Both the position numbers and the translations under genes were made by a program. 64,000 bases of DNA from Pseudomonas sp. TMP9 (GTDB lineage Bacteria > Pseudomonadota > Gammaproteobacteria > Pseudomonadales > Pseudomonadaceae): positions 62,001 through 126,000 of the forward strand of contig NZ_CP149803.1 in NCBI RefSeq assembly GCF_037943105.1, read 5' to 3'. Numbering within the stretch: the stretch's first letter is position 1; each line of letters opens with the position of its first letter. A model generated the notes under the pieces. It did not search any database. It was not told the DNA's origin and saw only the letters and a list, made by a program, of their open reading frames with translations. Shown here one piece after another: positions 1-64,000 of the stretch.

Positions 1-1
1 T

Positions 2-193
2 GATGCTGATGCCGCGCTGATTCGTCAAACCGTCGCCGCAGTCGGTGGCCACGCCACCTGCTTCACGGCCGGCCACTGCGACAGCCCATTTCATCCGCTG
101 GCTGCACCGCTGCTGCGCTATCACCGCCAGCTTAAAACCCAGCTCGACCCCCAGGGCATCTTCAACCCTGGCCGCCTGTATGCCGAGGTATAG
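2..193 (+). CDS. glcE: Glycolate oxidase FAD-binding subunit GlcE, C-terminal end (partial)
   Basis: The window opens inside this gene; only the last 63 codons are present, read in the frame that ends at TAG 191-193. The translation ends with LDPQGIFNPGRLY, the C-terminal signature of FAD-linked oxidases of the GlcD/GlcE type (FAD-binding type 4). With GlcD and GlcF, GlcE forms the membrane-associated glycolate oxidase that converts glycolate to glyoxylate. It lies two bases before glcF, so the two are surely co-transcribed. The identity as GlcE rather than GlcD rests on its position directly before glcF. Confidence 0.88.
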   Translation, partial: DADAALIRQTVAAVGGHATCFTAGHCDSPFHPLAAPLLRYHRQLKTQLDPQGIFNPGRLYAEV

Positions 194-195
194 CT

Positions 196-1413
196 GTGCA
201 GACCAATCTGAGTGAACAAGCCAAGCTACTGCCGCGCGCCGAGGAAGCTGAACGTATCCTGCGCAGCTGTGTGCATTGTGGCTTCTGCAATGCCACCTGC
301 CCGACCTATCAACTGCTGGGCGACGAGCTGGACGGCCCGCGCGGGCGCATCTACCTGATCAAGCAGGTGCTTGAAGGCAATGAAGTCACCGTCAAGACCC
401 AGCTGCACTTAGACCGCTGCCTCACCTGTCGTAATTGTGAAACCACCTGCCCGTCGGGTGTGGAGTACCACAACCTGCTGGATATCGGCCGCGCCGTGGT
501 CGATGCCGCCGTGCCCCGTCCGCTGGCGCAACGGGTATTGAGTGAAAGCCTGCGTGCGGTAGTGCCACATGCGGGGCTGTTCAAAAGCCTGACTCAGGTC
601 GGCCAAATATTCCGCCCGCTGCTACCGGCCAGCCTCAAGGCCAAGCTTCCGCGCGCGGTAACTGCTGCCAAACCACGTCCTGAACCACGCCATGCCCGCC
701 GGGTGCTGATGCTGGAAGGCTGCGTACAGCCTGGCCTGGCACCCAACACCAATGCCGCCACGGCGCGGGTACTTGACCGCTTAAACATCAGCGTCACGCC
801 GATCTATGAAGCCGGCTGCTGCGGCGCGGTGGACTACCACCTCAACGCCCAAGAGCGAGGCTTGCAGCGCGCCCGGAAAAATATCGACGCCTGGTGGCCG
901 GCTATTGAACAGGGCGCTGAGGCCATCGTGCAGACAGCCAGCGGTTGCGGTGCCTTCGTCAAAGATTATGGCCACTTGTTGGCGCAGGATTTCGCCTATG
1001 CGGAGAAGGCCAAGCGCGTCAGTACGTTGGCCAAAGACTTGGTTGAGGTGCTGAGCGCCGAACCGCTGGAGCAGTTGGGTGTGCACGCCGACAAGCGTTT
1101 GGCCTTCCATTGCCCTTGCACCTTGCAGCATGCGCAAAAGCTCGGCGGCGCGGTCGAGGGCGTGCTCAGCCGCCTTGGCTTCGGCTTGACCGCCGTGCCC
1201 GACAGCCACCTGTGCTGCGGTTCGGCCGGGACCTATTCGCTGACCCAGCCGGAGCTGTCCAAGCAGCTGCGCGACAACAAAATGAATGCCCTGGAAAGCG
1301 GCAAGCCGGAGGTGATTGTCACCGCTAACATCGGCTGCCAAACCCACCTCGACGGCGCCGGTCGCACCCCTGTGCGGCACTGGATCGAACTCGTCGAAGA
1401 AGCCCTGAATTAA
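196..1413 (+). CDS. glcF: Glycolate oxidase iron-sulfur subunit GlcF
   Basis: This 405-residue protein carries two ferredoxin-type 4Fe-4S motifs near the N terminus (Cys25, 28, 31, 35 with the following Pro, and Cys75, 78, 81, 85 with Pro) and two cysteine-rich CCG domains further on (GCCGAV near residue 209 and LCCGSAG near 340). This is the architecture and length of GlcF, which passes electrons from the flavin subunits of glycolate oxidase to the quinone pool at the inner membrane. The start is GTG at 196, two bases after the glcE stop, with a GAGG ribosome site lying inside the end of glcE; no upstream ATG fits. It is the third gene of a glcDEFG-type operon. Confidence 0.96.
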
Positions 1414-1425
1414 CCGGAGAACACC

Positions 1426-1827
1426 ATGCTAAGCAAAGCCGTTTTGAGCCAAACCGAAGTCAACCGCATGCTCACTGCTGCGCGCAGCGAAGCCGAAAAA
1501 AATCAGTGGGCGGTGACCATCAGCGTGGTTGACGACGGCGGCCACTTGCTTGCCCTGGAGCGTCTCGACGGTTGCGCCCCAATTGGCGCTTACATTTCGA
1601 GCGAAAAAGCGCGCAGCGCTGCCATCGGCCGCCGCGAAACCAAGAGCTTTGAGGACATGGTCAATGGCGGACGTACGGCATTCCTGTCCGCGCCATTGGT
1701 GACCTCGCTGGAAGGCGGCGTGCCGGTGATCGTTGACGGCCAGGTGATCGGTGCATTGGGTGTTTCCGGAGTCAAAGCTGATCAAGACGCGCAAGTGGCT
1801 AAAGCCGGCGTCGCTGCACTGAACTGA
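1426..1827 (+). CDS. glcG: GlcG/HbpS family protein
   Basis: A 133-residue protein of the GlcG/HbpS family (formerly DUF336): it has the VVDDGGHLLALERLDG and IVDGQVIGALGVSG segments typical of the family, which in other bacteria includes a heme-binding protein and cofactor-binding proteins. In glycolate operons GlcG always accompanies the oxidase but its exact role is not established. The ATG at 1426 follows glcF by 12 bases and has a CGGAG ribosome site. Its position between glcF and glcB is the same as in Escherichia coli glcDEFGBA. Confidence 0.93.
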   Translation: MLSKAVLSQTEVNRMLTAARSEAEKNQWAVTISVVDDGGHLLALERLDGCAPIGAYISSEKARSAAIGRRETKSFEDMVNGGRTAFLSAPLVTSLEGGVPVIVDGQVIGALGVSGVKADQDAQVAKAGVAALN

Positions 1828-1838
1828 TTCGCATAGTG

Positions 1839-1869
1839 AGGCGGTTCCTCAGTGATCCGCCAACCGCCT
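1839..1869 (+). other. Hairpin in the glcG-glcB gap
   Basis: AGGCGGTT (1839-1846) and AACCGCCT (1862-1869) are perfect inverted repeats around a 15-base loop. No T run follows, so it is more likely a processing or partial attenuation structure in the glc transcript than a full terminator. It lies about 35 bases before the glcB start. Confidence 0.45.
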
Positions 1870-1904
1870 AGCGTCTCACCTGTACTGATTTTGGAGAGTG
1901 GAAA

Positions 1905-4085
1905 ATGACCGATCGCGTGAACTGCCAGCGCCTGCAAGTGGCCGCCAACCTGCAACGTTTTATCGACGAGGAAGTGCTGCCGGGCAGCGGTATTGAGCGC
2001 GACGCCTTCTGGGCCGGCTTCGATGCCCTGGTGCACGACCTAGCGCCGCAAAACCGTGCGCTGCTGGCCGAACGTGATGCCCTGCAAGTCCAGCTGGACA
2101 CCTGGCACCGCGAGCATCCCGGCCCGATTAGCGACATGCCGGCGTATCGCACGTTCCTCGAATCCATCGGCTACCTGTTGCCGCAACCTGACAGCGTGCA
2201 GGCCAGCACCGCCAACGTCGACAGCGAGATCACCACTCAAGCTGGCCCGCAGTTGGTGGTGCCGGTGATGAATGCGCGCTACGCGCTCAACGCGGCCAAC
2301 GCCCGCTGGGGTTCGCTCTACGATGCCTTGTATGGCACCGACGCTATCTCTGAAGACGACGGCACGCAAAAGGGTCCGGGCTATAACCAGGTGCGCGGCG
2401 ACAAGGTAATTGCCTTTGCTCGTGCCTTCCTCGATCAGTCCGCACCATTAGCCACTGGCTCCCACGTCGATTCGACGGGCTATCAGGTGATTGATGGCCA
2501 GCTGCACGTCAGCCTGAAAGATGGCAGCCACAGTGGCCTGGCTCAGGCCGAAAAATTTGTCGGTTTTCAGGGTGAGGCCAGCGCGCCGACGGCGGTGCTG
2601 CTGAAGAACAACGGCCTGCATGTAGAAATCCAGATTGATGCCAGCAGCCAGATCGGTGCTACCGACGCGGCTGGGGTCAAGGACCTGCTGCTCGAGTCGG
2701 CGCTGTCGACCATTCTCGACTGTGAGGACTCCGTGGCAGCAGTCGACGCCGACGACAAGGTGGTGATCTACCGCAACTGGCTCGGCCTGATGAAAGGTGA
2801 CCTCAGCGAAGAACTGGAGAAGGGCGGTAAGCGCATTGTCCGTCGCCTCAACCCCGACCGCGAGTACACCGCCGCTGCCGGTGGCGAACTGAAGCTGCAT
2901 GGTCGTTCGCTGCTGTTTGTGCGCAACGTCGGCCACCTGATGAGCAACCCGGCGATCCTCGATGGCGAGGGGAACGAGATCCCTGAGGGTATTCTTGATG
3001 GTGTGATGACCAGCTTGTGTGCGCTGCACGACTTGCAGCGTCGTGGTAACTCGCGCACCGGTAGCGTGTATATCGTTAAACCGAAGATGCACGGCCCGGC
3101 CGAAGTGGCCTTTGCCGATCAGCTGTTCGGTCGGATTGAAGACCTGCTACAGCTGCCACGTCACACCTTGAAAATGGGCATCATGGACGAGGAGCGTCGC
3201 ACCAGTATCAACCTCAAGGCCTGCATCGCGGCCGCTGGCGCCCGCGTGGCTTTTATCAACACCGGCTTCCTTGACCGCACCGGTGACGAGATGCACACCG
3301 CCATGCAAGCCGGCGCCATGCTGCGCAAAGGCGACATGAAGAGCAGCGCTTGGATCCAGGCGTATGAGCGCAACAACGTGCTGGTGGGCCTGAGCTGTGG
3401 CTTGCGTGGGCGCGCGCAAATCGGCAAGGGCATGTGGGCCATGCCGGACCTGATGGCCGCCATGCTTGAACAGAAAATTGGCCACCCTAAAGCCGGCGCC
3501 AACACCGCCTGGGTACCGTCGCCAACCGCCGCCACCTTGCACGCCATGCACTACCACCAGGTGGATGTGCAGGCGGTGCAGCGTGAGCTGGAAGCCATCG
3601 ACTTCAATAGCCAGCGCGATGAGCTGCTCAACGGGCTGCTCAGCGTGCCGGTGGCGGCCGAGCGCAACTGGAGCGCCAGCCAGATTCAGCAAGAGTTGGA
3701 CAACAACTGCCAAGGCATCCTCGGTTATGTGGTGCGCTGGGTGGAGCAGGGCGTGGGTTGCTCCAAGGTGCCGGATATCCACAACGTCGGCCTGATGGAA
3801 GACCGCGCCACCTTGCGTATCTCCAGCCAGCACATCGCCAACTGGTTACACCATGCGGTGATCAATGAGGCCCAGGTACGCGAAAGCCTTGAGCGCATGG
3901 CCAAGGTGGTCGATCAGCAGAACGCCAGTGACAGCGCTTACCGGCCAATGGCAACGGACTACAGCCAGTCGGCAGCCTTCCAAGCGGCCAGTGATTTGGT
4001 GTTCAAAGGCCTTGAGCAACCCAGCGGCTATACCGAGCCATTGCTGCATGCCTGGCGCCTTCGTTTCAAACAACAAGAGGGCTAA
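1905..4085 (+). CDS. glcB: Malate synthase G
   Basis: The 726-residue product matches the usual length of malate synthase G (about 723), a single-chain enzyme condensing glyoxylate with acetyl-CoA to malate in the cytosol. Family signatures are visible: [16 protein letters not shown] near residue 268, [15 protein letters not shown] near 386 and [11 protein letters not shown] near 425, which carries the acidic metal and glyoxylate-binding residues. The ATG at 1905 is preceded by TTGGAGAG. It lies inside the glycolate operon, 77 bases after glcG, so glyoxylate made by GlcDEF would be consumed by its product. In P. aeruginosa, from memory, glcB lies away from glcDEFG, so this arrangement resembles E. 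coli. Confidence 0.97.
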
Positions 4086-4104
4086 ATAGGCTCGGCTGTT
4101 AAAG

Positions 4105-4133
4105 CGCCCCGTCAGACTCGTGCTGCCGGGGCG
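4105..4133 (+). other. GC-rich hairpin after glcB
   Basis: CGCCCCG (4105-4111) pairs perfectly with CGGGGCG (4127-4133) around a 15-base loop. The sequence after it (ATTGAG) has no T run, so it may weaken rather than end transcription between glcB and the permease gene. Confidence 0.4.
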
Positions 4134-4143
4134 ATTGAGCATT

Positions 4144-4175
4144 GATGATGGCGGGATATCCCCCGTTCCATCATC
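4144..4175 (+). other. Second hairpin between glcB and the permease gene
   Basis: GATGATGG (4144-4151) and CCATCATC (4168-4175) are perfect inverted repeats, and part of the interior (CGGG...CCCG) can pair too, giving a long stem with a short loop around ATAT. There is no T run. It lies about 115 bases before the permease start and could protect the upstream mRNA or form part of the leader of the permease gene. Confidence 0.45.
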
Positions 4176-4289
4176 CAAGGAACTGCTAAAGGTTGGCTGA
4201 GAATGTCTCGGTGGCCCAGCAGGTCCGTGTGCGAGGCACCGGGTATCCCCGGAACACTGTGGTTCACAATAACAAATAGGAACCAACTC

Positions 4290-4976
4290 ATGAGTCAAAC
4301 ACTGCTGTCGATACTGGCCTTTGTGCCACTGGTACTGGCGGGTGTGCTGCTGATCGGCTTTCGCTGGCCAGCCAAGTACGCTATGCCGGTGGTCTTCCTG
4401 CTCACCGCGATCATTGGTCTAACGTCCTGGGATATGTCCTTCAATCGGGTCTTGGCGTCCAGCCTGCAAGGCCTGGTTCTCACCGCCGCGATCCTCTGGA
4501 TCATCTTTGGTGCGATCCTGCTGCTCAACACCCTCAAGCATTCAGGTGGCATCGCAGCCATTCGCCGTGGCTTCGCCACCATCACCCCCGACCGTCGCGT
4601 CCAGGCGCTGATCGTTGCATGGCTGTTTGGTTGCTTTATCGAGGGTGCCTCGGGCTTTGGTACGCCGGCTGCTGTGGCGGCGCCGTTGTTGGTGGCACTG
4701 GGTTTCCCGGCGCTGGCGGCAGTGGTGTTGGGCATGATGGTGCAATCCACGCCGGTATCCTTCGGTGCTGTGGGTACACCGATTCTGGTGGGTGTGGCTG
4801 GTGGTCTGGACCAGGCGGGCATGTCCGCGCAGCTGGCCACACTCGGCAGTAGCTGGGAGGTGTTCTTCCACCTGATCTTCTCGCGCGTGGCGATCACCCA
4901 CGGCCTGATCGGCATCTTTATGCCACTGATCATGCTGTCGATCATGACGCGCTTCTTCGGCAAGAATCAGTCGTAG
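4290..4976 (+). CDS. N-terminal half of the GlcA/LldP permease, up to the TAG
   Basis: The 228-residue product begins [18 protein letters not shown] and holds the first half of the membrane spans and the substrate-region signature EGASGFGTP. The ATG at 4290 is chosen over upstream starts because it has AGGA eight bases before it, begins directly with a membrane span as in the family, and the codons before it (from 4203) encode nothing family-like. Alone it would lack the C-terminal membrane domain. Confidence 0.7.
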
Positions 4977-4991
4977 AAAGAAGGCTTGGAA

Positions 4992-5993
4992 ATGGCCCCG
5001 TTTGCCATCTTCACTGGCTTGGCTTTCGTCATCCCTTACATCGCCGCCGGGGTGTTCCTCGGTCCGGAATTCCCGTCGATGATCGGTGCGATGGTTGGCC
5101 TGGCGATTGTGATCCCCGCGGCCAAGGCGGGCTTCTTGCTGCCTAAGACCACTTGGGACTTTGCGCCGGCCAGCGAGTGGCCAGCCGAGTGGATGGGCAA
5201 GATCGAGATGAAGCTCGACGACATCGCCGGTAAAACGCCGATCTCCGTACGCATGGCCTGGGCACCTTATGTGCTGCTAGCGATATTCCTGGTGGCATCG
5301 CGCGTCTTCCCTGAGCTGAAGGCGGCCTTGCTGTCGGTCAGTATCGGCTGGATCGACATCCTCGGTGAAACCGGTATCTCCGGCAAACTTGAGCCGTTAT
5401 ACCTGCCGGGCGGCATCCTGATCATGGTGGTGCTGGTCACCGCGTTGCTGCACCGCATGCGGTTGTCCGAATTGGGTGCCGCGATCAACGAGTCGAGCCG
5501 TACCCTACTGGGCGCGGGTTTCGTGCTGATCTTCACCATTCCGATGGTGCGGATTCTGATCAACTCCGGCGTTAACGGAGCTGATCTGGTGTCGATGCCG
5601 GTGGCCATGGCGCAACTGGTGGCCGACAGCGTGGGCGGTGTTTATCCGTTCTTCGCGCCGGCTGTGGGTGCGTTGGGGGCCTTTATCGCCGGTTCCAACA
5701 CCGTGTCCAACTTGATGCTGTCGCAGTTCCAGTTCAATGCGGCCAGTCTGCTCGGAGTATCCGGTGCGATGATGGTGGCCGCGCAATCGGTGGGCGCGGC
5801 GGCGGGTAACATGATCGCCATTCACAACGTGGTAGCGGCTTCGGCCACTGTGGGTCTGCTGGGTCGCGAAGGGATCACCCTGCGCAAAACCATTCTGCCG
5901 ACCCTCTACTACCTTGTTGCTGCTGGTAGCATCACCATGATTGCGATGTACGGCATGGGTATTTCTGATCCGTTGATGCAAGCGGCGGGTTAA
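4992..5993 (+). CDS. C-terminal half of the GlcA/LldP permease, possible re-initiation product
   Basis: From ATG 4992, 333 residues continue the permease in the same frame right after the TAG. The bases just after the stop, AAAGAAGG (4977-4984), are a good Shine-Dalgarno match seven bases before this ATG; a TTG at 4986 is another possible start. A ribosome ending at 4976 could therefore restart here and make the second half as a separate membrane protein. Whether two halves assemble is unknown. The conserved segments FIAGSNTVSNLMLSQ and VGAAAGNMIAIHNVVAA are present and undamaged. Confidence 0.65.
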   Translation: MAPFAIFTGLAFVIPYIAAGVFLGPEFPSMIGAMVGLAIVIPAAKAGFLLPKTTWDFAPASEWPAEWMGKIEMKLDDIAGKTPISVRMAWAPYVLLAIFLVASRVFPELKAALLSVSIGWIDILGETGISGKLEPLYLPGGILIMVVLVTALLHRMRLSELGAAINESSRTLLGAGFVLIFTIPMVRILINSGVNGADLVSMPVAMAQLVADSVGGVYPFFAPAVGALGAFIAGSNTVSNLMLSQFQFNAASLLGVSGAMMVAAQSVGAAAGNMIAIHNVVAASATVGLLGREGITLRKTILPTLYYLVAAGSITMIAMYGMGISDPLMQAAG

Positions 5994-6041
5994 GCGGCCC
6001 ACCTCTGCCCGCTATACCGCGGGCAGAACCCTAAGTTGATT

Positions 6042-6065
6042 GGCCGCCCATGAGGCGGCCTTTCT
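6042..6065 (+). terminator. Intrinsic terminator of the glc operon
   Basis: GGCCGCC (6042-6048) and GGCGGCC (6054-6060) pair perfectly around a five-base loop and are followed by TTTCT. A second hairpin (CTGCCCG 6005-6011 with CGGGCAG 6020-6026) lies just upstream. Together they end the glycolate operon before rubA. Confidence 0.75.
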
Positions 6066-6142
6066 CGTCCTGCGGCTTGGCGCATCTGCGTATATACGGT
6101 AGTTTCCGCAGCGCAACAGCCGTGTGATTCCCTGAGGTAGTT

Positions 6143-6310
6143 ATGAAAAAGTGGCAATGTGTGGTCTGTGGACTGATTTACGACGAAAGCCAGGGCTGGC
6201 CTGATGACGGCATCGCCGCCGGTACGCTGTGGCAGGATGTCCCCGAAGACTGGCTGTGCCCTGACTGCGGTGTGGGCAAGTTGGATTTCGAGATGATCGA
6301 AATCGGTTGA
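6143..6310 (+). CDS. rubA: Rubredoxin
   Basis: This 55-residue protein ([10 protein letters not shown]...) is a classical rubredoxin: the single iron is held by Cys6, Cys9, Cys39 and Cys42 in CxxCG and CPxCG motifs, with the typical PEDWLCP segment between. It carries single electrons in the cytosol from rubredoxin reductase to acceptors such as alkane hydroxylases or peroxide-detoxifying enzymes. The ATG has TGAGG upstream. In P. aeruginosa two rubredoxin genes precede the reductase (PA5351 and PA5350, from memory); here only one is present, and it is separated from the reductase gene by a terminator. Confidence 0.97.
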
Positions 6311-6372
6311 GCCCACGCTAAGCCAAGCGCGGCTGACGTTGTAGCCATGCTACATGGCCTTCTTCAGACGAT

Positions 6373-6400
6373 AAAACGGCGACCTGTGGGTCGCCGTTTT
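6373..6400. terminator. Bidirectional-looking intrinsic terminator after rubA
   Basis: AAAA, then CGGCGACC (6377-6384), a TGTG loop, GGTCGCCG (6389-6396) and TTTT: a perfect eight-base stem with an A run before and a T run after, so it can work on either strand. It separates rubA from the reductase gene, implying that the latter has its own promoter in 6401-6571. Confidence 0.88.
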
Positions 6401-6571
6401 GCTGGTTAAGAGCGGCCCGGCATCGTTTACGCGGCTCGTCATGCCGATTAATGGGGCTTCAAAAGCTCCGCCAGCGCGCTTAATTTGGCGCTGTTCAAAC
6501 GCGCCTAAGTCTGACCATCGGTCCTGAATTTTTATGGCGTATTAACCTGCGCCCCATGCGAGGAATACAGC

Positions 6572-7720
6572 ATGAATGCCCCTGTCGTTATCATCGGTAC
6601 TGGCCTAGCCGGCTACAACCTCGCCCGTGAGTTTCGCAAGCTCGACAGCGAAACGCCGTTGTTATTGATCACCGCAGACGACGGCCGCTCGTATTCCAAG
6701 CCGATGTTGTCCACCGGTTTCGCGAAGAATAAAGACGCTGACGGCCTAAGCATGGCTGAGCCCGGTGCGATGGCTGAGCAGTTGAAAGCGGAAATTCGTA
6801 CCCATACGCGTATCGGCGGCATTGATCCGGGGCACAAGCAGCTGTGGATAGGCGAGGAGGCGGTGGCCTATCGGGATGTGGTGCTGGCCTTGGGCGCTGA
6901 AGTGATTCGCGTGCCGGTGCAGGGTGATGCTGAGGATGCCATTTTCTCCATCAATGATTTGCAAGACTACGCACGTTTTCGCAGCGCGGCGGCCGGCAAG
7001 CAGCGCGTGCTGCTGCTCGGCGCTGGGTTAATCGGCTGTGAGTTTGCCAATGATCTGATCCTCGGCGGTTATCAGGTTGAATTGGTCGCGCCTTGCGAGC
7101 AGGTAATGCCCGGCTTGCTGCATCCGGCCGCTGCTGCAGCGGTGCAGGCAGGGTTGCAAGGCTTGGGCGCGCGTTTTCACCTCGGGCCGATATTGGCCAG
7201 CCTGAACCACAAAGATGATGCGCTGCAGGCGCAGCTGTCTGATGGCACGCTGATCAACTGTGATCTGGTGCTTTCGGCGGTGGGTCTGCGCCCGCGCATT
7301 GAGCTGGCAGCCGCTGCTGGCTTGGCGATCAATCGCGGCGTGGTGGTCGACCGCCAGCTGCGCACCTCACACGCCAATATCTATGCCCTAGGCGATTGCG
7401 CCGAGGTGGACGGTATCAACCTGTTGTATGTCATGCCGCTGATGACCAGTGCCCGAGCGTTAGCACAAACCCTCGCCGGTAACCTGACAGCGGTGACCTA
7501 TGGGCCGATGCCAGTGACAGTGAAAACTCCGGTCTGCCCGCTAGTGGTATCGCCACTACCGCGTGGGATGCAGGGCGAGTGGAGCGTGGAGGGCACGGGT
7601 GCTGACATCAAAGCGCTGTGCCACGACAGCAGCGGCGCGCTGCTCGGTTATGCGCTCACCGGGACAGCTGTGCAGGAAAAATTGACCTTGAATAAGCGTC
7701 TGCCGGCGCTATTGGCCTGA
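6572..7720 (+). CDS. rubB: Rubredoxin-NAD(+) reductase
   Basis: A 382-residue FAD-dependent pyridine nucleotide-disulfide family oxidoreductase without the redox disulfide. It shows an N-terminal FAD motif ([14 protein letters not shown], residues 6-19), an NAD-binding motif ([15 protein letters not shown], near 150) and the second FAD motif ending in [11 protein letters not shown] (near 272). Length and motifs match the AlkT/RubB family, which passes electrons from NADH to rubredoxin. The ATG at 6572 has GAGGAAT upstream. The neighbouring rubA supports the specific name over other ferredoxin reductases. Confidence 0.95.
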
Positions 7721-7906
7721 ATGACGGCTGTTCTGTCGGATATGCCACAAATTTGCCCGGCATAACTGCCGTACAAGGCTGGCGCAGGGCCCGATGGCGT
7801 GCCATTCTCCCCGAGTCTGCCGCAGCCTAGAGCTGTTGCGGCGCCTTGGTATCTGCTCGCGCAGAGCAGCCCGGACACAACAACAAAAAACCGTAAAGAG
7901 GCATTT

Positions 7907-8179
7907 ATGCGTAAACCGGAACTCGCCGCCGCCATCGCCGATAAGGCGGATCTAAGCAAAGATCAGGCAAACCGTGTACTCAACGCCGTACTCGAAGAAA
8001 TCACCAACGCCCTGAACCGTAAAGACAGCGTCACCTTGGTGGGCTTTGGCACGTTTGTGCAACGCCACCGCGGTGCTCGCACCGGTAAAAACCCGCAAAC
8101 CGGTGAGCCTGTGCAGATCAAGGCCAGCAACACCGTCGCCTTTAAACCGGGTAAGTCCCTGAAAGACGCGGTCAACTGA
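7907..8179 (+). CDS. HU-family DNA-binding protein
   Basis: A 90-residue histone-like protein (MRKPELAAAIADKADLSKDQ...) with the HU/IHF core GFGTF near residue 47 and the DNA-binding arm RTGKNPQTGEP. The ATG at 7907 has AAAGAGG eight bases upstream; a longer reading from 7799 is not protein-like. HU dimers bend and compact DNA. It corresponds by position (next to rubB and recG) to PA5348 of P. aeruginosa as I recall it and is not the main hupB, which sits next to lon. I give no symbol because several HU paralogues exist in Pseudomonas. Confidence 0.93.
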   Translation: MRKPELAAAIADKADLSKDQANRVLNAVLEEITNALNRKDSVTLVGFGTFVQRHRGARTGKNPQTGEPVQIKASNTVAFKPGKSLKDAVN

Positions 8180-8187
8180 GCCCTCAG

Positions 8188-8210
8188 GCCCGGGGCCTTT
8201 GGCTCCGGGC
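8188..8210 (+). terminator. Hairpin terminator after the HU gene
   Basis: GCCCGGGGCC (8188-8197), loop TTT, GGCTCCGGGC (8201-8210): a ten-base stem with a single G-T pair, eight bases after the stop codon. The T run is missing (TGCTCCCC), so efficiency is uncertain. Confidence 0.6.
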
Positions 8211-8320
8211 TGCTCCCCATCGGTCTGCGTATTCACACGCCCTCTTTTGGCCGGATGTAGTCCCTGCAACAAACCGCTACACTGCGCCGCCTTTCCCTTA
8301 GCTTTTGCGAGGCCTTGCGC

Positions 8321-8713
8321 ATGAAATTTCGTTTTCTTCTGTGGATGCTGGGCCGCCTGATGGTCAAGGCCAGCCGCACCAACCCGGCGTTCCAGCAGCA
8401 GCTGGTGAATCGCGATATGGTTTTCCAGTTGCACACCCTAGACGGCAATGTTGCCCGTCACTTCATCGTCAAAGACCAGCGCATCACCAGCAAGCGCGGC
8501 CCAGCAAGCGAGCCGGCCTTTGCTTTAGGTTTTAAGGATGCGGCCTATGGCTTCGCCACCATGAGCGCAAAAAATAAGCAGCTGGCCTTTATGCAGGGCA
8601 TTCAGAACAAAGATATCCAGATTCAGGGCAACCCAGCGCTGGTGATCTGGTTCCAGGGTCTGACCAAATACCTGATGCCAAAAAAGAAAGACGCCAGCAA
8701 AAAAGCGGCCTGA
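8321..8713 (+). CDS. SCP2-like sterol-carrier domain protein of unknown role
   Basis: The 130-residue product begins MKFRFLLWMLGRLMVKASRTNP, continues with a beta-rich part (VFQLHTLDGNVARHFIVKDQRI, cited in pieces) and a segment KDAAYGFATMSAKNKQLAFMQ, and ends with a lysine-rich tail MPKKKDASKKAA. The overall pattern resembles the SCP2 sterol-binding-like fold that binds lipids in other proteins; this is a judgement from pattern, not a search. ATG 8321 is chosen, with GCGAGG upstream. The same gene follows the HU gene in P. aeruginosa. Its substrate is unknown; the first helix may associate with the membrane. Confidence 0.7.
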   Translation: MKFRFLLWMLGRLMVKASRTNPAFQQQLVNRDMVFQLHTLDGNVARHFIVKDQRITSKRGPASEPAFALGFKDAAYGFATMSAKNKQLAFMQGIQNKDIQIQGNPALVIWFQGLTKYLMPKKKDASKKAA

Positions 8714-8792
8714 CCCGCAGCTGGGCCCCCAAGGGCTGGCCGGCACGGCGCGCTTTCGCTAGGCTGGGCGCAGCCATAATGAGAGTTTACCC

Positions 8793-9539
8793 ATGCGTCT
8801 GCTACTGCTTGCCCTGTTGTTGTCCACCTCCCTTGCCCACGCCACCCCGCCGAAAGCTGATGCCTTTGCGCCATTATTCGAGCTGGCCGGTATCCGTTTG
8901 CTCTGTGAGCAGAGTGCGCCGCTGGTGCAGCGCGGGTTAACTGATAAACAGCAAGCGCAGTTGGCTAAGGCGTTTGCCGCTGACAGCTTGTGTTTGGACT
9001 TGGCCAAGGGCCTGATTGGCAAGCTCGATCAAGCGCAGGTGCAACAGGCTAAGCAACTGCTGGAAAGCCCATTGGCGCAGGAATTTACGGCGGCTGAGCG
9101 CTCGGTCGGTGCGGGTGGCGCAGAAGGGTTAGCGGCCTACCGCAAGCAGTTGGACGCACGCCCGCCTCGCGGTGAACGTCTGGCTCTGGTGCGACGTTTG
9201 GATTCGGCGGCTCATACCACCACGTTGGCTACATTACTGCGCTATGAGGTGGGTAAAACACAGGCCTTCTTGGCCCTGCAGGCCCGTGGCGAAAGCATCG
9301 AAGAGAAGGCTCTGAGCACTCAGACCAAGGCGCAAGAGGAGGCGCTGCGGGCCTCCAGCGTCAAAGCGGTGGAGTCCTTTATGCTTTACGCCTACCGACA
9401 GATGCCCAGCGAAAAGCTGGCTGAATATGCCGCCTTGTATGAGCAGCCTGCCGTGGCTCAGCTACTTGATAGCAGCGTGCAACTGCTGCCCGGGTTGTTT
9501 GCAGCGCGGCGTGCACAGCTGAACAAGCAGCTCGACTGA
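8793..9539 (+). CDS. Secreted protein of unknown function
   Basis: A 248-residue protein with a clear signal peptide (MRLLLLALLLSTSLAHA, cleavage probably after AHA at 17). The mature part is helical and alanine/glutamine-rich, with a C-terminal segment AEYAALYEQPAVAQLLDS that resembles helical domains of uncharacterised DUF2059-type periplasmic proteins. I do not recognise a specific family with certainty. It stands alone between two terminators and has a good ribosome site (GAGAG) and a CATAAT element at 8775-8780 that may be its -10 box. Confidence 0.75.
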   Translation: MRLLLLALLLSTSLAHATPPKADAFAPLFELAGIRLLCEQSAPLVQRGLTDKQQAQLAKAFAADSLCLDLAKGLIGKLDQAQVQQAKQLLESPLAQEFTAAERSVGAGGAEGLAAYRKQLDARPPRGERLALVRRLDSAAHTTTLATLLRYEVGKTQAFLALQARGESIEEKALSTQTKAQEEALRASSVKAVESFMLYAYRQMPSEKLAEYAALYEQPAVAQLLDSSVQLLPGLFAARRAQLNKQLD

Positions 9540-9544
9540 AACGA

Positions 9545-9573
9545 CCAAGGGGCCGTGAGGCCCCTTGGTTTTT
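9545..9573 (+). terminator. Strong intrinsic terminator
   Basis: CCAAGGGGCC (9545-9554), loop GTGA, GGCCCCTTGG (9559-9568), then TTTTT: a perfect ten-base stem six bases after the stop codon of the secreted protein gene. It also marks the boundary to the convergent HDOD gene. Confidence 0.92.
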
Positions 9574-9582
9574 ACTGCAGGT

Positions 9583-10989
9583 TTAGGGGGTTGGGTGGAA
9601 TTGCGCCGCCAGTTCGCGCAGCGCGACTTCGGCCTCCAGCACCTTGTTTACCGCGTCCTCGGCTTTTTCACGGCTGATACCAAGGTTATCCAACAGACTC
9701 TGCGGGATTTCGCTGTGGGGGCCGGCACCGATGCCGCGATTGCGCAGCAGGCGCACCGACAGGCACACCAAGTTCGGATAAGCAGCATGCGCGCCGCTGA
9801 ACTCGGGGTCGTGCTGAAAGCGCAGGGCGCTGACTAACTCTTCCGGCATGTCCCAGTGGCGCATCAACCAGGCGCCAATTTGTTCACGGCTGATGCCCAG
9901 CAAGTGCTGCTCGATATAGCTGTGCGACAGGTGTGGGTTGACCTCGACGTGGCGACAGATAAGCGAAAAGTGCGGCGGAAACACATGTGCCAGCACCAGG
10001 TAACCGAAGTTATGCAGCAAACCGGCGAGGTAGCTCAGGCCAGCTTCCGGGCGCTGCGCGCGCGGGATGGCGCGGGTCAGCCCTTCAATCACAGCCGCGC
10101 TGTAAATCGCCTGCTGCCAATATGGAGTGGCTTGCTGCGGATGATCCTTGGGCAGGCTCAGGGTTTTACCCAATGCCAAGCCAAGGGCCAGGTTGATCAC
10201 TAAATCGAAGCCCAGCACACGCACGATGGCGTCTTCCACGGAGCGGATTTTGCCCGGCGCCGCGTAGTATGGCGAGGCGGCCCAGCTGACAACTTGCGCA
10301 GCCAATGCCGGGTCGGTTTCCACCACGCCGGTGATGTCATCCACGCTGGCTTCAGGGTTGACGCGCAGTTTAATGATCTTCTGCGCCGTTTCAGGTAGGG
10401 GTGGAATTTCGATGGTTTCTTCTAATCGCTGCTGAATCCGGCGGGCGGTAAAGGCCTGCACGGCTTGGATGATCTCGGCGCGGTCATCGTCTGGGCGGTC
10501 CAAATTCAGGTGGATGTTGCTCAGTGGCTCACCGAAGCGTGCGGCGCTGGCTTTACCCAATAAGCTTTTAAATCCCTCACTGCTCAGCTCCAGCAATACG
10601 CCAGGCTGGCCAGATTCGATATACACGCTGGGCACCTGCAGCAAGCGCTCGTCATACAGGCAGGGCGAACTGGTCAGCGGCGGCAGCCCCGGCAGGGCTT
10701 TTAAGTTGTGCTTGCTGAGCATGCGCGCCAAGCGCTCGGGCTTGACCGCGGCCAGTTGCCGGCCGGTGAGTTCGGTGAGGCGGTTTAAATCCAACAGTTG
10801 GTTCTGCGGATAGAGCACCAGCAGCGCGCCGACGGCGTCGTCTAGCAGCACCGCCTGCAGACGTTGTGCGGTTGGCAGGCTAGGCTGGTCGAGGCGAACG
10901 TGGTAGCTCAGGCCGAGTTTTTCCAGCAATTGCACGATCACCATTGGCGGCTGCAAAGCGGTGTCGGGAGCAAGGGCGAGTTCAGTCAT
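9583..10989 (-). CDS. HDOD-domain protein with N-terminal YbaK-like domain
   Basis: The 468-residue protein has two parts. Residues 20-150 resemble the YbaK/prolyl-tRNA editing fold (AVLLDDAVGALLVLYP, LKALPGLPPL, VYIESGQPGVLLEL). Residues 190-410 form an HDOD domain (IPPLPETAQKIIKLR, DPALAAQVVSWAASPYYA, AGLLHNFGYLVLAHVF), a divergent HD fold found in bacterial signalling proteins that usually lacks hydrolase activity. A short helical tail follows. The combination occurs next to recG in other pseudomonads. Its signal and partner are not known; the editing domain may only bind a ligand. Transcribed away from recG with an 88-base gap on the same strand. Confidence 0.85.
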   Translation of the reverse strand: MTELALAPDTALQPPMVIVQLLEKLGLSYHVRLDQPSLPTAQRLQAVLLDDAVGALLVLYPQNQLLDLNRLTELTGRQLAAVKPERLARMLSKHNLKALPGLPPLTSSPCLYDERLLQVPSVYIESGQPGVLLELSSEGFKSLLGKASAARFGEPLSNIHLNLDRPDDDRAEIIQAVQAFTARRIQQRLEETIEIPPLPETAQKIIKLRVNPEASVDDITGVVETDPALAAQVVSWAASPYYAAPGKIRSVEDAIVRVLGFDLVINLALGLALGKTLSLPKDHPQQATPYWQQAIYSAAVIEGLTRAIPRAQRPEAGLSYLAGLLHNFGYLVLAHVFPPHFSLICRHVEVNPHLSHSYIEQHLLGISREQIGAWLMRHWDMPEELVSALRFQHDPEFSGAHAAYPNLVCLSVRLLRNRGIGAGPHSEIPQSLLDNLGISREKAEDAVNKVLEAEVALRELAAQFHPTP

Positions 10990-11078
10990 GGCGGTATCCG
11001 GCAGAGGCGGCGAGCTTGGAGTATAAACAGCCGCTTAGTAAAGATGCGGCACAGGCGACATTTGTCTTGTGCGCCGGG

Positions 11079-13154
11079 TCACACTTGCCCGTATTGCTGA
11101 CCGTGCCGTAACCAGCGCTCAAGCAGTGGGCTGACATGTTGCGGCCACTGTTCCAACAGCGCCTGGGCGGCATCGCGCACGGCCGGCAGCAAGTCAGCGT
11201 CGCGCATCAGGTCGGCCACTTTAAACTGCAGCAGGCCGGTCTGGCGGGTGCCGAGCATCTCGCCGGGGCCGCGCAGCTCTAAGTCCTTTTCAGCGATAAT
11301 GAAACCATCGCAGGTCTCGCGCATGATTGCCAGGCGTTGGCGGCCCAGTTGCGATAACGGCGCGTGATAAAGCAACAAGCAATGGCTGGCGGCGCTGCCG
11401 CGGCCGACTCGCCCGCGCAACTGGTGCAGTTGCGCCAAGCCCAAGCGCTCAGGGTTTTCAATGATCATCAGGCTGGCGTTGGGCACGTCTACGCCCACTT
11501 CAATCACCGTAGTGGCGACTAATAACTGCAGCTGGCCCTGCTTAAATTGGTTCATGACCGAGGCCTTTTCAGCTGGCTTCATGCGCCCGTGGATCAAGCC
11601 CACATTCAGCCCGCCCAGCGCAGCAGTTAGGTCGACGAAGGTGGTTTCGGCGGCTTGGCAGGTCAGTTCTTCGGATTCTTCAATCAGCGTGCACACCCAA
11701 TAAGCTTGGCGGCCTTCGTTGCACGCCAGGCGCACCCGTTCGACCACCTCCGGGCGGCGGCTATCGGCGATCACCAGGGTATTCACCGGGGTGCGGCCCG
11801 GCGGTAACTCGTCGAGGATCGAGGTGTCGAGGTCGGCATACGCACTCATGGCCAAGGTTCTGGGGATGGGGGTGGCGGTCATGATCAATTGATGCGGGCA
11901 CATGCGCCCGCCAATGCCTTTCTGCCGAAGGGCCAAGCGTTGCTGCACGCCGAAGCGGTGCTGCTCATCGATAATGACCAGCGCCAGGTTGTGGAATTTC
12001 ACCTCATCCTGAAACAACGCGTGGGTGCCGACCACCATGGGTGTGCCGCTGACAATCTGCTCCAGCGCACTGGCGCGGGCTTTACCCTTGAGCTTGCCAG
12101 CCAGCCACGCGACTTCAAGACCCAGCGGCGCCAACCATTTGCTGAAGTTGATAAAGTGCTGCTCGGCGAGAATTTCAGTGGGCGCCATCAGCGCCACTTG
12201 ATACCCCGCTTCTAATGCTTGCAGGGCCGCAAAGGCCGCGACCACGGTTTTACCGGACCCCACATCACCTTGTATCAGGCGCAGCATGGGCTCGCTTTGG
12301 CTGAGGTCGTAGGCGATTTCCGCACCGACCCGCTGTTGCGCGCCGGTGGGGGCAAACCCGAGGTTGGCTAAGTATTGCTGCGGCAGGACTTTGGCCATCG
12401 GCATGGCGGGCGCCTGCTGTGCTCGTACGCTCTCGCGCAGGCGCTGCAGCGACAGTTGATGGGTCAGGAGCTCTTCGAAGGCCAGGCGGTGCTGAGCCCA
12501 GTGACGGCCTTCGGCGAGTTCTTCCACGTCAGCATCCGGCGGCGGCCGATGCAGGTAGCGAATCGCCTGATCAAGCGGGCTGAGCTGGTACTCGTCAGCC
12601 AATTCACGCGGCAGCCAATCCGGCAGGCTGTGCGGCCCCAAGCGTGCCAAGGCTTGTTCGCTGAGTTGACGCAGGCGCTGCTGAGTCAGGCCTTCGGTGG
12701 TCGGGTAGATCGGCGTCAGCGTTTGCTCCACGGCAATCGCCTCGCTGCCAGACAGGGCACGGTATTCCGGGTGATAGATCTCGAGCCCCGAAGAGCCGGG
12801 CCTTACTTCGCCGTAACAGCGCACCTGAGTGCCACGTTTAAGGCCTTCTTTCTGCGCTTGACTGAAATGGTAGAAGCGCAGGCTCAACGTGCCGCTGCCA
12901 TCTTGCAGGCGCACCAGTAAGCTGCGACGACGACCCATGATCACGTCAGCGCCGGCAACGATACCTTCAACCACGGCATCCTGGCCGGGACGCAGTGCGC
13001 CAATTGGCACAATGCGGGTGCGGTCCTGATAACGCAACGGCAGGTGAAACAGCACATCCTGCAGCGTCTCTAAGCCGACCTTGGCGAGTTTTTCGGCCAG
13101 CGAGGCGCCCACGCCTTTCAGCGCGGTGACAGAAACCGCGGCCAGCTCGGTCAT
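11079..13154 (-). CDS. recG: ATP-dependent DNA helicase RecG
   Basis: The 691-residue product matches RecG in length and layout: an N-terminal wedge/OB region (GVGASLAEKLAKVGL at the start, then FHLPLRYQDRT), followed by superfamily-2 helicase motifs GDVGSGKT (Walker A, near residue 295), DEQHRFG (motif II), MTATPIPRT (motif III) and QLRGRVGRG (motif VI). RecG remodels stalled replication forks and Holliday junctions. Its start lies ten bases downstream of the oxyR stop on the same strand, so oxyR-recG are probably co-transcribed. Confidence 0.98.
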   Translation of the reverse strand: MTELAAVSVTALKGVGASLAEKLAKVGLETLQDVLFHLPLRYQDRTRIVPIGALRPGQDAVVEGIVAGADVIMGRRRSLLVRLQDGSGTLSLRFYHFSQAQKEGLKRGTQVRCYGEVRPGSSGLEIYHPEYRALSGSEAIAVEQTLTPIYPTTEGLTQQRLRQLSEQALARLGPHSLPDWLPRELADEYQLSPLDQAIRYLHRPPPDADVEELAEGRHWAQHRLAFEELLTHQLSLQRLRESVRAQQAPAMPMAKVLPQQYLANLGFAPTGAQQRVGAEIAYDLSQSEPMLRLIQGDVGSGKTVVAAFAALQALEAGYQVALMAPTEILAEQHFINFSKWLAPLGLEVAWLAGKLKGKARASALEQIVSGTPMVVGTHALFQDEVKFHNLALVIIDEQHRFGVQQRLALRQKGIGGRMCPHQLIMTATPIPRTLAMSAYADLDTSILDELPPGRTPVNTLVIADSRRPEVVERVRLACNEGRQAYWVCTLIEESEELTCQAAETTFVDLTAALGGLNVGLIHGRMKPAEKASVMNQFKQGQLQLLVATTVIEVGVDVPNASLMIIENPERLGLAQLHQLRGRVGRGSAASHCLLLYHAPLSQLGRQRLAIMRETCDGFIIAEKDLELRGPGEMLGTRQTGLLQFKVADLMRDADLLPAVRDAAQALLEQWPQHVSPLLERWLRHGQQYGQV

Positions 13155-13163
13155 CGCCTCGCC

Positions 13164-14090
13164 TTAGTCGTTCTTAGGCAACGGGCGAGCCACCGAGCAC
13201 AGGCGGATCGAGTCGGTCAGCACTTCAATGGCGTTCGGCCGCGGGAAGCTGGCACGCCAGGCGATGGCCACGGTGCGGAAGGGCACTGGCGCGCTGAGTG
13301 GGCGCACTTCGATGATCCCGGGGGCGTAATGATGGCTGTCGACTGCGGAGAACGGCAGGATGGATACGCCCAAGCCTGAGGCGACCATATGGCGAATAGT
13401 TTCCAGCGAGCTGGATTCCACCGTGGTGTGCTTGGCGCTGTCTTCGCCGCCCTTGCGCAAGGTTGGGCAGGCTTCTAGCACCTGATCGCGGAAGCAGTGG
13501 CCTTCACCGAGCAGCAGCAAGCTTTTGTCATTAAGCAATTTGCTGTCGATGGTTTTCATCGCGGCCCACGGGTGGCCGAACGGCAGCAGGGCGTAGAACG
13601 GCTCATCGTAAAGAGGCTTGGTCAGCACATCGGCTTCATGGAACGGCAGCGCGATGATGATTGCGTCCAGCTCACCGTTGCGCAGCTTATCGCGCAGCAC
13701 GTGGGTAAAGTTTTCTTCGATATACAGCGGCATATCCGGTGCAACACGGTGCAGCTGCGGGATTAAATGAGGGAACAGGTAAGGCCCGACGGTATAAATG
13801 GCGCCGATTTTAAGCGGAGCCGCCATTTGATTCTTGCCGACCTGTGCCAGCTCGCGGATGCCTTGGGCTTGTTCCAGCACCTTCTGTGCTTGCGTGACAA
13901 TGCCCTCACCGACCGGGGTCAGCCTTACCGCACTCTTACTGCGCTCGAAAATCAGCACGCCCAGCTCATCTTCAAGCTTTTTCACCCCCACAGAGAGCGT
14001 TGGCTGGCTGACATGGCAGCGCTCAGCAGCGCGGCCGAAGTGCTGCTCTTGAGCCAGGGTGACTATGTAGCGCAGTTCAGTGAGGGTCAT
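13164..14090 (-). CDS. oxyR: Hydrogen-peroxide sensing regulator OxyR
   Basis: A 308-residue LysR-type activator. The N-terminal helix-turn-helix (LAQEQHFGRAAERCHVSQPT) and the substrate domain are typical, and the two redox cysteines are exactly at Cys199 (GHCFRDQ) and Cys208 (EACP), numbering as in E. coli OxyR. Oxidation to the 199-208 disulfide lets the tetramer activate catalase and alkylhydroperoxide reductase genes. It is divergent from nuoA across 263 bases; a perfect inverted repeat sits ten bases before its start (14100-14139) and may be its own operator. Confidence 0.98.
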   Translation of the reverse strand: MTLTELRYIVTLAQEQHFGRAAERCHVSQPTLSVGVKKLEDELGVLIFERSKSAVRLTPVGEGIVTQAQKVLEQAQGIRELAQVGKNQMAAPLKIGAIYTVGPYLFPHLIPQLHRVAPDMPLYIEENFTHVLRDKLRNGELDAIIIALPFHEADVLTKPLYDEPFYALLPFGHPWAAMKTIDSKLLNDKSLLLLGEGHCFRDQVLEACPTLRKGGEDSAKHTTVESSSLETIRHMVASGLGVSILPFSAVDSHHYAPGIIEVRPLSAPVPFRTVAIAWRASFPRPNAIEVLTDSIRLCSVARPLPKND

Positions 14091-14099
14091 AGTCTTTTT

Positions 14100-14139
14100 C
14101 CATTGAATTGCGCCTTAGCATAGCCTCTGTATTCAATGG
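14100..14139. promoter_or_regulatory. Inverted repeat upstream of oxyR, candidate operator
   Basis: CCATTGAAT (14100-14108) and ATTCAATGG (14131-14139) are perfect nine-base inverted repeats with 22 bases between, starting ten bases upstream of the oxyR start codon. LysR-type regulators bind dyads of this size and OxyR is often autoregulated, so this is a plausible OxyR site, although it does not clearly match the ATAG/CTAT spacing of the classical OxyR consensus. Confidence 0.45.
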
Positions 14140-14148
14140 AACCAACTG

Positions 14149-14162
14149 TTGATGCGCATCCA
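14149..14162 (+). promoter_or_regulatory. Candidate Anr/FNR box in the oxyR-nuoA region
   Basis: TTGAT-GCGC-ATCCA matches the FNR/Anr/Dnr consensus TTGAT-N4-ATCAA at nine of ten positions. It lies about 190 bases before the nuoA start and 60 before the oxyR start. If real it would tie one of these genes to oxygen limitation. It is only a sequence match. Confidence 0.4.
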
Positions 14163-14353
14163 CGCCAGTGGCGCAATCACAGAGGCCGTTATGACGACTG
14201 GCTACGATTTAATGTCGCGTTGTGAACAGAAAATAATTAGTGACAGATGTGTTGTACGCATAGAATTGCGACCATACTTTGCCGGCGCCCGAACGGGGCC
14301 CTGAGCGTGCTAGAAAATTTTTAAGCCGTTCCTTTTACCCAAGGAGTACCGGC

Positions 14354-14767
14354 ATGCCTGATGCGGTAACGACCATGTCCCATAACTGGGCTTTTGCTGT
14401 GTTCTTGCTAGGAGTCTTCGGGCTCATTGCCTTCATGCTTGGCTTATCCAGCCTGCTGGGCAGCAAAGCATGGGGCCGCAGCAAGAATGAACCTTTTGAA
14501 TCCGGTATGTTGCCCGTTGGCAGTGCGCACCTGCGCTTGTCCGCCAAATTCTATCTGGTCGCGATGCTCTTCGTGATCTTCGACGTTGAAGCCCTCTTTC
14601 TCTTCGCTTGGGCAGTTTCGGTGCGCGAAAGCGGCTGGGCTGGGCTGATCGAAGTTACAGTCTTTATAACAATTCTGTTGGCAGGTCTTGTCTACCTATG
14701 GCGGATCGGGGCGCTCGATTGGGCTCCTCAAGGTCGTCGCGAGCGGCAGGCGAAGCTAAAACAATGA
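14354..14767 (+). CDS. nuoA: NADH-quinone oxidoreductase subunit A
   Basis: A 137-residue inner-membrane protein with three predicted helices ([36 protein letters not shown] and the C-terminal [14 protein letters not shown]) and the conserved acidic pair DVEALF. NuoA belongs to the proton-pumping membrane arm and contacts the quinone cavity. The ATG at 14354 is chosen because AAGGAG lies eight bases before it and the product then has the usual Pseudomonas length. It is the first gene of the nuoA-N operon. Confidence 0.97.
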
Positions 14768-14777
14768 GGCTTTGGCG

Positions 14778-15455
14778 ATGCAATATAAACTTACTCGGAT
14801 CGACCCGAATGCGCCTAATGAGCGCTATCCGGTTGGCGAGCGGGAGACCGTTTCTGACCCGCTGCTAGACGATGAAGTCCACAAGAACATCTACATGGGA
14901 AAGCTCTCAGATGTTCTTAATGGCGCAGTAAATTGGGGGCGCAAAAACTCCTTATGGCCTTATAATTTCGGCCTGTCCTGCTGCTATGTGGAAATGACCA
15001 CGGCCTTTACCGCGCCGCACGATATTGCGCGCTTTGGTGCGGAAGTCATCCGGGCCTCCCCGCGTCAGGCTGACTTTATGGTCATTGCCGGCACCTGCTT
15101 TATTAAAATGGCCCCGGTCATCCAACGGTTATATGAGCAAATGCTTGAGCCTAAATGGGTGATTTCCATGGGTGCGTGCGCCAACTCTGGCGGCATGTAT
15201 GACATCTACTCGGTGGTTCAGGGTGTCGATAAGTTCTTGCCGGTGGATGTCTATATCCCCGGCTGCCCGCCGCGTCCCGAGGCCTTTCTGCAAGGCCTGA
15301 TGTTGCTGCAGGACTCCATTGCTGAAGAGCGCCGGCCGTTGTCTTGGGTTGTCGGTGATCAGGGTGTTTACCGTGCGGACATGCCGTCGCAGAAAGAACA
15401 GCGGCGCGCTGAACGTATCGCCGTAACCAACCTGCGTAGCCCTGACGAAGTATGA
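14778..15455 (+). CDS. nuoB: NADH-quinone oxidoreductase subunit B
   Basis: The 225-residue subunit carries the N2 4Fe-4S cluster that hands electrons to quinone: Cys68 and Cys69 ([10 protein letters not shown]), Cys134 (MGACANSGG) and Cys163 (GCPPRPEAF). The ATG at 14778 has GAGG nine bases upstream; an in-frame TTG at 14772 is less likely. It begins ten bases after nuoA. Confidence 0.98.
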
Positions 15456-15511
15456 GCCTGGGCTCGCGTGAGCCCGCCTACTGACGCCGTTGACCGATAG
15501 CGATCGAGACC

Positions 15512-17293
15512 ATGACTGCACCGAGCACTGTGTTCATCCCGCCCTACAAAGCTGACGACCAAGACGTGGTCGTTGAGCTGCATTTTCGTTTTGGCGCTGA
15601 AGCGTTTACCGTGCAAAGCACCCGCACCGGCATGTCGGTGTTGTGGGTCGCTCGCGAGCGTTTGGTCGAAGTGCTGACGTTCCTGCGCAATCTGCCGCGC
15701 CCCTACGTGATGTTGTACGACCTGCATGGCATTGACGAACGCCTGCGCACCCAACGTCGTGGTCTGCCGGGTGCAGACTTCACCGTGTTCTATCACCTGA
15801 TGTCGCTGGAGCGAAACAGCGACGTCATGATTAAGGTGGCGCTCAGTGAGCGTGACCTGAATATGCCCAGCATCACCCGCATCTGGCCTAACGCCAACTG
15901 GTACGAGCGCGAAGTCTGGGACTTGTACGGCATCCACTTTACCGGCCACCCGCATCTAACGCGGATCATGATGCCGCCAACGTGGGAAGGTCACCCGCTG
16001 CGCAAGGATTACCCAGCGCGCGCCACGGAGTTTGATCCATTCAGCCTGACCCTGGCCAAGCAGCAGCTGGAAGAAGAAGCGGCGCGCTTTAAGCCGGAAG
16101 ACTGGGGCATGAAGCGCGGTGCTGAGCACGAGGACTATATGTTCCTCAACCTTGGCCCTAACCACCCTTCAGCCCACGGTGCGTTCCGCATCATTCTGCA
16201 GTTGGACGGGGAAGAAATTGTCGATTGCGTACCGGAAATTGGCTATCACCACCGTGGCGCCGAGAAGATGGCGGAGCGCCAGAGCTGGCACAGTTTTATT
16301 CCTTATACCGACCGCATTGACTACCTCGGCGGCGTGATGAATAACCTGCCGTACGTACTGGCCGTGGAAAAACTCGCGGGCATTACCGTGCCGCAACGGG
16401 TCGACGTGATTCGCATCATGATGGCCGAGTTCTTCCGCATCACCAGTCACTTGCTGTTCCTTGGGACCTACATTCAGGACGTTGGCGCGATGTCGCCGGT
16501 GTTCTTCACCTTTACCGACCGCCAACGCGCGTACAAGGTAATTGAGGCCATCACCGGCTTCCGCTTACACCCGGCGTGGTACCGCATCGGCGGCGTCGCC
16601 CACGACCTGCCGCGCGGCTGGGACCGTTTGGTGAAAGAGTTTGTCGATTGGCTGCCTAAGCGCCTCGATGAGTACGAAAAGGCCGCGCTGAAAAACAGCA
16701 TCCTTAAGGCCCGTACTATCGGTGTGGCGCAGTACAACACCCAGGAAGCGTTAGAGTGGGGCGTTACCGGCGCCGGCTTGCGCTCCACCGGTTGCGATTT
16801 TGACCTGCGCAAAGCGCGGCCATATTCGGGCTATGAGAACTTCGAGTTTGAAGTGCCGTTGGCGGTTAATGGCGACGCCTACGACCGCTGCATGGTAAGG
16901 GTGGAAGAGATGCGCCAGAGCATCAAGATCATCGACCAATGCATGCGCAACATGCCAGAAGGCCCTTACAAGGCCGATCATCCGCTGACTACGCCGCCGC
17001 CAAAAGAGCGCACGCTGCAGCACATTGAAACGCTGATCACGCACTTCTTGCAGGTGTCATGGGGTCCGGTGATGCCGGCTAACGAATCATTCCAAATGAT
17101 CGAAGCAACTAAAGGCATCAACAGTTACTACCTGACCAGCGACGGCAGCACCATGAGCTACCGCACACGCATTCGCACGCCAAGCTTCCCGCACTTGCAG
17201 CAGATCCCTTCGGTGATTCGCGGCAGCATGGTGGCTGACTTGATTGCTTACCTAGGCAGTATCGACTTCGTTATGGCTGACGTGGACCGCTGA
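15512..17293 (+). CDS. nuoC: NADH-quinone oxidoreductase fused subunit C/D
   Basis: A 593-residue fusion. Residues 1-190 are NuoC ([22 protein letters not shown] is the family signature, given here in pieces); residues 200-593 are NuoD ([14 protein letters not shown] and the C-terminal [12 protein letters not shown]). The NuoC and NuoD parts sit at the quinone end of the peripheral arm. The fusion is normal for gammaproteobacteria such as E. coli and Pseudomonas, where it is annotated nuoC, nuoD or nuoCD. It is separated from nuoB by 56 bases and overlaps the nuoE start by one base. Confidence 0.98.
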
Positions 17294-17790
17294 TGATGAA
17301 CACACTTATTCAGACAGACCGTTTTGCCCTCAGTGACGCCGAGCGTTCGGCTATTGAGCATGAGCTTCATCATTACGAAGAGCCGCGCGCGGCGTCGATC
17401 GAAGCGCTGAAAATCGTGCAAAAAGCCCGTGGCTGGGTGCCAGACGGTGCCGTCGATGCGATTGGTGAAATCCTCGGCATCCCCGCCAGCGATGTTGAAG
17501 GCGTGGCGACTTTTTACAGCCAGATATTCCGCCAGCCAGTGGGTCGGCACATCATCCGTGTGTGCGACAGCATGACCTGTTACATCGGCGGGCATGAATC
17601 AGTGGTGGCGAGTATCCAGAAGCAACTGGGCATCGGTCTTGGCCAAACCAGCACAGACGGTCGTTTTACCTTGCTGCCGGTGTGTTGCTTGGGTAACTGC
17701 GATAAAGCGCCTGCGTTGATGATTGATGACGATACCTTTGGTGACGTTAGCGCCGGCAGCGTCGGCCAGCTGTTGGAGGCCTATTTATGA
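17293..17790 (+). CDS. nuoE: NADH-quinone oxidoreductase subunit E
   Basis: The 165-residue subunit binds the 2Fe-2S cluster N1a with [10 protein letters not shown] and [10 protein letters not shown], the thioredoxin-like ferredoxin motif of the 24-kDa subunit. It sits beside NuoF at the NADH-entry end of complex I. The start ATG at 17293 overlaps the nuoCD stop (TGATG); the next codon is also ATG (17296), so the exact start differs by one residue at most. Overlap with nuoF is four bases (ATGA). Confidence 0.98.
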
Positions 17791-19151
17791 CCACTCTGAG
17801 CACCAAGGCGCTGAGCTCTGTTGGCCCGGCGAACAGCATTGCCCGCAACGAAGAAACCCATCCGTTGACCTGGCGCCTGCGCGATGACGGCCAGCCGGTG
17901 TGGCTTGCCGAATACCAGCAAAAAAATGGTTATGCAGCTGCGCGCAAAGCGCTGAGCGAAATGGCTCAGGCTGACATCGTGCAAACGGTGAAAGAATCCG
18001 GGCTCAAAGGACGAGGCGGCGCTGGCTTCCCTACCGGCGTGAAGTGGGGCCTGATGCCAGCGGATGAGGCCATGAACATCCGCTACCTGCTGTGCAACGC
18101 GGACGAAATGGAGCCCAACACCTGGAAGGACCGCCTGCTGATGGAGCAGTTGCCGCACCTGCTGGTGGAAGGCATGCTGATCTCCGCGCGGGCACTCAAA
18201 GCCTATCGCGGTTACATCTTTCTGCGTGGCGAATACGTCGATGCGGCGATCAACCTTAATCGCGCCATCGAGGAAGCCAAGGCCGCGGGCCTGCTCGGCA
18301 AAAACATCCTTGGCAGCGGTTTTGATTTCGAGTTGATCGTGCACACCGGTGCCGGTCGTTACATCTGCGGTGAAGAAACCGCGCTGATCAATTCCCTTGA
18401 AGGCCGCCGCGCCAACCCGCGCGCTAAACCGCCATTCCCGGCTGTAGTCGGTGTATGGGGCAAGCCAACGTGCGTGAATAACGTCGAAACCCTGTGCAAC
18501 GTGCCGGCCATCGTCGGTCATGGTGTCGATTGGTACAAAAGCTTGGCCCGCCCGGACAGCGAAGACCACGGCACCAAGTTGATGGGCTTCTCCGGCAAAG
18601 TGAAAAGACCTGGCGTCTGGGAATTGCCCTTTGGCGTCAGCGCCCGCGAGTTGTTCGAAGACTATGCCGGCGGCATGCGTGATGGCTACAAGCTGAAATG
18701 CTGGCAACCCGGCGGCGCTGGTACCGGCTTTTTGCTGCCCGAGCACCTCGATGCGTTGATGTACGCCGGCGGTATCGGCAAGGTCGGTACGCGTATGGGC
18801 ACCGGTCTGGCATTGGCTGTCGATCACACGGTCAGCATGGTGTCGTTGCTGCGCAACATGGAAGAGTTCTTTTCCCGCGAGTCCTGCGGTTGGTGCACGC
18901 CCTGCCGGGATGGCCTGCCTTGGAGTGTGAAAATCCTTCGCGCGCTGGAACATGGCGAAGGCACTCAGCAAGACATCGACACCCTGCTTGGCTTGGTTAA
19001 CTTCCTCGGCCCTGGCAAAACATTTTGTGCGCACGCACCGGGTGCTGTTGAGCCGCTGGGCAGCGCGATCAAGTATTTCCGCTCGGAGTTTGAGGCAGGC
19101 GTTGCCCATTCGACGGCTGCAGTCACGACGGGGCAATTCGTCCCCGCGTAA
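17787..19151 (+). CDS. nuoF: NADH-quinone oxidoreductase subunit F
   Basis: The 454-residue NADH- and FMN-binding subunit. The FMN loop [17 protein letters not shown] is near residue 72, [14 protein letters not shown] near 190, and the N3 4Fe-4S cluster motif [12 protein letters not shown] near 369. It oxidises NADH and starts electron flow in complex I. It overlaps nuoE by four bases. Downstream it is followed, unusually for this tight operon, by a 170-base spacer (see the repeat entry) before nuoG. Confidence 0.98.
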
Positions 19152-19234
19152 AAAATAGCAGGGAGCCATTTTTAACGTCGCGCAGCGACGGCCCGAAGGG
19201 TGGCCGCCATGCATGGCAAGCCATAAAAAATAGC
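19149..19234 (+). repeat. Segment bounded by 11-base direct repeats in the nuoF-nuoG spacer
   Basis: TAAAAAATAGC occurs at 19149-19159, where its TAA is the nuoF stop, and again at 19224-19234. The 64 bases between hold a perfect hairpin (CGTCGC 19176-19181, loop GCA, GCGACG 19185-19190) and a GC-rich stretch. The layout looks like a small inserted element flanked by a target duplication, or a local duplication. The rest of the spacer to 19321 has no recognisable gene; the bases GAAGAAACC before nuoG give only a weak ribosome site. Confidence 0.5.
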
Positions 19235-19321
19235 GTCAGGGCGGCCACTCATCTGGCCCCGTGACACAGCGTGATTCCATTAGCCAAGCCTGCTCACGCG
19301 GGTCAAGAAGAAACCTGAACC

Positions 19322-22072
19322 ATGGCCACTATCCACGTAGACGGCAACGATTTCGAAGTCGATGGGGCGGACAACCTGCTGCAGGCCTGTTTGTCCCTCG
19401 GTCTCGACATTCCTTACTTCTGCTGGCACCCGGCGCTCGGTAGCGTTGGGGCCTGCCGCCAGTGTGCGGTCAAGCAGTACAGCGATGAGAACGACACCCG
19501 CGGTCGTATCGTCATGTCCTGCATGACGCCCGCCACCGACAACAGCTGGATTTCCATCGACGATGCCGAGGCCAAAGCCTTTCGCGCCAGCGTGGTCGAA
19601 TGGCTGATGACCAACCACCCGCACGACTGCCCGGTGTGCGAGGAAGGCGGGCACTGTCACCTGCAAGACATGACAGTGATGACCGGTCACAACCAGCGCC
19701 GTTATCGCTTCAGTAAACGCACCCACCAAAACCAGCAGCTTGGGCCGTTTATTTCCCACGAAATGAACCGCTGCATCGCCTGCTACCGTTGCGTGCGCTA
19801 TTACAAGGATTACGCGGGCGGCACCGACTTAGGCGTGTACGGCGCGCACGACAACGTGTACTTCGGCCGCGTCGAAGACGGCGTGCTGGAAAGCGAGTTC
19901 TCCGGCAACCTAGTTGAGGTGTGCCCCACCGGCGTGTTCACCGACAAGACCCACTCCGAGCGCTACAACCGTAAGTGGGACATGCAGTTTGCCCCGAGCA
20001 TCTGCCACGGCTGCGCCAGTGGCTGCAACACCAGCCCCGGCGAGCGTTATGGTGAGATTCGGCGCATCGAAAACCGTTTTAACGGTGACGTGAACCAGTA
20101 TTTTCTCTGTGACCGTGGCCGTTTCGGTTACGGCTTCACTAACCGTTCAGACCGTCCGCGCCAGCCGCTGCTGATCAGCGCTGCGGGCCGTCAACCGCTC
20201 GGCATCGATGCCGCGCTGGACAAAGCCGCCGAACTGCTCAAGGGCAAACGCGTGATCGGCATTGGCTCGCCGCGCGCCAGCCTGGAAAGCAACTTTGCCC
20301 TGCGTGAGCTGGTCGGCGAGGCCAACTTTTACAGCGGTATTGCCGCGGATGAGCTGGACAACATCCGCCTGATCCGTGACATCCTGCAGAACGGTCCGTT
20401 GCCGGTGCCGACCCTGCGTGACGTCGAACAACACGATGCGGTATTTATCCTCGGTGAAGACCTCACCCAAACCGCTGCACGCTTGGCGCTGGCCCTGCGC
20501 CAGACGGTTAAGGGCAAGGCCACTGAAATTGCCGCATCGATGAAGATTCCAGACTGGCACATGGCCGCCGTGGAGAACGTCGCTCAAGACGCGCTACACC
20601 CGCTGTTTATCGCCAGTGTGACCGCCACGCGTCTGGATGACATTGCCGAGGCTTGCGTGCACGCTGCGCCGGCTGATTTGGCCCGCATCGGCTTTGCCGT
20701 GGCCCACGCCATTGACCCCAGCGCCCCTGCCGTTATCGGCCTAGACGCCGATGCGCGCGAATTGGTCGAGCTGATTGCCGAGGCATTGTTAGAAGCCAAG
20801 CGCCCACTGATCATCTCCGGTGCCTCATCGGGCAGCCGAGAGATCATCGAAGCGGCTGCCAACATCGCCAGCGCGCTGAAAATTCGTGAGAAAAACGCAT
20901 CAATCAGCCTAGTGGTGGCGGAAGCCAACAGCCTGGGCGTGGCCCTGCTGCTGGGTGAAAGCTGCGCCGGTAAATCTGTCGATGATGCCCTGCAGGCGCT
21001 GACGACGGATCAAGCGGACGCCGTGATCGTGCTGGAAAACGACCTGTACCGCCGCGCCGATAGCGCTGCAGTCGACGCCGCGCTGGCTGCTGCTGAGGTG
21101 GTGATCGTCGCCGACCATCAACAGACGGCCACCAGTGAAAAAGCGCATTTATTGATCCCCGTGGCTAGCTTCGCCGAGGGCGATGGCACGCTGGTTAGCT
21201 TCGAAGGCCGCGCCCAGCGGTTTTTCCAAGTGTTTGAGCCGAGCTACTACGACGCCAGTATTCTGATCCGCGAAGGCTGGCGTTGGCTGCACGCGCTGCA
21301 CAGCACGTTGCAAGGTAAGCCACTCGACTGGACGCAGCTGGATGCCGTCACCGCTGCTTGCGCGGCCAGCAACACTCAGCTGGCGCGTATCGGTGAGGCC
21401 GCCCCCAATGCCTCGTTCCGTATCAAGGGCATGAAACTCGCCCGTGAGCCGCACCGTTACAGCGGTCGTACCTCGATGCGCGCCAATATCAGCGTGCACG
21501 AGCCGCGTCAGCCGCAGGACCAGGACACTGCGTTTGCCTTCTCGATGGAAGGTTATTCCGGCAGCAAGGAAGACCGTCAACAAATTCCTTTTGCCTGGTC
21601 GCCGGGCTGGAACTCGCCGCAAGCCTGGAACAAGTTTCAGGACGAAGTCGGCGGCCACTTGCGCGCGGGCGACCCCGGTGTGCGTTTGCTTGAGGCTAAA
21701 GGTGACGCGTTGCCGTGGTTCAGCGTACCGGAGGCGTTCAACCCGGCGCCCGGCACGCTGCACGCGGTGGCGTTGTATCACCTGTTTGGCAGCGAAGAAA
21801 CCTCGGCCCGCGCTGCGCCGCTGCAAGAGCGTATCCCCCAGGCGTATGCACTGTTGGCAAAAGCTGAAGCACAGCGGCTGGGTGTGAAGGACGGTGATCT
21901 ATTGAGTGTGCAGGTGGCGGGTCAGACCCTGCATTTACCGCTGCACAGCACTGAAGAATTAGCCATCGGTTTGGTGGGTTTGCCAGTGGGCTTAGCGGGC
22001 ATCCCTGCGCTGTTCGCAGGCGCCGTGGCGACTGCGCGTTCGATGCCATGCACCGAGGAGGCCGCGCAATGA
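19322..22072 (+). CDS. nuoG: NADH-quinone oxidoreductase subunit G
   Basis: The 916-residue iron-sulfur subunit of the peripheral arm. The N terminus has the 2Fe-2S ferredoxin motif (GACRQCAVK), followed by [13 protein letters not shown] (N5 region), [14 protein letters not shown] with CPTGVF, and the extra cluster motif [15 protein letters not shown], also found in E. coli. The remainder is the molybdopterin-oxidoreductase-like domain that has lost its cofactor. Length is close to that of Pseudomonas NuoG as I recall it (about 905). ATG 19322 is the only start that keeps the ferredoxin domain. It overlaps nuoH by four bases. Confidence 0.97.
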
Positions 22073-23061
22073 GTTGGCTGACGCCTGAGGTGATGGACGT
22101 ACTGATTGCCGTGCTTAAAGCCATCGTGATTCTGTTGGTGGTGGTGGTTTGCGGTGCGCTACTGAGCTTTGTTGAGCGTCGCCTGCTCGGTTGGTGGCAG
22201 GACCGCTACGGCCCGAATCGCGTCGGTCCGTTCGGCATGTTTCAGATTGCCGCCGACATGATCAAGATGTTCTTTAAGGAAGACTGGACGCCGCCGTTTG
22301 CTGACAAGTTCATCTTTATCCTCGCCCCGATGATCGCCTTCGCGGCCATGTTAATGGCCTTTGCGATCATCCCGATCACGCCGAATTGGGGTGTGGCAGA
22401 CCTGAACATTGGCATCTTGTTTTTCTTCGCCATGGCAGGTCTGTCGGTGTACGCGGTGCTGTTCGCCGGCTGGGCCAGTAACAATAAGTTCGCCTTGCTC
22501 GGTGCGCTGCGCGCATCGGCGCAAACGGTGTCTTACGAGGTGTTCTTGGCCTTGTCGCTGATGGGTGTCGTCGCCCAGGTTGGCTCGTTCAACATGCGCG
22601 ATATTGTTGATTATCAGGCGCAAAATCTGTGGTTTATCATTCCGCAGTTCTTTGGGTTTTGTACCTTCTTCATCGCTGCTGTGGCCGTGACCCACCGTCA
22701 CCCCTTCGACCAACCAGAAGCGGAGCAAGAACTGGCCGACGGTTATCACATCGAATATGCCGGGATGAAGTGGGGCATGTTTTTCGTCGGTGAATACATC
22801 GGCATCATCACCGTTTCGGCGTTGTTGGTGACCTTGTTTTTCGGCGGTTGGCACGGCCCATTTGACCTGTTGTCGCAGATCCCGTTTATCTGGTTCGCCC
22901 TAAAAACCTGCTTCTTCATCATGATCTTCGTCCTGCTGCGCGCCTCGATTCCGCGCCCGCGCTATGACCAAGTTATGGCCTTCAGCTGGAAGTTTTGCTT
23001 ACCGCTGACCCTGATCAACCTGCTGGTAACCGGCGCTGTTGTGCTGGCCACGGCCCAGTAA
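22069..23061 (+). CDS. nuoH: NADH-quinone oxidoreductase subunit H
   Basis: The 330-residue membrane subunit that joins the peripheral and membrane arms and forms part of the quinone chamber. It has about eight helices and the family signatures [38 protein letters not shown] and [13 protein letters not shown]. The ATG at 22069 overlaps the nuoG stop as ATGA and has GAGGAG nine bases upstream; the longer reading from 22048 is rejected. Confidence 0.98.
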
Positions 23062-23074
23062 GGAGAGCGAGACA

Positions 23075-23623
23075 ATGTTCAACTATATCTGGAGTGTATT
23101 GCACGGCACCTGGACTCAGTTACGCAGCATGGCCATGGTCTTCAGCCATGGTTTTCGCAAGCGCGACACCCTGCAATATCCAGAAGAAGCGGTGTACCTG
23201 CCGCCGCGCTACCGTGGCCGTATCGTCCTCACCCGTGACCCCGATGGCGAAGAGCGCTGCGTGGCCTGCAACCTCTGCGCCGTGGCTTGCCCGGTAGGCT
23301 GCATCTCGCTGCAGAAGGCTGAAACCGAAGACGGTCGCTGGTACCCGGATTTTTTCCGCATCAATTTCTCGCGCTGCATCTTCTGCGGCTTGTGTGAAGA
23401 AGCGTGCCCGACCACGGCGATCCAACTCACCCCGGATTTCGAGATGGGTGAGTACAAGCGTCAGGACCTGGTGTACGAGAAGGAAGACCTGCTGATCTCC
23501 GGCCCGGGCAAAAATCCCGATTACAACTTCTACCGCGTCGCCGGTATGGCCATCGCGGGCAAGCCGAAAGGCGCTGCGCAGAATGAGGCCGAGCCGGTTA
23601 ACGTCAAGGGGTTGTTGCCATGA
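23075..23623 (+). CDS. nuoI: NADH-quinone oxidoreductase subunit I
   Basis: The 182-residue ferredoxin-like subunit holds two 4Fe-4S clusters (N6a, N6b) with [15 protein letters not shown] and [15 protein letters not shown], which pass electrons towards NuoB. The ATG at 23075 follows AAGGAGAGCGAGACA and gives the usual length; the reading from 23039 lies in the end of nuoH. It is 13 bases after nuoH. Confidence 0.98.
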
Positions 23624-23643
23624 TCTGTTGCGCCTCAACGCAA

Positions 23644-23686
23644 TACCCTCTCCCCCAGCCCCTCTCCCATCAATGGGCGAGGCGCG
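23644..23686. repeat. CT-rich dispersed repeat fragment between nuoI and nuoJ
   Basis: The 79-base nuoI-nuoJ spacer contains ACCCTCTCCCCCAGCCCCTC followed by TCCCATCAATGGGCGAGG. This layout, two CCCTCTCCC blocks then an inverted GGGCGAGG arm, resembles a repeat frequently seen between genes of proteobacteria; TCCCATCAATGGGCGA can form a short hairpin. The identification is from memory of the pattern. Confidence 0.5.
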
Positions 23687-23702
23687 TTATGAGGAGCCTC
23701 TA

Positions 23703-24212
23703 ATGGAATTCGCGTTCTACCTCGCCGCCGGCGTTGCCGTGGCGGCCACCTTCAGGGTGATTACCGCGAGTAATCCGGTGCACGCTCTGCTGTATTTGAT
23801 CCTGTCACTGTTGGCCGTGGCCATGACCTTCTTTGCCCTTGGCGCTCCGTTTGCCGGTGCATTGGAAATCATCGTGTATGCCGGCGCGATCATGGTGTTG
23901 TTCGTGTTCGTGGTAATGATGCTTAACCTCGGCCCGGCGTCGGTCGAACAAGAAAAGAAATGGCTCACCCCCGGGATCTGGATTGGGCCGTCGATTCTCT
24001 CGGCGCTGTTGCTGGGGCAGCTGCTGTATGTGCTGTTTACCTCACCCAGCGGGGCGCCCCTCGGCCTGCAAACCGTCGACGCTAAAGCCGTCGGTATCGC
24101 CTTGTACGGGCCTTATCTGCTGGTGGTGGAGTTGGCCTCGATGCTGCTGCTCGGCGCGCTGGTGGCGGCTTATCACCTGGGCCGCCACGATGCCAAGGAG
24201 CCTACCGCATGA
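23703..24212 (+). CDS. nuoJ: NADH-quinone oxidoreductase subunit J
   Basis: The 169-residue membrane subunit has five predicted helices; [25 protein letters not shown], read in parts, is the conserved third helix with its pi-bulge region, which takes part in coupling. ATG 23703 with GAGGAG upstream is chosen; an upstream reading from 23583 crosses the spacer repeat and is not protein-like. It overlaps nuoK by four bases. Confidence 0.97.
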
Positions 24213-24517
24213 ATGCGATCCCGATGGAGCACGGCTTGGCACTCGCCGGCGTGCTGTTTAGCTTGGGCCTGATTGGCCTGATGGTGCGCCGCAACATCCT
24301 GTTTATGCTGATGAGCTTAGAAGTGATGATGAATGCCACTGCCCTAGCCTTTATCGTCGCTGGCAGCCGTTGGGGTCAACCTGATGGCCAGGTGATGTTT
24401 ATTCTGGTGATCACGCTCGCGGCCGCTGAAGCCAGTATTGGCTTGGCAATTCTGTTGCAGCTGTATCGCCGCTTCAACACCCTCGATGTCGACGCTGCCA
24501 GCGAGATGCGCGGATGA
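24209..24517 (+). CDS. nuoK: NADH-quinone oxidoreductase subunit K
   Basis: A 102-residue membrane subunit with three helices and the family pattern [15 protein letters not shown], including the conserved glutamate of helix 2, plus [12 protein letters not shown] with the glutamate of helix 3; both acidic residues belong to the proton path. It overlaps nuoJ and nuoL by four bases each (ATGA), so the block is translationally coupled. Confidence 0.98.
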
Positions 24518-26364
24518 ACCTTCTATTTTTGACCTGTGTGTTTCCGTTGCTGGGCTGGTTTGTACTGGCTTTTTCACGGGGGCGTTTCTCCGAGAACCTG
24601 TCGGCATTGATCGGCGTTGGCTCGGTGGGCTTATCGGCCCTAACGGCTGCTTGGGTGATACTGCAGTTCAGCCTCAACCCGCCTGAGGCTGGGGTCTACA
24701 GCCAAGTGCTGTGGCAGTGGATGAGCGTTGGCGGCTTTACGCCGAGTTTCACCCTGTATCTGGATGGGCTGTCCCTGACCATGCTCGGTGTGGTTACTGG
24801 CGTCGGCTTTCTGATCCACCTGTTCGCCAGTTGGTACATGCGCGGTGAAGAGGGCTACTCGCGCTTCTTCGCCTATACCAACCTGTTTATCTTCAGCATG
24901 TTGCTGCTGGTGTTGGGCGATAACCTGCTGGTGCTGTACTTCGGTTGGGAAGGCGTGGGGCTGTGTTCCTACCTGCTGATCGGCTTTTACTTCAAGCACC
25001 GAGCCAACGGTAATGCCGCACTAAAAGCCTTTATCGTCACCCGCATCGGCGACGTATTTATGGCCATTGGTCTGTTTATTCTGTTCCTTAACCTAGGCAC
25101 CCTGAATATTCAGGAGCTGATGCTGCTGGCGCCGCAGAAGTATGCAGCAGGGGATAGCTGGCTGTGGATTGCCACCCTGATGTTGCTCGGTGGCGCGGTC
25201 GGTAAATCGGCGCAGCTGCCGCTGCAAACCTGGTTGGCTGATGCGATGGCCGGTCCGACCCCGGTGTCGGCGTTGATCCACGCAGCAACCATGGTCACCG
25301 CAGGCGTATACCTAATTGCCCGAACCCACGGCCTGTTTTTGCTGACTCCGGACGTTCTCGAGTGGGTTGGCATTATTGGCGGCATGACCCTGGTGCTAGC
25401 CGGCTGCGCTGCGCTGGTGCAGACCGATATCAAGCGCATCCTCGCCTATTCGACCATGAGTCAGATCGGTTACATGTTCCTCGCCCTCGGCGTTGGTGCC
25501 TGGGATGCGGCGATCTTCCACCTGATGACCCACGCCTTCTTCAAGGCGCTGCTATTCCTGGCTTCCGGTGCAGTGATCAACGCCTGCCACCACGAGCAAA
25601 ACATCTTCAAGATGGGCGGGCTGTGGAAGAAACTGCCACTGGCCTACGCCAGCTTTATCGTTGGCGGATCGGCCTTAGCGGCATTGCCGTTGATCACCGC
25701 AGGTTTCTATTCCAAGGACGAAATTCTTTGGGAGGCCTTTGCCAGCGGCCATCAATGGCTGCTGTACGCAGGGCTCACAGGGGCTTTGCTGACCTCGCTG
25801 TACACCTTCCGGCTGATCTTTATCGCCTTCCACGGCGAGCAGAAAACCGAAGCCCACGCCGGTCATGGCGTGGCTCATTGGCTGCCACTGGTGACCTTAA
25901 TTGTGTTGTCAACCTTTATTGGCGCGTTGATCAGTCCACCGCTGGCCGGCGTGCTGCCGCAGAGCATTGGGCACGCCGGTGGTGAGGCCAAACACAGTTT
26001 GGAAATGGTCTCCGGCGCAATCGCCATCATTGGCATTGTCTTGGCTGCGCTGTTGTTTCTGGGTAAGCGGCGCGTTGCCAGTGCGGTGGCGCAGAGTGCG
26101 CCGGGGCGCCTCTTGTCAGCATGGTGGTTGGCTGGCTGGGGCTTTGACTGGCTCTACGACAAGCTATTTGTGCGGCCTTACCTGCTGATCTGCCAGCTGC
26201 TTGGGCATGACCCAATTGACCGCAGTATTGGCTTGGTTCCGCAGTTGGTGCGCGGTGGTAATGCCCTGCTGACCCGCAGCGAAACCGGGCAAATACGCTG
26301 GTACGCCACCTCCATTGCCGGGGGCGCCGTGCTGGTGCTTGCCGTCCTCTTGTTTCTGAAATAA
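24514..26364 (+). CDS. nuoL: NADH-quinone oxidoreductase subunit L
   Basis: The 616-residue antiporter-like subunit at the far end of the membrane arm, one of three proton pumps. It has about 16 helices and the signature [17 protein letters not shown] near residue 143, [16 protein letters not shown] near 230 and [12 protein letters not shown] near 255. The C-terminal lateral helix that spans NuoM and NuoN is present. It overlaps nuoK by four bases; nuoM follows after 15 bases. Confidence 0.98.
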
Positions 26365-26379
26365 GGAAAATAGCCCGAC

Positions 26380-27909
26380 ATGATTCTGCCTTGGCTAATC
26401 CTGATCCCCTTTATTGGCGGCTTACTGTGCTGGCAGCTTGAGCGCTTCGGCAGCCTCCTGCCGCGCTGGATCGCCCTGCTGACCATGGCCCTGTTGTTCG
26501 GCTTGAGCCTGTGGCTGTGGGCCACGGGTGATTTCAGCCTGGCCCCGGCGCCTGGCGCTGCGCCGCAATGGGCGGCCGAGTTCCGCGTGTCGTGGATCGA
26601 GCGCTTCGGCATCAGCATCCACTTGGCGCTGGATGGTCTGTCGGTATTGATGATCAGCCTTACCGGTTTGCTCGGCGTGCTCTCGGTATTGTGCTCATGG
26701 AACGAGATTCAGAACCGGGTGGGCTTCTTCCACCTCAACCTGATGTGGATTCTCGGCGGCGTGGTCGGGGTGTTCCTAGCGGTTGACCTGTTCTTGTTCT
26801 TCTTCTTTTGGGAAATGATGCTGGTGCCGATGTATTTCCTCATTGCGCTCTGGGGTCATAGCGGCAGTGATGGTAAGTCGCGTATTACCGCCGCCACTAA
26901 GTTCTTTATCTTCACCCAGGCCAGCGGCTTGATTATGTTGCTGGCGATTCTGGGTTTGGTCTTTGTGCATTTCGATCAGACCGGCGTGCTGACCTTCAAC
27001 TACGCCGACTTGCTCAACACCAAGATGGCAGCCGGCACCGAATACATCCTGATGCTCGGCTTTTTTATTGCCTTTGCGGTGAAGTTTCCGGTGGTGCCAT
27101 TCCACTCCTGGCTGCCCGACGCCCATGCCCAAGCGCCCACCGCTGGCTCCGTGGATCTGGCCGGTATCCTGCTAAAAACTGCGGCCTATGGCCTGCTGCG
27201 TTTTGCTTTACCGCTGTTTCCTAATGCCTCGGCCGAGTTTGCACCGATCGCCCAATGGCTCGGCGTGTTCGCCATCATCTACGGCGCCCTGCTGTCGTTC
27301 GCGCAGACCGATATCAAGCGTCTCGTGGCGTATTCCAGCGTCTCGCACATGGGTTTTGTCTTGATCGCCATTTATTCGGCCAGCGAAATTGCCCTGCAGG
27401 GCGCGGTGGTGCAGATGCTGGCGCATGGTTTGTCTGCTGCCGCGCTGTTTATCCTCTGCGGTCAGTTGTACGAGCGTTTGCACACCCGCGACCTGCGCGA
27501 GATGGGCGGCGTTTGGGCGCGCATGCCTTGGCTGCCAGCGCTCAGCCTGTTCTTTGCAGCAGCGGCGCTGGGCTTGCCGGGCACCGGTAATTTCGTGGGT
27601 GAATTCTTGATTTTGCTGGGCAGCTTCCAAGGTGCGCCTTGGGTCGTGGTGGTTGCCGCCACCGGTTTGGTATTCGGCTCGGTGTACGCCCTGATCATGA
27701 TTCACCGGGCCTTCTTCGGCCCAGCCAAAGCGGATACCGCGTTACCGGGCTTACAGGTGCGCGAACTGAGCATGGTGCTTGGCCTCGCGGCTCTGCTGAT
27801 CCTGCTCGGGGTGTACCCGCAGCCGGTGCTCGACACCTCTGCCGCCAGCATGCAAGGCGTGCAGCAGTGGCTGGGTAGTGCCCTCAATCAACTTGTTCAG
27901 GCCCGGTAA
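26380..27909 (+). CDS. nuoM: NADH-quinone oxidoreductase subunit M
   Basis: The 509-residue antiporter-like proton-pumping subunit, about 14 helices. Conserved segments are [19 protein letters not shown] (with the key glutamate, near residue 144), [19 protein letters not shown] near 237 and [14 protein letters not shown] near 312. The ATG at 26380 has AAGGAAAA upstream and lies 15 bases after nuoL. Confidence 0.98.
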
Positions 27910-27932
27910 GCGCCTTAATGGAAAGTCATGCT

Positions 27933-29408
27933 ATGCAACTGACGACTCAACATTTCATCGCGCTGCTGCCGTTGCTGATCACCAGTGCCACCGTGCTGGT
28001 GGTGATGCTGGCAATCGCCTGGAAGCGTAATCACACCCTGACCTTTGGCCTCTCGGTGGCGGGCCTCAACTTGGCTCTGCTGTCGCTGCTGCCAGCGTTG
28101 GGGGTAACGCCCATCGATGTCACGCCGCTGTTGCTGGTGGATAAATTCGCCTGCTACTACATGGCGCTGGTGTTGGCCGCGACATTGGCCTGTATGACGC
28201 TGAGCCACGCCTATCTGGGCGGTGAGTCTGGCAAAGGTTACCCGGGCAACCGTGAAGAGCTGTACCTGCTGATGCTGTTGTCTGCCCTTGGCGGGTTGGT
28301 ATTGGTCAGTGCGCAGCACCTTGCCGGTCTGTTTATTGGCTTGGAACTGCTATCGGTGCCGGCCTACGGCATGATCGCTTACGCCTTTTTCAACAAGCGC
28401 TCGCTGGAAGCTGGTATCAAATACATGGTGCTGTCAGCCGCCGGGTCAGCGTTTCTGTTATTCGGTATGGCGCTGTTGTATGCCGAGTCGGGCAGCCTGA
28501 CCTTCGCCGGTATCGGTGCCAAGCTAGCCGCCGATGGCCTGCCGAGTTTGTTGGCGCAGTTTGGTATGGGCCTGATGCTGATCGGCCTGGCCTTCAAGCT
28601 GTCGTTAGTGCCGTTCCACCTGTGGACGCCGGATGTGTATGAAGGTGCGCCAGCCCCGGTGGCAGCGTTTCTCGCCACGGCCAGCAAAGTGGCAGTGTTT
28701 GCGGTGCTGCTGCGTCTGTATCAGCTTTCGCCCGCTGCCGCCGGCGGTTGGTTAAATGATCTGCTGACGCTGATCGCCATTGCCTCGATCATCTTCGGCA
28801 ACCTGCTGGCGTTGTTGCAGAACAACCTCAAACGCTTACTCGGCTACTCATCCATCGCCCACTTCGGTTACCTGCTGGTGGCACTGATTGCCAGCAAGGG
28901 TCTGGCTGTGGAAGCGGTCGGCGTGTACCTGGCCACCTATGTGCTGACCACGCTCGGCGCCTTTGGTGTGATCACCCTGATGTCGACGCCTTACAGCGGA
29001 AGAGACGCCGATGCGTTATACGAATACCGCGGCCTCTTTTGGCGCCGTCCGTACCTGACGGCGGTGATGACGGTGATGATGCTGTCGCTGGCTGGCATTC
29101 CGTTAACCGCCGGCTTTATTGGCAAGTTTTATGTGGTGGCCGCCGGTGTGCAGTCGCAACAATGGGGCTTGCTCGCCGCGCTGGTGATCGGCAGCGCCAT
29201 CGGCGTGTTCTATTACCTGCGGGTGATGGTCACGCTGTTTATGGTTGAGCCCAATCTGCGTCGTCATGATGCACCCTTCAACTGGGCGCAGCGCGCCGGT
29301 GGCGTCATGCTGCTGGTTGTAGCGGTGCTGGCTTTCTTCATTGGCGTGTACCCGCAACCGTTGCTGGAGTTGGTGCAGCAGGCTGGTTTAGTGCCACTGC
29401 TGCCGTGA
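27933..29408 (+). CDS. nuoN: NADH-quinone oxidoreductase subunit N
   Basis: The 491-residue last subunit of the operon, the third antiporter-like pump, with about 14 helices and the signatures [15 protein letters not shown] and [19 protein letters not shown]. Two starts are possible: ATG 27918 and ATG 27933; the second is preferred because GGAAAG lies eight bases before it, while the first has no ribosome site. The operon ends here without a strong terminator; a small CCGT-ACGG hairpin overlaps the stop region, and the next gene begins within 30 bases. Confidence 0.97.
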
Positions 29409-29436
29409 AAAACGGCCAACCAGGATGCCCGCGCTC

Positions 29437-30288
29437 ATGAGTAATACGCTATTGATTGCTGGCTGTGGTGATGTGGGCAGCCGCCTGGGTCAGCAGCTAA
29501 CTGTTCTGGGTTGGACTGTTTATGGCCTGCGCCGCAACGTGGCGCAGCTGCCGCCGAGCATTCGACCAGTGGCGGGTGATCTGCATAACAGCGCCTGCCC
29601 GGTCGCTTGGCCGAGCGCGCCGTTGGAGTATGTGGTCTATTGCGCCGCGGCCACCGAGCATAATGAAGCCGGCTACCGCGCGGCCTACGTTGACGGCCTG
29701 CGGCATGTGCTGGCCTGGCTGGCGCAACACGGCCAACAGCCCAAGCGTCTGTTGTTCGTGTCCAGCAGCGGCGTCTACGGCCAGCAGCTGGGCGAATGGG
29801 TGGATGAAACATCACCCGCAGACGCCAGCAGCTATTCCGGCCGGATCATGCGCGAAGCTGAGCAACTGGCTTGGGCGTGTGGGCTTGCCGCCAGTGTAGT
29901 GCGCCTCACCGGGCTGTATGGTCCGGGCCGCGAATGGCTGCTCGGCCAAGTGCGCCAAGGCTATCGGGCGGTCAGTGAGCCGCCGCTGTATGGCAATCGG
30001 ATTCATGTTGATGATGCGGCTGGGCTGTTGGCTTTCCTGCTGCAAGCCGATGCCCGTGGGGTTGCGCTGGAAAACTGCTACATCGGCGTGGATGACCAGC
30101 CGGCGCCGCTGCATGAGGTGGTCGCTTGGCTGCGCGAGCAACTGGGCGTGAGCCATTGGTCTGAGCAATCGACCGTACGCCGCGCCGGCAGCAAACGTTG
30201 CAGCAACGCCCGCGCCCGCGCCTTGGGCTGGATGCCGCTGTACCCGAGTTACCGTGAAGGCTACCGGGCCATTTTGCAGCAGCTATAA
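29437..30288 (+). CDS. NAD-dependent epimerase/reductase-like protein (SDR family)
   Basis: The product (283 residues from ATG 29437, 287 from ATG 29425) starts with the Rossmann motif LLIAGCGDVGSRLG, carries VSSSGVYG with the catalytic-region serine near residue 110, and NRIHVDDAAGLLAFLL, typical of extended or atypical SDR proteins of the YeeZ type. The usual YxxxK is represented by the SYSGRIMREAE region and lacks a clear lysine, so catalysis is doubtful. It starts 28 bases after nuoN on the same strand and may be transcribed with it. Substrate unknown. Confidence 0.85.
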   Translation: MSNTLLIAGCGDVGSRLGQQLTVLGWTVYGLRRNVAQLPPSIRPVAGDLHNSACPVAWPSAPLEYVVYCAAATEHNEAGYRAAYVDGLRHVLAWLAQHGQQPKRLLFVSSSGVYGQQLGEWVDETSPADASSYSGRIMREAEQLAWACGLAASVVRLTGLYGPGREWLLGQVRQGYRAVSEPPLYGNRIHVDDAAGLLAFLLQADARGVALENCYIGVDDQPAPLHEVVAWLREQLGVSHWSEQSTVRRAGSKRCSNARARALGWMPLYPSYREGYRAILQQL

Positions 30289-30409
30289 GCGGCAGTGCCT
30301 CGGGTTAACCCGCATATCGCAGGGCCTAGCGCGACTTATGACTGATCAGAACCGCCGACTCAAACCTGCCGAGTGATTTAGCGGTTATGCACCCGAGCCG
30401 TTTAGGGCG

Positions 30410-32056
30410 CTATTGCGTATCGCTGTCGACGTGATGCAGCGCACCGGTCTCGCCACTCTCAAGCACCGCGTAGGCGCTGCTGCAAAATAGCGAATTAAGC
30501 CGCTTCATATCGGCGATCAGCTCCATATGCAGGCTGCTGGTTTCGATGCTTTGCACCACCTGATCATATAAACGGCCAACATGGGCGTGAGCTAAACGGC
30601 GCTCTTGCGCGCGGAAGCGGCGTTTTTCGCGTAGCAGTTGCCGCGCACTTTCCTTGTCACCGGACAGAAACACCGACAGGCCCAAGCGCAAATTAGCCAG
30701 CAACTGCGCATGCAGGCTGCCAAGCTCTGCCAAACCGCTTTCAGAGAAAGAGTGGCGCTGCGCAGTTTTTTGATCCTGCACCTTGCACAGCATGCGTTCG
30801 ATGATGTCGCCGGCCTGTTCCAGATTCACTGCCAGCTCAATGATTTCCGCCCAGCGCCGGCTGTCTTGGTCGCTGAGCACTTCTCGCGGCACCTGCGCCA
30901 AATAGAGTTTGACCGCGCTGTAGAGTGCATCTACATCATCATCCAAGCGCGCCAGCTCCTTGCTCAGCGCGGTTTGGTCACTCTGAAACACCTCAAGCAG
31001 ATGGTTGAGCATGGTCTCGATAATGTCGCCGATGCGCAGGGTTTCGCGCACGGCGTTGGCTAAGGCCAAGCTCGGTGTAGCCAGTGCGGTGGGGTCGAGG
31101 TGACGCGGGCGGGCAACGCCACTCTCGTCCGGCCGATCCGGCAGCAGCCAATTGCAAAAGCGCGCCATCAGCCCAACCGTGGGCAGCATCAACACGCAGC
31201 GCAGGCTGTTGTAGGCCACATGAAAACCGATCACCACTTCTTCGGGCCGCCACTTTAGGCCGTCTAGCCAGTTCGCCAGCGGATCAAGGAACGGCATCAC
31301 CAGTAACAGACCGATCAGTTTATAGAGCAAGCTGCCCAAGGCCACGCGCCGTCCAGCAGGGCTCTGCAAGCTGCTGTTAAGGAAGGCCAGCACGCCACTG
31401 CCGATATTGGCGCCGATCACCAAGCCGATAGCCACCGGCAGGCTGATCAGCCCAGCCCCAGTGAGCATGGCAGTGAGCAATACAGTTGCCAAGCTGGAGT
31501 AGAAAATCAGCGCAAACACCGCGCCCACCAGCGCATCCAGCAGCAGGTCGCCGGTCAGTGAGGCGAACAACACTCGTATACCTTGCTGTTGGGTGATCGG
31601 GGTGGCCGCTGCGACGATCAACTCCAGTGCCAGCAACATCAGGCCCAGACCGATGGCGACGCGGCCAAGTTGGCCGGCACGGGTTTGCTTGCGCGCCAGA
31701 AAGAAAATCACCCCGAGAAAGATTAACAGTGGGCTGAGCCAGGTCAGGTCGAAGGTCAGCACGCGAGCCATCAAGGCCGTGCCAACATCCGCGCCGAGCA
31801 TAATCGCCAGCGCTGGAGTCAGTGGCATCAAGCCTTGCGCAACAAACGAGGTGGCCAGCAACGCGGTGGCGTTACTGCTTTGCACCAGCGCGGTGACGCC
31901 AATGCCGGCAACAAAGGCCATAGGCCGCTTGCTGACGTTATGGCTGAGCACCTTGCGCAGGTGTGAGCCGTACACACGCAAAATACCGGTGCGCACGATA
32001 TGGGTGCCCCAGATCAGCAGCGCGATGGCAGACAACAAGTTAAGTAGGGTAAGCAT
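30410..32056 (-). CDS. Na/Pi cotransporter family membrane protein with PhoU-like tail
   Basis: The 548-residue protein has eight or more helices with two inverted repeats of the NptA/YjbB family; TALVQSSNATALLATSF near residue 55 is the first QSS repeat motif, and AVFALIFYSSLATVLLTAML near 185 the second. Residues 330-530 are helical, resembling PhoU domains (two antiparallel bundles), as in YjbB. It probably moves phosphate or another anion with sodium. ATG 32056 is chosen because the protein then starts at the first helix (MLTLLNLLSAIALLIWG). It stands alone. Confidence 0.87.
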   Translation of the reverse strand: MLTLLNLLSAIALLIWGTHIVRTGILRVYGSHLRKVLSHNVSKRPMAFVAGIGVTALVQSSNATALLATSFVAQGLMPLTPALAIMLGADVGTALMARVLTFDLTWLSPLLIFLGVIFFLARKQTRAGQLGRVAIGLGLMLLALELIVAAATPITQQQGIRVLFASLTGDLLLDALVGAVFALIFYSSLATVLLTAMLTGAGLISLPVAIGLVIGANIGSGVLAFLNSSLQSPAGRRVALGSLLYKLIGLLLVMPFLDPLANWLDGLKWRPEEVVIGFHVAYNSLRCVLMLPTVGLMARFCNWLLPDRPDESGVARPRHLDPTALATPSLALANAVRETLRIGDIIETMLNHLLEVFQSDQTALSKELARLDDDVDALYSAVKLYLAQVPREVLSDQDSRRWAEIIELAVNLEQAGDIIERMLCKVQDQKTAQRHSFSESGLAELGSLHAQLLANLRLGLSVFLSGDKESARQLLREKRRFRAQERRLAHAHVGRLYDQVVQSIETSSLHMELIADMKRLNSLFCSSAYAVLESGETGALHHVDSDTQ

Positions 32057-32298
32057 GCTGTCAGTCTCGTGTACGCGTGTTGGGCGCGCCGTAGTGAAGT
32101 GATAGGGGTTGGGCACAGCACCAGGGTTGAACTGCGCTGCTGGATTAATCCTAAAAACAGCCGTGCCGTCGTTTTAATAACGTGCCGGCATTAAATGGGC
32201 TTGATCACGCGACGTTGTCACTCTACGACAGAGCCTGTCGCACGGCACTGCCAGACTGAGTACCCTACCACTTCGCACCGGACGCCACGCAGATCACC

Positions 32299-35200
32299 AT
32301 GCTCAATCTCTACCACGCTGCAGACCTTGAAACCCTTGGCACACTGGCCACCCGCCTGCTGGCCACGCCAATGCGGGAGCCCTTTGCCCCCGCGCTGGTG
32401 GTCGTGCCCAGCCAAGGCATGGGCCGCTGGCTGACGCTTGAGCTGGCACGCACCCAAGGCATTGCCATGCAGTTGGAGGTGCAGCTGCCGGCTAAGTTCG
32501 TGTGGGACTTATCGCGTATGGCGCTGGGCCAGTTGCCTGAGCAATCGGCCTTTAGCCCCAGCAGCCTGAGCTGGCGATTGTATGACTGGTTGTGCGAGCC
32601 CGAGCAACTGGTGCAAGCGCCGCGTTTGGCGCACTACTTGGACGGCGGCGACGAGCGTCGACGCTTGTCACTGGCAGTAAAAATTGCCGACGTGTTCGAC
32701 CAATACCTGCTGTACCGCGACGATTGGTTGGCGGCCTGGGAGCGCAACGAGCTGCTCGACCTTGGCCCCGATGAGGCTTGGCAGGCGCTGCTCTGGCGCG
32801 AGCTGACCAAGGACGGCCACCCGCACCGTGCGCGCTTGCTGGAAGACTTGTTGACCCGACTTTACGACGCTGCGCCTATAAGCGGCCTGCCCGAGCGGGT
32901 GCTGGTGTTCGGCATCAGCTCGCTGCCGCCGCACCATATGCGCGTACTGGAAGGCTTAGCGCGGCACACCGAGGTGGTGATTTTCGCCCTCAACCCATGC
33001 CGTGAAGCCTGGGGAGAAATTCGCGATATCCGTGAGTTGGCCAGGCAACCGCACAGCGCAGCGGCTAATCAAGAGCTGAGTCCGGATGATTGGTATTTGG
33101 ATGTCGGCCACCCGCTGTTAGCCAGCTTGGGCAAGCAGGGACGCGATTTTTTCGACAGCCTGTTTAGCCTCGCTTCCAGCGAAGGCAGCCAGGAAATTGG
33201 GTTGTACTCCGAGGATGACGACCTGCACGACGCCAGCCTGCTGCAAGCGCTGCAGAACGACATTTTGCGCCTGCATACCCGCACGGCCGATGAGCGCTTG
33301 CCGCTGCGCGAGGACGATCGCTCGTTGGAGCTGCACATCGCCCATTCACCGCTGCGCGAAGTGGAAATCCTGCATGACCAACTGCTCGCCCGCTTTGCGG
33401 CTGAGCCGGAACTGACCCCCGATCAAGTGGTGGTGCTGACCCCGGATATCGAGCGCTATGCGCCATATATCGAAGCCGTGTTCGCCCCGCGTGAAGGCGT
33501 GCCGCGTGTGCCGTTTAGCCTGGCTGATCGCAGCATGCGCGCCGAGATCCCACTGATCGAAGCGTTTCTTAGCCTGCTGGCGCTGCCGGACAGCCGCTTT
33601 ACCGCTGAAGAAGTGCTGGCCTTGCTCGAGCAGCCGGCGGTCGCCCGCCGCGCCGGTATTGAGACCGAAGACCTAAGCCTGCTGCGCGACTGGTTGCGCG
33701 AAGCGGGAGTGCGCTGGGGCCGCGATGACGCGCACCGCGAACAACTGGGCTTGCCGGCCGATGCCGCGTTCACCTGGCGCCAAGGGCTGGATCGCCTGCT
33801 GCTGGGCTTCGCCGCGCCGCCGCAGCTTGCCGGGTTGGCGGCGCCCTTGCTCGGCAGCAGCTGGCCGCTGGATGCGCTGGAAGGTGGCCGGGCGCAACTA
33901 CTCGGGCGTTTGGCCTGCTTTGTCGAGCGTCTGGCGGCTTTAGCGCAGAGTCTGCAGCGACCACGGCCCTTAGTTGAGTGGGCTGAGTCACTGCAGGTGT
34001 TGATTGATCAATTGTTCGATGAACGCGAGGCTGGCGACACCCTATTGCTGCTGTCCAAAGCCTGCGCGGCCCTCAAAGAACAGGGCGATGCCTCGGGCGT
34101 TGAGCGGCCGATTGAGCTGGCGTTGATTCGTCAGCAACTGACTGCGGCGTTGGAGCAAGGCAGTGCGGCGTCGGGCTTTCTCACCGGGGCGGTGACCTTC
34201 TGTACCATGGTACCGATGCGTAGCCTGCCGTTCCGATTGGTCTGCCTGCTTGGCCTGGATGACGGTGCGCTGCCACGCCGTACCCCCGCCGCCGGCTTCG
34301 ATTTGATTGGGCAAAAGCCCAGGCGCGGTGACCGTGCGCGGCGGCTCGATGACCGTTATCTGCTGCTGGAAATTCTCCTTTCGGCCCGTGGCGGCCTGTA
34401 CCTCAGTTATGTCGGCCGCGACCCACGCAGCAACGCCGTGCTACCGCCCTCGGTGCTGGTCAGCGAACTGCTGGATGTGGTCGATCTCACCGCCGTCGTT
34501 ACCAGCGGCCCGGCCAGCACGCGTATCACCCATCAGCACCCGCTGCAGCCCTTCGCCCCCGGCAACTTTGCCGGCGACCGCCATGCCGGTTTTGCCGCGC
34601 CCTGGTTTCACGCAGCGCAGCGGCTGAGCCAGGCGGTGGCAAGCGCAGCGCCGTTTGCCAGTGTGTTGGCGGCCCCCGATAAAGAGGGGGTGGGCGGCGC
34701 TGCGCTGAGCATCGAGCCGAGCCAACTGATCCATTGCTTCAAGCACCCGGCACGTTACCTGTTGGAGCAGCGCCTTGGCCTGCGCTTGGCGCAGACAGAA
34801 GAAGCCCTGGCCGGCGATGAGCCGTTCAGCGTCGAGTGGAACAGCCAGCATGGCTTGCGCCAGTTGGCGTTGCAGGCCGTCGAGCGCGGCTGGAATGAAC
34901 GCCAGGAGCGCGCCGTAGCCGCGGCATCCGGCTGGCTGCCGGTGGGCGAGCTGGGCCAGGCGCACTGGGGGCAGATTCGCGGGCCGATCCGCGCCTTTGC
35001 GCCAACCCTGTTCGACGAGCGCCCGGCGGATGCTGCGCAACCGCTGCTGGTGGATATCGAGCTGGCCGGCGTGCGCATTTACGGCTGGCTGGATGGGGTG
35101 ACCAGTGAGGGGCTGTTTGACTACCGCCTGCGCGACCTCGGCGCGTGGGAGCTGGCGCCGTTCTGGCTGCGTCACCTGCTGCTCAACTGCGCGGCGACGC

Positions 35201-35589
35201 CGGGTATTAGCCGTGAGAGCCGCCTGCTCTCGCCAAAAAGTGAATGGCGCTTGGGCGCGTTGGCCGATGCGCAAGCGTTGTTGCTGCCTTGGTTAGATGC
35301 CTACAAAAGTGCCCTGTGCGAACCGCTGCCGCTGTTGGCCAAGTGCAGCTATGGCTTCGCCAGTAAATGGCGCAAACCTGGGCGCAAAGAGCCGATTGAC
35401 GCCGCCCGCAGCGAGGCGCGGCTGATGTGGCAAGGCAACGACTACATGACGGGCGAAGGCCAAGACCCTTGGAATGCGCTGGCCTTCCGCGACCGCGAAC
35501 CGCTGGATGAACGCTTTGAAGCGCTCGCCGAACAGCTTTACGGCCCGGCGCTGGACGCCCTGCAAGGCAGTGACGAGGACGAGGAATGA
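32299..35589 (+). CDS. recC: Exodeoxyribonuclease V gamma subunit RecC
   Basis: The 1096-residue protein matches RecC in length (1122 in E. coli) and begins with the family signature MLNLYHAADLETL and VVVPSQGMGRWL. RecC has a dead helicase fold that scans for Chi and holds the RecBCD complex together; PMRSLPFRLVCLLGLDDGALPRR near residue 650 lies in the corresponding region. It overlaps recB by four bases. The ATG at 32299 has no strong ribosome site (GCAGATCACC). Confidence 0.97.
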   Translation: MLNLYHAADLETLGTLATRLLATPMREPFAPALVVVPSQGMGRWLTLELARTQGIAMQLEVQLPAKFVWDLSRMALGQLPEQSAFSPSSLSWRLYDWLCEPEQLVQAPRLAHYLDGGDERRRLSLAVKIADVFDQYLLYRDDWLAAWERNELLDLGPDEAWQALLWRELTKDGHPHRARLLEDLLTRLYDAAPISGLPERVLVFGISSLPPHHMRVLEGLARHTEVVIFALNPCREAWGEIRDIRELARQPHSAAANQELSPDDWYLDVGHPLLASLGKQGRDFFDSLFSLASSEGSQEIGLYSEDDDLHDASLLQALQNDILRLHTRTADERLPLREDDRSLELHIAHSPLREVEILHDQLLARFAAEPELTPDQVVVLTPDIERYAPYIEAVFAPREGVPRVPFSLADRSMRAEIPLIEAFLSLLALPDSRFTAEEVLALLEQPAVARRAGIETEDLSLLRDWLREAGVRWGRDDAHREQLGLPADAAFTWRQGLDRLLLGFAAPPQLAGLAAPLLGSSWPLDALEGGRAQLLGRLACFVERLAALAQSLQRPRPLVEWAESLQVLIDQLFDEREAGDTLLLLSKACAALKEQGDASGVERPIELALIRQQLTAALEQGSAASGFLTGAVTFCTMVPMRSLPFRLVCLLGLDDGALPRRTPAAGFDLIGQKPRRGDRARRLDDRYLLLEILLSARGGLYLSYVGRDPRSNAVLPPSVLVSELLDVVDLTAVVTSGPASTRITHQHPLQPFAPGNFAGDRHAGFAAPWFHAAQRLSQAVASAAPFASVLAAPDKEGVGGAALSIEPSQLIHCFKHPARYLLEQRLGLRLAQTEEALAGDEPFSVEWNSQHGLRQLALQAVERGWNERQERAVAAASGWLPVGELGQAHWGQIRGPIRAFAPTLFDERPADAAQPLLVDIELAGVRIYGWLDGVTSEGLFDYRLRDLGAWELAPFWLRHLLLNCAATPGISRESRLLSPKSEWRLGALADAQALLLPWLDAYKSALCEPLPLLAKCSYGFASKWRKPGRKEPIDAARSEARLMWQGNDYMTGEGQDPWNALAFRDREPLDERFEALAEQLYGPALDALQGSDEDEE

Positions 35590-38500
35590 GTGGCGCTGTG
35601 TTAAATCTATTGCACGACAACTTCGGCGGCCGCTCGCTGATCGAAGCCAGCGCCGGCACTGGCAAGACCTGGACCCTGACGGCGCTTTACGCCCGCCTGC
35701 TGCTGGAAAAGCGGCTCGGCGTCAGCCAGATTCTGGTGGTGACCTTTACCACCGCCGCCACCGCCGAGCTGCGCGAACGCATCCGCAAGCGCCTGGCCGA
35801 ACTGCTGGCGGTTTACGACAACGGCCCTGGCGACGACGCGCTGCTTAACGCGCTGCATGCGCAGTACCCGGACGCCACCAGTCATCGGCGTTTGTTGCTG
35901 GCCGTGCACGGGTTTGATGAGGCGGCAATTTTCACCATCCACGGCTTCTGCCAGCGCGCCTTGCAGGATGCGGCGTTCGAGGCCGGTGGCGACTTCGACA
36001 ACGAACTGACCCACGACGACCGCGAGATTATCGACGCGCTGCTCGCTGATCTCTGGCGGCATGAACTGGCAGCGGCCGAGCCAGAATGGGCGGCGTTTCT
36101 GGTGCAGCAGAAAATCACCCCGCAAAGCCTGCGTCAGCGCCTGCGCAATCACCTCGGCAAACCCTACCTGCGCATCGAGCCGCAGCCGGGTGCGCACAGC
36201 GACATGGCCGCCCTGCGCGCGGCCTGGCAACAGGCGCAGCGTCTTTGGCAGGGCGAAAGTGCGGGTTGGCTGGAGCAGCTAAAAGCTTTCGATGGCTTCA
36301 AAAGTAATATGTGCAACCCGGCCAAGCTGGGTGTTTGGCAGACCGAGCTGGACGGTTATTTCAGCGATGCCGCCGCGCTGTTCAGCAAAACCGAAGCACA
36401 CCGCCGCCTGGCCCGCGAAGGGCTGAATAAGGCCAGCAAAAAGGGCTGCGACGCGCCGGCCAATCCGCTGGCTGCTGCGTTGCAAGAGCTGTGTGATGCC
36501 CTGGATGCGGCGCAGCCAGAAGCCGAACAGCGCCTGATCGACCTGCAAGTCCGCCTGATCGGCCAGCTCAACGAACAACTGCCCGCGCGCAAGGCGGCGC
36601 AGCGTCTGTTGGCCTTCGATGACCTGCTCAACAAATTGCAGCAGGCGTTACAGGGCGAGGGCGGCGAGCACTTGGCGACCACCTTGCGCACGCAATACCC
36701 GGTGGCGCTGATCGATGAGTTTCAGGACACCGACCCGGTGCAGTACCGGGTGTTTCATCGCATCTATCAGGACGCCGGCGATCTGTGTTTTGTTGGCGAC
36801 CCGAAGCAGGCCATTTATGCGTTTCGCGGCGCGGATCTGGCGACCTATATGCAAGCGCGCAGCGAGGCGGCGCGCCAATACAGCCTGACCACCAACCACC
36901 GCTCGACGCCGCAGTTGATTGCCGCACTCAATCAACTGTTCGACCGGCCCATGCCGTTCGCCGAGCCGGGCCTGGATTATCAGCAGGTCGGCGCCAGCGA
37001 CAAGGCCCGCGCGCAACTGGTGTTGCCGCCGGTTGAGGGCGAACAGGACGCACCACTGGCGCTGGTCTGGCTGGATGACGATTACCTCGGCAAGGGCGAA
37101 ACTGGCGCGTTAGTCGCCCGTGATACGGCGCGGCGCATCGCCTCCGTGCTGGCGGCCAGCAGCCGGGGCGAGGCGTACTTTGAGGAAGAAAGTGCGCAGG
37201 AGTCCGTGCAAAGCGTCGCGAGCCCTGTGAGAGCAAGGAAGGATCGGAGCGACGAGCGAGACAGTACAGAGTGTACGGCGAGTTCGGCGCGAGAACCTGA
37301 TGCTGCTATCGCTGGGCGCAGCAGCTTTAAGCGGATTCCGCTGAAGGGCGGCGATATTGCCGTATTGGTCGCCAGCCACCGGCAGGCCAGTGAAGTAGCC
37401 GCAGAGCTGGCCGCCCGTGGCGTGCCCAGTGTGCGGCGCGGCAAAGAGAACGTTTGGCACAGTGAAGAGGCGACTGAGCTGTCTGCCGTGCTGGCCGCCT
37501 ACGTCGAACCGGGCCGTGAAGGTGCGTTACGTTATGCCTTGGCCAGCCGCTTGCTGGGCCGCAGCGCCGCCGATCTAGCGGCCTGCAGCGAAGATGCGCA
37601 CGCCTGGGACGCAGAACGCGAAGCGGCCGAGCGCTATCACCAACTCTGGCAGCAGCACGGCTTTATGCGCGCCTTCCGCGCCTGGCTGGATGAGCAGAAA
37701 GTCGCCCAGCGGCTGTTGGCGCTGGTCGATGGTGAGCGTCGCTTGACCAACCTGCTGCACCTGGCCGAATTGCTGCAAACCGAGAGCCTGCAACGCCCGG
37801 GTCTGGAGCAATTACTGACTTGGTTCAATGCCCAGCGCAGCGCCGAAGCCCATGGTGAGGACGCTTTATTGCGCCTGGAGAGCGATGCCGAGCGGGTGCA
37901 GATCGTCACCATCCACACCTCCAAGGGGCTGGAATACCCGTTGGTGTTCTGCCCTTACCTGTGGGACGGCGCGCTGCTGCGCCAGCATGAGGACATCAGC
38001 TGCCACGCCGACGACGGCACGCCGCTGCTCGACCTAGGCAGCGAACAGCTCGACGTGCACCGCGAGCGTGCCCGCCACGAGCGCTTCGCCGAGAAATTAC
38101 GCCTGACCTATGTAGCCCTGACCCGCGCCCGTGACCGGCTGTGGCTGCATTGGGGTCCGGTGGACTGCAAACCGAGAAAGGACGGCACCCTCGGCGACAG
38201 CGGCCTGCACAGCAGCGCCCTAGCCTGGCTGCTGCACGGTCGGCAATTGCCGGGTGAAGATGCCTTGGCCGAGCTGGCCGAGCACCTGCAAACGCTTAGC
38301 CCACAAGGGCTGCGTGCGGAAGTTGAGCAATTGGTTGGTAGCAGTCACGGCCATATGAGCATTCAGCTGCTGCGTGAAGACGAAGCCAGCGCTGCCGGCG
38401 AACAGCGCGCGCCGGCTCCGCAGCAGTTATCCACGCTGCAACGCAGCCTCCACAGCGCCTGGCGCGTCGGCAGCTTCTCCGGTTTGGCCGCCGGCATGCA

Positions 38501-39266
38501 CATGGAAGCGCCGGACCGCGACGGCTTGGTGATGCCCGATGCCAGCGAGCCGGGTGCGGGCTTTTTCGCCTTCCCCCGTGGCGCGCGAGCAGGCACTTGC
38601 CTACACGCCATTCTGGAAGAGTGGGCGCGGGGCAAGGGCGCGCTGGCTGAGCTGATTGAGCCGGGCTTGAGTGGCCATGGCATCAGCAACGACTGGAACG
38701 CGGTGGCGCTGGAGCAGCTGCAACAGGTGGTCGACTGCGATCTCGATGGCCAAGGCCTGACCTTGAGTGGGCTAAACCCTGTGCGCCGTCTGCCCGAGTT
38801 GGGCTTTACCTTTCCGGTCGCCGGGCTGGACATGCATCGGCTGCGGGCGATTCTCAGTGATCCGGCCCACGGCCTGCCTGTGCCGATGCGTGACGCGGCG
38901 GCGCGTTTGGAGTTCGACAGCCTCAAGGGCTTTCTCAAAGGCTTTATCGACCTGACCTTCGAGCACGACGGGCGCTGGTATATCGCCGACTACAAGTCCA
39001 ACTGGCTTGGCCCGGACGCCAGCTATTACGGCGGCGATCGTCTGCTGCAAGCCCTGGCGGCCGAGCACTACTACTTGCAGTACCTGATCTACTTGGTGGC
39101 GCTTCGGCGCTTCCTCCGTCAGCGCCTGGATGACTTTCACAACGATCAACTGGGTGGTGCCTTCTACCTGTTTCTGCGCGGCATGCCGAGCGCTGGGGTG
39201 TACTTCTCGCGCCCGGCCGATGGCTTGCTCGATGCGTTGGATACCTTGTTCGCGGAGGGTAAATGA
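35586..39266 (+). CDS. recB: Exodeoxyribonuclease V beta subunit RecB
   Basis: The 1226-residue motor-nuclease of RecBCD, which processes double-strand breaks for RecA. Seen: Walker A ASAGTGKTWT (21-30), FTIHGFCQRAL, the DEFQDTDPVQYRVF motif II region, helicase motif HTSKGLEYPLVF, and the C-terminal nuclease motif with GFIDLTFEHDGRWYIADYKS. Between about residues 533 and 580 there is an arginine/serine/glutamate-rich stretch unlike other RecB proteins, encoded by a repeat-like DNA segment (see that entry); frame and downstream motifs are intact. It overlaps recC by four bases. Confidence 0.97.
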   Translation: MSGAVLNLLHDNFGGRSLIEASAGTGKTWTLTALYARLLLEKRLGVSQILVVTFTTAATAELRERIRKRLAELLAVYDNGPGDDALLNALHAQYPDATSHRRLLLAVHGFDEAAIFTIHGFCQRALQDAAFEAGGDFDNELTHDDREIIDALLADLWRHELAAAEPEWAAFLVQQKITPQSLRQRLRNHLGKPYLRIEPQPGAHSDMAALRAAWQQAQRLWQGESAGWLEQLKAFDGFKSNMCNPAKLGVWQTELDGYFSDAAALFSKTEAHRRLAREGLNKASKKGCDAPANPLAAALQELCDALDAAQPEAEQRLIDLQVRLIGQLNEQLPARKAAQRLLAFDDLLNKLQQALQGEGGEHLATTLRTQYPVALIDEFQDTDPVQYRVFHRIYQDAGDLCFVGDPKQAIYAFRGADLATYMQARSEAARQYSLTTNHRSTPQLIAALNQLFDRPMPFAEPGLDYQQVGASDKARAQLVLPPVEGEQDAPLALVWLDDDYLGKGETGALVARDTARRIASVLAASSRGEAYFEEESAQESVQSVASPVRARKDRSDERDSTECTASSAREPDAAIAGRSSFKRIPLKGGDIAVLVASHRQASEVAAELAARGVPSVRRGKENVWHSEEATELSAVLAAYVEPGREGALRYALASRLLGRSAADLAACSEDAHAWDAEREAAERYHQLWQQHGFMRAFRAWLDEQKVAQRLLALVDGERRLTNLLHLAELLQTESLQRPGLEQLLTWFNAQRSAEAHGEDALLRLESDAERVQIVTIHTSKGLEYPLVFCPYLWDGALLRQHEDISCHADDGTPLLDLGSEQLDVHRERARHERFAEKLRLTYVALTRARDRLWLHWGPVDCKPRKDGTLGDSGLHSSALAWLLHGRQLPGEDALAELAEHLQTLSPQGLRAEVEQLVGSSHGHMSIQLLREDEASAAGEQRAPAPQQLSTLQRSLHSAWRVGSFSGLAAGMHMEAPDRDGLVMPDASEPGAGFFAFPRGARAGTCLHAILEEWARGKGALAELIEPGLSGHGISNDWNAVALEQLQQVVDCDLDGQGLTLSGLNPVRRLPELGFTFPVAGLDMHRLRAILSDPAHGLPVPMRDAAARLEFDSLKGFLKGFIDLTFEHDGRWYIADYKSNWLGPDASYYGGDRLLQALAAEHYYLQYLIYLVALRRFLRQRLDDFHNDQLGGAFYLFLRGMPSAGVYFSRPADGLLDALDTLFAEGK
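37183..37323 (+). repeat. Repeat-like in-frame insertion within recB
   Basis: This stretch codes for a low-complexity peptide (ESAQESVQSVASPVRARKD and onward) between the conserved segments ARRIASVLAAS and LKGGDIAVLV. Its DNA reads like a non-coding dispersed repeat: a run of GAGCGACGAGCGAGAC, the perfect palindrome GTACA-GAG-TGTAC (37264-37276), then GGCGAGTTCGGCGCGAG. Boundaries are approximate, set by where the similarity to ordinary RecB resumes. Confidence 0.55.
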
Positions 39267-39279
39267 TGTTGCCGAGAAG

Positions 39280-39341
39280 CCCGGATGCAATCCGGGAAAG
39301 GTTTTCGCGCCATTTAACGCATGCCCCGGATTGCATCCGGG
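39280..39341. repeat. Perfect inverted repeat pair between recB and recD
   Basis: CCCGGATGCAATCCGGG (39280-39296) is the exact reverse complement of CCCGGATTGCATCCGGG (39325-39341); each arm is nearly self-complementary too. The second copy continues with CTAC, giving the GTAGCCCGGAT type of repeat seen again at 45912 and 53729-53852. Confidence 0.8.
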
Positions 39342-39367
39342 CTACTGATTCGACACAGATAGATTGG

Positions 39368-39436
39368 GTAGGGTGGATGACGCTGTTTTCATCCACCATT
39401 GCTATTGGTGGATGGGTGAAGCGTCATCCACCCTAC
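39368..39436. repeat. Nested inverted repeat just before recD
   Basis: Arms of 17 bases, GTAGGGTGGATGACGCT (39368-39384) and AGCGTCATCCACCCTAC (39420-39436), are perfect reverse complements. Inside them CATCCACC (39390-39397) pairs with GGTGGATG (39407-39414). The outer arm ends beside the recD ribosome site (GGGAGG, 39438-39443), so the folded RNA may affect recD translation. Confidence 0.8.
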
Positions 39437-39447
39437 GGGAGGGCACT

Positions 39448-41283
39448 ATGAATCTTGCTGACTTGCCCCTTGGCCCGTTGGAGCGCGCGCTGGTCTATAG
39501 CCTGCAGCGTCTCGACCCGCAGGCTTCGCCGGTGGTGTTGGCCTCGGCGGCGTTGCTGTGCATGGCCTTGGACAAAGGCGATGTATGCCTGCCCTTGGCG
39601 CGACTGGCTGGGCAGCGACCTTGGCCTGAGCATGCTTTTAATTTACCGAAGCTGGCGGACTGGCAGGTGCAGTTGCATGCCTCGTCGCTGGTTGGCGCGG
39701 ATGGCGATTTCACCCCGATGATTCTTGAGCATGGCCGGCTGTATCTGGCGCGCTATCAGGCCTATGAACGGCACCTGGCAACACAACTGCTGCAACGCGC
39801 CGCTGATCTGCCTGAGGTCGACGAAGCCCAATTAAGTGAAAGCCTCTGCCGCTTATTTGCTTTCAATCAGCAACAACCCGACTGGCAGCGTTTGGCTGCT
39901 ACGCAAGCGGTGCGGCGCAAGCTGACCGTGATCTCCGGCGGCCCTGGCACCGGCAAAACCACCACCGTGGTGCGCCTGCTTGCTGCCCTTCTTGAGCAGC
40001 CCGGTTGTGAACACTTGGCCATTGGCCTGGCCGCGCCTACCGGCAAGGCTGCTGCGCGCATGGCCGAAGCCATCCGTAATGCCAAGGCCGAGTTGCCGGT
40101 CAGTGAGGCGATCAAAGCGGCGCTGCCGGATGAAGCGCGCACGCTGCACCGTTTGCTCGGCAGCCGTGGCGACAGCCCGCAGGTGCGCCATCACGCGGCC
40201 AACCCGCTGGCGCTGGATGTGCTGGTGGTGGACGAAGCCTCGATGGTCGATCTGGCGTTGATGGCCAAACTTATGGATGCGCTGCCATCGACCGCACGGC
40301 TGATTTTGCTGGGTGATAAAGACCAGCTGTGCGCTGTGGAAGCCGGCGCGGTATTCGCAGAACTCTGCGAAGGCCGTGGCTTTGATGCCCAGGCTGCCGC
40401 CGACTTGCAGCGCATTACCGGTCAGCCGGTTCCGGTATCTGAGCCCACCTCGCAACTGGGCGACGCCGTGGTGTTGCTGACCCATAGCCACCGCTTTGCC
40501 GGTGACAGCGGTATCGGCGAGCTGGCGCGACGGATCAACGGCGGCGATGTCAGCGGCACCCTCAACGTACTCAAGGAGGGCCGCAGCGATCTGGTTTGGA
40601 ATACCGAGCCAACCCCCGCCGCGTTACTGGAACGCCTCGATCAAGGCTACGTGGCCTACCTCAGCGCCGCTAAACGCGGCGATCCCGCGGGGGCCTTTGC
40701 TGCGTTCAATGCTTTTCGCGTTCTGTGCGCCCAGCGCGAAGGCGCCTGGGGCGTGACCGGCATCAACGAAGCGCTGGAGGCGCGGCTCAAGCGTCGCAGC
40801 CAGGTGCCTAGCCGCGAGCGCTGGTATGTCGGCCGGCCGGTGATGGTGCGGCAGAACGACTACGCCCTGGGTCTATTCAACGGCGATATCGGCATCTGCC
40901 TGCACACCGAATACGGCCTGCGCGTGTTCTTCGAGGGCGAAGACGGCTTTCGGCCCTTCGCCCCGGCGCGCCTGCCCAGCCACGACAGCGCATTCGCCAT
41001 GACCGTGCACAAAAGCCAGGGCTCGGAATTTGCCGAGGTGCTGCTGGTGCTGCCTGAACTACCCAGCCCGCTGCTCAGCCGCAGCTTGTTCTACACTGGT
41101 ATCACGCGCGCCAAGCAGCGCGTTGAAATTTGGGGGTTGCCTTCACGTTTGGCAGAAGCCGTCGCCACCCGAGCCGAACGCGCCGCAGGATTGGCACAAC
41201 GGCTGGCCATCGCCTCAACACCAGAGCCTGCCAGAGATGCTGTTGCCATACAGTTGGGCCTTTTTGCAGCAGCCGGCTCGTAA
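39448..41283 (+). CDS. recD: Exodeoxyribonuclease V alpha subunit RecD
   Basis: The 611-residue 5'-3' helicase of RecBCD (E. coli 608). Walker A SGGPGTGKTTT lies near residues 163-173, DEASMVDLALMAKL near 261, and MTVHKSQGSEF with FYTGITRAKQRVEIWG near the C terminus are superfamily-1B motifs. ATG 39448 with GGGAGG upstream is used; a reading from 39364 would run through the repeat. It is 181 bases after recB because of inserted repeats, so the tight coupling usual for recB-recD is absent here. Confidence 0.97.
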   Translation: MNLADLPLGPLERALVYSLQRLDPQASPVVLASAALLCMALDKGDVCLPLARLAGQRPWPEHAFNLPKLADWQVQLHASSLVGADGDFTPMILEHGRLYLARYQAYERHLATQLLQRAADLPEVDEAQLSESLCRLFAFNQQQPDWQRLAATQAVRRKLTVISGGPGTGKTTTVVRLLAALLEQPGCEHLAIGLAAPTGKAAARMAEAIRNAKAELPVSEAIKAALPDEARTLHRLLGSRGDSPQVRHHAANPLALDVLVVDEASMVDLALMAKLMDALPSTARLILLGDKDQLCAVEAGAVFAELCEGRGFDAQAAADLQRITGQPVPVSEPTSQLGDAVVLLTHSHRFAGDSGIGELARRINGGDVSGTLNVLKEGRSDLVWNTEPTPAALLERLDQGYVAYLSAAKRGDPAGAFAAFNAFRVLCAQREGAWGVTGINEALEARLKRRSQVPSRERWYVGRPVMVRQNDYALGLFNGDIGICLHTEYGLRVFFEGEDGFRPFAPARLPSHDSAFAMTVHKSQGSEFAEVLLVLPELPSPLLSRSLFYTGITRAKQRVEIWGLPSRLAEAVATRAERAAGLAQRLAIASTPEPARDAVAIQLGLFAAAGS

Positions 41284-41356
41284 CGTTGTACCCATCAAGT
41301 GACTGCAATGCAGAACCTAACGCTGGCCATCACGTCAGCCCTGCAATCGAGAACTG

Positions 41357-42127
41357 ATGATTACCCGATATATTGCCTGCCTTCTAATTACCTTCACCTG
41401 TTGCCCCAGTGCTCTGGGTGAGTCACTGCGGTTGGTGACCGGCGATGAGTACGCACCGTTTACGGGCAAAACATTACCCGCCGGTGGAGTATTGACGCAA
41501 ATCGTCCAAGCCGCTTGGCAACAGCGCGGTGTAGCCAGCCAGCTAGAGTGGCGGCCATGGAGCCGCGGTTACAACAACACGTTACGCGGTGATTACGACG
41601 CCACGTTCCCTTATATGCACACAGAAGCGCGGGCCGAGGTGTTTCTATACTCACAGCCGGTGTTTACCGCTGAGCAATATATTTTTAGCCGCGCCGGGGA
41701 GGTGATTGAGATCGATGACAGGGCTAGCCTGCAGGGGCTCCGCCTGTGCTATCCGTTGGGTTGGCAGCCGCCACCGATCATTCAGCAGTTGGTGGACGCC
41801 GGCACTATTAGCCGACATGCCCCGCTGGGTCTTAAAGAGTGTGCGAGGCTATTGTTGCTTGGGCGAGATGATTTTTTTATTGCTGATTACCGTTTGGGTG
41901 AAACCGCTCTACAGCTTATCGACGCGTCTGCGCAGCAGTTTCAACGCTCGGCCAGCGCTATCAGCCGCAGCCCGCTGCACCTGATTGTGCCGCGCCGTCA
42001 TCCTCATGCCGCTGTTTTGATTGAGCAATTCAATGAAGGGTTGGCAGCCCTTCACGCCAGCGGTGATTACCAGCGTCTGCTGGAGCACTACCTAGAACAG
42101 CGCGACGCGAGTGCGACCCTGCCTTAG
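41357..42127 (+). CDS. Periplasmic solute-binding family 3-like protein
   Basis: The 256-residue protein has a signal peptide (MITRYIACLLITFTCCPSALG, cleaved near ALG-ES) and the bilobed binding fold of amino-acid-type solute-binding proteins: LRLVTGDEYAPFTGKTLPAGG at the start of lobe 1, YDATFPYMHTEARAEVFLYS, and LIVPRRHPHAAVLIEQFNEGL. No permease or ATPase gene is nearby, as is common for the many orphan proteins of this family in Pseudomonas, which may act as sensors or supply shared transporters. Ligand unknown. The stop is 29 bases from the convergent yheV-like gene. Confidence 0.85.
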   Translation: MITRYIACLLITFTCCPSALGESLRLVTGDEYAPFTGKTLPAGGVLTQIVQAAWQQRGVASQLEWRPWSRGYNNTLRGDYDATFPYMHTEARAEVFLYSQPVFTAEQYIFSRAGEVIEIDDRASLQGLRLCYPLGWQPPPIIQQLVDAGTISRHAPLGLKECARLLLLGRDDFFIADYRLGETALQLIDASAQQFQRSASAISRSPLHLIVPRRHPHAAVLIEQFNEGLAALHASGDYQRLLEHYLEQRDASATLP

Positions 42128-42156
42128 GCCGCTCGACGCGTCATGCATGGGTGGCG

Positions 42157-42444
42157 TTACTCGCTCGGTTTCTTCAGCTTTGGATTAGGAAAAAACTGCA
42201 CCGTCTGCACCTTGGGGTTAGCCACCTTGGGTTTTAGCGCGCCGAGCGTGACACGCGTGGGCAGCTCTTTTGGCACTGAATTGCCGCGTTCATCCAGGGT
42301 GTCGGCGTAGCCACAGGCCACGCACTCACGGTTAGGTACGCCGTCAACATTCCACATCTGGATTTTGTCCATTTCACTGCACGCCGGGCAGACCGCACCG
42401 GCGATAAAGCGTTTTGCGGTGGTGTTCACAGGGACGTCGCTCAT
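42157..42444 (-). CDS. yheV: YheV-family zinc-ribbon protein
   Basis: A 95-residue protein with two CxxC pairs (CPACSEMDKI near residue 19 and CVACGYADT near 37), the zinc-ribbon layout of the YheV family (DUF2387), which is linked to prlC in many gammaproteobacteria. The function is not known. Its start overlaps the prlC stop by four bases on the same strand, so it is translationally coupled to prlC. The lysine/proline-rich tail (NPKLKKPSE) is probably disordered. Confidence 0.85.
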   Translation of the reverse strand: MSDVPVNTTAKRFIAGAVCPACSEMDKIQMWNVDGVPNRECVACGYADTLDERGNSVPKELPTRVTLGALKPKVANPKVQTVQFFPNPKLKKPSE

Positions 42445-44489
42445 GCTGCCTCCTGACTCAGGCCGAGGTGGCGCAGCAGGGCGTCGATTGACGGCTCGCG
42501 GCCACGGAAATCAACAAACAGCACCATCGGCGCTTGCGAGCCGCCGCGTGCCAAAATCGCCTCGCGGAAGGCTTGACCGGTGGCGCTGTTGAACACGCCG
42601 TCTTCCTCAAATTTAGAAAAAGCATCGGCGCTCAGCACTTCGGCCCATTTGTAGCTGTAGTAACCGGCCGCATAACCACCGGCGAAGATATGCGCAAAGC
42701 TGTTGGGGAAGCGGTTGTAGGCCGGTGGACGCAGCACCGAGACTTCCTGGCGTATGCCTTCGAGTACGTCCAGCACGCTGCGGCCGTCGCCGTGGGTGGC
42801 GTGCAGCTCGAAGTCGAACAGGCTGAACTCGATCTGCCGCACCATCATCAGGCCGGATTGGAAGTTTTTTGCGGCCAGCATCTTGTCCAGCAAGTTCTGC
42901 GGCAGTGCTGCGCCCGTTTCATAGTGCCCAGAAATCAGCGCCAGGCCTTCCGGCTCCCAGCACCAGTTCTCCATAAACTGGCTCGGCAGCTCCACGGCAT
43001 CCCAGGCCACGCCATTGATGCCCGAGGCACCGGCATGCTCAACGCGGGTCAGCAGGTGATGCAGGCCGTGGCCGAACTCATGGAACAGGGTGGTGACTTC
43101 ATCGTGGGTCAACAGCGCGGGTTTGCCGCCGACTGCTGGGGTGAAGTTGCACACCAGGTTGGCCACCGGGCTGATCAGCGTGCCCTCGGCCGTGCGGCGT
43201 TTGTCACGCGCGCCGTCCATCCACGCGCCGCCGCGCTTGTTGGCGCGGGCGTAAAGGTCGAAGAAGAAACGGCCGACGTGTTGGCCGTTCTCTTCAATTT
43301 CAAACAGGCGCACATCCGGGTGCCAGGCGTCGAAGCCGGAGAGTTCTTTGATCTGGATGCCGTAGAGCTTTTCGACGATGGCGAACAAGCCGCTCAGCAC
43401 TTTGTCGATGGGGAAGTAGGCGCGCAGGATTTCCTGGGAAATGCTGTAGCGCTGCTCGCGCAGCTTCTCGCTGTAGTAGCCGACGTCCCAGCTTTGCAAA
43501 TCCTTGCAGCCTTGTTCGGCAGCAAAAGCCTGCAGCTCGCTCAGGTCTTGCGCGGCAAAGGGTTTGCCGCGTACCCCAAGGTCACGCAGGAAGCTCAGTA
43601 CCTGCTCAGTGCTCTCGGCCATTTTGCTGGCCAAGCTCAGTTCGGCGTAGTTGCCAAAGCTCAGCAGTTTGGCCAGTTCCTGACGCAGGGTGAGGATTTC
43701 GTTGATCACCGGGCCGTTGTCGTTTTGCCCGGCATTCGGGCCTTGATCGGAGGCGCGGGTGCAGTAGGCGGCATACACCTCTTCGCGCAAGGCGCGGTCG
43801 TTGGCGTAGGTCATTACCGCAAAATAGCTGGGGAACTCCAGGCTGATGAGCCAGCCGTCCAGCTCTTTGGCCTCGGCAGCCTGCTTCATTTGTGCCTTGG
43901 CCGAATCGGTCAGGCCATCCAGCGCCGCTTCGTCGGTGACGTGCTTGGTCCAGGCCTGGGTGGCATCGAGCAGCTGGTTGGAGAAGGTACTGGCAAGCTC
44001 GGAGAGCTTCATCTGGATCTCGCCATAGCGTTTTTGCTGCTCGGCCGGCAGGTCGATACCGGACAGGCGGAAGTCGCGCAGGGCGTGTTCGAGGATGGTT
44101 TTTTGCGCCACGTCAAAACCGGCAGCAGCGGGGCTGTTGGCAAGGTGTTGATAGGCTTGGAACAGCGGCTGGTTCTGGCCAATTTCAGTCCAGTACTCAG
44201 ACAGTTTAGGCAGGCAAGCCTCGTAGGCCGTGCGCAATTCTGGGCTGTTGCATACGGCATTCAGGTGGCTGACCGGCCCCCATGCTTGGCCCAAGCGCGC
44301 ACCCATTTCATCCAAGGCGAGCACCAGGCTGTCCCAACTGGGTGTGCCAGACTGCTGCTCAAGCAGGCGCGCTATGGCGGCGCGGTTGTCGGCCAGAATG
44401 CTGTCCACCGCCGGCTCTACATGTTCGGCGCGGATGACGGAGTAAGGCGGTAGATCAAAGGCTTGCAGCAGGGGATTGTTGGCAGTCAC
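42441..44489 (-). CDS. prlC: Oligopeptidase A (PrlC)
   Basis: The 682-residue cytosolic M3 metallopeptidase (E. coli OpdA 680). The zinc motif HEFGHGLHHLL is present in TTLFHEFGH near residue 470, and further conserved segments include LYARANKRGGAWMD and GGYAAGYYSYKWAE. It degrades signal peptides and other oligopeptides in the cytosol. The ATG has a modest ribosome site (AGGTGACCTGTCGTG on the minus strand). yheV follows, overlapping by four bases. Confidence 0.97.
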   Translation of the reverse strand: MTANNPLLQAFDLPPYSVIRAEHVEPAVDSILADNRAAIARLLEQQSGTPSWDSLVLALDEMGARLGQAWGPVSHLNAVCNSPELRTAYEACLPKLSEYWTEIGQNQPLFQAYQHLANSPAAAGFDVAQKTILEHALRDFRLSGIDLPAEQQKRYGEIQMKLSELASTFSNQLLDATQAWTKHVTDEAALDGLTDSAKAQMKQAAEAKELDGWLISLEFPSYFAVMTYANDRALREEVYAAYCTRASDQGPNAGQNDNGPVINEILTLRQELAKLLSFGNYAELSLASKMAESTEQVLSFLRDLGVRGKPFAAQDLSELQAFAAEQGCKDLQSWDVGYYSEKLREQRYSISQEILRAYFPIDKVLSGLFAIVEKLYGIQIKELSGFDAWHPDVRLFEIEENGQHVGRFFFDLYARANKRGGAWMDGARDKRRTAEGTLISPVANLVCNFTPAVGGKPALLTHDEVTTLFHEFGHGLHHLLTRVEHAGASGINGVAWDAVELPSQFMENWCWEPEGLALISGHYETGAALPQNLLDKMLAAKNFQSGLMMVRQIEFSLFDFELHATHGDGRSVLDVLEGIRQEVSVLRPPAYNRFPNSFAHIFAGGYAAGYYSYKWAEVLSADAFSKFEEDGVFNSATGQAFREAILARGGSQAPMVLFVDFRGREPSIDALLRHLGLSQEAA

Positions 44490-44660
44490 GACAGGTCACC
44501 TGTAACGGAATGGGTTTGCAGCGGTGGCCCCGGCGGGCAAAAAAGGCTCCCAGGGCGGGCTTGAATGGGCACAAGCTGTCGATTAAACAGCGGGCATGCT
44601 CTGAACATGGGTGCCATCTTAATTACAATCAAGGGTGCACGCAGCTAAAGAGGTTCTATC

Positions 44661-45203
44661 GTGGCGATTCGTACTTACCAGCAATTTACCCCGCAGCTCG
44701 GTGAGCGGGTATTTGTCGATGCATCAGCGGTGGTCTTGGGTGATGTCGACATTGGCGCGGACAGCTCAGTCTGGCCGCTTGTGGTGATCCGTGGCGACAT
44801 GCACCGTATCCGCATTGGCCAGCGCAGCAGCGTGCAAGACGGCAGCGTGCTGCACATCACCCATGCCGGGCCGTTCAATCCCGACGGTTTCCCCCTGATC
44901 ATCGGCGATGAGGTGACCATCGGCCACAACGTGACCCTGCACGGCTGCACCTTGGGCAATCGCATTTTGGTTGGCATGGGCAGCATCGTCATGGACGGTG
45001 CGGTGGTGCAGGACGAGGTGGTGATCGGTGCTGGCAGCTTAGTGCCGCCAGGCAAAGTGCTGGAGAGTGGCTATTTGTATGTCGGCAGCCCGGTGAAGCA
45101 GGCTCGGCAGTTGAGCGACAAAGAGCGCCGCTACTTTCGCTACAGCGCTGACAATTATGTGCACCTGAAGGATCAACACTTGGTAGAAGGCTACGGCAGC
45201 TGA
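44661..45203 (+). CDS. Gamma-class carbonic anhydrase-like protein (YrdA type)
   Basis: The 180-residue protein is a left-handed beta-helix with hexapeptide repeats (VVLGDVDIGADSSVWPLVVIRGD, in parts) and the metal-binding histidine pattern IGHNVTLHGC, with another at VLHITHAG. It belongs to the gamma carbonic anhydrase/YrdA group; catalytic activity is not proven for many members. The start is GTG at 44661 with AAAGAGG upstream. It overlaps the next gene by one base (TGATG). Divergent from prlC across 171 bases. Confidence 0.92.
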   Translation: MAIRTYQQFTPQLGERVFVDASAVVLGDVDIGADSSVWPLVVIRGDMHRIRIGQRSSVQDGSVLHITHAGPFNPDGFPLIIGDEVTIGHNVTLHGCTLGNRILVGMGSIVMDGAVVQDEVVIGAGSLVPPGKVLESGYLYVGSPVKQARQLSDKERRYFRYSADNYVHLKDQHLVEGYGS

Positions 45204-45865
45204 TGACTCAACCGGTATTGCACTACGCACATATCCTCTTCGACCTCGACGGCACCCTGACTGACCCGCGCGAAGGCATCACCCGCTCGGTGCAGCATGC
45301 GCTGGCTAAAATGGGTATCGATGAGCCTGATTTACAAGCGCTGGAGCACTTTATCGGGCCGCCGTTGTTGCAGTGTTTTATGCACAGCTACGGCTTTGAC
45401 GAGGCCACGGCCTGGCAAGCGGTGAACCATTATCGCGAGCGCTTTCGTGAAGTGGGCTTGTATGAGAATCAGCTTTTCGAGGGTGTTGGCGAGCTGTTGC
45501 AGCTGCTGCACGATCAGCAACGCACTCTTTACATCGCCACCAGCAAACCGACCGTGTTTGCTGAGCGAATTGCCCAGCACTTCGGTTTTGCCCGGCACTT
45601 TAAGGTGATTTACGGCAGTGAGCTGGACGGCACGCGCACTGACAAAGTTGAGCTGATCGCTCATTTACTGGAGCAAGAGCAGTTGCCGCGCGACGCTACG
45701 TTGATGATCGGCGACCGTAAACATGACCTGATCGGCGCACAGCGCAATGGCCTGCATGCGGCGGCGGTGGGGTATGGCTTTGGTAGTTTTACCGAGTTGC
45801 AGGCCGAAGCGCCGACCTATCACTTCCACAGCTTGGCCGAGCTGCATCGGGCGTTTACAGGCTAA
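45203..45865 (+). CDS. HAD-family hydrolase, phosphoglycolate phosphatase-like
   Basis: A 220-residue haloacid-dehalogenase-superfamily phosphatase: motif I FDLDGTLTD (nucleophile Asp14 and Asp16), motif II ATSKP (near residue 115), the conserved lysine TDKVEL (near 150) and motif IV IGDRKHDLIGA (near 174), with an alpha-helical cap typical of the Gph/PpaX group. It probably dephosphorylates small phosphates; the substrate is uncertain. It is translationally coupled to the preceding carbonic anhydrase-like gene. Confidence 0.9.
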   Translation: MTQPVLHYAHILFDLDGTLTDPREGITRSVQHALAKMGIDEPDLQALEHFIGPPLLQCFMHSYGFDEATAWQAVNHYRERFREVGLYENQLFEGVGELLQLLHDQQRTLYIATSKPTVFAERIAQHFGFARHFKVIYGSELDGTRTDKVELIAHLLEQEQLPRDATLMIGDRKHDLIGAQRNGLHAAAVGYGFGSFTELQAEAPTYHFHSLAELHRAFTG

Positions 45866-45911
45866 ATGATCGATGGGCGCTGAGCGTCCCCAGCATCTCT
45901 ACAAAACCCTT

Positions 45912-45942
45912 GTAGCGCGGATAAGCCTTGGCGCAATCCGGG
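45912..45942 (-). repeat. Copy of a 31-base dispersed repeat
   Basis: GTAGCGCGGATAAGCC at its left end and GGCGCAATCCGGG at its right are the reverse complement, with one mismatch over 31 bases, of 53822-53852. The 171-base gap 45866-46036 otherwise shows no gene. Confidence 0.75.
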
Positions 45943-46036
45943 ATCATGGCCCCAGGATTACGCTGCGCTTAGCTAGGCTACATTGCGGTCTTTTGCAGAC
46001 CGGGTGGGTTAGCTGTAGACGTCACCCATACTCGAA

Positions 46037-46267
46037 TCAGCTATTTCTCTGATAGATGATCTTCTTGCTGCCGCCGTCGCAGCTGCCCACCACCATGTTG
46101 GGGTCTTGGGCGTCTTCGTTGGGCACAATTTCCAAGGTGTAGCTGGCAACTCCGGCGGCCTGGATTTTCACTTCAATCTCCGCGCGCAGTTCTTCGCAGG
46201 GCTTGGGTGCGGCCAATACGCTGCTGCTGAGTAGGCCCAGCGCGATACCCATCATAAGTTTGTTCAT
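46037..46267 (-). CDS. DUF1161 family small secreted protein
   Basis: A 76-residue protein with a signal peptide (MNKLMMGIALGLLSSSVLA, cleaved near VLA-AP) and the mature motif PKPCEELRAEIEVKIQAAGV...VGSCDGGSKKIIY, with two cysteines likely to form a disulfide; this pattern is DUF1161. The mature part is only about 57 residues. Homologues are periplasmic and uncharacterised; some are salt- or stress-induced. A GGAGC ribosome site precedes the start. Confidence 0.88.
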   Translation of the reverse strand: MNKLMMGIALGLLSSSVLAAPKPCEELRAEIEVKIQAAGVASYTLEIVPNEDAQDPNMVVGSCDGGSKKIIYQRNS

Positions 46268-46331
46268 TGCATTGCTCCTTTTGCGTGAACACGGGTTACG
46301 AATCTTTGACTGGCTATCGGCGGCGCAAGTT

Positions 46332-47396
46332 CTAGGTGCCCGCAGAAAGTTTGATCAGGGCCTCACGTCGCTCGGGTTGCGTCAGTCTGCTCAGTGTCGC
46401 GGCGCGTTGATAGAAGCTCGGCCAGTCGCGGCCGACGTGCTCAAACAGCGCGGCGAATGCCGGCACCCATTGATCATAGAGGCCAAAGGGCAACAGCTTG
46501 GCGTTGTTCATCGGCGCGTTGATCCAGTTGTCGTAACGCCCGTTGCCGGCCCACTCTCGCTTGCTTAGGGCATGGTATTCGGTGCGCAAACGTTCAAACT
46601 CGGCCTGTTTGGCCGCGCGCATCGGCGCGCGGGCAAGGTCGCTGTCATATAGCTGCTGTAAGCGCTCACGGCTGGCCATTACCAGTGCGGTAAAGTGCGC
46701 GCGTTGCCGCTCGCCCTGCGCGTCAGCGGGCGGTAAGCGCTGCGCCGTTCGCCATTGGCCTAAACCCTCGCGCTCGACAAAGCTGGCGAAGGATTCATTG
46801 AAGGCGCTGTCATCGGCGATATACAGCTGCTGGTGTGCCAGTTCATGGAAGATCACCGCGGCCAAGCGCTCATCACTCCAGCGCAGCATGCTGTTGATGA
46901 TCGGGTCATCAAACCAGCCCAGCGTGGAATAGGCCTCCACGCCACCTATATAGGTATCCAGCCTCTGCTGTTTCAGTAAGGCTGCGGCCCCGCGTGCCCG
47001 ACCTTGGCTGAAGAAACCCCGATAGGCCACACAACCAGCGATGGGGAAGCAGTGCAGCTCAGGTGCAAGGGAGAATTCGCTGGTGGCAAATACATTCCAC
47101 AGCACAAAAGGCCGCTGGATATCAGCGTATACGCGATAACTGTGGTTGTTGGGCAGTGCCAGTTCGGCGCTGGCAAAGTCGCGCGCCTGTTGGGCCAGCG
47201 CTAAGCGCTGTTTCAGGGCGGGATCGGCTGTTGGTCTGTTCAGCAGCTCAGCAACCGGCTCGCGGGCATTAAGTAATTGCAGCTGCCCATTGGCCAAGTG
47301 GCTGTAATAATCCACGCTGTTGCATCCGCTTAACAGCAACGAGGCGGCCACGGCAGCTAACAGCGCCACATGGCGGCGGCGCAACGTGTCGAACAT
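46332..47396 (-). CDS. Zinc-aminopeptidase-like lipoprotein (DUF2265 family)
   Basis: The 354-residue protein is a lipoprotein: signal peptide with lipobox LSGC (Cys25). The zinc motif HELAHQ (His184, Glu185, His188) and the downstream NESFASFVE (third ligand glutamate) mark the aminopeptidase family PF10023. It is therefore a membrane-anchored, probably periplasmic, metallopeptidase of unknown substrate. The conserved YSTLGWFDDPI segment before the zinc motif supports the family. It shares the minus strand with DUF1161, 64 bases apart. Confidence 0.88.
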   Translation of the reverse strand: MFDTLRRRHVALLAAVAASLLLSGCNSVDYYSHLANGQLQLLNAREPVAELLNRPTADPALKQRLALAQQARDFASAELALPNNHSYRVYADIQRPFVLWNVFATSEFSLAPELHCFPIAGCVAYRGFFSQGRARGAAALLKQQRLDTYIGGVEAYSTLGWFDDPIINSMLRWSDERLAAVIFHELAHQQLYIADDSAFNESFASFVEREGLGQWRTAQRLPPADAQGERQRAHFTALVMASRERLQQLYDSDLARAPMRAAKQAEFERLRTEYHALSKREWAGNGRYDNWINAPMNNAKLLPFGLYDQWVPAFAALFEHVGRDWPSFYQRAATLSRLTQPERREALIKLSAGT

Positions 47397-47484
47397 ATCG
47401 GCTTACCTATGCAATAACAGGTGGCCACGCTACCAGCGCAGGATCGGCGTAGGCTAGCAGGCAGTGCAATTACGGAGGTGCCTT

Positions 47485-47904
47485 ATGCGTTATTTAGCTT
47501 TGTTTTGCGGGGTGCTGGCGCTCAGTGCGTGTGCTTCGCCCCTGCCGTCACCTGACCCGAGCCAAGCCTGGGTTGAGCTGCGTAGCAATGCCGGCACCTT
47601 GCTCATGGCTGATCGCCTCAATGGCCAGCGGCTGAACGATGGCCGCTACTTTCAGGTGCCCGCCGGGGCCCATGAATTGCAGGCGCGCTTTCAGTTTGAG
47701 GTGGGCGGCGGCGTTGGCCTGGATGGCATTTCCGAGCCGCGTCAGGTGACGTGTGAAATCCGTGTGCGGCATGACAATTTTGTCGCTGGTCAGCACTACC
47801 GACTGGAGGCCAGGCCCATGCAGATGAAGGCGCAGGCCTGGCTCTATGATGCGCAGCGTAATGTGCTGGCGCGTGGCAAGGTGCTGCGCTGCGGTACTTT
47901 TTAA
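47485..47904 (+). CDS. Small lipoprotein of unknown function
   Basis: The 139-residue product starts MRYLALFCGVLALSACASP with a lipobox LSAC (Cys17). The mature domain is beta-rich (DGRYFQVPAGAHELQARFQFEVGGG), reminiscent of PEGA-like or other small domains, with cysteines in VTCEIRVRH and LRCGTF. A similar gene stands near osmC in P. aeruginosa, from memory. Role unknown. ATG 47485 with CGGAGG upstream is preferred to the upstream ATG at 47464. Confidence 0.8.
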   Translation: MRYLALFCGVLALSACASPLPSPDPSQAWVELRSNAGTLLMADRLNGQRLNDGRYFQVPAGAHELQARFQFEVGGGVGLDGISEPRQVTCEIRVRHDNFVAGQHYRLEARPMQMKAQAWLYDAQRNVLARGKVLRCGTF

Positions 47905-47916
47905 CTAGGCCAGCGA

Positions 47917-48342
47917 TCAGCTATCGAGTACCACTTCCAGGGTGATCGTGGCGTTCAGTACTTTGGAGACGGGGCAGCCGTTCTTCGCAGTCTCCACAGC
48001 TTTTTCGAAGGCGGCGCGGTCGGCACCGGGTATCTTTGCGCGTAAAAAAAGGTGCACGGCGGTGATCGCAAAACCGCCATCCTGTTTGTCGAGGGTGACC
48101 TCTGCGCGGGTGTCGATGCTTTCGGCAGTCATTCCGGCGTCGCCCAGTTCCTTGGACAGGGCCATGGAAAAGCAGCCCGCGTGGGCCGCACCGAGCAACT
48201 CTTCGGGGTTGCTGCCGGGCTGGTCTTCAAAGCGCGTATTAAAACCATAAGGTACTTTGTTCAGTGCGCCGCTCTGAGTCGAAATCGTGCCTTTGCCGTC
48301 CTTGATGCCACCTTGCCAGTGGGCTGATGCGGTCTTCTTCAT
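47917..48342 (-). CDS. osmC: OsmC-family peroxiredoxin
   Basis: The 141-residue protein has the two redox cysteines of OsmC: Cys57 (HAGCFSMAL) and Cys123 (KNGCPVSKVLNA), the correct length, and the SNPEELLGAAHAGC signature. OsmC reduces organic hydroperoxides with a thiol donor and is osmotically and stationary-phase induced in E. coli. A ribosome site (AGGAGACGC) precedes the start. It converges on the lipoprotein gene, 12 bases apart. Confidence 0.95.
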   Translation of the reverse strand: MKKTASAHWQGGIKDGKGTISTQSGALNKVPYGFNTRFEDQPGSNPEELLGAAHAGCFSMALSKELGDAGMTAESIDTRAEVTLDKQDGGFAITAVHLFLRAKIPGADRAAFEKAVETAKNGCPVSKVLNATITLEVVLDS

Positions 48343-48423
48343 CGTGCGTCTCCTGTGCGTGGGGTTACAGGGTTGAGAGGCCTATTCCCCACACAAGTTC
48401 GCTAATTGATCTGCAGCCTGTGT

Positions 48424-49419
48424 TTAACGCAGCTGCGCGACCAGCTCGAATGCATGCAGCCGGTCGGCAAAGTCATACAGGTCGCAGGTGAAGATCAGCT
48501 CATCGGCGCCGGTCTGCTCCAGTAATACCTCTAGGCGCGCACGAACCTTCTCCGGGCCGCCGATCATCGCCAGACCCAAGAAGCTGTCCACTGCCTCTTT
48601 TTCATGAGGCAGCCACAGACCCTGCATGCTCGCCACTGGCGGCCTTTGCACCAAGCTTTGGCCGCGTATCAACGCCAGAATGCGCTGGTAGGCCGAGGTG
48701 GCTAGGTAGTCGGCCTGCTCGTCGGTGTCGGCGGCAATCAGCGGGACGCCGAGCATCACGTAGGGTTTGTCGAGCACCGCCGAGGGTTTGAAGTGGTTGC
48801 GGTAAACGCGAATCGCCTCGTGCATATAGCGCGGTGCGAAGTGCGAGGCGAAGGCATAGGGCAGGCCTTTTTCACCCGCCAATTGGGCGCTGAACAGGCT
48901 GGAGCCGAGGAGCCAGATCGGCACGTTGGTGTCTGCACCCGGCATGGCGACTACCCGTTGGTCCGGCGTGCGCGGGCCCAGGTAGCGTTGCAGCTCTTCA
49001 ACATCGGCGGGGAAGTCATCGGCACTGCCACTGCGGTCGCGGCGCAGTGCTTGCGCGGTGAAATGATCGGCGCCCGGCGCACGGCCCAGGCCCAACTCGA
49101 TGCGGCCCGGATAGAGGGTAGCCAGGGTGCCGAACTGTTCGGCAATTACCAGCGGCGCATGGTTAGGCAGCATCACCCCGCCAGAGCCCAGACGAATGCG
49201 CGTGGTACCAGCGGCTAAATAGCCAAGCAACACGGCCGTGGCCGAACTGGCGACGCCGTCCATGTTGTGGTGTTCGGCCACCCAAAAACGCTCAAACCCC
49301 AACCGCTCGACATGCTGCGCCAGCGCTAAGGAGTTGTGCAGGGCCTGGGCGGCGTTGCCGTCGTCACGAATGGGGGCGAGATCGAGGGTGGAGAATTTGC
49401 TTTGTGCGAGTGCGCTCAT
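48424..49419 (-). CDS. Luciferase-like flavin-dependent monooxygenase (MsnO8 type)
   Basis: A 331-residue LLM-family TIM-barrel protein. Conserved: [23 protein letters not shown] near residue 44, in parts, [34 protein letters not shown] and the later [15 protein letters not shown]. It uses reduced flavin to oxidise an unknown organic substrate; MsnO8-like proteins are named after a Streptomyces enzyme. It lies alone on the minus strand. The 156 bases before it toward the dodecin gene contain no gene. Confidence 0.92.
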
Positions 49420-49575
49420 CGGCTTGCCTGGGGGTATCCGTTTGCACGGCGCAGAAGTGCACCAGTAACTACTTAGTTAATGGAGGTTGTTCTGCGGAAT
49501 CCAAGGGGCAGGGGGTGTTTGTTGAGTGCACGCGTGGCCACCCGGTAAGCGGTGGCCAGTTGATGGGCGTGCTGG

Positions 49576-49791
49576 TTAGCTATTGCTCATGCGGAAGCCG
49601 ATTTTCAGGGTGACCTGATAATGGCCCACTTTGCCATCGACGATATGCCCACGGGTCTCCACCACCTCAAACCAGTTCAGGTTACGCACTGATTTGGCGC
49701 ATTCGGCCAAGGCATTTTCAATGGCGTTCTCGATGCTGATTTTAGAGGAGCCGACGATTTCGATTTTCTTGTAAGTGTGATGATCGGTCAT
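49576..49791 (-). CDS. Dodecin, flavin-binding storage protein
   Basis: The 71-residue protein (MTDHHTYKKIEIVGSSKISI...) matches dodecin in length and signatures: VRNLNWFEVVETRGHI, with the Trp that stacks on flavin, and VGHYQVTLKIGFRM. Twelve subunits form a hollow sphere that binds riboflavin or FMN. ATG 49791 is chosen, with a GGAG ribosome site; the upstream extension to 50022 is antisense-like and rejected. Its neighbour is a flavin-dependent monooxygenase. Confidence 0.95.
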   Translation of the reverse strand: MTDHHTYKKIEIVGSSKISIENAIENALAECAKSVRNLNWFEVVETRGHIVDGKVGHYQVTLKIGFRMSNS

Positions 49792-49915
49792 GGGTGTTCT
49801 CCGTGATGAATGTCTGTTTACGCTAGACGAGAAACGCAGCCTGCGTGGGTTGATCTGGTTTTCCGCAGAAGAAACTCGCTGCGTGGGCATGGCCTGAGCG
49901 CCTGCCAATAATTGG

Positions 49916-50806
49916 CTAAGTGCTGCGCAGTTCTTCCTGTAGCCAGTGGGCCAGGCGCTCGACTCGCGGATCGCGGTTGCGCAGCGGGCACCACAAAGCC
50001 AGCCTCGCGGTGGTTTCAACAAAGCCCCACGGCGCCACTAAGCGCCCCGCCGTCAGGTCATCGGCAACCAGCTGTTGCGGTGCAATGGCCACGCCCAGTC
50101 CAGCGGCAGCAGCTTCCAGCAAGTAATAAAGATGCTCAAACCCTTGGCCGAGTTTCAGTGTGGCGGCGTCTAGGTTATTGCTGCCGGCCCAGCTCGGCCA
50201 TGCCTGTGGGCGGGAACTGGTGTGCAGCAACGGCTCGCTGAGTAGGGCGGCGGCCGGCGCCTGATGCAATGCGGCGAAGTTTGCGTAGCGCGGGCTGAGC
50301 ACCGGGCCGATGCGCTCGGCGGCCAGTTCAAATACCTGCATATCCGCCGGCCAAGGCGGTTCTGCGAACCACAGGGTGGCATCCACACCGGCGCGGCGCG
50401 GGTCCAGTTCGCCCTCGCTGGCGGACAGTTGCAGGCGCAGTTCCGGCAGCTCGCGGTTAAGCCGGTCTAGGCGCGGAATAAACCAGCGTGCCAGCAGGCT
50501 GCCGGGGCAGGCCAAGACAAAGGGTGCGTCCGCTTGGCCCTGCTGCAGCTCGGCGCACGTGCTGCGCAGGCGGCTGAACAGATCGCCGCTGACATCGCGC
50601 AGGCGAATGCCGGCATCTGTGAGTTTAAGGCCGCGACCCTCTTTGCTGAACAACGCGACACCGAGGTGCGCTTCAAGGGCACGAACCTGACGGCTGACCG
50701 CGCCATGGGTGACAAATAATTCATCAGCAGCCTGGCTGATGCTGTTTAGTCGCGCCGCTGCTTCGAATGCGCGCAGCGCATTAAGCGGAGGAAGATCCTG
50801 GCTCAT
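49916..50806 (-). CDS. trpI: LysR-type activator of trpBA (TrpI)
   Basis: The 296-residue LysR-family regulator has the helix-turn-helix [25 protein letters not shown] near residues 16-41, in parts, and the [10 protein letters not shown] wing. It is divergent from trpBA, the arrangement known for TrpI in Pseudomonas, where it activates trpBA when indoleglycerol phosphate accumulates. The assignment combines family and position. The shared control region is 50807-50952. Confidence 0.95.
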
Positions 50807-50831
50807 CTGTGAGTTTTCCTAACAGGTTACG

Positions 50832-50844
50832 GCGATCTTATCGC
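50832..50844. promoter_or_regulatory. Short dyad in the trpI-trpB control region
   Basis: GCGAT (50832-50836), CTT, ATCGC (50840-50844) form a perfect dyad 25 bases from the trpI start. TrpI binds between trpI and trpB in other pseudomonads; this dyad is a possible part of its operator, but no consensus can be checked here. Confidence 0.3.
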
Positions 50845-50952
50845 TTTTACCGCACGCGCCACAGCTTTATCCTATGTTCATTGCCGCAGTAATCGGGCTG
50901 TTTAATCGTTACTTGCCCGCCTACCCGGCCTCAATTTCTCAAGGAGAACGCC

Positions 50953-52164
50953 ATGACTTCCTTCCGCGCTGGCCCTGATGCTAACGGTTTATTTGGCTCA
51001 TTCGGTGGCCAATATGTTGCCGAAACCCTGATGCCGCTGATTCACGATTTGGCTGACGAGTATGAGCGCGCCAAGCTGGACCCCGAGTTCGAGAAGGAAC
51101 TGGCGTACTTCCAGCGTGATTTTGTCGGGCGCCCGAGCCCGCTGTATTTCGCTGAGCGCCTGACCGAAATGTGCGGCGGCGCGAAGATCTACTTCAAGCG
51201 CGAAGAGCTCAATCACACCGGCGCGCACAAGATCAACAACTGCATCGGCCAGGTACTGCTGGCCAGGCGCATGGGCAAAAAACGCATCATTGCTGAGACG
51301 GGTGCGGGCATGCACGGCGTGGCCACCGCCACCGTGGCAGCACGCTTTGGCATGGAATGCGTGATCTTCATGGGCAGCACTGACATCCACCGCCAGAACG
51401 CTAACGTGCTGCGCATGAAGCTGATGGGCGCCACCGTGATCCCGGTCACAGCAGGCACCGGCACGCTCAAGGATGCCATGAATGAGGCATTGCGCGACTG
51501 GGTCACCAACGTCGACAACACGTTTTACATGATCGGCACCGTCGCTGGCCCGCACCCTTACCCAGCGATGGTGCGTGATTTCCAATCAGTCATCGGCAAG
51601 GAAACCCGTGAGCAAATGCTCGCCCAAGAAGGTCGCCTGCCCGACAGCCTGATCGCCTGCATCGGCGGCGGCTCGAATGCCATTGGCCTGTACCACCCCT
51701 TCCTTGACGACAAAGAGGTGAAGATCATTGGCGTCGAGGCTGCCGGCCACGGTATTGCCACCGGCAAGCACGCCGCCAGTCTGAATGGCGGCGTGCCCGG
51801 TGTGCTACACGGCAACCGCACCTTCTTGCTGCAAAATGACGACGGCCAAATCATCGACGCGCATTCCATTTCCGCGGGTTTGGATTACCCCGGTATCGGC
51901 CCTGAACACGCCTGGTTGCATGAAGTCGGCCGCGTGGAATACACCTCAGTGACGGATGACGAAGCCTTGGAAGCCTTCCACATCTGCTGCCGCAAGGAAG
52001 GCATCATCCCGGCGCTGGAAACGGCTCACGCCCTGGCTGAAGTGTTCAAGCGCGCGCCCAAACTGCCCAAGGAGCACCTGATGGTGATCAACCTGTCCGG
52101 GCGTGGCGACAAAGATATGCAAACCATCGTGCACCACATGGAACAACAGGAGAAGCACGCATGA
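50953..52164 (+). CDS. trpB: Tryptophan synthase beta chain
   Basis: The 403-residue PLP enzyme joins indole and serine to tryptophan. The PLP lysine is Lys93 in [11 protein letters not shown], the phosphate-binding loop is IGGGSNAIG near residue 235, and [16 protein letters not shown] near 116 is conserved. It begins with [20 protein letters not shown] as is usual. AAGGAG precedes the ATG. It overlaps trpA by four bases. Confidence 0.98.
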
Positions 52165-52970
52165 GCCGCCTGCAAAGCCGCTTTGCCGAGCTGAAAGAAC
52201 AAAACCGCGCCGCCTTGGTGACCTTTGTTACGGGTGGCGATCCAAACTACGACGCCTCCCTGGCCATCCTTAAAGGCTTACCCGCTGCCGGTGCCGATGT
52301 GATCGAGTTGGGTATGCCGTTTACTGACCCGATGGCCGATGGTCCGGCCATCCAGTTGGCCAATATCCGCGCACTGGACGGCGGTCAGGACTTGGCAAAA
52401 ACCCTGCAAATGGTCCGTGAGTTCCGTGAAGGCGAGCAGGTCACGCCGCTGGTGCTGATGGGCTACTTCAACCCGATCCACATGTATGGCGTCGAATGCT
52501 TTATTGCTGAAGCGAAAGAGGCCGGCGTTGATGGCTTGATCGTGGTTGACCTGCCGCCCGAGCACAACGCTGACCTGTGCGACCCGGCGCAAGCCGCAGG
52601 CATGGACTTTATCCGCCTGACCACGCCCACCACTGATGACAAGCGTCTGCCCAAGGTGCTCAACGGCAGCTCGGGCTTTGTTTACTACGTCTCGGTAGCG
52701 GGTGTAACCGGTGCTGGTGCTGCCACGCTGGAGCACGTTGAACAAGCGGTAACCCGTCTGCGTCGGCATACGGACCTGCCGTTGTGCATCGGCTTCGGCA
52801 TCCGCACCCCTGAGCATGCCGCGACTATCGCCCGCTTGGCTGAAGGCGTGGTGGTCGGCTCGGCGCTGATCGACCAGATCGCCAACGCCGCTAACAATGA
52901 ACAGGCAGTAGCAGGCGTACTCAACCTCTGCAGCGCCTTGGCCGAAGGCGTGCGCGGCGCGCGGGTTTAA
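52161..52970 (+). CDS. trpA: Tryptophan synthase alpha chain
   Basis: The 269-residue TIM barrel cleaves indoleglycerol phosphate; the catalytic pair is Glu49 ([10 protein letters not shown]) and Asp60 (MADGP), with the same numbers as in E. coli. The conserved [10 protein letters not shown] and [11 protein letters not shown] segments are present. It overlaps trpB by four bases so that the two subunits are made together and form the alpha-2-beta-2 complex. A hairpin follows the stop. Confidence 0.98.
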
Positions 52971-52978
52971 CCGCAACT

Positions 52979-53014
52979 GATGCACGACGGACAGGAACCC
53001 GACTGTCGTGCATC
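52979..53014 (+). terminator. Hairpin after trpA
   Basis: GATGCACGAC (52979-52988) pairs perfectly with GTCGTGCATC (53005-53014) around 16 bases. No T run follows, so it is a candidate terminator or 3'-end stabiliser for trpBA. Confidence 0.55.
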
Positions 53015-53075
53015 CAGGGTGCGTTTAGCGCGGCTGTTGTTCATCCAGCCTTGACCCCTTGCCTTGAGTGCTTGC

Positions 53076-53723
53076 ATGCCACGTTCACAGAGCGCCCGCA
53101 AACCCCGCGCCAGTAGCCAGAGTCGCATTGTCGGTATTCTTGCTGCAGCGCGTGAGTTGTTGGCCGAGCAGGGCGTGGTCGGGTTATCAATCTACAACGT
53201 GGCCGAGCGGGCAGGGATCCCACCCTCATCGGTCTACCATTTTTTTGCCAGTGTGCCGGCCTTATTGGAAGCACTGACCGCCGATATTCACCGTGCATTT
53301 CGTGCCTGCCTGCAGGTGCCAATCGCGCATGCCAGCTTGCGCGATTGGCGCGATTTATCGCGGCTCGTTGAGCAGCGTATGTTGGCGATCTACGCCAGCG
53401 ATGCCGCTGCGCGCCAACTGATTTTGGCGCAACACGGCCTGGCAGAAGTGACCCAGGCGGATCGCCTGCACGACATCGAATTGGGTCAGGCATTGCGAGC
53501 GTTATTCGACCGTCACTTCCCGTTGCCTCAGCTGCCTGATGATGTGGACGTGTTCGCCTTGGCCATGGAGTTGGGTGACCGCGTGTATGCACGCTCGGTG
53601 TACGTGCACGGCAGCATCACTCCGCGCATGGCCGAGGAAGGCATGCGGGTGTTTGATGCCTACCTCGGTTTGTACCTGCCCGCCCATTTGCCCAAACGCC
53701 ACCTCCCAAATACACCCAGCTAA
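53076..53723 (+). CDS. TetR-family transcriptional regulator
   Basis: The 215-residue protein (from ATG 53076; a TTG at 53064 is also possible) has a TetR-type helix-turn-helix: AARELLAEQGVVGLSIYNVAERAGIPPSSVYHFF, given in short pieces ending with PSSVYHFFASV. The remainder is the helical ligand domain, whose ligand is unknown. It stands alone between trpA and a repeat region, and no clear target gene adjoins. No ribosome site is evident before either start. Confidence 0.88.
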   Translation: MPRSQSARKPRASSQSRIVGILAAARELLAEQGVVGLSIYNVAERAGIPPSSVYHFFASVPALLEALTADIHRAFRACLQVPIAHASLRDWRDLSRLVEQRMLAIYASDAAARQLILAQHGLAEVTQADRLHDIELGQALRALFDRHFPLPQLPDDVDVFALAMELGDRVYARSVYVHGSITPRMAEEGMRVFDAYLGLYLPAHLPKRHLPNTPS

Positions 53724-53728
53724 CGTCC

Positions 53729-53852
53729 GTAGCCCGAACAAGCGCAGCGCAGTCCGGGGCAGTTCATTGGATTAAACGCAATTTCGGAAAGCCGATACAG
53801 GCTTTTGAGTGCCGCATGGTTCCCGGATTGCGCCAAGGCTTATCCGGGCTAC
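53729..53852. repeat. Intergenic repeat pair GTAGCCCGG...CCGGG type
   Basis: GTAGCCCGAACAAGCGCAGC with ...GCAGTCCGGGG (from 53729) and the copy CCCGGATTGCGCC...CTTATCCGGGCTAC (53822-53852) face each other in opposite orientation, flanking about 60 bases. The second copy recurs at 45912-45942 with one mismatch. No gene is seen in 53724-53910. Confidence 0.7.
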
Positions 53853-53910
53853 GCGCCAGCGCGTATCAGCTGGCAGTTATCCAGCCAATATGCCGAGAGG
53901 ACGGTGCGTG

Positions 53911-55209
53911 TCAGAGGGCTTTTTCAAACACCTGCGAATTGCGCTGATAGTTGTACAGCGAGGCCCGCGCTGCCGGCAGCCGGTCCACACTGCTCGGTTC
54001 AAAACCGCGCTCACGGAACCAATGGGCCGTGCGGGTGGTAAGCACAAATAAGGTTTTCAGGCCTTGAGCGCGGGCGCGTTGTTCGATGCGCTCAAGCAGC
54101 TCATCACCGCGCCCGCCATGCCGATAAGCCGGGTTGACCGCTAGGCACGCCAGCTCGCCAAAATCCGAGTCGGCAATCTGATACAGCGCGGCGCAGGCGA
54201 TGATCAGACCCTCGCGTTCGACGATGCTGAACTGCTCAATCTCGCGCTCCAGCACCTCACGCGAGCGGCGTACCAGTACGCCTTGGTCTTCCAGCGGGGT
54301 GATCAGCTCCATCAGCCCACCGACATCCTCAATGGTCGCCTCACGCAGCGACTCGAACTGCTCCTGCGCCACCAAGGTGCCGTTACCGGCGCGGGTGAAC
54401 AGCTCGCTGAGCAACGCGCCATCTTCGGTATAACTGACGATATGGCTGCGGCGTACCCCGGCCTTGCAGGCTTCGGCGGCGGCGTCGAGCAGCTCTGCCT
54501 GGTAGCTGCTGCCCAGGCGCTGTAAGTGCGCCGGAACCTGCTGCGGGCGCAACTCGCGCACCAGCTTGCCGGCTTCATCCAGCAGGCCGCATTCAGCGCC
54601 AAACAGCAGCAACTTGTCGGCGTCCAGGTCAATGGCGGCGCGGGTGGCAACGTCTTCGCAGGCTAGGTTAAAAATCTCCCCGGTCGGTGAATAGCCCAGC
54701 GGCGACAGCAGCACAATGCTGCGCTCATCCAGCTGGCGATTGATGCCCTTGCGGTCGATGCGCCGCACTTCGCCGGTGTGGTGAAAATCGACACCATCGA
54801 CCACGCCAATCGGCCGCGCGGTAACGAAGTTGCCGCTGGTGATGCGCAGCCGCGAGCCTTGCATTGGCGAGCGCGCCATGTCCATCGACAAGCGCGCTTC
54901 GATGGCAATACGCAGATAGCCGACGGCATCAATCACGCAGTCCAGGGTCGGTCCGTCAGTGATGCGCAGGTTGTGTTGGTAGCGCGACGTAAGGCCGCGC
55001 TCAGCCAGGCGGGTTTCGATCTGCGGGCGCGAGCCATGCACCAGCACCAAACGCACGCCGAGGCTGTGCAGTAGCACCAAGTCGTGAACGATATTGCCGA
55101 AATTGGGGTGTGCAACGCCCTCGCCCGGCAGCATCACCACAAAGGTGCGGTCACGGTGGGAATTGATATAAGGCGAGGCGTGGCGGAGCCAATTGACGTG
55201 GTCGTGCAT
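53911..55209 (-). CDS. argA: Amino-acid N-acetyltransferase (N-acetylglutamate synthase)
   Basis: The 432-residue two-domain enzyme: an amino-acid-kinase-like domain (VVMLPGEGVAHPNFGNIVHDL at the start, GSRPQIETRL, in parts) and a C-terminal GNAT acetyltransferase domain (LACLAVNPAYRHGGRGDELLE near residue 370, then TTRTAHWFRERGF). It acetylates glutamate as the first step of arginine synthesis and is usually inhibited by arginine. Length matches ArgA (443 in E. coli). The 154-base upstream gap holds a small hairpin (ACGGGC 55258-55263 and GCCCGT 55271-55276). Confidence 0.97.
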   Translation of the reverse strand: MHDHVNWLRHASPYINSHRDRTFVVMLPGEGVAHPNFGNIVHDLVLLHSLGVRLVLVHGSRPQIETRLAERGLTSRYQHNLRITDGPTLDCVIDAVGYLRIAIEARLSMDMARSPMQGSRLRITSGNFVTARPIGVVDGVDFHHTGEVRRIDRKGINRQLDERSIVLLSPLGYSPTGEIFNLACEDVATRAAIDLDADKLLLFGAECGLLDEAGKLVRELRPQQVPAHLQRLGSSYQAELLDAAAEACKAGVRRSHIVSYTEDGALLSELFTRAGNGTLVAQEQFESLREATIEDVGGLMELITPLEDQGVLVRRSREVLEREIEQFSIVEREGLIIACAALYQIADSDFGELACLAVNPAYRHGGRGDELLERIEQRARAQGLKTLFVLTTRTAHWFRERGFEPSSVDRLPAARASLYNYQRNSQVFEKAL

Positions 55210-55363
55210 TGCTTGAAGAGCCTGTGTCGAGTACAGAACGCATGGGGTGGCGCAGTCACGGGCTACGGGTGCCCGTTATAGAGAAATCGTCGCTGTGCGA
55301 CGCTCTGTCGTGACGCCAGACGAGGCAGCCGGGAGCGGTTTTATCGTCGCAGTTGGGGCAGCT

Positions 55364-56545
55364 TCACGCGTTCTCTCCTCCAGGGTGCATCGTCGGTTGG
55401 CTGGGTTGCAGGCAGTAATGGTCGATCAGGCCGCGCAGGATGTCTATGGTCGGCTGCAAGCGCGCCATCTCCAAGTATTCACCCGGCTGGTGGGCGCAGT
55501 CGATATCGCCGGGGCCGAGCACCAAGGTTTCGCAGCCAAGCTGCTGAAGATAAGGCGCTTCGGTAGCAAATGCCACCGAAGCGGCGCTGTGCCCCGTCAG
55601 GCGCTCGGCCACACGCACCAGTTCGGCATCCGCAGTTTGCTCGAAGGGTGGCACGCTGGGGAACAGTGGCGCGTAGTCGATCTTGACTTGATGCAGCTCA
55701 GCCAGCGGTTGCAGCTTCAGGCGGATCGCAGCACGCAGCGCTTCTGGCTGCATGCCGGGCAGCGGACGCAGGTCGAATTCCAGTGAGCATTGGCCGCAGA
55801 TCCGGTTGGGGTTATCGCCGCCATGGATGCAACCGAAGTTCAGGGTTGGCTGCGGCATGCTGAATTGTGGGTTGTTGAACTCGCGCTGCCACTGGGTACG
55901 CAAGTTGCGCAGCTCCAACATGACGTCCTGCATAGCCTCCAACGCGCTATGGCCCAGGCTTGGGTCGGAGGAGTGACCGCTGCGCCCGAGAATATCGATG
56001 CGCTCCATCATAATGCCCTTGTGCAGGCGAATCGGCTTAAGCCCGGTGGGCTCGCCAATTACTGCGGCACGCCCCAGCGGCCGTCCGGCTGCAGCCAGTG
56101 CGCGGGCGCCGGACATTGAGCTTTCTTCATCGCAGGTGGCGAGAATTAGCAGCGGTTGTTTAAAGGGCTGGGCGAGTAAGGGTTGTACGGCTTCGATAAT
56201 CAGAGCGAAGAAGCCCTTCATGTCACAACTGCCGAGGCCGATCCAGCGGCCATCGACTTCAGTGAGCTTGAGCGGGTCGGTCTTCCATAGCGCCGCATCG
56301 AACGGCACGGTGTCACTGTGGCCGGCCAACACTAAGCCGCCGGGGCCGCTGCCATAGCTGGCAAGTAGGTTGAATTTGCCGGGGGCCACTTGTTGCACGT
56401 CGCAGGCAAAGCCAAGGTCGGCCAGCCAGCTTGATAGCAGGTCGATAACAGCGCGGTTGGACTGGTCCCAATGCGCCTGCGTGCAGCTCACCGACGGAGC
56501 GGCGACCAGGGCGGCGAATTGGTCTTTGAAGGAAGGCAGGGGCAT
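55364..56545 (-). CDS. argE: Acetylornithine deacetylase
   Basis: The 393-residue M20-family metallohydrolase. Metal-site residues are visible: His76 and Asp78 in LAGHSDTVPFD, Asp108 in GSCDMKG, and the catalytic glutamate with its neighbour at 140-141 in CDEESSMSG. ArgE removes acetyl from N-acetylornithine in arginine synthesis. P. aeruginosa, from memory, also has argA and argE close together. It could be another M20 amidohydrolase, but the position beside argA supports ArgE. Confidence 0.93.
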   Translation of the reverse strand: MPLPSFKDQFAALVAAPSVSCTQAHWDQSNRAVIDLLSSWLADLGFACDVQQVAPGKFNLLASYGSGPGGLVLAGHSDTVPFDAALWKTDPLKLTEVDGRWIGLGSCDMKGFFALIIEAVQPLLAQPFKQPLLILATCDEESSMSGARALAAAGRPLGRAAVIGEPTGLKPIRLHKGIMMERIDILGRSGHSSDPSLGHSALEAMQDVMLELRNLRTQWQREFNNPQFSMPQPTLNFGCIHGGDNPNRICGQCSLEFDLRPLPGMQPEALRAAIRLKLQPLAELHQVKIDYAPLFPSVPPFEQTADAELVRVAERLTGHSAASVAFATEAPYLQQLGCETLVLGPGDIDCAHQPGEYLEMARLQPTIDILRGLIDHYCLQPSQPTMHPGGENA

Positions 56546-56621
56546 CGGTTATCTCCGCAAGCAAGGCCCATCATAGGGCCATTGCCTGCAGAGATAAAAC
56601 CGTCGAGCCGCGCGCAGGCTG

Positions 56622-57887
56622 TTAGAGGAAGATGCCGCGCAGGATAAAGAAGAACAAAATCGACAGCGCCGCACCTATTGGCAACGTAATCAGCCAAGAC
56701 ATGAAGATCTTGCCGATCACGCCCAAGTTCAATGCGCCGATACCGCGCGCCAGGCCGACACCCAGTACCGCACCCACCAAGGTGTGGGTGGTTGAGATTG
56801 GCAAGCCGATAGCCGAGGCGCCAACCACGGTGCTGGCAGTGGCCAGCTCGGCAGCAAAGCCACGGCTTGGGGTCAGCTCGGTGATTTGCTTGCCGATGGT
56901 GGCAATCACCTTGTAGCCATAGGTGGCCAAGCCGATAACGATGCCCACCGCGCCCAGCAGCAACACCCAGCCCGGCACGGCAGATTTAGCACCGACGGCA
57001 AGCTCACCACCGGACTGAATCACCCCAACAATGGCTGCCAGCGGACCGACCGCGTTAGCCACATCGTTGGAGCCATGGGCAAAGGCCATGGCGCAGGCAG
57101 TGAAGATCATCAATACCGCAAAGACCTTTTCCACGCTGGCGTAATGGAAGTCTCTGTCGGCTTCCTCATCAATCTTAATACGGCTCAGCAGCCCGATGCC
57201 CAGCAGCATGACGGCGATGCCAATGGTCACGGCCAGTAAAAAGCCTTGGGTGTTGGAAAGGTCCAAGCCGATATGCTTAAGGCCCTTGGTGACGGTCATG
57301 ATGGTCACCATAAAGCCGGTGGCAAACATGTACATCGGGACGAAGCGTTTGGCATTGAGGAAGGGGTCATCGGTGTCGATGATCAGCCTTTGCACGCTGA
57401 TAAACAGGCCGAAGGCAATCATCCCAGACAGCACCGGCGAGACCACCCAGCTGGCAACAATCGGGCCCACGCCTTCCCAGTGCACGGCGTCCATGGATAC
57501 ACCCACGGCGGCAAAGCCAATCACCGCGCCCACGATGGAATGCGTGGTGGACACCGGCCACCCTCTGGACGACGCCACCAACAACCACGTACCCGCAGCC
57601 AGCAGCGCTGACATCATGCCCAGCACCATTAAGTCCGGGCTGATCATTGATGCGTCGACAATGCCGTTTTTGATAGTTTCAGTCACTGCACCACCGGCCA
57701 AATAGGCACCGGCGAACTCGAAGACTATGGCAATCATGATTGCCTGTTTAATAGTCAGGGCTTTAGAGCCCACCGAGGTGCCCATGGCATTGGCCACATC
57801 ATTGGCACCGACACCCCAGGCCATGAAAAAACCAAAAAGACAGGCAAGCAGCAGCAGCAAAGTGCCGTAGTCCGCAATTAGAGCCAT
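56622..57887 (-). CDS. PiT-family inorganic phosphate permease
   Basis: The 421-residue membrane protein has about 11 helices and both PiT repeat signatures: GVGANDVANAMGTSVGSKAL near residue 26 and AHGSNDVANAVGPLAAI near 275. It imports phosphate, usually as a metal-phosphate or proton/sodium symporter. The DUF47 gene upstream is 39 bases away on the same strand, the standard pair. From memory this corresponds to PA5207. Confidence 0.96.
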   Translation of the reverse strand: MALIADYGTLLLLLACLFGFFMAWGVGANDVANAMGTSVGSKALTIKQAIMIAIVFEFAGAYLAGGAVTETIKNGIVDASMISPDLMVLGMMSALLAAGTWLLVASSRGWPVSTTHSIVGAVIGFAAVGVSMDAVHWEGVGPIVASWVVSPVLSGMIAFGLFISVQRLIIDTDDPFLNAKRFVPMYMFATGFMVTIMTVTKGLKHIGLDLSNTQGFLLAVTIGIAVMLLGIGLLSRIKIDEEADRDFHYASVEKVFAVLMIFTACAMAFAHGSNDVANAVGPLAAIVGVIQSGGELAVGAKSAVPGWVLLLGAVGIVIGLATYGYKVIATIGKQITELTPSRGFAAELATASTVVGASAIGLPISTTHTLVGAVLGVGLARGIGALNLGVIGKIFMSWLITLPIGAALSILFFFILRGIFL

Positions 57888-57926
57888 AAATAATTAATCC
57901 GTAGATTCCAGAAAGGACACTGGCGC

Positions 57927-58604
57927 TTAGCGCGCCAGCAGTTGTTCCAGTCGGTTGCCGACACGTTCGGCACGATCGGCTACATCGCCGATCCATTCGA
58001 TGATTTGGTAGAGAAACATCACATCGACAGGCGGGAGGTCCTTTTCCAGCGTAAACAGTGCGCGACGAACTTCGACCTGCATCTTGTCGGTGTCGCGTTC
58101 GATCTGTTCCAGTTCCATGACCATGGATTCAACCAGCGCCGCTTCACGGCCACCAAAGCCGGTTTCCAGCAGTTCATCCAGCTCGTTCATGGCTTTAAGC
58201 GCTTGTGCGCTGGCATCCACGGTACGTTGCACAAACGCCCGCATAAGCGTCTGCAGCGCCGGTGGGACGGCCATCTGGCGGCCGAGCATAAGGCCGGCGA
58301 TGTCCTTGGCGCGGTTGGCGACTTTGTCCTGTACACTCAGCAGCTCAAGCAGATCCGAGCGCGGTACTGGCAGGAATAAGCTCTTAGGCAGGTGCAAACG
58401 CACGCTTTTCTTGAGCTTATCGGCCTCTCCCTCGAGGTTGGCCATTTCCTGTTGTACCTGTTCCACCTTGGCCCAATCTTCGACCATCACGGCTTCGAAA
58501 AAAGGCACTAGGTTCGCGGCGCACTCATGAGCTTTGGCAAAATGTTTTTGCATCGGCCCAATGGGCGAGCGGCCAAACAGGCTAGCAAATGGATTGACTG
58601 GCAT
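57927..58604 (-). CDS. DUF47/PhoU-like phosphate-transport partner
   Basis: A 225-residue helical protein of the TIGR00153/DUF47 family: it starts MPVNPFASLFGRSPIGPMQKH, has coiled-coil-rich helices (MANLEGEADKLKKSV and LEQIERDTDKM), and resembles PhoU. It is placed directly before the PiT gene and probably controls or assists the permease. ATG 58604 is chosen; the extension to 58739 is not protein-like and would run into the divergent gene. Confidence 0.93.
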   Translation of the reverse strand: MPVNPFASLFGRSPIGPMQKHFAKAHECAANLVPFFEAVMVEDWAKVEQVQQEMANLEGEADKLKKSVRLHLPKSLFLPVPRSDLLELLSVQDKVANRAKDIAGLMLGRQMAVPPALQTLMRAFVQRTVDASAQALKAMNELDELLETGFGGREAALVESMVMELEQIERDTDKMQVEVRRALFTLEKDLPPVDVMFLYQIIEWIGDVADRAERVGNRLEQLLAR

Positions 58605-58716
58605 AGGGTGAACCCCGGCGTTAAGAAGGCGGCAAGTATACGGATCAGTCCGCAGGCTCGCCAGCGCATGTAATCGGACTGTCACATTTTTTATGCAGGC
58701 GTTGAACCCCACCATC

Positions 58717-60081
58717 ATGAACAAAGAAACCGAAATCAAACTGCGAGTTAGCCGTACAACCTTGGCTGCTTTGCGTGATCACCCGTTGCTGAAGAAACGC
58801 AACAAGAGTGGTTGGGAACAACGCGAACTGTTCAATCAGTATTTTGATACGCCTGAGCGCGACCTGGCTAAGGCCAAGATTGCCCTGCGTATTCGCCGTG
58901 ATGGCGATGTGTTTATCCAGACCCTGAAAACCCGCGGGCAAAGTGTTGCCGGCTTGTCCGAGCGCAATGAATACGATTGGAATCTGCCCAGCGCTGAGCT
59001 GGACTTAAGCAAGCTGGATGACAGCTGCTGGCCGGCAGCGCTGGCTGAGTTGGATAAGCAGCTACTGATGCCGATTTTCACCACGGACTTTATTCGCGAA
59101 AAGGCAGATATCGCCTGGGGCCGAGGTAAGACCAAGGTGATGATCGAAGCCGCCCTTGACCTCGGTGCAGTGATTGCCGGTGACGGCCAAGAAGAAATCT
59201 GCGAGCTGGAACTGGAACTGCGCCAAGGTGAGCCTGACGCCTTGTTGGAACTGGCGGCTGAGCTGGCGGCTGACTTGGCGCTGATGCCGTGTGACATCAG
59301 TAAAGCTGAGCGCGGTTATCGCTTGTTCGATGCCAGCAGCTACAGCCTGAATCTACCGGCACCTGCAGTAAGTGCTGAAACCAGTTTGGATGACAGCGTG
59401 GGTGCATTGGCTTGGCACTTGCTGGGCAGCAGTCAGCGGCTGGCTGAGCAATACCGGTTTAATGGTCACTGGCGCTTGCTGGTTGAGTGGTTGGAGCAGC
59501 TCAGCGGTTTACGGGCGTTACTCGGCAGCCTGGGGCAGGCTGCGCCACGCACCAGCAGCAATGCCCTGCGTGAATTACTGGATGCGCTGCTGCTGGAGTG
59601 GCGGCCTCGGTTGTTGGCAGGTCAGTTGGATGAGCAGGTGCGTAAAACTGCGCCCGCACAGTTCGCTGCTGAGCTTGAAGCCACCCGTTGGGGTTTGTTC
59701 TCCCTAAGCACCTCGCGTTGGTTGCTGGCGCGCAGCTGGACGGTGGGGCGTAATAATCGGGGTAACCGTCAAGGCGCAGCGCCGCTGGGTAACTGGTTGC
59801 CCACCCTGATTGCCGACGAGGGTGCTGCCCTGCAACTGCGTCGTTATCAGCAGCAGCCGGAAGACTTAGCCGAGCAACTGCCGCGTATTGAGCGCTTGCT
59901 GGTGTGGCTGCACCTGGCCCGCGAGGTGCTGGAGGTGGCGGAGGTTGATCGCCTGTACGGTGAGTTGAATAAGCTGGTGGAATTGGCTAACCAAGCCATC
60001 GACCCCGAGGTACTGGCAGCGCGCAAGGCGCAGCTATTAGCCATCGGCTCGCTGAAGGCGTGGCGTCAGCTGGTCAAGTAA
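58717..60081 (+). CDS. CYTH and CHAD domain protein, probable inorganic triphosphatase
   Basis: The 454-residue product has an N-terminal CYTH domain beginning ETEIKLRV (residues 4-11, the ExExK signature), with YFDTPERDLAKAKIALRIRRDG and ISKAERGYRLF as further parts, and a C-terminal helical CHAD domain (from about residue 220) rich in histidine and arginine-like positive charge. CYTH enzymes such as E. coli YgiF hydrolyse tripolyphosphate; CHAD binds polyphosphate. ATG 58717 is preferred to 58693, since the family starts just before EIK. Divergent from the DUF47-PiT pair, across 112 bases. Confidence 0.9.
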   Translation: MNKETEIKLRVSRTTLAALRDHPLLKKRNKSGWEQRELFNQYFDTPERDLAKAKIALRIRRDGDVFIQTLKTRGQSVAGLSERNEYDWNLPSAELDLSKLDDSCWPAALAELDKQLLMPIFTTDFIREKADIAWGRGKTKVMIEAALDLGAVIAGDGQEEICELELELRQGEPDALLELAAELAADLALMPCDISKAERGYRLFDASSYSLNLPAPAVSAETSLDDSVGALAWHLLGSSQRLAEQYRFNGHWRLLVEWLEQLSGLRALLGSLGQAAPRTSSNALRELLDALLLEWRPRLLAGQLDEQVRKTAPAQFAAELEATRWGLFSLSTSRWLLARSWTVGRNNRGNRQGAAPLGNWLPTLIADEGAALQLRRYQQQPEDLAEQLPRIERLLVWLHLAREVLEVAEVDRLYGELNKLVELANQAIDPEVLAARKAQLLAIGSLKAWRQLVK

Positions 60082-60144
60082 TAGTTCGGGTTTTGTCGGG
60101 GTTCATCCGCTGATCGCCCGCCAGCGGACTCTTACAGGGTGATA

Positions 60145-60163
60145 GCCCGGGCTAAACCCGGGC
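60145..60163. repeat. Small GCCCGGG hairpin of the dispersed repeat type
   Basis: GCCCGGG (60145-60151), loop CTAAA, CCCGGGC (60157-60163): perfect stem, with TA before it as in the TAGCCCGG repeats elsewhere in the window. It is in the 141-base gap between the convergent CYTH-CHAD and polyamine-binding genes and may also serve as a terminator. Confidence 0.55.
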
Positions 60164-60222
60164 GTTCACACGCGTGGCCGCCTGCGCTGCGCTTACGAGC
60201 GCATCGGCTCCCACAGCATGAA

Positions 60223-61281
60223 TCAATTGCCATCGCGAAAGCGCGTCCATATCCCATCGACAACCGCGCTGTGTTTTTCCGGCAGAGTTTCCAGCGGGTG
60301 CAGCCGGCGTTTGGTGTCGCGATCGGGGTAGAGATCTGGCTGGTTGCGTAGGGTTTCGTCGAGAAACTCGCGCGAATCCGCGTTGCCACTCGGGTAAAGG
60401 GTTTCGGCGGTGATCAATGCGGCAACTTTAGGCTGCATCAGGTAGTTGATAAACCGATGAGCCAGGTCGGGGCGCTTGGCGCTGCTGGGGATGACCAAAC
60501 TGTCGATAAATAGCACCGAGCCTTCATCAGGCACCAGAAAGCGCACCGGCTGACCTGCAGCGGCGGCGGCCAACGCATCGCCAACCCAGGCCATGGCCAC
60601 GCACAACTTGCCTTGGTTGAGGTCATCGATGTAACGCTCACTGTCGATGTAACGCAGGTTAGGCCGTAAACCATCCAGCACCTTGCTGGAGCGTTCGATC
60701 CTGCTCGGTGCGCTGCGCGCCAGGCTGCGGCCCTGATAATTGAGCAGCAAGGTAAAGGTCTCATCGGCTGCATCCAATATGCTGATGCCGCAACTGGCTA
60801 GACGTGAGCTTTGTTCTGCATCGAACAGCAGGCTCCAGCTATTGGGTAGCGGTCCACCAAATGCAGCTTCCGCCTGCGGCGTGTTGATCGCCAGACCCAC
60901 GGCCCCCCACAAATACGGCAGGGCGTGACGGTTGGCGGGGTCGAGGGCGACCAAGGTGCTGAGCAACTGTTTGTCGAGGTGTTTGCGGTTGGGCAAGAGG
61001 CTGAAGTCTAACGGTTGCAGCGTGCCGTTCTTGATCATGGCCGGCAGCGCATCATGCGAAGGCACGGCGACATCAATGGCCTCACCGCTGGACAACACCG
61101 TTTCCAATTCCTCGGCGGTACTGAAGGTCAGGTACTCCACCCGAATGCCGGTTTCAGCCTCGAAATCCTTGAGCACTTGCGGGGCGATATAGTCATTCCA
61201 GTTGTAGACGCGGATCACCTCTTCGGCACTGGCCAGCAGCGGCAGCAGGGTAAGCAGCAGTGAGGCAAACAAGCGTGGCAT
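60223..61281 (-). CDS. Polyamine-binding periplasmic protein (PotF/SpuD type)
   Basis: The 352-residue protein has a signal peptide (MPRLFASLLLTLLPLLASA) and the SpuD/PotF signature VIRVYNWNDYIAPQVLKDFE, followed by AIDVAVPSHDALP and LPYLWGAVGLAIN. It binds putrescine or spermidine in the periplasm. No transporter genes follow on this strand, so it is an orphan binding protein or uses a permease encoded elsewhere. ATG 61281 has AGGAG nine bases upstream; the extended start at 61344 is rejected. Confidence 0.9.
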   Translation of the reverse strand: MPRLFASLLLTLLPLLASAEEVIRVYNWNDYIAPQVLKDFEAETGIRVEYLTFSTAEELETVLSSGEAIDVAVPSHDALPAMIKNGTLQPLDFSLLPNRKHLDKQLLSTLVALDPANRHALPYLWGAVGLAINTPQAEAAFGGPLPNSWSLLFDAEQSSRLASCGISILDAADETFTLLLNYQGRSLARSAPSRIERSSKVLDGLRPNLRYIDSERYIDDLNQGKLCVAMAWVGDALAAAAAGQPVRFLVPDEGSVLFIDSLVIPSSAKRPDLAHRFINYLMQPKVAALITAETLYPSGNADSREFLDETLRNQPDLYPDRDTKRRLHPLETLPEKHSAVVDGIWTRFRDGN

Positions 61282-61406
61282 GAAGATCTCCTGAGTAGGT
61301 TGATGTCGTGTCAACAGGAATTCGCGGCGCAACTTAGCCGTCATCGCGCCGAGGCACGAATAAAGCAGGGTTACGCGGCGAGCGAAATTAAATGGCCAAG
61401 TGCCAT

Positions 61407-61433
61407 AAAAAACGCCGGCTCGAAGGCCGGCGT
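61407..61433 (-). terminator. Intrinsic terminator of the gamma-glutamylpolyamine synthetase gene
   Basis: On the minus strand: ACGCCGGC, loop CTTCGA, GCCGGCGT, then TTTTT, read from 61433 down to 61407. A perfect eight-base stem with a T run, 11 bases after the stop at 61445; it separates this gene from the polyamine-binding gene. Confidence 0.9.
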
Positions 61434-61444
61434 TGGGTGTTGCA

Positions 61445-62821
61445 TCAAACGGTGTGCAGGTACCAGTTGTATTCGAGGTCAGAGATGGAGTTCTCGAACT
61501 CGGCTAACTCGCTTTCCTTACAGGCGACGAAGATATCGATGTATTTCGGGTCGATATAACGCGCCAGGATTTCACTGTCATCCAACTCGCGCAGGGCATC
61601 ACGCAGGTTGTTTGGCAGGCTTTGCTCGTTTTGCTCGTAAGAGTTGCCTTCAATAGGCGCGCCCGGCTCGATCTTGTTGGTCAGGCCGTGGTGGATACCG
61701 GCCAATACGGCGGACAGCAGCAGGTATGGGTTGGCGTCTGCACCGGCTACGCGGTGTTCGATGCGCACCGCATCAGCCGTGTCATTCGGCACCCGCAGGG
61801 CCACGGTACGGTTGTCGATGCCCCAGCTCGGCGAGTTCGGCACGTAATACTGCGCACCGAAACGACGGTACGAATTGACGTTAGGGCAGAGGAAGGCCAT
61901 CGATGCAGGCATGGTTTCCAATACGCCACCAATGGCATGGCGCAGCGCATCGTTCTGCTCAGGCTCCTCGCAGGCGAAAATATTATTGCCCTGCTTATCG
62001 AGAATCGAGATGTGCACATGCAGCCCGTTGCCCGCTTGATTCGGGTAGGGCTTGGCCATGAAGGTGGTGTCCATCTCATGGTCGTACGCGATGTTCTTCA
62101 CCAGTCGCTTAAGCAGCAGTGCGTAATCACAGGCTTTGATCGGGTCCGCGACGTGGTGCAGGTTCACTTCGAACTGTGCAGGCGCGCTTTCCTTGACGAT
62201 GGCGTCAGCCGGGATGCCTTGCTCTTTGGCACCTTCAAGAATGTCTTGAAGGCATTCAGCGTATTCATCAAGGTCGTCGATCAGGTACACCTGAGTCGAG
62301 TGCGGACGCTTACCGGACAGCGGCGACAGTGGCGGCTGAGGACGACCGTTCACATTAGCTTGGTCGATCAGGTAAAACTCCAACTCAAACGCGGCGCAAA
62401 TGGTAAGGCCTAGTTCGTCGAACTTCTCAACCACCTGACGCAACACTTCCCGAGGGTCAGCAAAAAACGGCTGGCCTTCCATTTCATGCATGGTCATTAA
62501 CAGTTGCGCGGTAGGGCGCTTCTGCCATGGCTCGTAGCACAGGGTGTTGGGGATGGGAAAGCAGACCCGGTCGGCATCGCCGATATCTAAACCCAAGCCA
62601 GTGCTTTCCACTGTCGAGCCGTTGATATCCAGGGCGAATAAAGAGGCCGGGAGATTGATGCCGCGCTCGTAAACCTTGTGCAGGCTCGCGCGCTCGATAC
62701 GCTTACCGCGCACCACACCATTCATATCTGCAATTAGAAGGTCGACGAACAAGACCTCAGGGTGTTTCTTAAGGAACGCGTTCGCTTCGTTAAGCTGAAC
62801 GACACGCGGGGGTACAGACAT
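61445..62821 (-). CDS. Glutamine-synthetase family, gamma-glutamylpolyamine synthetase (SpuI/PuuA type)
   Basis: The 458-residue protein is a glutamine synthetase homologue. It has VDLLIADMNGVVRGKRIERAS near residue 24, in parts, the CAAFELEFYLID segment (first glutamate ligands, near 145), NGLHVHISILDKQGNNI near 261 and RIEHRVAGADANPYL near 350. Members of this clade glutamylate amines such as putrescine or spermidine in polyamine breakdown. It is divergent from a gamma-glutamyl-GABA hydrolase gene, supporting a polyamine role. The next synthetase gene begins at 63894; the substrates may differ. Confidence 0.93.
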   Translation of the reverse strand: MSVPPRVVQLNEANAFLKKHPEVLFVDLLIADMNGVVRGKRIERASLHKVYERGINLPASLFALDINGSTVESTGLGLDIGDADRVCFPIPNTLCYEPWQKRPTAQLLMTMHEMEGQPFFADPREVLRQVVEKFDELGLTICAAFELEFYLIDQANVNGRPQPPLSPLSGKRPHSTQVYLIDDLDEYAECLQDILEGAKEQGIPADAIVKESAPAQFEVNLHHVADPIKACDYALLLKRLVKNIAYDHEMDTTFMAKPYPNQAGNGLHVHISILDKQGNNIFACEEPEQNDALRHAIGGVLETMPASMAFLCPNVNSYRRFGAQYYVPNSPSWGIDNRTVALRVPNDTADAVRIEHRVAGADANPYLLLSAVLAGIHHGLTNKIEPGAPIEGNSYEQNEQSLPNNLRDALRELDDSEILARYIDPKYIDIFVACKESELAEFENSISDLEYNWYLHTV

Positions 62822-62850
62822 GATGCAACACCTTTTATGTTAAAAATATC

Positions 62851-62879
62851 AATCATGCAATTGCACGAGTGTGAGTCAA
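62851..62879 (-). promoter_or_regulatory. Candidate promoter for the minus-strand synthetase
   Basis: On the minus strand TTGACT (62879-62874) and ATGATT (62856-62851) are 17 bases apart, followed by an AAAAGGTGTTGC ribosome site before ATG 62821. The match to sigma-70 is modest at the -10 position. Confidence 0.3.
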
Positions 62880-62916
62880 TCTTAAACACCTGACGCTGTC
62901 AATAGAGGCGCATTTT

Positions 62917-62931
62917 GCCCCTAATTGGGGC
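62917..62931. promoter_or_regulatory. Palindrome between the two polyamine genes
   Basis: GCCCC-TAATT-GGGGC, arms 62917-62921 and 62927-62931, is a perfect dyad about 95 bases before the minus-strand gene and 165 before the plus-strand gene. It is a possible regulator site in the 276-base divergent region; no other strong element is seen in that region except the promoter candidates. Confidence 0.35.
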
Positions 62932-63031
62932 GCGATGGCCATTTTTAGGGCATTACAGGGCACTGCAGCCCGGCTTGAGCCCTTGTCTTTCGGGGTGCTC
63001 AGTCGGGTGTGTTCAATTTTTTACATGGCTA

Positions 63032-63060
63032 TTGTGAAAAAAAACGAACAACGCTAAGCT
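63032..63060 (+). promoter_or_regulatory. Candidate promoter of the gamma-glutamyl-GABA hydrolase gene
   Basis: TTGTGA (63032-63037) and TAAGCT (63055-63060) are separated by 17 bases, an A-rich spacer. It lies 38 bases before ATG 63098. It agrees with sigma-70 in position and partly in sequence. Confidence 0.35.
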
Positions 63061-63097
63061 CGGTTCGAACCCATAACATCAATAAAACGGGTGTCTC

Positions 63098-63850
63098 ATG
63101 TCGCGCCAGCCGATAATCGGCGTCAGTGCCTGCACCAAGCAGATCGGGCACAACATCTACCACACTGCCGGTGATAAATACCTGCAGGCCATTGCGCAGG
63201 TTGCTGGCGGTATGCCGGTGATCATCCCCGCGCTTGGCGAGCAGCTTGATCAAGCTTACCTGTTGCAACACCTTGACGGTCTGGTCTTTACCGGCTCGCC
63301 ATCCAATGTTGAGCCTCATCATTATGCGGGTGATGCCAGCGAGCCTGGCACCGCTCACGACCCCGCGCGTGACACCACCACACTTCCTCTTATTAAAGCA
63401 GCAATTGCCGCTGGCATTCCGGTGCTAGGTATTTGCCGCGGCTTTCAAGAAATGAATGTGGCATTTGGCGGCACCCTGCACCAACGCGTGCACGAAGTGG
63501 CCGGGCTGATGGACCACCGCGAGCCGGCCGACCTGCTCGCAGACCAGCAATACGGCTTGCGCCATGCGCTGCATGTGCAGCCGGGTGGGCTGCTGGCCAG
63601 CATCGGCTTGCCGGCCGACATTCAAGTCAACTCCATTCACGGCCAAGGCGTGCAGCGTCTGGCGCCGGGTCTTCGCGTAGAAGCGTTAGCGCCGGATGGG
63701 TTGATTGAAGCCTTCTCCGTCGTTGCCGCCAAAAGCTTCGCCTTAGGGGTGCAATGGCACCCCGAATGGCAGGTACGCTCTAACCCCAATTATCTCGCCA
63801 TCTTCCAGGCCTTTGGTGAGGCTTGCAGGAAGACGGCGGGGCAACGCTGA
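63098..63850 (+). CDS. Gamma-glutamyl-gamma-aminobutyrate hydrolase (PuuD/SpuA type)
   Basis: A 250-residue class-I glutamine-amidotransferase-like hydrolase. The catalytic triad is visible: Cys113 in GICRGFQEMN, and the His-Glu pair in GVQWHPEWQ near residue 221; VFTGSPSNVEP near 64 fits the oxyanion-side loop. It releases GABA from gamma-glutamyl-GABA in putrescine breakdown. It precedes a glutamine-synthetase-like gene in the same direction, as spuA-spuB in P. aeruginosa (from memory). Confidence 0.94.
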   Translation: MSRQPIIGVSACTKQIGHNIYHTAGDKYLQAIAQVAGGMPVIIPALGEQLDQAYLLQHLDGLVFTGSPSNVEPHHYAGDASEPGTAHDPARDTTTLPLIKAAIAAGIPVLGICRGFQEMNVAFGGTLHQRVHEVAGLMDHREPADLLADQQYGLRHALHVQPGGLLASIGLPADIQVNSIHGQGVQRLAPGLRVEALAPDGLIEAFSVVAAKSFALGVQWHPEWQVRSNPNYLAIFQAFGEACRKTAGQR

Positions 63851-63851
63851 A

Positions 63852-63870
63852 CCGACTCTTTATAAGTCGG
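63852..63870 (+). other. Small hairpin between the hydrolase and synthetase genes
   Basis: CCGACT (63852-63857) pairs with AGTCGG (63865-63870) around a seven-base A/T-rich loop, directly after the stop codon. It is weak and followed by CTCTC, so it is unlikely to block transcription into the next gene. Confidence 0.35.
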
Positions 63871-63893
63871 CTCTCACCAACCCTGAGGTCTCT

Positions 63894-64000
63894 ATGAGCA
63901 CCAAACTAGACCAGCTTTCGAGCTGGCTGAAAGAACGCAAAATCACCGAAGTTGAATGCCTGATCTGCGACCTTACCGGCATTGCCCGCGGTAAGATTTC
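63894..64000 (+). CDS. Glutamine-synthetase family protein, N-terminal part (SpuB/PuuA type)
   Basis: Only the first 35 codons are inside the window: MSTKLDQLSSWLKERKITEV followed by ECLICDLTGIARGKI. The D-T/L-G-I-A-R-G-K pattern is the N-terminal signature of the gamma-glutamylpolyamine synthetase group. CTGAGG precedes the ATG. It follows the hydrolase gene by 43 bases and is probably in the same operon. The gene runs off the window end. Confidence 0.85.
   Translation, partial: MSTKLDQLSSWLKERKITEVECLICDLTGIARGKI

Follow-up and report, generated by a model that had tools for sequence, protein, structure and literature searches.

A probable recent nonsense mutation in glcA at the end of the glc operon of Pseudomonas sp. 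TMP9

The GlcA and LldP permeases belong to the LctP family (PF02652, TIGR00795), members of which are encoded at the end of glcDEFGBA operons. In E. coli, the available text of PMC10272880 describes GlcA as importing glycolate and, less well, lactate, with substrates that overlap those of LldP. In-frame stops in bacterial genes have also been described: according to the available portion of Belinky et al. 2021 (PMC7918605) they are many and widespread, are associated with dN/dS below 1 and persist for a short time, and readthrough was suggested for them. Here we describe a glcA gene that is like the permeases ending glcDEFGBA operons in its full-length sequence, in its place after glcB and in the otherwise unchanged surroundings of Trp229, but that differs from them by one in-frame stop.

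The glcA reading frame and its in-frame TAG

The window is a 64,000-nucleotide stretch of DNA corresponding to contig positions 62001-126000 of the source genome, which is a single contig of 3.75 Mb with 100% completeness. Upstream of glcA lie a GntR-type regulator gene on the opposite strand and then glcD, glcE, glcF, glcG and glcB, all of which are uninterrupted; we take these glc genes to be such from the operon order and from family knowledge. The features of the window that bear on the argument are as follows.

196..1413, + strand: glcF, uninterrupted ORF of 405 aa
1426..1827, + strand: glcG, uninterrupted ORF of 133 aa
1905..4085, + strand: glcB (malate synthase G), uninterrupted ORF of 726 aa, the gene upstream of glcA in the operon
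4290..4976, + strand: first part of glcA, 228 residues followed by the premature stop; matches positions 3-202 of 522 of the PF02652 profile
4974..4976, + strand: premature stop, TAG in frame at codon 229, where 101 of 103 aligned loci have Trp
4977..5993, + strand: second part of glcA, frame still open; matches positions 207-521 of 522 of the PF02652 profile

Codons are counted from ATG 4290, the Met from which relatives align; the ORF list places the start of the first part at ATG 4203. The listed start of the second part is TTG 4986, and the candidate restart codon is ATG 4992. The sequence-only reading had claimed that the TAG was the single defect of an otherwise full-length permease gene, and our analysis agreed, as no other stop occurs in the frame (4290-5993) before the terminal TAA at 5991-5993. 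The two pieces matched consecutive stretches of Pfam PF02652 (Lactate_perm) with 155.6 and 178 bits, against a cut-off of 27, whereas each piece alone scored below the 341-bit cut-off of NCBIfam TIGR00795 (157 and 160 bits). Thus glcA matches the LctP family profile, with the TAG interrupting what would be one frame.

Age of the stop and reliability of the base

Inspection of the codon-229 column in 103 aligned loci, which take in six LldP-type paralogues (68-70% identical) and in which at least 8 contigs present in both collections are counted twice, revealed Trp in 101 cases, Leu in one and a stop in one, the window itself. Eight more loci gave short, chance-level matches that did not align and are outside the 103. 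Trp also occupied the site in 119 of 120 database proteins listed as relatives of the C-terminal half, the remaining one not covering it, and was invariant in an alignment of 32 members chosen from those 120. The expectation that homologues have tryptophan here is therefore borne out. The one exception, Leu in an uninterrupted permease of Stutzerimonas stutzeri CLN100, suggests that Trp229 may not be strictly required.

The nearest named relative found for this gene was Pseudomonas guineae LMG 24016, and the protein matching it (P0122) differed from the window's reading at five positions, codon 229 among them. A search with the N-terminal half found full-coverage matches of up to 83% identity, as well as one fragment at 89% identity with 74% coverage; no truncated form like the window's was seen among these best 120 of 1254 proteins. 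Sequences closely related to the window's own genome may be missing from such searches, and the intact comparison sequences come from other species, as no second strain of the TMP9 species was found. The plasmid collection contained one relative, 79.4% identical and annotated as an L-lactate permease. The stop was thus absent from the close relatives examined, as would be predicted for a young nonsense pseudogene.

We determined the strength of selection on both sides of the TAG, a check that the sequence-only reading had proposed. Purifying selection was strong on each: dN/dS against P. guineae was 0.010 and 0.022 for the two halves of glcA, compared with 0.045-0.046 for glcF, glcG and glcB. 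When changes were counted solely at codons at which two outgroups agreed, glcA had accumulated 26 synonymous and 4 nonsynonymous changes on the window's lineage. Under neutrality the whole branch would be expected to carry about 73 nonsynonymous changes in glcA, so that, if function was lost, the stop arose within at most about the last 13% of the branch. These substitution counts rule out an old, decaying pseudogene. They indicate that the stop, if real, is very young, there having been little decay since it arose. Low dN/dS is equally expected for a gene that died recently and for one that still works, and it is compatible with an error in the base as well.

Such an error in sequencing or assembly, in which case the organism has an intact glcA, is the main rival to a recent nonsense mutation, although we consider it unlikely. 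The rest of the gene has the appearance of a functional permease under selection, and the stop occurs in one assembly while being absent from the relatives examined, both of which are as an error would have it. Against this stands the single-contig genome of full completeness, together with the outcome of a wider comparison with P. guineae. We compared 981 P. guineae ORFs of at least 120 residues (1.2 Mb) with 464 kb of the TMP9 genome; 133 of them, comprising 45,456 residues, had a counterpart meeting the cut-offs. Stops were present in 11 of these comparisons, and the one in glcA was the only mid-gene stop. As for the other ten, one was found on inspection to reflect a reference ORF extended upstream (window 19316), two were in antisense ORFs, as judged by their coordinates relative to the listed ORFs, and seven fell within the opening 12% or the closing 6% of their reference ORFs; these seven, which were not inspected singly, were taken for wrong start or end calls. 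The sole frame change in the 133 comparisons was in an antisense ORF, leaving none that was credible, and a flag raised in the glcF region by a smaller first comparison also proved on inspection to be an upstream extension. An error-ridden assembly is not supported by these data. With glcA alone having a mid-gene stop, base and indel errors are infrequent in the assembly, although a single error is possible.

Comparison with P. guineae also revealed features of the surrounding DNA. A segment at about 59000-68313 of the contig, which contains the glc operon and corresponds to window positions 1-6313 plus about 3 kb upstream, is about 94% identical in DNA sequence to P. guineae, compared with about 82-87% overall in its flanks. 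Its edges are sharp, as if homologous recombination with a P. guineae-like strain had exchanged this segment. The region at 6143-6570 of the window differs in gene content: P. guineae has two tandem rubredoxin genes after glcA (7167-7334 and 7497-7670 of its locus, L033), whereas the window carries a single one (6143-6310). The copy that it lacks would lie exactly at the border of the high-identity segment. Elsewhere, a repeat of about 80 bases lies between two genes at about 19145-19230 of the window. For the P. guineae genome 14 more partial copies are listed, and the element resembles a REP-type intergenic repeat.

Restart behind the stop and readthrough

A gene that is split by a stop could still yield a transporter if translation of the second half restarted. 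The sequence immediately behind the TAG was of interest in this respect.

4980..4994, + strand: Shine-Dalgarno (SD)-like bases followed by ATG 4992, both regarded as ordinary coding sequence

The sequence-only reading had noted a ribosome-binding site here, ideally spaced for a restart. The bases AAAGAAGG and ATG 4992 are indeed present just behind the TAG, but they are not special. In four relatives whose gene is intact (L033, L034, L032 and L004), the 18-base stretch that follows the stop recurs with no more than two base changes, although not in the paralogue L029. Because this stretch encodes residues common to intact relatives, the site is inherited coding sequence and its presence is unsurprising; a site belonging to a two-part gene would instead be expected to be missing from intact relatives. 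In the long ORFs of the window, an SD-like 4-mer stands at a distance of 4-10 bases from 52 of 356 internal ATGs, and a start of this kind occurs within the ten codons after 1656 of 16887 codons (about 10%). TTG 4986 has no SD-like 4-mer. An attractive restart site behind a stop within a coding region is often just codons.

The position of the cut was also considered. The P. guineae protein has hydrophobic segments at residues 200-218 and 239-257, and by hydropathy the stop falls in the polar loop that separates them, as had been suggested from the sequence, and a low-confidence AlphaFold model of the P. guineae orthologue (mean pLDDT 57.5) agrees in placing residues 223-228 between helices. 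A PDB sequence search for a solved structure of a relative gave no match. To judge from its position, a split in this loop might be tolerated, and split membrane carriers can function in the laboratory. These points, together with the SD-like stretch ahead of ATG 4992, favor a two-part permease in which the second half is restarted at this codon and the two halves assemble. Such a permease is opposed by the restart bases, which four relatives have as codons within an uninterrupted gene, and by the finding that no relative among the 103 loci or the 120 listed for the C-terminal half shows a split at this place. Among the 120 listed matches to the N-terminal half, 16 end at residues 220-236, but the ends are widely scattered, just 3 lie at 227-229, and 14 of the 16 have 2 to 35 unmatched terminal residues, so that a shared split is not apparent. 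A two-part gene family was therefore rejected, no relative having such an arrangement in the 103 loci or in the 120 matches listed for either half. In the other species examined the gene is uninterrupted, the stop does not recur and the restart bases consist of conserved codons; at the level of other species, this is the outcome that the sequence-only reading had named as refuting. We regard a two-part permease as highly improbable. We give equally little credence to a freshly split transporter, in which a tolerant loop and a pre-existing in-frame SD-ATG pair would have allowed both halves to be made and to form a working glycolate permease. If the split protein did work, it would show how a one-piece carrier begins to turn into a two-piece one.

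Alternatively, some ribosomes might pass the TAG and produce a little full-length GlcA, perhaps as a lowered dose. The low dN/dS on either side of the stop fits this possibility, as do the short-lived stops with dN/dS below 1 for which readthrough is suggested in the available text of PMC7918605. The stop in glcA is like those stops in being in-frame, in having low dN/dS on both sides and in being apparently very young; however, that work, in its available text, centered on stops common to at least two species, whereas the TAG is found in one genome. None of the 57 tRNA places of the genome has the anticodon CUA that reads UAG, and a suppressor tRNA was accordingly rejected. Moreover, the stop was not in any relative found, and the branch since the stop is too short for selection to show. 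Readthrough, which had been put forward as one explanation of the TAG, thus has no positive evidence in its favor, and we consider it very unlikely.

The glc operon, the LldP paralogue and the probable fate of GlcA

Of the four explanations first offered (a new pseudogene, a sequencing error, readthrough or a two-part permease), the first is the best supported. Our results point to a recent nonsense mutation as the probable cause, disabling GlcA as the last product of an otherwise uninterrupted glcDEFGBA operon, with the loss perhaps buffered by LldP. The window's glcA seems to be a young broken gene of the ordinary kind, or else a base error, rather than a new two-part protein. Translation would halt after 228 residues, within the loop, and we infer from the sequence that no working GlcA would be made. 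Since glcA comes last in the operon, no polar effect of the stop on glcDEFGB is expected.

A second, intact PF02652 permease is encoded at contig positions 800018-801649. This LldP paralogue is 68% identical over 563 residues and adjoins two genes that we take from family knowledge to be lldD-like and lldR-like. The cell would tolerate the stop in glcA both because of the position of the gene and because LldP may carry glycolate besides lactate, a role that we infer for this species. A GlcE-like gene (E <= 1e-40) is present in 100 of 149 genomes of the genus, the TMP9 genome included, and 36 of these 100 have at most one PF02652 permease (34 have one and 2 have none), indicating that glycolate oxidase is commonly accompanied by a single permease of this family. 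In P. aeruginosa, however, expression of lldPDE is lowered by glycolate according to the available text of PMC11389411, which suggests that LldP may be a poor backup on glycolate.

If the allele is real, the glcA gene of TMP9 would represent a clean and very young loss of one of two LctP-family permeases.
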